The notes beneath the pieces were generated by a model that saw only the letters and a list, made by a program, of their open reading frames with translations, did not search any database and was not told the origin of the DNA. Below, piece by piece: positions 1 to 12,421 of a DNA stretch of 12,421 bases. Location: the NCBI GenBank assembly GCA_005223375.1, contig RXOD01005811.1, positions 1-12,421 of the forward strand, written 5' to 3'. The DNA comes from Amoebophrya sp. AT5.2. Taxonomy: Eukaryota; Sar; Dinophyceae; Syndiniales; Amoebophryaceae. The position numbers and the translations under genes are program-made. Every line of letters begins with the position of its first letter. Within the stretch, counting starts at the first letter, position 1.

Positions 1-3000
1 ACAAGTTTTTGCTACTATTTTTGACGTTCCCGGGAAGTGGGTCCTGCTCCACAACCTGTCCCTCCGGGTCGTTTGAAAATGCTCCTGGGGTTTCTTTTTG
101 CTCGGGGCGGAGCAGCTGCTCTAGAAGCTTTTTTTCCAGCAGCTCCTGCGCAGTAGGCGGATCCCTTCGCGTTCTTTGTGGCGGATGCGGTTGTGGTGAC
201 GGCTGGGCTGGAGGCAGTGCTTCGTGGAAAGGAGCCGGATGAGTAGACGAGAACAGGAAGTCCCGATACCTCTTCAACCACTGCCACACCCTCAGATCCG
301 CAGCACGAGCACAGAGCGTGGCGGCAATCGTTTTCTGCAAGCGGTCCGCGATTTGCTCTTCTCGAGCGAGGGCCGCCGCGCGATACCGCGAGATTTGAAA
401 TTCCGATCTCCCGGCCCGCGCCGGAAGAGCTGGCGCTTCCGCGACGATCGCCGCGAGTGCAGCGTGAATCACTCCCCGCGGGATGAAGTAAAACAAGTAC
501 GTCGGTTTTTGGAAGCCCAGCGCCGCGTCAAAAAAACTACCCCCCAGTGTCTCCATAGTTGTTGTTCCACCTTCAGTTGAAGCCGCCAACAAGTACCCGA
601 AGGCCGAGCCTGTTTGTTTCCGCAATGTCCAGCCTTTTCCATATAAGCCCCAAATCGGCCACCACGTCTTCGCGAACAACGCAGTGTTTTGGCCGCGTTG
701 GTACAAATCATAAGCCAGCAGCCGTGATTTCTTTGGGGGATCGACTTCGAACCAGAGTTCATGATTGGAGGAGGACCCGTGCGTCGGCGGTGGTAGCATG
801 GATTCGCTCAAGTCGAGACTCATCCGCAGAAGATTTCGATCGAAGGAGTGCCCCAGTATGGGAAACGCGTACACTCGCCACGGAGGGATACAAGTCTTAA
901 ATTCGAACTTTTCATCAACCTCAACCTCCTCCCCGCCCGCCGAACTACTTTGGAAGAAGTGCTGCGTAAAGTGTTCCTCGTCTTCGACGTCCCAGTAAAA
1001 ACTACTGCTTCCACTGCCGCCCTCAGACATCTTCCGGGAAAATATGACCTCATGCCGCGGCACGCGCTTGAAAATGAGCGGAACGTAGCCCGGGTTGCGG
1101 ATGCGCGACCACCGGCTGTGATTCGCGTTCGCCTTTGGGGTCATCACCGTCCGATCGGTTGCAGCATGCTCCTCGGGACGAGGTGGGTCGGGAGCCCAGA
1201 ACTCGAAACCCGCCGACTCCGCCGTCTGCCGCAGGAAGCCCTGCTTCTGTGCGTACCGAACGCGCGTGAGTTAGAGGCTATGAGTATATTCGTCATCTGC
1301 GATGTAGCATCTCGTGTAGCAATAAATCACCCACAACCACTCACATTTCTTTGCTGGTACCTCCGACGGATAACAAACAGGCAGCCGGCGCAAGTGGCCA
1401 GCGATTGCAACCCTACTTATGACTATGAATGCTTGCTATGAAGAGGCATCACCCGTCGGATCCTATGAATGTATCCAGCCGATGGCGAGTAATCCGGTAT
1501 CGCCATCGAGCAATAACCGGGCGAAGTGCTACACCGTCTTCGCCCCTGCTTCTGTGGAGACAAGAATGCCCTTGTTGATCCGACGACATCAATAAAAGGA
1601 AGGGGCGGGCGGGGACTTCGACTTCACTAAGACTAAGATACTTTGCTACAGGAGAAGATGATGCGAAACAGGATGGCGTAAAATTCATAGGGTGTAAGTG
1701 AAGGTGCGGCAGTGGAGGCTGCCGGATTCCACGGCCTGCTTGAACAGGCCCGCCGCGAATTTGTTCACGAAGTTCACAAAAATGTACGGCGCGTTCTTCG
1801 GGTCGCTTTTCATCCACGCGGCCCGGGTCTCCGCATCCGAGTCCAAGTGCTGGATGACCACGTGGACAAAATCGTACAACCCGTACAATCCTACTTCGTT
1901 CAAATCGTGCACAACGTGCTCGGCTCGCAGCTGGACCATCACCGCTTCCGAAATGCGGTCCAGCATGAAACTCGTCGCGTCTGCTTGTTCTTTCTTAAAC
2001 GAGGGGCCTTCAGTAATTCTGGCAGCCACTTTGTGCGGCGGCCACTTCTGCCACTGGCCCAGAAAAACCTCGTGGCGAGACGAGGGCTCGCCACCAGGGG
2101 CCGTTCTGCGGCCGGAGCTGCCGGAGGGGCCTTGACGTACGGAGGCTTCTGCGGCTGCCGGGCGATGAGCTCCTGTTGCGGGTGTTCGTGTTGGGGCCGC
2201 TCCGATGGGCGTGGGAGCTGACATGGTGTTGGAGGTTTTCTTCCCCATCCTCCTCGCCCGAAAATGTCCCGCGGCCAGCGGGCCTGCGGGCAACGGACCA
2301 CTCTCTTCTGTCCCTGCGAATGATTGTGAAGATGTGTCTTCATTCAAGAACAGCCTGTTGAACATTTGCTTTCGCTGAGCAACTTCACTCGCAGCAGCTT
2401 TTACTTGATTTAGAAACCGGACCCGGAGCTGTTCTTCTTCTTCCCTCGAGGAGCAGCTGCTGCTGGCCGCCGCTCGACCACTCCCTCTTCCGCGTCCGGC
2501 GGACCGGAGGCTGTTTTGCTCGTCCGAATAGGCGCCGGCGCGATCACCCGTAGGCGGTTGCTCCTCTTCTTCTTCTTCGTGTGGAGGTCCTCCACCTCGA
2601 GGAGCTTTGGGGGTTTCAGACCGATGGTCCACGACCGTCCTCGTCTGGGCCGCGGGGGCACCAACATCCTTGTCTCTGTCCCCCCGATGAATTATCTGGG
2701 CAGGGAAGGCCCATGGAAGTGGGCGGCGGATCCGTCGGTCCCCGTGCACGGAAGTTGTGGACGACGGCGGCGGCCCTTCCGGCGGACGGGGAGTCGGCTG
2801 CTGTTGTTCTCTCTGATCACGTACCTGCTGCTCGCGGAGGAGGTCATCAACCCCAACCGCATCATCAACCACGAAAGAAGTTCCGGGCATGGTGAAATCG
2901 GCTGTGCTGGCTGTCGTTGTCGTTGTGGGTGTGGCCCCCGGTAAAGGTAATGGCAGCGCGCTCTGCGTCTCCGTCTGGTGGGCCGCCTGTGATCCGCGTC

Positions 3001-3793
3001 TGCGCTGCCTTCGTCTCGCAGCCTTCGTATGCGCTTGTTGCTCGAGGGTGTTGCTGTCGGATGCCGTTGAGCAAATGCGCGTGCTTCCTTGTTCTTGAAT
3101 GAGAGACATGATGTCTGGAGGAGCACCAAGACCAGTAAAGGCACTAGAAGTAGCACCCCAGCACAGCTTACTTGTTCTGCTCCGAGCTTGTTGAGCTTGC
3201 TGTAGTTGATCTTCAACCCCCACCTGATCCACTTGAAGAGCTTTTTGCTTGTTGACCTCGTCTTGCCTCTCGTTTTGCTCTTCTACAACTGCCCCCAAAA
3301 TCGTCTCTTCATCTACTTCATCTTGTTCGGGGGAGTCAAGGTCGTCTCCCCACGGCGCAGCTGGGCGCACATCCACATCATCCTCTGCACAATCCACGAT
3401 ATCCGCCCAGCTGCTCCGACCATCACTTGTTCCACCTGTTCCACCTGACCGCGGCCAGGTTGTATCAGCCGACGCAGCAGCTGCAGACGACGAGCTTTCC
3501 TGACTCCCCGTCCCCAGCGTCCCCGCAGTCCCTCTACTATCGTTCTGCCCGTCGTGCTCCTCGTCCTCGTGGTCTTGTTTACGTTTACCTCCACGACCGG
3601 CGGCACGGGTGACCAAGTTCCGCAGACGCCGGCTCTGATGATAAGCTCCAGATGCTTTGTTCGCCGATGGCAACGAGGATGAGGAAGTAGATGATGTAGT
3701 GGTCCACGAGGCCGTAGAGGAAGATCTCACAAGTAAAATAAAGCTGGGCGAGGTGGAAAGCACCAGCGGAACAAGCGCAGCCGAGGTTTTCAT
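1..3793 (-). CDS. Gene B: paralogue of gene A, 3'-partial; hydrophobic N-terminus, low-complexity region and conserved C-terminal domain
   Basis: Exons are 3793-1698 and 1265-1, joined through a split ACG codon; together they give 1,120 residues and the frame is still open at the left edge. The ATG at 3793 is directly preceded by an in-frame TAG, which makes it the first possible start of this frame. The N-terminus (MKTSAALVPLVLSTSPSFILLV) is hydrophobic after a lysine and could be a signal peptide or anchor. Residues about 30-570 are low-complexity: serine runs, acidic DED/EEEEEE stretches, Q-rich and RG-rich segments. Residues 575-698 and 699-1037 form a domain closely similar to the one in gene A, followed by a P/Q/E-rich tail like that of gene A. 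The exon 2 frame has no stop over 1,265 bases. Function is unknown. Confidence in the domain and exon joining is high because the paralogue shows what the spliced product should look like. Confidence 0.75.
1266..1697 (-). other. Non-canonical intron in gene B flanked by TCAC direct repeats (432 nt)
   Basis: Gene A reads CRTF-KRVKYA without a break. Gene B has CRTF at 1710-1699 and RVRYA from 1264 downward, separated by 432 bases containing in-frame stops. The ends lack GT-AG: the left side reads TTCAC|TTACACC and the right side CTAAC|TCAC|GCGCG. TCAC is present at both ends (1701-1698 and 1269-1266). Removing one copy plus the intervening sequence restores TF-T-RVRYA in frame. Because the repeat is identical, the exact cut within it cannot be decided. 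The short direct repeat and weak terminal inverted repeat fit an introner-type insertion. Confidence 0.85.
1270..1697. mobile_element. Introner-like element with terminal inverted repeats inside gene B
   Basis: Inward from each TCAC/GTGA flank, both ends show TTA, four bases, then CTATGA: TTACACCCTATGA on the minus strand from 1697, and TTAGAGGCTATGA on the plus strand from 1271. Similarity then continues weakly (ATTTTACGCC against GTATATTCGTC). Three more CTATGA copies occur internally on the plus strand (1423-1428, 1436-1441, 1463-1468), which may mean a nested or duplicated end. No coding frame inside is convincing, so it would be non-autonomous. It shares no obvious sequence with the 954-base element in gene A, so it would be a different family. 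Confidence 0.55.
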
Positions 3794-5991
3794 CTATTGC
3801 GCGATGAAGGAGCCATAAAGCCGAGGAAGCGATAGTTAGACAGAAAGGAATGTATGTGCACAAACACAAAGTGAACGTCGTTTACCTACGTACTTAAGTA
3901 CTACGTTGCTGTATCGTCGCGAAGCTTCACATAAACCGTGAACCTGGTGTTGGCGTCGTTTGCTGGTGGTCGGAGTCCGCTTGGTGATGGGCTTTTTTGC
4001 CTCAACAGAGACCGCGACCGGGTGACTGACTTCAAATTATAATAACCGCTGCGCGGCGGCCTTCTATATTTGTGTGCAGCTGTTGACGAGGTAGATTCGT
4101 TGATTCTGGAACTTATACTGAAACAGAACCACGACGAGAAGAATTTTGATGCTGATCCTTTCAACTCAGTGCTTTCACAAGATAGAAGTGAGCTCGCTTC
4201 CGACGTTGGAAGCTCTCTTCAGCTCCCATAAGTATACGTCATTATTTGATTCTCGGACGATCCAAAACGAGCGGGGAGAGAGATCAGAACCAGCAGCAGA
4301 AAGCCATCGAAGAAGCGTCGGCATCGCTGCGCGAAAAATCTTCCACTGGAACAACAAGAAAAATCCGCCGATGAAAAAAGCCTTATACTTGAGGTGGGTC
4401 GTCCACCACCTCGATTGTTTACTTCCTTCGATCCCCAGCTGCGTATGCGTTTCGCTTTCATCCTTATCAAACTCTTCATACATAAGGGAGTAGCGCCTGC
4501 GGCTTTCACAACGCCTCCAGCAGGAGCAGGTGTGCGCGAGCATAGCCTTAACATATATGAGAAAATATGCTCAGCGATCTCTTGAAATCAATTCACAGAC
4601 GACAGACTGACAGAAATATCAGTAGATCTAAAACGTGCTAGTGAATTCCTGCCGCACTGATTTCTTCCGATTAAAGCGGGGGAGTGGAATCGAATTCCTT
4701 TCAAGAAGAAGACACGACAAGGACAAAGGGTCTGAGTGCTCTCCCAGTCTAATACTTTTTTGCCGCGGTGCCGGTACTTATCGCCTGAGAGCATGGAAGT
4801 TCTTCCGAGAGTTCGCCGCATGCTCGGTCTCTTCTACTTCTTCGCCCGTCCTTACTTCTTTCGGGAAGTAGTGCCTTCTCCTACTACGTACCACCATCGG
4901 AAGAAAATCAATTTTTCAAATTGAAAACTTGTACTCTAGAGTTGGAGAGCTGATAGCAGGTGAAGAATAACAATTTAGAGTGCTGGAAGGTGGTGCGCCA
5001 TGATCTGATGGTGATGAAGTTAATGTTTTATAAATACACGACTACTTGAGTAGAGCTTTCCTTCGAGGATTTCTCTCTAAGCACGGGCATCTGACTGCCC
5101 TCTCCTGGATTCCATATCCATTTCCGATTCGATAGAGCTAGTATTCGAGTTCGACACGTCCATTCTCATCAATGTTCGTGTTCCGAGGGTATCATTCTTA
5201 TTTGTACGGAGGTAAATTGGCCGCGGGTGATGCAAAGTAGCCATAGTCTTGGTTACCGCCGTAGAGGACCCCGGGGGCGATGGGGAGTCGCCGGACACTA
5301 GGCTTACGTCCGGACCAGTCGGAGAAACAAAGCTACTTATTACATAAGATAGACATGGGTAGGCGTAGGTCCTCAGCAGACCTTTAACATAGATGACAGG
5401 CTGCACCATTTTTATTTCCTGGTGCAACAGTACCTGCGACCAGAGTGTCTGTGTTGCTCGTGCGAGAAAAGCAAGACGCTTTTTACTTTATTTTTCATCG
5501 AGCTATGAATCTGTGAACGAAGAGTAGGGTAGGTGTATGGATTTGGTTCTTGATTAAGTGCTGTAGTGGTTGTACAGTTACGGTTCCTTTGAATGACGCA
5601 TCAATCAGTGGCAAAGACGCCCTGCTACCAGCTTGAAGAACGTCGACAGCATGAACATACATGTCGTGGTAAAAAAAGAGATTTATAATAAGCAAAAAAC
5701 ATGTAGTTGTAGTACATGATCGGTAACTAATATAAACGTGTCTCCTCTCCTTCTTCAAGTTCGTGTTCACCTGTACTTTAAAATCGTACGTTTTCGCCGC
5801 TGCATGAGAGAGAAGTCCTAGTCGGCATCGGCAGCTAATCGAATCGGTGCGACTACCGTTCCAGTTAGGTTCTCTTTTTCTCGCCTCCTCTGATCGTGTT
5901 TGTCATCCCAGCAATTGATGAAGATGCAGGACTAAGCAGACACCATTTGGATTTGCATTTCCACCTCGTGATTTAAAAAGTTGCGTTTGGT
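3794..5991. other. Intergenic region between genes A and B, no supported gene
   Basis: This 2.2-kb stretch should contain the 3' untranslated region of gene A and the promoter and 5' untranslated region of gene B. Only short open frames occur (up to about 120 codons, on both strands), none with recognisable motifs, homology within the window or consistent composition. One minus-strand frame around 4175-4543 contains a hydrophobic stretch (AFFIGGFFLLFQW) but nothing else to support it. It is visibly more AT-rich than the flanking genes. A small perfect hairpin (TTTTCAA-A-TTGAAAA, 4913-4927) is the only compact structure noted. I could not identify a TATA-like or polyadenylation signal with confidence. 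Confidence 0.55.
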
Positions 5992-8900
5992 TCAATTTGG
6001 CGGCATCGAACGCGGCCTCCTGCGCCTGCCGTCGGGCGAGAGGAACGCCCCCTCTTTCACGTCCTCCACCGACAGAAACGTGTTTTTTTCCACCAACCGC
6101 AACGGCAACTGAACCTCTCCCCCAGAGGAAGTAGATTCCGCTTCAATAAACGTCATCGGCTGGAACTGCCCGCGCACAAAAGTCGGCTTTTGGTGCTGGT
6201 AAAGAAAACGGGGGTAAGCGGTAAAGGTTGTCTGGACACCAACATCTTCAGTTCGCGGTTGGCGCGGGCCAGTTTTTGCACGGTGTTGGAGCTCGGCAAG
6301 GCTGTCCAAGCTCGAGTTGTGCCGACGCGGGGGGCGTTGGACTTCGGGGGGTGTCGGATCTCGTTCGATGGTGCTATTTCCACCTGGAGGGCTCTTATTG
6401 CAGTCCGCTGCCAGGAAGTCGCGTATTTCGTAGGCGTAATAGCCGCTTCCACTTCCGGCAGAAGGAGCAGCACTCGAAGAGGCCCCGCTTCTTGGGGTCG
6501 GGTGTTGGACCTCCGGAAGACTGTCCAGTGTCGGATTGCCGCGCCACGACTCCGGATACGGCGGGTGGTGGGGGACCAAACGAAAAATTTCGCCACCACT
6601 CTTGCGGTGGGGCCATTCCACTTCCTGGGTCACCGCGTGCGCCTGCTGCCTGTGCCACTGATGCCAAGAACACGGAGGTGTAGAAGCAGTATCACCGGAG
6701 TTTTGCTGCATCGCTGCTCTACTCGTCTCCTGCTCACTCCTTGCATAAGGAAAAAACCTTGCCGAAGAAGGAAAAAACCGTTTTCCGAACCTGGGCGAGT
6801 AGTTCTGCTTCTGCTGGTGCGACTGCGAAGCGACCCCGTGCGAGGTGGCTCCACCCCAATCTGTACCCGTCGGCGCGGCTTCCCAATGATCCGTACCCGT
6901 CGGCGCGGTTCCCCAAGAATCCGTGCCCGCCTGCGCGGTTCCCCAAGAATCCGTGCCTGCCTGCGTGTTTCCCCAATTCGTTCCCGCCGGCGCGGTTCCC
7001 CATTCCGTGCCCGCCTGCGTGTTTCCCCAATCCGTGCCCGCCTGCGTGGCTCCCCAATCCGTGCCCCCCAGCTGCGTGGTTCCCCAATCCGTGCCCCAGC
7101 AGCACGGCTTCTGCGGGAAGAAACCAGACGCCGTCGCGTTCTGCAATTGCTGGTCCTGGTCGTGGAAACGGTTATGAAACTGAAAGCTGGCATTACCACC
7201 GACGAGATGAGACGAATCCTGGACGCAGACCCACGACTCCTCGGGGCTGCAGCCTGCCGCATTTACTGCCCCGTAAGCGTACGCAGGATCAGCATGATGG
7301 TGCTCAAGATCATAGACTGAAGATTGCTGAGTTGCGACGTACCCACACGACCCGCTGTTGAGCTGCATCATTCGCAGCTGATGGTCGATATGGGCCTCGA
7401 AGCAAGCGTCCGTCGTCGCGCCGGTACTATCGGTGCCACCAGTATCACCCATGAACGTGATGTATCAGAACGACCACGCGATTCAACTCGAAACGATTCA
7501 AAAATTTGCAATTATAGTTTTTCTATTAGGCTTTTTCAGGTACTCCATTGCCGTCTCGCGGCCACGACCTACTGGGACCTCGATTGGTGTCCCACCCCGG
7601 AGACGGATCGTCTCCGCGGCCCGCGCAGCCAGTCGGGGCCTCCCTCCTCTAGCATCCTTCTTCGTAGGCTGGCCGAGCCACCGCCGCCGCCATTCCCGCC
7701 GCTACCTGGTTATGTTTGGATGAGTGAACCTGTGATGTTTGTGATGGATTTGCGATGCGTCTTTGATGCTTGATGATTCGGTGGCCCAGATTAGAATAGC
7801 TATCAGTTGTAGTCGCATTCCAGCCCTGGCAGCAGGCCTCCAGCACCGCAACCAGCCGCCGCGCAAGCACCGTCGGACGGCTCTCTCTTCAGCTACCAGC
7901 TCCTGGGCCCCGCCCGGGGCCCAGGTCGTGGTTGCTGCAGATGGAGCTCCTCCCCCGGTGCTGACGCTGCTGCTGGGGTCGGCGTTGTGGGGGCTGCCGC
8001 GGCGGATGCTGAAAACAACTAGAATCTACCATATCTGGGCCACCATAACATCATCCATCAGCATCGCAAATCATTCAAACATCGGACAAATACAGGCTTC
8101 ATCATCCTCACATAAACAGGTAGAAGCCAGCGCCGCCGTGGCGCGCAGTCCAGTCGGAAGCCAGAAGAACCTCCTCTGACGGCCATCATTTGGCACTGGT
8201 TGGATCCCGTGCCAAATCTGTCCGGCCAGCGAAGGCTGCCAGCACGTCGTACTCGTAGACCTTCCGCTGGCACCCAGCGGCGCCACATCCTGAAACCGCC
8301 CCTGGAAACTAACTTTATAAATTTTTGAATCGTTTTGAGTTGAATCGCGTGGTCGTTCTGATATGATGGGGTCGTGATACTGGTGGCTCTCACCGGGGCG
8401 GTTCATCGGGATCGGTTCATGGGTCGTGGCACAACTGGGGGTCAGACCCATCGGCTCATCCTCATTGTTCATAGGGGTGACCATAGAAGGTAGATGGGGA
8501 ATGTAGAAGTCGCCGCCGACGTCCGGGTGACCGCGCACGAACTGAGCGTGCGCAATTTTTTGCTGCTGCTGCTCACCATACAGGACGTCGTTTTCGTCAG
8601 CTTCATGAAGTTGCTGCCGTAGTCGCTCGTCCAACTCTTCCTGCCGGGGCAGCTGCAAGAGGTGCAATGGACCGTTACGCTCCAGCTCCTTCAGTCTTAC
8701 TTCCCCGTCCACCGCGGGGCCAAGGTTAGGGTGGTACCCTTCGAAGGACCTCTCTGGCGTGGTCAACCCAAGTTGTGTCTGGAGTGGCTCTGACGGTGAC
8801 TGGTAATATCCGGTATATGGGAGACCGCCGGGTGGTTCCGGACTCGATCTGCCGCCCGGCGTCGCGGTGCCCTCACGAGCCCAATCTGCCGCGGCACCAC

Positions 8901-11900
8901 CAAACCGCCGAACCGAGACTCGCTCCGATGCCTCATCCTCATCCGACTCCCACAACGTATTATACAACTGCTCCTCAACGTCCTCAACAACATGTGTTCG
9001 ATGCCACGACTGAACTACACCCGTACCCGTCAGACACGGGTGCTCAACAGTCGTTGCATGTTCAACAGTCGTTGCATGTTGATCGCCTCTGCACGCTTGC
9101 GTGTCGTGCTGAAGATCACCTCCACACACCGAGACCGTGTGCGCTACAGAGGCCCTGGTGGCCGGGGAACTGTTGCGAAGCGGTAGTCGTTGTGGTGTCG
9201 TGGGAGCTGCCAGAAGGTCTTGTGGCCCTCCTACGGCCAGTGGATGCGCCGCGCCAACTACATCAGCGTCAGCTTTGCCCGGAGCAAAAGCTGGCGGCCC
9301 GGATGCAGCAGCTGGCCCGGACGACGCCAACGCTACAGCTTTGCCGCTATCTTCAGGGCCAGCTGCTGCGTCCGGGCCAGCTGCGGCAGTTTTCATACGA
9401 TGCTGCAGCTGCGGGGGTTGCCGCGGTAGTTGTTGTGCTGCAAGCGGCAGTTTTTGTCTTTGTGCTGCGCCGCCATCTTCAGCGACCGCTTTGGCTCCAG
9501 CAATTCCCAGTCCCACGTCCACCGCAGACGCGTCCTCGGAAACTTGGGCTGTCGAGACCGAGTAGGTGGAGTAGAAAAGCCGATTTGATGCGCTACGTCT
9601 ACCGATGGTCAAGCAGTCATCGTCATGGTCAAACACAAACTTGGTATATAAGTTAGTACCTTGTTGACTCCCCGGCGGCGATGCGGGTTGGTGTTTTGGC
9701 GCTGGCCACGGGGGCTGCCACTCGCCGTTCAGCGGAGGGGGGGCCGGGGGCTGCCACTCGTTCGGCGCCAAGGTCGGCCGCAAGTACTGCGGGTGCGGGC
9801 TCTCCTGGGTGGACTGTGGAGCTGCTCCTGACGACAGGGACAGGGAGGCTGGGGTTGCCGCTACCACCTCATCCTGCAGCCGCCGCAGCAGTGCGAGCTC
9901 TTCACGCGAGATCCCGGCAGGCGCAGCGTACGCCCTTCTTTGCAGCTGTTGCAGCAGCTCGAGCTGCTGAGCCTGAGTCCTGTCGTGGTTCGTCCTAGCA
10001 GCTGGAGGAGCAGGTTCTTGTCGTTGGGTTCCAGTACTTGGTGGCTGCAGCTCCTGCTGGTGCGTCCCCACTGCCACTCCGCCGACGTGCGCGGCTTCCT
10101 CCGCTGGCCGGCGGGCCACGACGTGTCCACCGATCAAGTGAAGCTGTCTTGTCACTTGTTCTTCCGGGGGCCATCGACTGCCATCAGTGGGGGGTGCTTC
10201 ACCAACCCCCGACCCGCCCAAAGTAGTTGCACGCGTGTTTTTGATGAATGTTCCTGGAGGCGGTGGAACTGGAGTCGTGGCCATGGTCGGTCGTCGCCGT
10301 GGCCCTGGGGGTGGCGGTGTCCCAGGTGAGTGCGCGCCTTCCAACGCTTCCCCTTCTCGTCTGGGCTCAATGACAAGCAGCGGTAGGCCGCCGGCAGCTT
10401 GGACCACTTGGCCACTTTCGGAAAAACGATTTTGCTGCACCTCTTCCGACGGCTGCAGCATGGGACTGTGCCAGAGCCGCAGCAGCCTGTTTTTGATTGA
10501 GGGGGAACAAATTTTAAAATTGGAGTTGCAGCATCGAAGGAAGTACAGTGCTCCAGCAATCTAAAGACGAAGAGGAAGATCTTCTTGCTCTTGTAGACGA
10601 AGCTATACATACGTATCAATCTAATTCTATCATGGGTGAACAAGAGAAGAATGTCACAAACTCGAAGTGAAGCACGACGGCGCTCGTTGTACCTGTGGTG
10701 ATCCCTATCCCCTCGCTGCTCACGTCCACCGTTTGACGATGCACGTGCGCTATCCGCACGTCTATCACCGTCACCCCCTTGTTGGTGTTGCGCGAGCGGT
10801 TGGCCTTTGCTCTGGTGCTGTTTGTGTTCTTGATGCTGTTGTTGGCCGCTGTGTTCTTGCTTTCGGCCCTGCTCCTGCTGCCGCATCAGCTGTGTGTGCT
10901 GTTCGGAGTTTAACATCGGATATGGCGGTGCTGCGACTGCAGCTGAATTACCAGCAGTATACGTCGTCGGCGTAGTACTAGTTGCCACAGCAGGTTGCTG
11001 CTCTTCTCGTTGTGCAGTAGCTACCTCAGTTTCAGTTGGAAGTGGCACAGCGGGCAGCTGCAAACCGGGCACGGCTGGTCCTACTGGGGCTCCGGTACCA
11101 CCTTGGAGGACCGGCTTTCCCAGAACTCGTTTGCTCTCCCGTTGTTCTGCTTGGCCACCTTGATGACTGGTAGTAACCGCCGCCGCCGCCGGCGTTGACG
11201 TGACGGAGGCCTCTACTTGCGTTTCTCGTTCCTGCCCTGATGCCTGCAGCTCGGTAATATAATCGTCCCAAGAAGACCCTGGGACGACCAGCGTCGGATT
11301 CTCGTCCCAGCGCCAAACCCGCTGCTGCCAGAGGTGATCGCGCACCCGCTTCAGCTGCGCCCACACCGCCTTGTCCGCGACGCTGAGCAAAGTGGCCACG
11401 GTTTCCTGAAGCCGCTCCGCGATTTGGACTTCCCGCGCCAGCGTCGCGGCGCGGTCGTCACGTGATACGTTGTCGCCCGCCACAACTCGCTCCGCATCCG
11501 CGGCCGCGACGATCCACTGAAGTGTCGCATAATTCACCCCCGCCGGGACGAAGTAAAACGCGTACGTCGGGTTTTGGAACCCCAGCGCCGCGTCGAAGAA
11601 AAACCCACCCAATGTCTCGCGCGTCGCCAGCAGGTAGGCGAAGTCGGAGTTGGTGTTTTTCCGTAGCGCCCAGCTTTTTTCGTACAAACGGCAAATCGGC
11701 CGCCACACCGATAACAGCGAAAGTTGTGTCTGGGGCTGGTCGAAATTTAGATCCATCACACCGCTGGCATGCTCAAGCGGATTAACGGGGCCCATCTCGA
11801 ACCAGAGCTCATCGGCCCGCCCGGAAATTGGGGGCAGCATGCCTTCGGACAAGTCGAAACTGAGTCGCAGCAGATTGCGATAGAATTTTTGTCCAGCCAT

Positions 11901-12334
11901 CGGGAACGCGTACACAGTCCAGGGGGGAACGAATTTTTCCGGAATTCCGTGTGACACTTCACCTCGCCGCGGCACGCGCTTGAAAATCAAAGGCACGAAG
12001 CTCGGGTTGCGGATCCGAGACCACCTGCTGGCGCTGGTTTTCGGAATCATCACCTTCTCATAAAACTCGAAATTCGCGTACTCGGCCACCTGCTGCAGGA
12101 AGCCCTGCTTGTTGGCGTATTTCACCCTTTTGAAGGTGCGGCAGTGGAGGCGGTCCGATTCCACGGCCTGGCGAAACAAACCCGCCGCGAATTTGTTCAC
12201 AAAGTTGACGAAAATGAAGGGCGCGTGCTGGCTATGGGGGGTGGAATGTTGGGGTCTCGTGGAGGTCGCCTGCCCGCGGGCTTGGCCCTTGGAGCCCCAG
12301 TGCTTCACCACCACGTGGACGAAATCGTAGAGGC
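5992..12334 (-). CDS. Gene A: large multi-exon protein of unknown function, 5'-partial; conserved N-terminal domain plus long repeat-rich tail
   Basis: Proposed exons are 12334-10693, 10486-8391 and 7436-5992. Joined, they keep one open frame (1642 + 2096 + 1445 nt; first two bases belong to a split codon) and give 1,726 residues ending at the stop at 5992. The 5' end is beyond the window. Residues 1-335 (numbered from the first whole codon) form a domain shared with gene B. Residues 370-545 are A/T/P-rich, then very Q/H/E-rich. Exon 2 encodes a P/Q/A/S-rich region with CAG-type glutamine runs. Exon 3 encodes nine GTDWG-type repeats and three LDSLxEVQH-like repeats. No catalytic motif, signal peptide or membrane segment is seen, but the true N-terminus is missing. 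The reading strand is supported by domain homology to gene B and by exact phase agreement at both introns. Antisense open frames over the same region are basic, low-complexity shadows. The exon structure is inferred without transcript data; the third exon could instead be a separate gene. Confidence 0.72.
6282..6536 (-). repeat. Three dispersed degenerate repeats (LDSLxEVQH type) in gene A
   Basis: Copies are at about 6501-6536 (TLDSLPEVQHP), 6333-6365 (RDPTPPEVQRP) and 6282-6316 (SLDSLAELQHR). The outer two share clear DNA similarity, including the start GGTGTTGGA on the plus strand and CTGTCCA further on. They sit in the C-terminal third of the exon 3 product, between the GTDWG array and the C-terminus. 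Confidence 0.6.
6850..7098 (-). repeat. Tandem repeat of 27-30 bp encoding nine GTDWG-type units
   Basis: Read on the gene A strand, the units are GTDWGTTQL, GGTDWGATQA, GTDWGNTQA, GTEWGTAPA, GTNWGNTQA, GTDSWGTAQA, GTDSWGTAPT, GTDHWEAAPT and a degenerate last copy, GTDWGGATSHG. Two units carry an extra serine codon. Tryptophan and the preceding GT are the most constant positions. The array lies in exon 3, in frame, and length changes by whole codons fit expansion under protein-level constraint. Confidence 0.85.
7435..7791 (+). repeat. Left arm of the inverted-repeat element
   Basis: This arm matches the reverse complement of 8033-8387. The outer 73 bases are strongly conserved, the middle is diverged but recognisable, and the inner 45 bases are conserved again. 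It is entirely within the proposed intron 2 of gene A, except for two bases at its outer edge. Confidence 0.75.
7437..8390 (-). other. Putative non-canonical intron 2 of gene A, formed by an inverted-repeat element (954 nt)
   Basis: Exon 2 and exon 3 are in the same frame on either side. Removing 8390-7437 joins them exactly between two copies of GGTG (8394-8391 and 7440-7437, minus-strand reading), giving a PG|GTDST junction. No GT-AG pair at this position restores the frame: the nearby GTGAGA donor with the nearest TAG acceptor gives the wrong phase. Read through without splicing, exon 2 ends at the stop at 8071, inside the element. This arrangement resembles introner-type introns, which are bounded by short direct repeats and inverted repeats. 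Alternatively, there could be two separate genes, one ending at 8071 and one starting at the ATG at 7452 within the element arm. Confidence 0.6.
8033..8387 (-). repeat. Right arm of the inverted-repeat element
   Basis: This arm is the inverted counterpart of 7435-7791. In the minus-strand frame of gene A it would translate as a continuation of exon 2 down to the stop at 8071, adding roughly 105 element-derived residues if not spliced out. Both arms encode the peptide SERPRDST.NDSKI when read inward from their outer ends, which follows from their DNA identity and is not evidence of coding. Confidence 0.72.
9044..9079. repeat. Perfect 18-bp tandem duplication in gene A exon 2
   Basis: TCAACAGTCGTTGCATGT occurs twice head to tail. 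In the gene A frame it encodes the duplicated peptide HATTVEHATTVEH. It is in frame and recent in appearance because the copies are identical. Confidence 0.9.
9297..9393. repeat. Imperfect palindrome inside coding sequence of gene A exon 2
   Basis: The left and right halves are inverted copies of each other, centred near 9345. The best-conserved core is GGCCCGGA, one variable base, then GCAGCAGCTGGCCC. Because of this, both strands encode similar peptides: AAAGPDAAAGPEDSG on the gene A strand and GGPDAAAGPDDAN on the plus strand. The gene A frame stays open across it. Confidence 0.7.
9710..9760. repeat. Imperfect 36-bp tandem repeat in gene A exon 2 (EWQPP units)
   Basis: GGGGGCTGCCACTCG occurs at 9710-9724 and again at 9746-9760, 36 bases apart. 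In the gene A frame it gives two EWQPP motifs within a proline-rich segment (NEWQPPAPPP then NGEWQPPWPAP), a 12-residue period. Confidence 0.75.
10487..10692 (-). other. Canonical GT-AG intron in gene A (206 nt)
   Basis: The donor is CACAG|GTACAA and the acceptor is AAAACAG|GCTGC, preceded by a pyrimidine-rich stretch (TTGTTCCCCCTC). The upstream exon ends two bases into a codon and the downstream exon supplies the third base (AG+G, arginine), so the frame moves cleanly from the Q-rich exon into the next long open frame. Without splicing, the first frame continues into a cysteine- and basic-rich translation and ends at 10152, while the second frame is open for about 2 kb. The agreement of consensus and phase makes this the best-supported intron in the window. 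Confidence 0.82.
11328..12334 (-). other. Conserved domain in gene A (about 335 residues, family not recognised)
   Basis: This segment aligns along its length with the gene B domain. Invariant or near-invariant blocks, in order, are LYDFVHVV (residues 1-8), IFVNFVNKFAAGLF (40-53), QAVES..LHCRTF (55-67), KQGFL (75-79), SRWSRIRNP..VPLIFKRVPR (102-122), PPW.VYAFP (136-144), RNLLR.S.DLSE.MLPP (152-168), ELWFE (175-179), W.LRK (221-225), FFDAALGFQ.PTY.FYF.P.GV (245-266) and an alpha-helical stretch with R....AR..QIA.RLQ.T (about 294-311). In the block from APFIF to NFEF, 43 of 54 residues match gene B. The many aromatics and regular hydrophobic spacing suggest a folded globular domain. I do not recognise the family and assign no function. 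Confidence 0.8.
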
Positions 12335-12421
12335 CTGTTGAGATTCATTCAATAGTTTGGCGATGGCCGCGAAGGCGAAGGGCGAGTCTTTTATTAAATT
12401 AAGGATGCGGCTTTTTTGGGG
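12335..12421 (-). other. Probable 3' end of an upstream intron of gene A (partial)
   Basis: Homology to gene B stops just upstream of LYDFVHVV. At that point the minus strand reads AATCTCAACAG|GCCTC, a usable AG acceptor, and an in-frame TGA lies a few codons further upstream. Gene B reads straight through the same position (EVGLYGLYDFVHVV). The donor would be beyond the right edge. The segment holds no other recognisable feature. Confidence 0.6.

Follow-up and report, generated by a model that had tools for sequence, protein, structure and literature searches.

The window analysed here is one whole contig of 12,421 nucleotides, and it was searched against a genome of 50.7 Mb in 2759 contigs. 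One of its genes, read on the minus strand, is divided into an upstream coding part at 8364..10461 (counted from the first ATG used, within an open frame of 829 aa in all) and a downstream coding part at 5992..7457 (an open frame of 490 aa), the chance of such open frames being about 2e-12 for 690 codons and 7e-9 for 480. Between them lies a foldback element of 901 bp, 7463..8363, which reads TATCAGAACG...CGTTCTGATA on the strand of the interrupted gene. Its terminal inverted repeats of 45 bp, at 7463..7507 on the gene-downstream end and 8319..8363 on the gene-upstream end, match each other at 44/45 positions, and directly outside the element on both sides stands a perfect 5-bp target-site duplication (7458..7462 and 8364..8368), which is CATCA on the minus strand and TGATG on the plus. 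The downstream coding part also contains a tandem repeat of about 27-30 nt at 6854-7096, encoding GTDWG(T/N)TQA-like units, and a further imperfect palindrome (79%) lies inside the upstream coding frame at 9296-9378. A second, unrelated introner of 427 nt occupies 1271..1697 on the minus strand, in the neighbouring gene.

The element is placed at 7463-8363 because the ends of its relatives on three other contigs (C2629, C2365 and C688) have in common the same TATCA terminus, followed by a GCGA-TCA motif, with no visible similarity outside. When both boundaries were shifted in a 17x17 grid, CATCA was the sole equal 5-mer pair among 289 independent pairs (0.28 expected), and sliding the element window from -8 to +8 gave no further duplication match. 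The first-pass annotation had drawn the element as 953 bp and had it excised as 954 nt between two GGTG copies. That removal does join the frames in phase, but the GGTG junction is without weight because shuffled ends share a 4-mer in 79% of 5000 trials and an in-frame one in 40%; the TATCA boundary, the CATCA duplication and the chance-level GGTG together lead us to reject both these limits and this junction. The 14-base perfect pair that had been taken for the terminus is present (7435-7448/8374-8387) but lies outside the CATCA duplications, and thus is not the end of the element. That the 901-bp element is a DNA insertion is close to certain.

The inverted architecture extends well beyond the termini. 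The 45-base block with one mismatch, as originally described, is real and belongs to a pair of arms matching at 90% over 58 bases (7463-7520/8306-8363), and an inner pair of 28 bases (82%, 7764-7791/8033-8060) is separated by 241 nt. These inner ends had been read as enclosing a loop of about 240 bases; the pair itself stands, but the inverted similarity continues through the centre, with 7702-8123 matching its own reverse complement at 69% in a self-comparison of the window. The ends are nevertheless more alike than the rest, the first 45 bases agreeing at 44/45 positions vs 229/421 over the remaining alignment columns (Fisher p 3e-10), and either selection or a young age may account for so close a match. 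The long RNA hairpin that the first-pass annotation had envisaged is borne out by folding, the transcribed strand of 7415-8410 reaching -530.9 kcal/mol (z -14.1) with 0/20 shuffles as good. Foldback and MITE-type non-autonomous DNA transposons have long inverted ends and a short duplication. The element resembles these in its terminal inverted repeats, in its target-site duplication and in encoding no Pfam domain (a Pfam search of its three ORFs returned 0 families, with no transposase encoded), and differs from them in lying inside a coding frame whose junction is free of stops.

The element is repeated in the genome, with relatives on three other contigs that are 73-85% identical in pieces. 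A search with the whole element recovered these on C2629 at 83% and, as piecewise matches, on C2365 at 78-85% and on C688 at 73-77%, and a search with the C2629 copy gave no relatives beyond them. When 101 bases of the terminal arm were searched for by themselves, the only matches in the 50.7 Mb were this element's own two arms. The C2365 relative has a duplication of 4/5, and removal of 1281 nt yields an open joined frame (borders chosen by eye and checked by script). About 1.28 kb separates the duplication copies of this relative (L022 3526-4693), and its internal translations repeat EHVSRARTCFHANAFRCSG-like units. The C2629 relative adjoins an exon of a helicase (Pfam Helicase_C). The AG that probably serves as acceptor for this exon, identified by eye, lies ~100 nt beyond the element, and therefore the borders there are not set by the element. 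The C688 relative starts within the last part of an open frame of 1025 aa (L023 5053-8130), in which no Pfam family was found.

When the element is taken out with one copy of the duplication (906 nt), the 829-aa frame runs on in phase into the 490-aa frame, and no stop is met until 1187 aa have been read. The predicted protein at this junction reads HQYHDPITFMG. Several other removals are also in frame, namely that of 954 nt at GGTG, that of 954 nt at a GT-AG pair (8380/7427) and that of 963 nt at GA-AG, and therefore the frame alone is not decisive. Near-identical ends and a perfect duplication may moreover mean a young insertion, such that intact frames alone are no proof of removal, and this permits an account in which there is no intron, the locus holding either two adjacent genes or one gene recently broken by the insertion. 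An ATG at 7452, just after the element, is consistent with that account, as is the fact that no homologue joins the two parts. Among 7992 candidates scored, no protein homologue of 8392-10461 was found at E 0.001, and no database protein spans the interrupted gene, the only protein found being EukProt g18150.t1, a gene model of the neighbouring gene. A Pfam search of the four window proteins returned 0 families. In the genome search for an uninterrupted paralogue the upstream part matched itself only, and the downstream part had a single further match, on C899 (48% across 122 aa). Against the absence of an intron stand the duplication junction, which keeps the frame with no stop through 1187 aa, and the C2365 relative, in which the ends have decayed and the in-frame open junction is still kept; we judge such an account to be improbable.

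If the element is removed from RNA, the removal probably takes place at the CATCA duplication. By analogy with the other introners considered below, the intron would then read TATCAG...CTGATA plus the 3' CATCA, 906 nt in all, and no register of this intron is GT-AG. An ordinary spliceosome could instead act upon the same insertion at host bases outside the duplication, removing 954 nt at 7427..8380 on the minus strand with its donor, CCA|GTATCA, at 8380 and its acceptor, GATAG|TAC, ending at 7427. This pair is in frame and stop-free, and introns of AT5 are reported (PMC7789003) to be 99.98% GT-AG. In-frame pairs are nonetheless common, numbering 63 in the scanned stretch, and the acceptor context lacks a clear pyrimidine tract.

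The outer 14-base inverted pair (7435..7448 and 8374..8387) lies outside the duplications and is therefore part of the target, that is, host sequence. Joined, its two halves make a 47-nt hairpin with the insertion near the middle, and the empty site (78 nt) folds at -39.4 kcal/mol (z -5.15) with 0/200 shuffles as good. The element may have entered the loop of this hairpin, or the hairpin may be an older short introner, either being conceivable. If the latter, the outer 14-base repeat and GGTG would be the remains of an older introner of about 48 nt with the 901-bp element nested inside, and the whole 954 nt would be removed. The arithmetic is compatible with this (954 - 906 = 48, the frame being kept), the dimensions agree with the repeats of 8-20 nt and direct repeats of 3-5 nt published in PMC7789003, and a 14-bp perfect flank pair is beyond chance, given that 240 mismatched flank pairs reach a maximum of 8. 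GGTG pairs, however, are expected by chance, and the hairpin, through which the coding frame stays open, may be no more than exon sequence; we regard such nesting as very improbable. No general tendency to insert into hairpins was seen, the flanks of 15 copies of the second family pairing over 4-6 bases only.

The second family offers a setting in which the splice junction can be controlled by homology. The element at 1271-1697 is flanked on the plus strand by GTGAG (1266-1270) and GTGAA (1698-1702), and it interrupts a domain that is kept whole in a paralogue without it (12040-12260); the domain aligns with this paralogue, by eye, without gaps if one duplication copy stays. It had been proposed that the two elements of the window are unrelated and that two families may be active. 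The first point holds, as the self-comparison of the window found no match between them at E <= 1e-3, and two unrelated families are indeed present, but the word active is unsupported here, the nearest relative found of the foldback element being 83% identical. A search with the second element gave 22 matches including itself, on 18 other contigs, and its 22-base terminus had 36 matches at <=3 mismatches against 0 for the reversed control, where one copy can give two matches. From a sample of 20 loci, one (L074) was dropped as the same place as L071 and four had an end that was not found, leaving 15 scored. In the final run, which used 5 bases for all 15 (an earlier run had used 4 bases for two copies), the duplication was perfect in 12/15 and 4/5 in the other three, where 0.015 perfect duplications were expected. 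Exact removal gave the best balanced open frame in 10 copies, a tie in 1 and a worse frame in 4 (p 0.0085 vs one third), and a GT-AG register could be reached by sliding in 2/12 of the copies with perfect duplications vs 4% of all 5-mers. When the ends of the second element were modelled in shortened form, they folded no better than shuffles (z -0.13), which counts against the need for a stem.

A comparable case was found in a kinase gene (L041, G000:C1417:1500-3150), where an element of 449 nt with TTA...TAA ends lies inside the codons for DLKPEN. The lysine of this kinase motif is regarded as invariant. Removal of the 449 nt at the duplication rebuilds HVIFRDLKPENVLL (RDLKPEN), and the 5' copy of the duplication must be the one kept, as the motif lysine is restored only with it; no GT is present up to 15 nt from the donor. 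The second element, with its empty paralogue, and L041 together argue that introners in this genome are very probably removed at borders other than GT-AG. A wider sample of kinase genes comprised 21 intervals in 20 fetched loci, of our own choice from 156 matches, and was read by eye and unscored. Three intervals were judged to need no intron, 14 looked GT-AG, one looked non-canonical (L041), and three (L033, L034 and L050) fell in no class. At L033 (G000:C2229:6400-8050) the kinase interval is of 514 nt, and close to its ends it carries a perfect inverted repeat of 13 bases (GAAGCTATAGTAG). That 14/18 of the intron-bearing intervals look GT-AG by eye speaks for ordinary splicing at 8380/7427, and against it is the observation that introners of the other family are excised at the duplication, with no GT-AG, in both homology-controlled cases; on balance we think that ordinary GT-AG splicing of this insertion is unlikely. 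Searches for U1 snRNA and U2 gave no match, but U2 was also unmatched even in 14 control genomes, so neither absence is informative.

On the whole of this evidence, the reading that we favour, and hold to be reasonably probable, is that a non-autonomous foldback DNA transposon of 901 bp inserted with duplication of its CATCA target and is carried as an introner. The proposal of a foldback transposon acting as an intron thus survives as the best reading, with limits and junction corrected to a 906-nt removal at CATCA. Splicing of this copy is likely, its exact place being deduced. It is reasonable to postulate that the transposon entered a protein-coding frame and duplicated the 5-bp target, that the transcript would pair at the near-perfect 45-bp ends and so set the exon ends side by side, and that the element with one duplication copy would be cut out, the exons rejoining in frame without a GT-AG border. 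We infer that RNA structure may help in the excision, the hairpin bringing the splice ends together. A broader proposition is that unrelated families, one short and TTA-ended and the other long, TATCA-ended and foldback, are introns cut at a 5-bp duplication of which the 5' copy is kept, such that removal from RNA would mirror precise transposon excision; this copy would have landed in a hairpin loop of the host, and the splice may be defined by that hairpin and not by the border bases. We offer this tentatively, as a possible but somewhat doubtful extension.

The genome contains 18 exact and 32 near copies of a motif that we take to be the dinoflagellate spliced leader, against 0 for the reversed control. 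Its GC content, measured on 126 kb of fetched loci, some of which overlap, is 55.9%, and that of Amoebophrya ceratii AT5.2 is given as 55.9% in a review (PMC11453091). The host is probably a parasitic dinoflagellate, and the spliced leader and GC would fit Amoebophrya ceratii AT5.2. Introners of Amoebophrya A25 and A120 are described by Farhat et al. 2021 (PMC7789003) as having intron ends with inverted repeats of 8-20 nt, borders with direct repeats of 3-5 nt and mostly no GT-AG, and a hairpin joining the exon ends is proposed there. The foldback element is like these in its inverted ends (44/45) and its 5/5 CATCA border repeat, and the second element (1271-1697) has the TTA-plus-purines ends described for A25. 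The foldback element differs from those introners in having near-perfect 45-bp ends rather than 8-20 nt, TATCA in place of TTA or TAT, a length of 901 bp where the published averages are 120 and 240 nt, a foldback structure throughout, few relatives and a position in a host hairpin, and it is a putative intron. It is best read as a new foldback family, low in copy number, that belongs with the Amoebophrya introners.

Most introners that derive from DNA transposons reportedly have GT-AG borders, and the element differs from these in having no GT-AG register at its duplication. It shares with them (Gozashti et al. 2022, PMC9860276) the terminal inverted repeats and the target-site duplications, which are 3-9 bp in some families there; in that paper, Amoebophrya is named a single time, in the title of a reference. 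What is proposed here also recalls the nonconventional introns of euglenids (PMC4770533 and PMC6221363), whose borders vary and whose ends are drawn together by an RNA structure; these belong to another lineage and are likened here by description and not by sequence.

In the literature searched on Amoebophrya introners we found no prior report of such elements in AT5, and a 2025 paper (PMC12005148) infers that only a subset of the Amoebophrya genus has the strange introns. If the genome is that of AT5.2, this inference would need revising. For the recognition of non-GT-AG introns in Amoebophrya, the genome offers small and exactly bounded cases that are directly testable by cDNA, and which comprise the element, its duplication, an empty paralogue and a kinase motif whose conservation shows which of the two duplication copies is retained.
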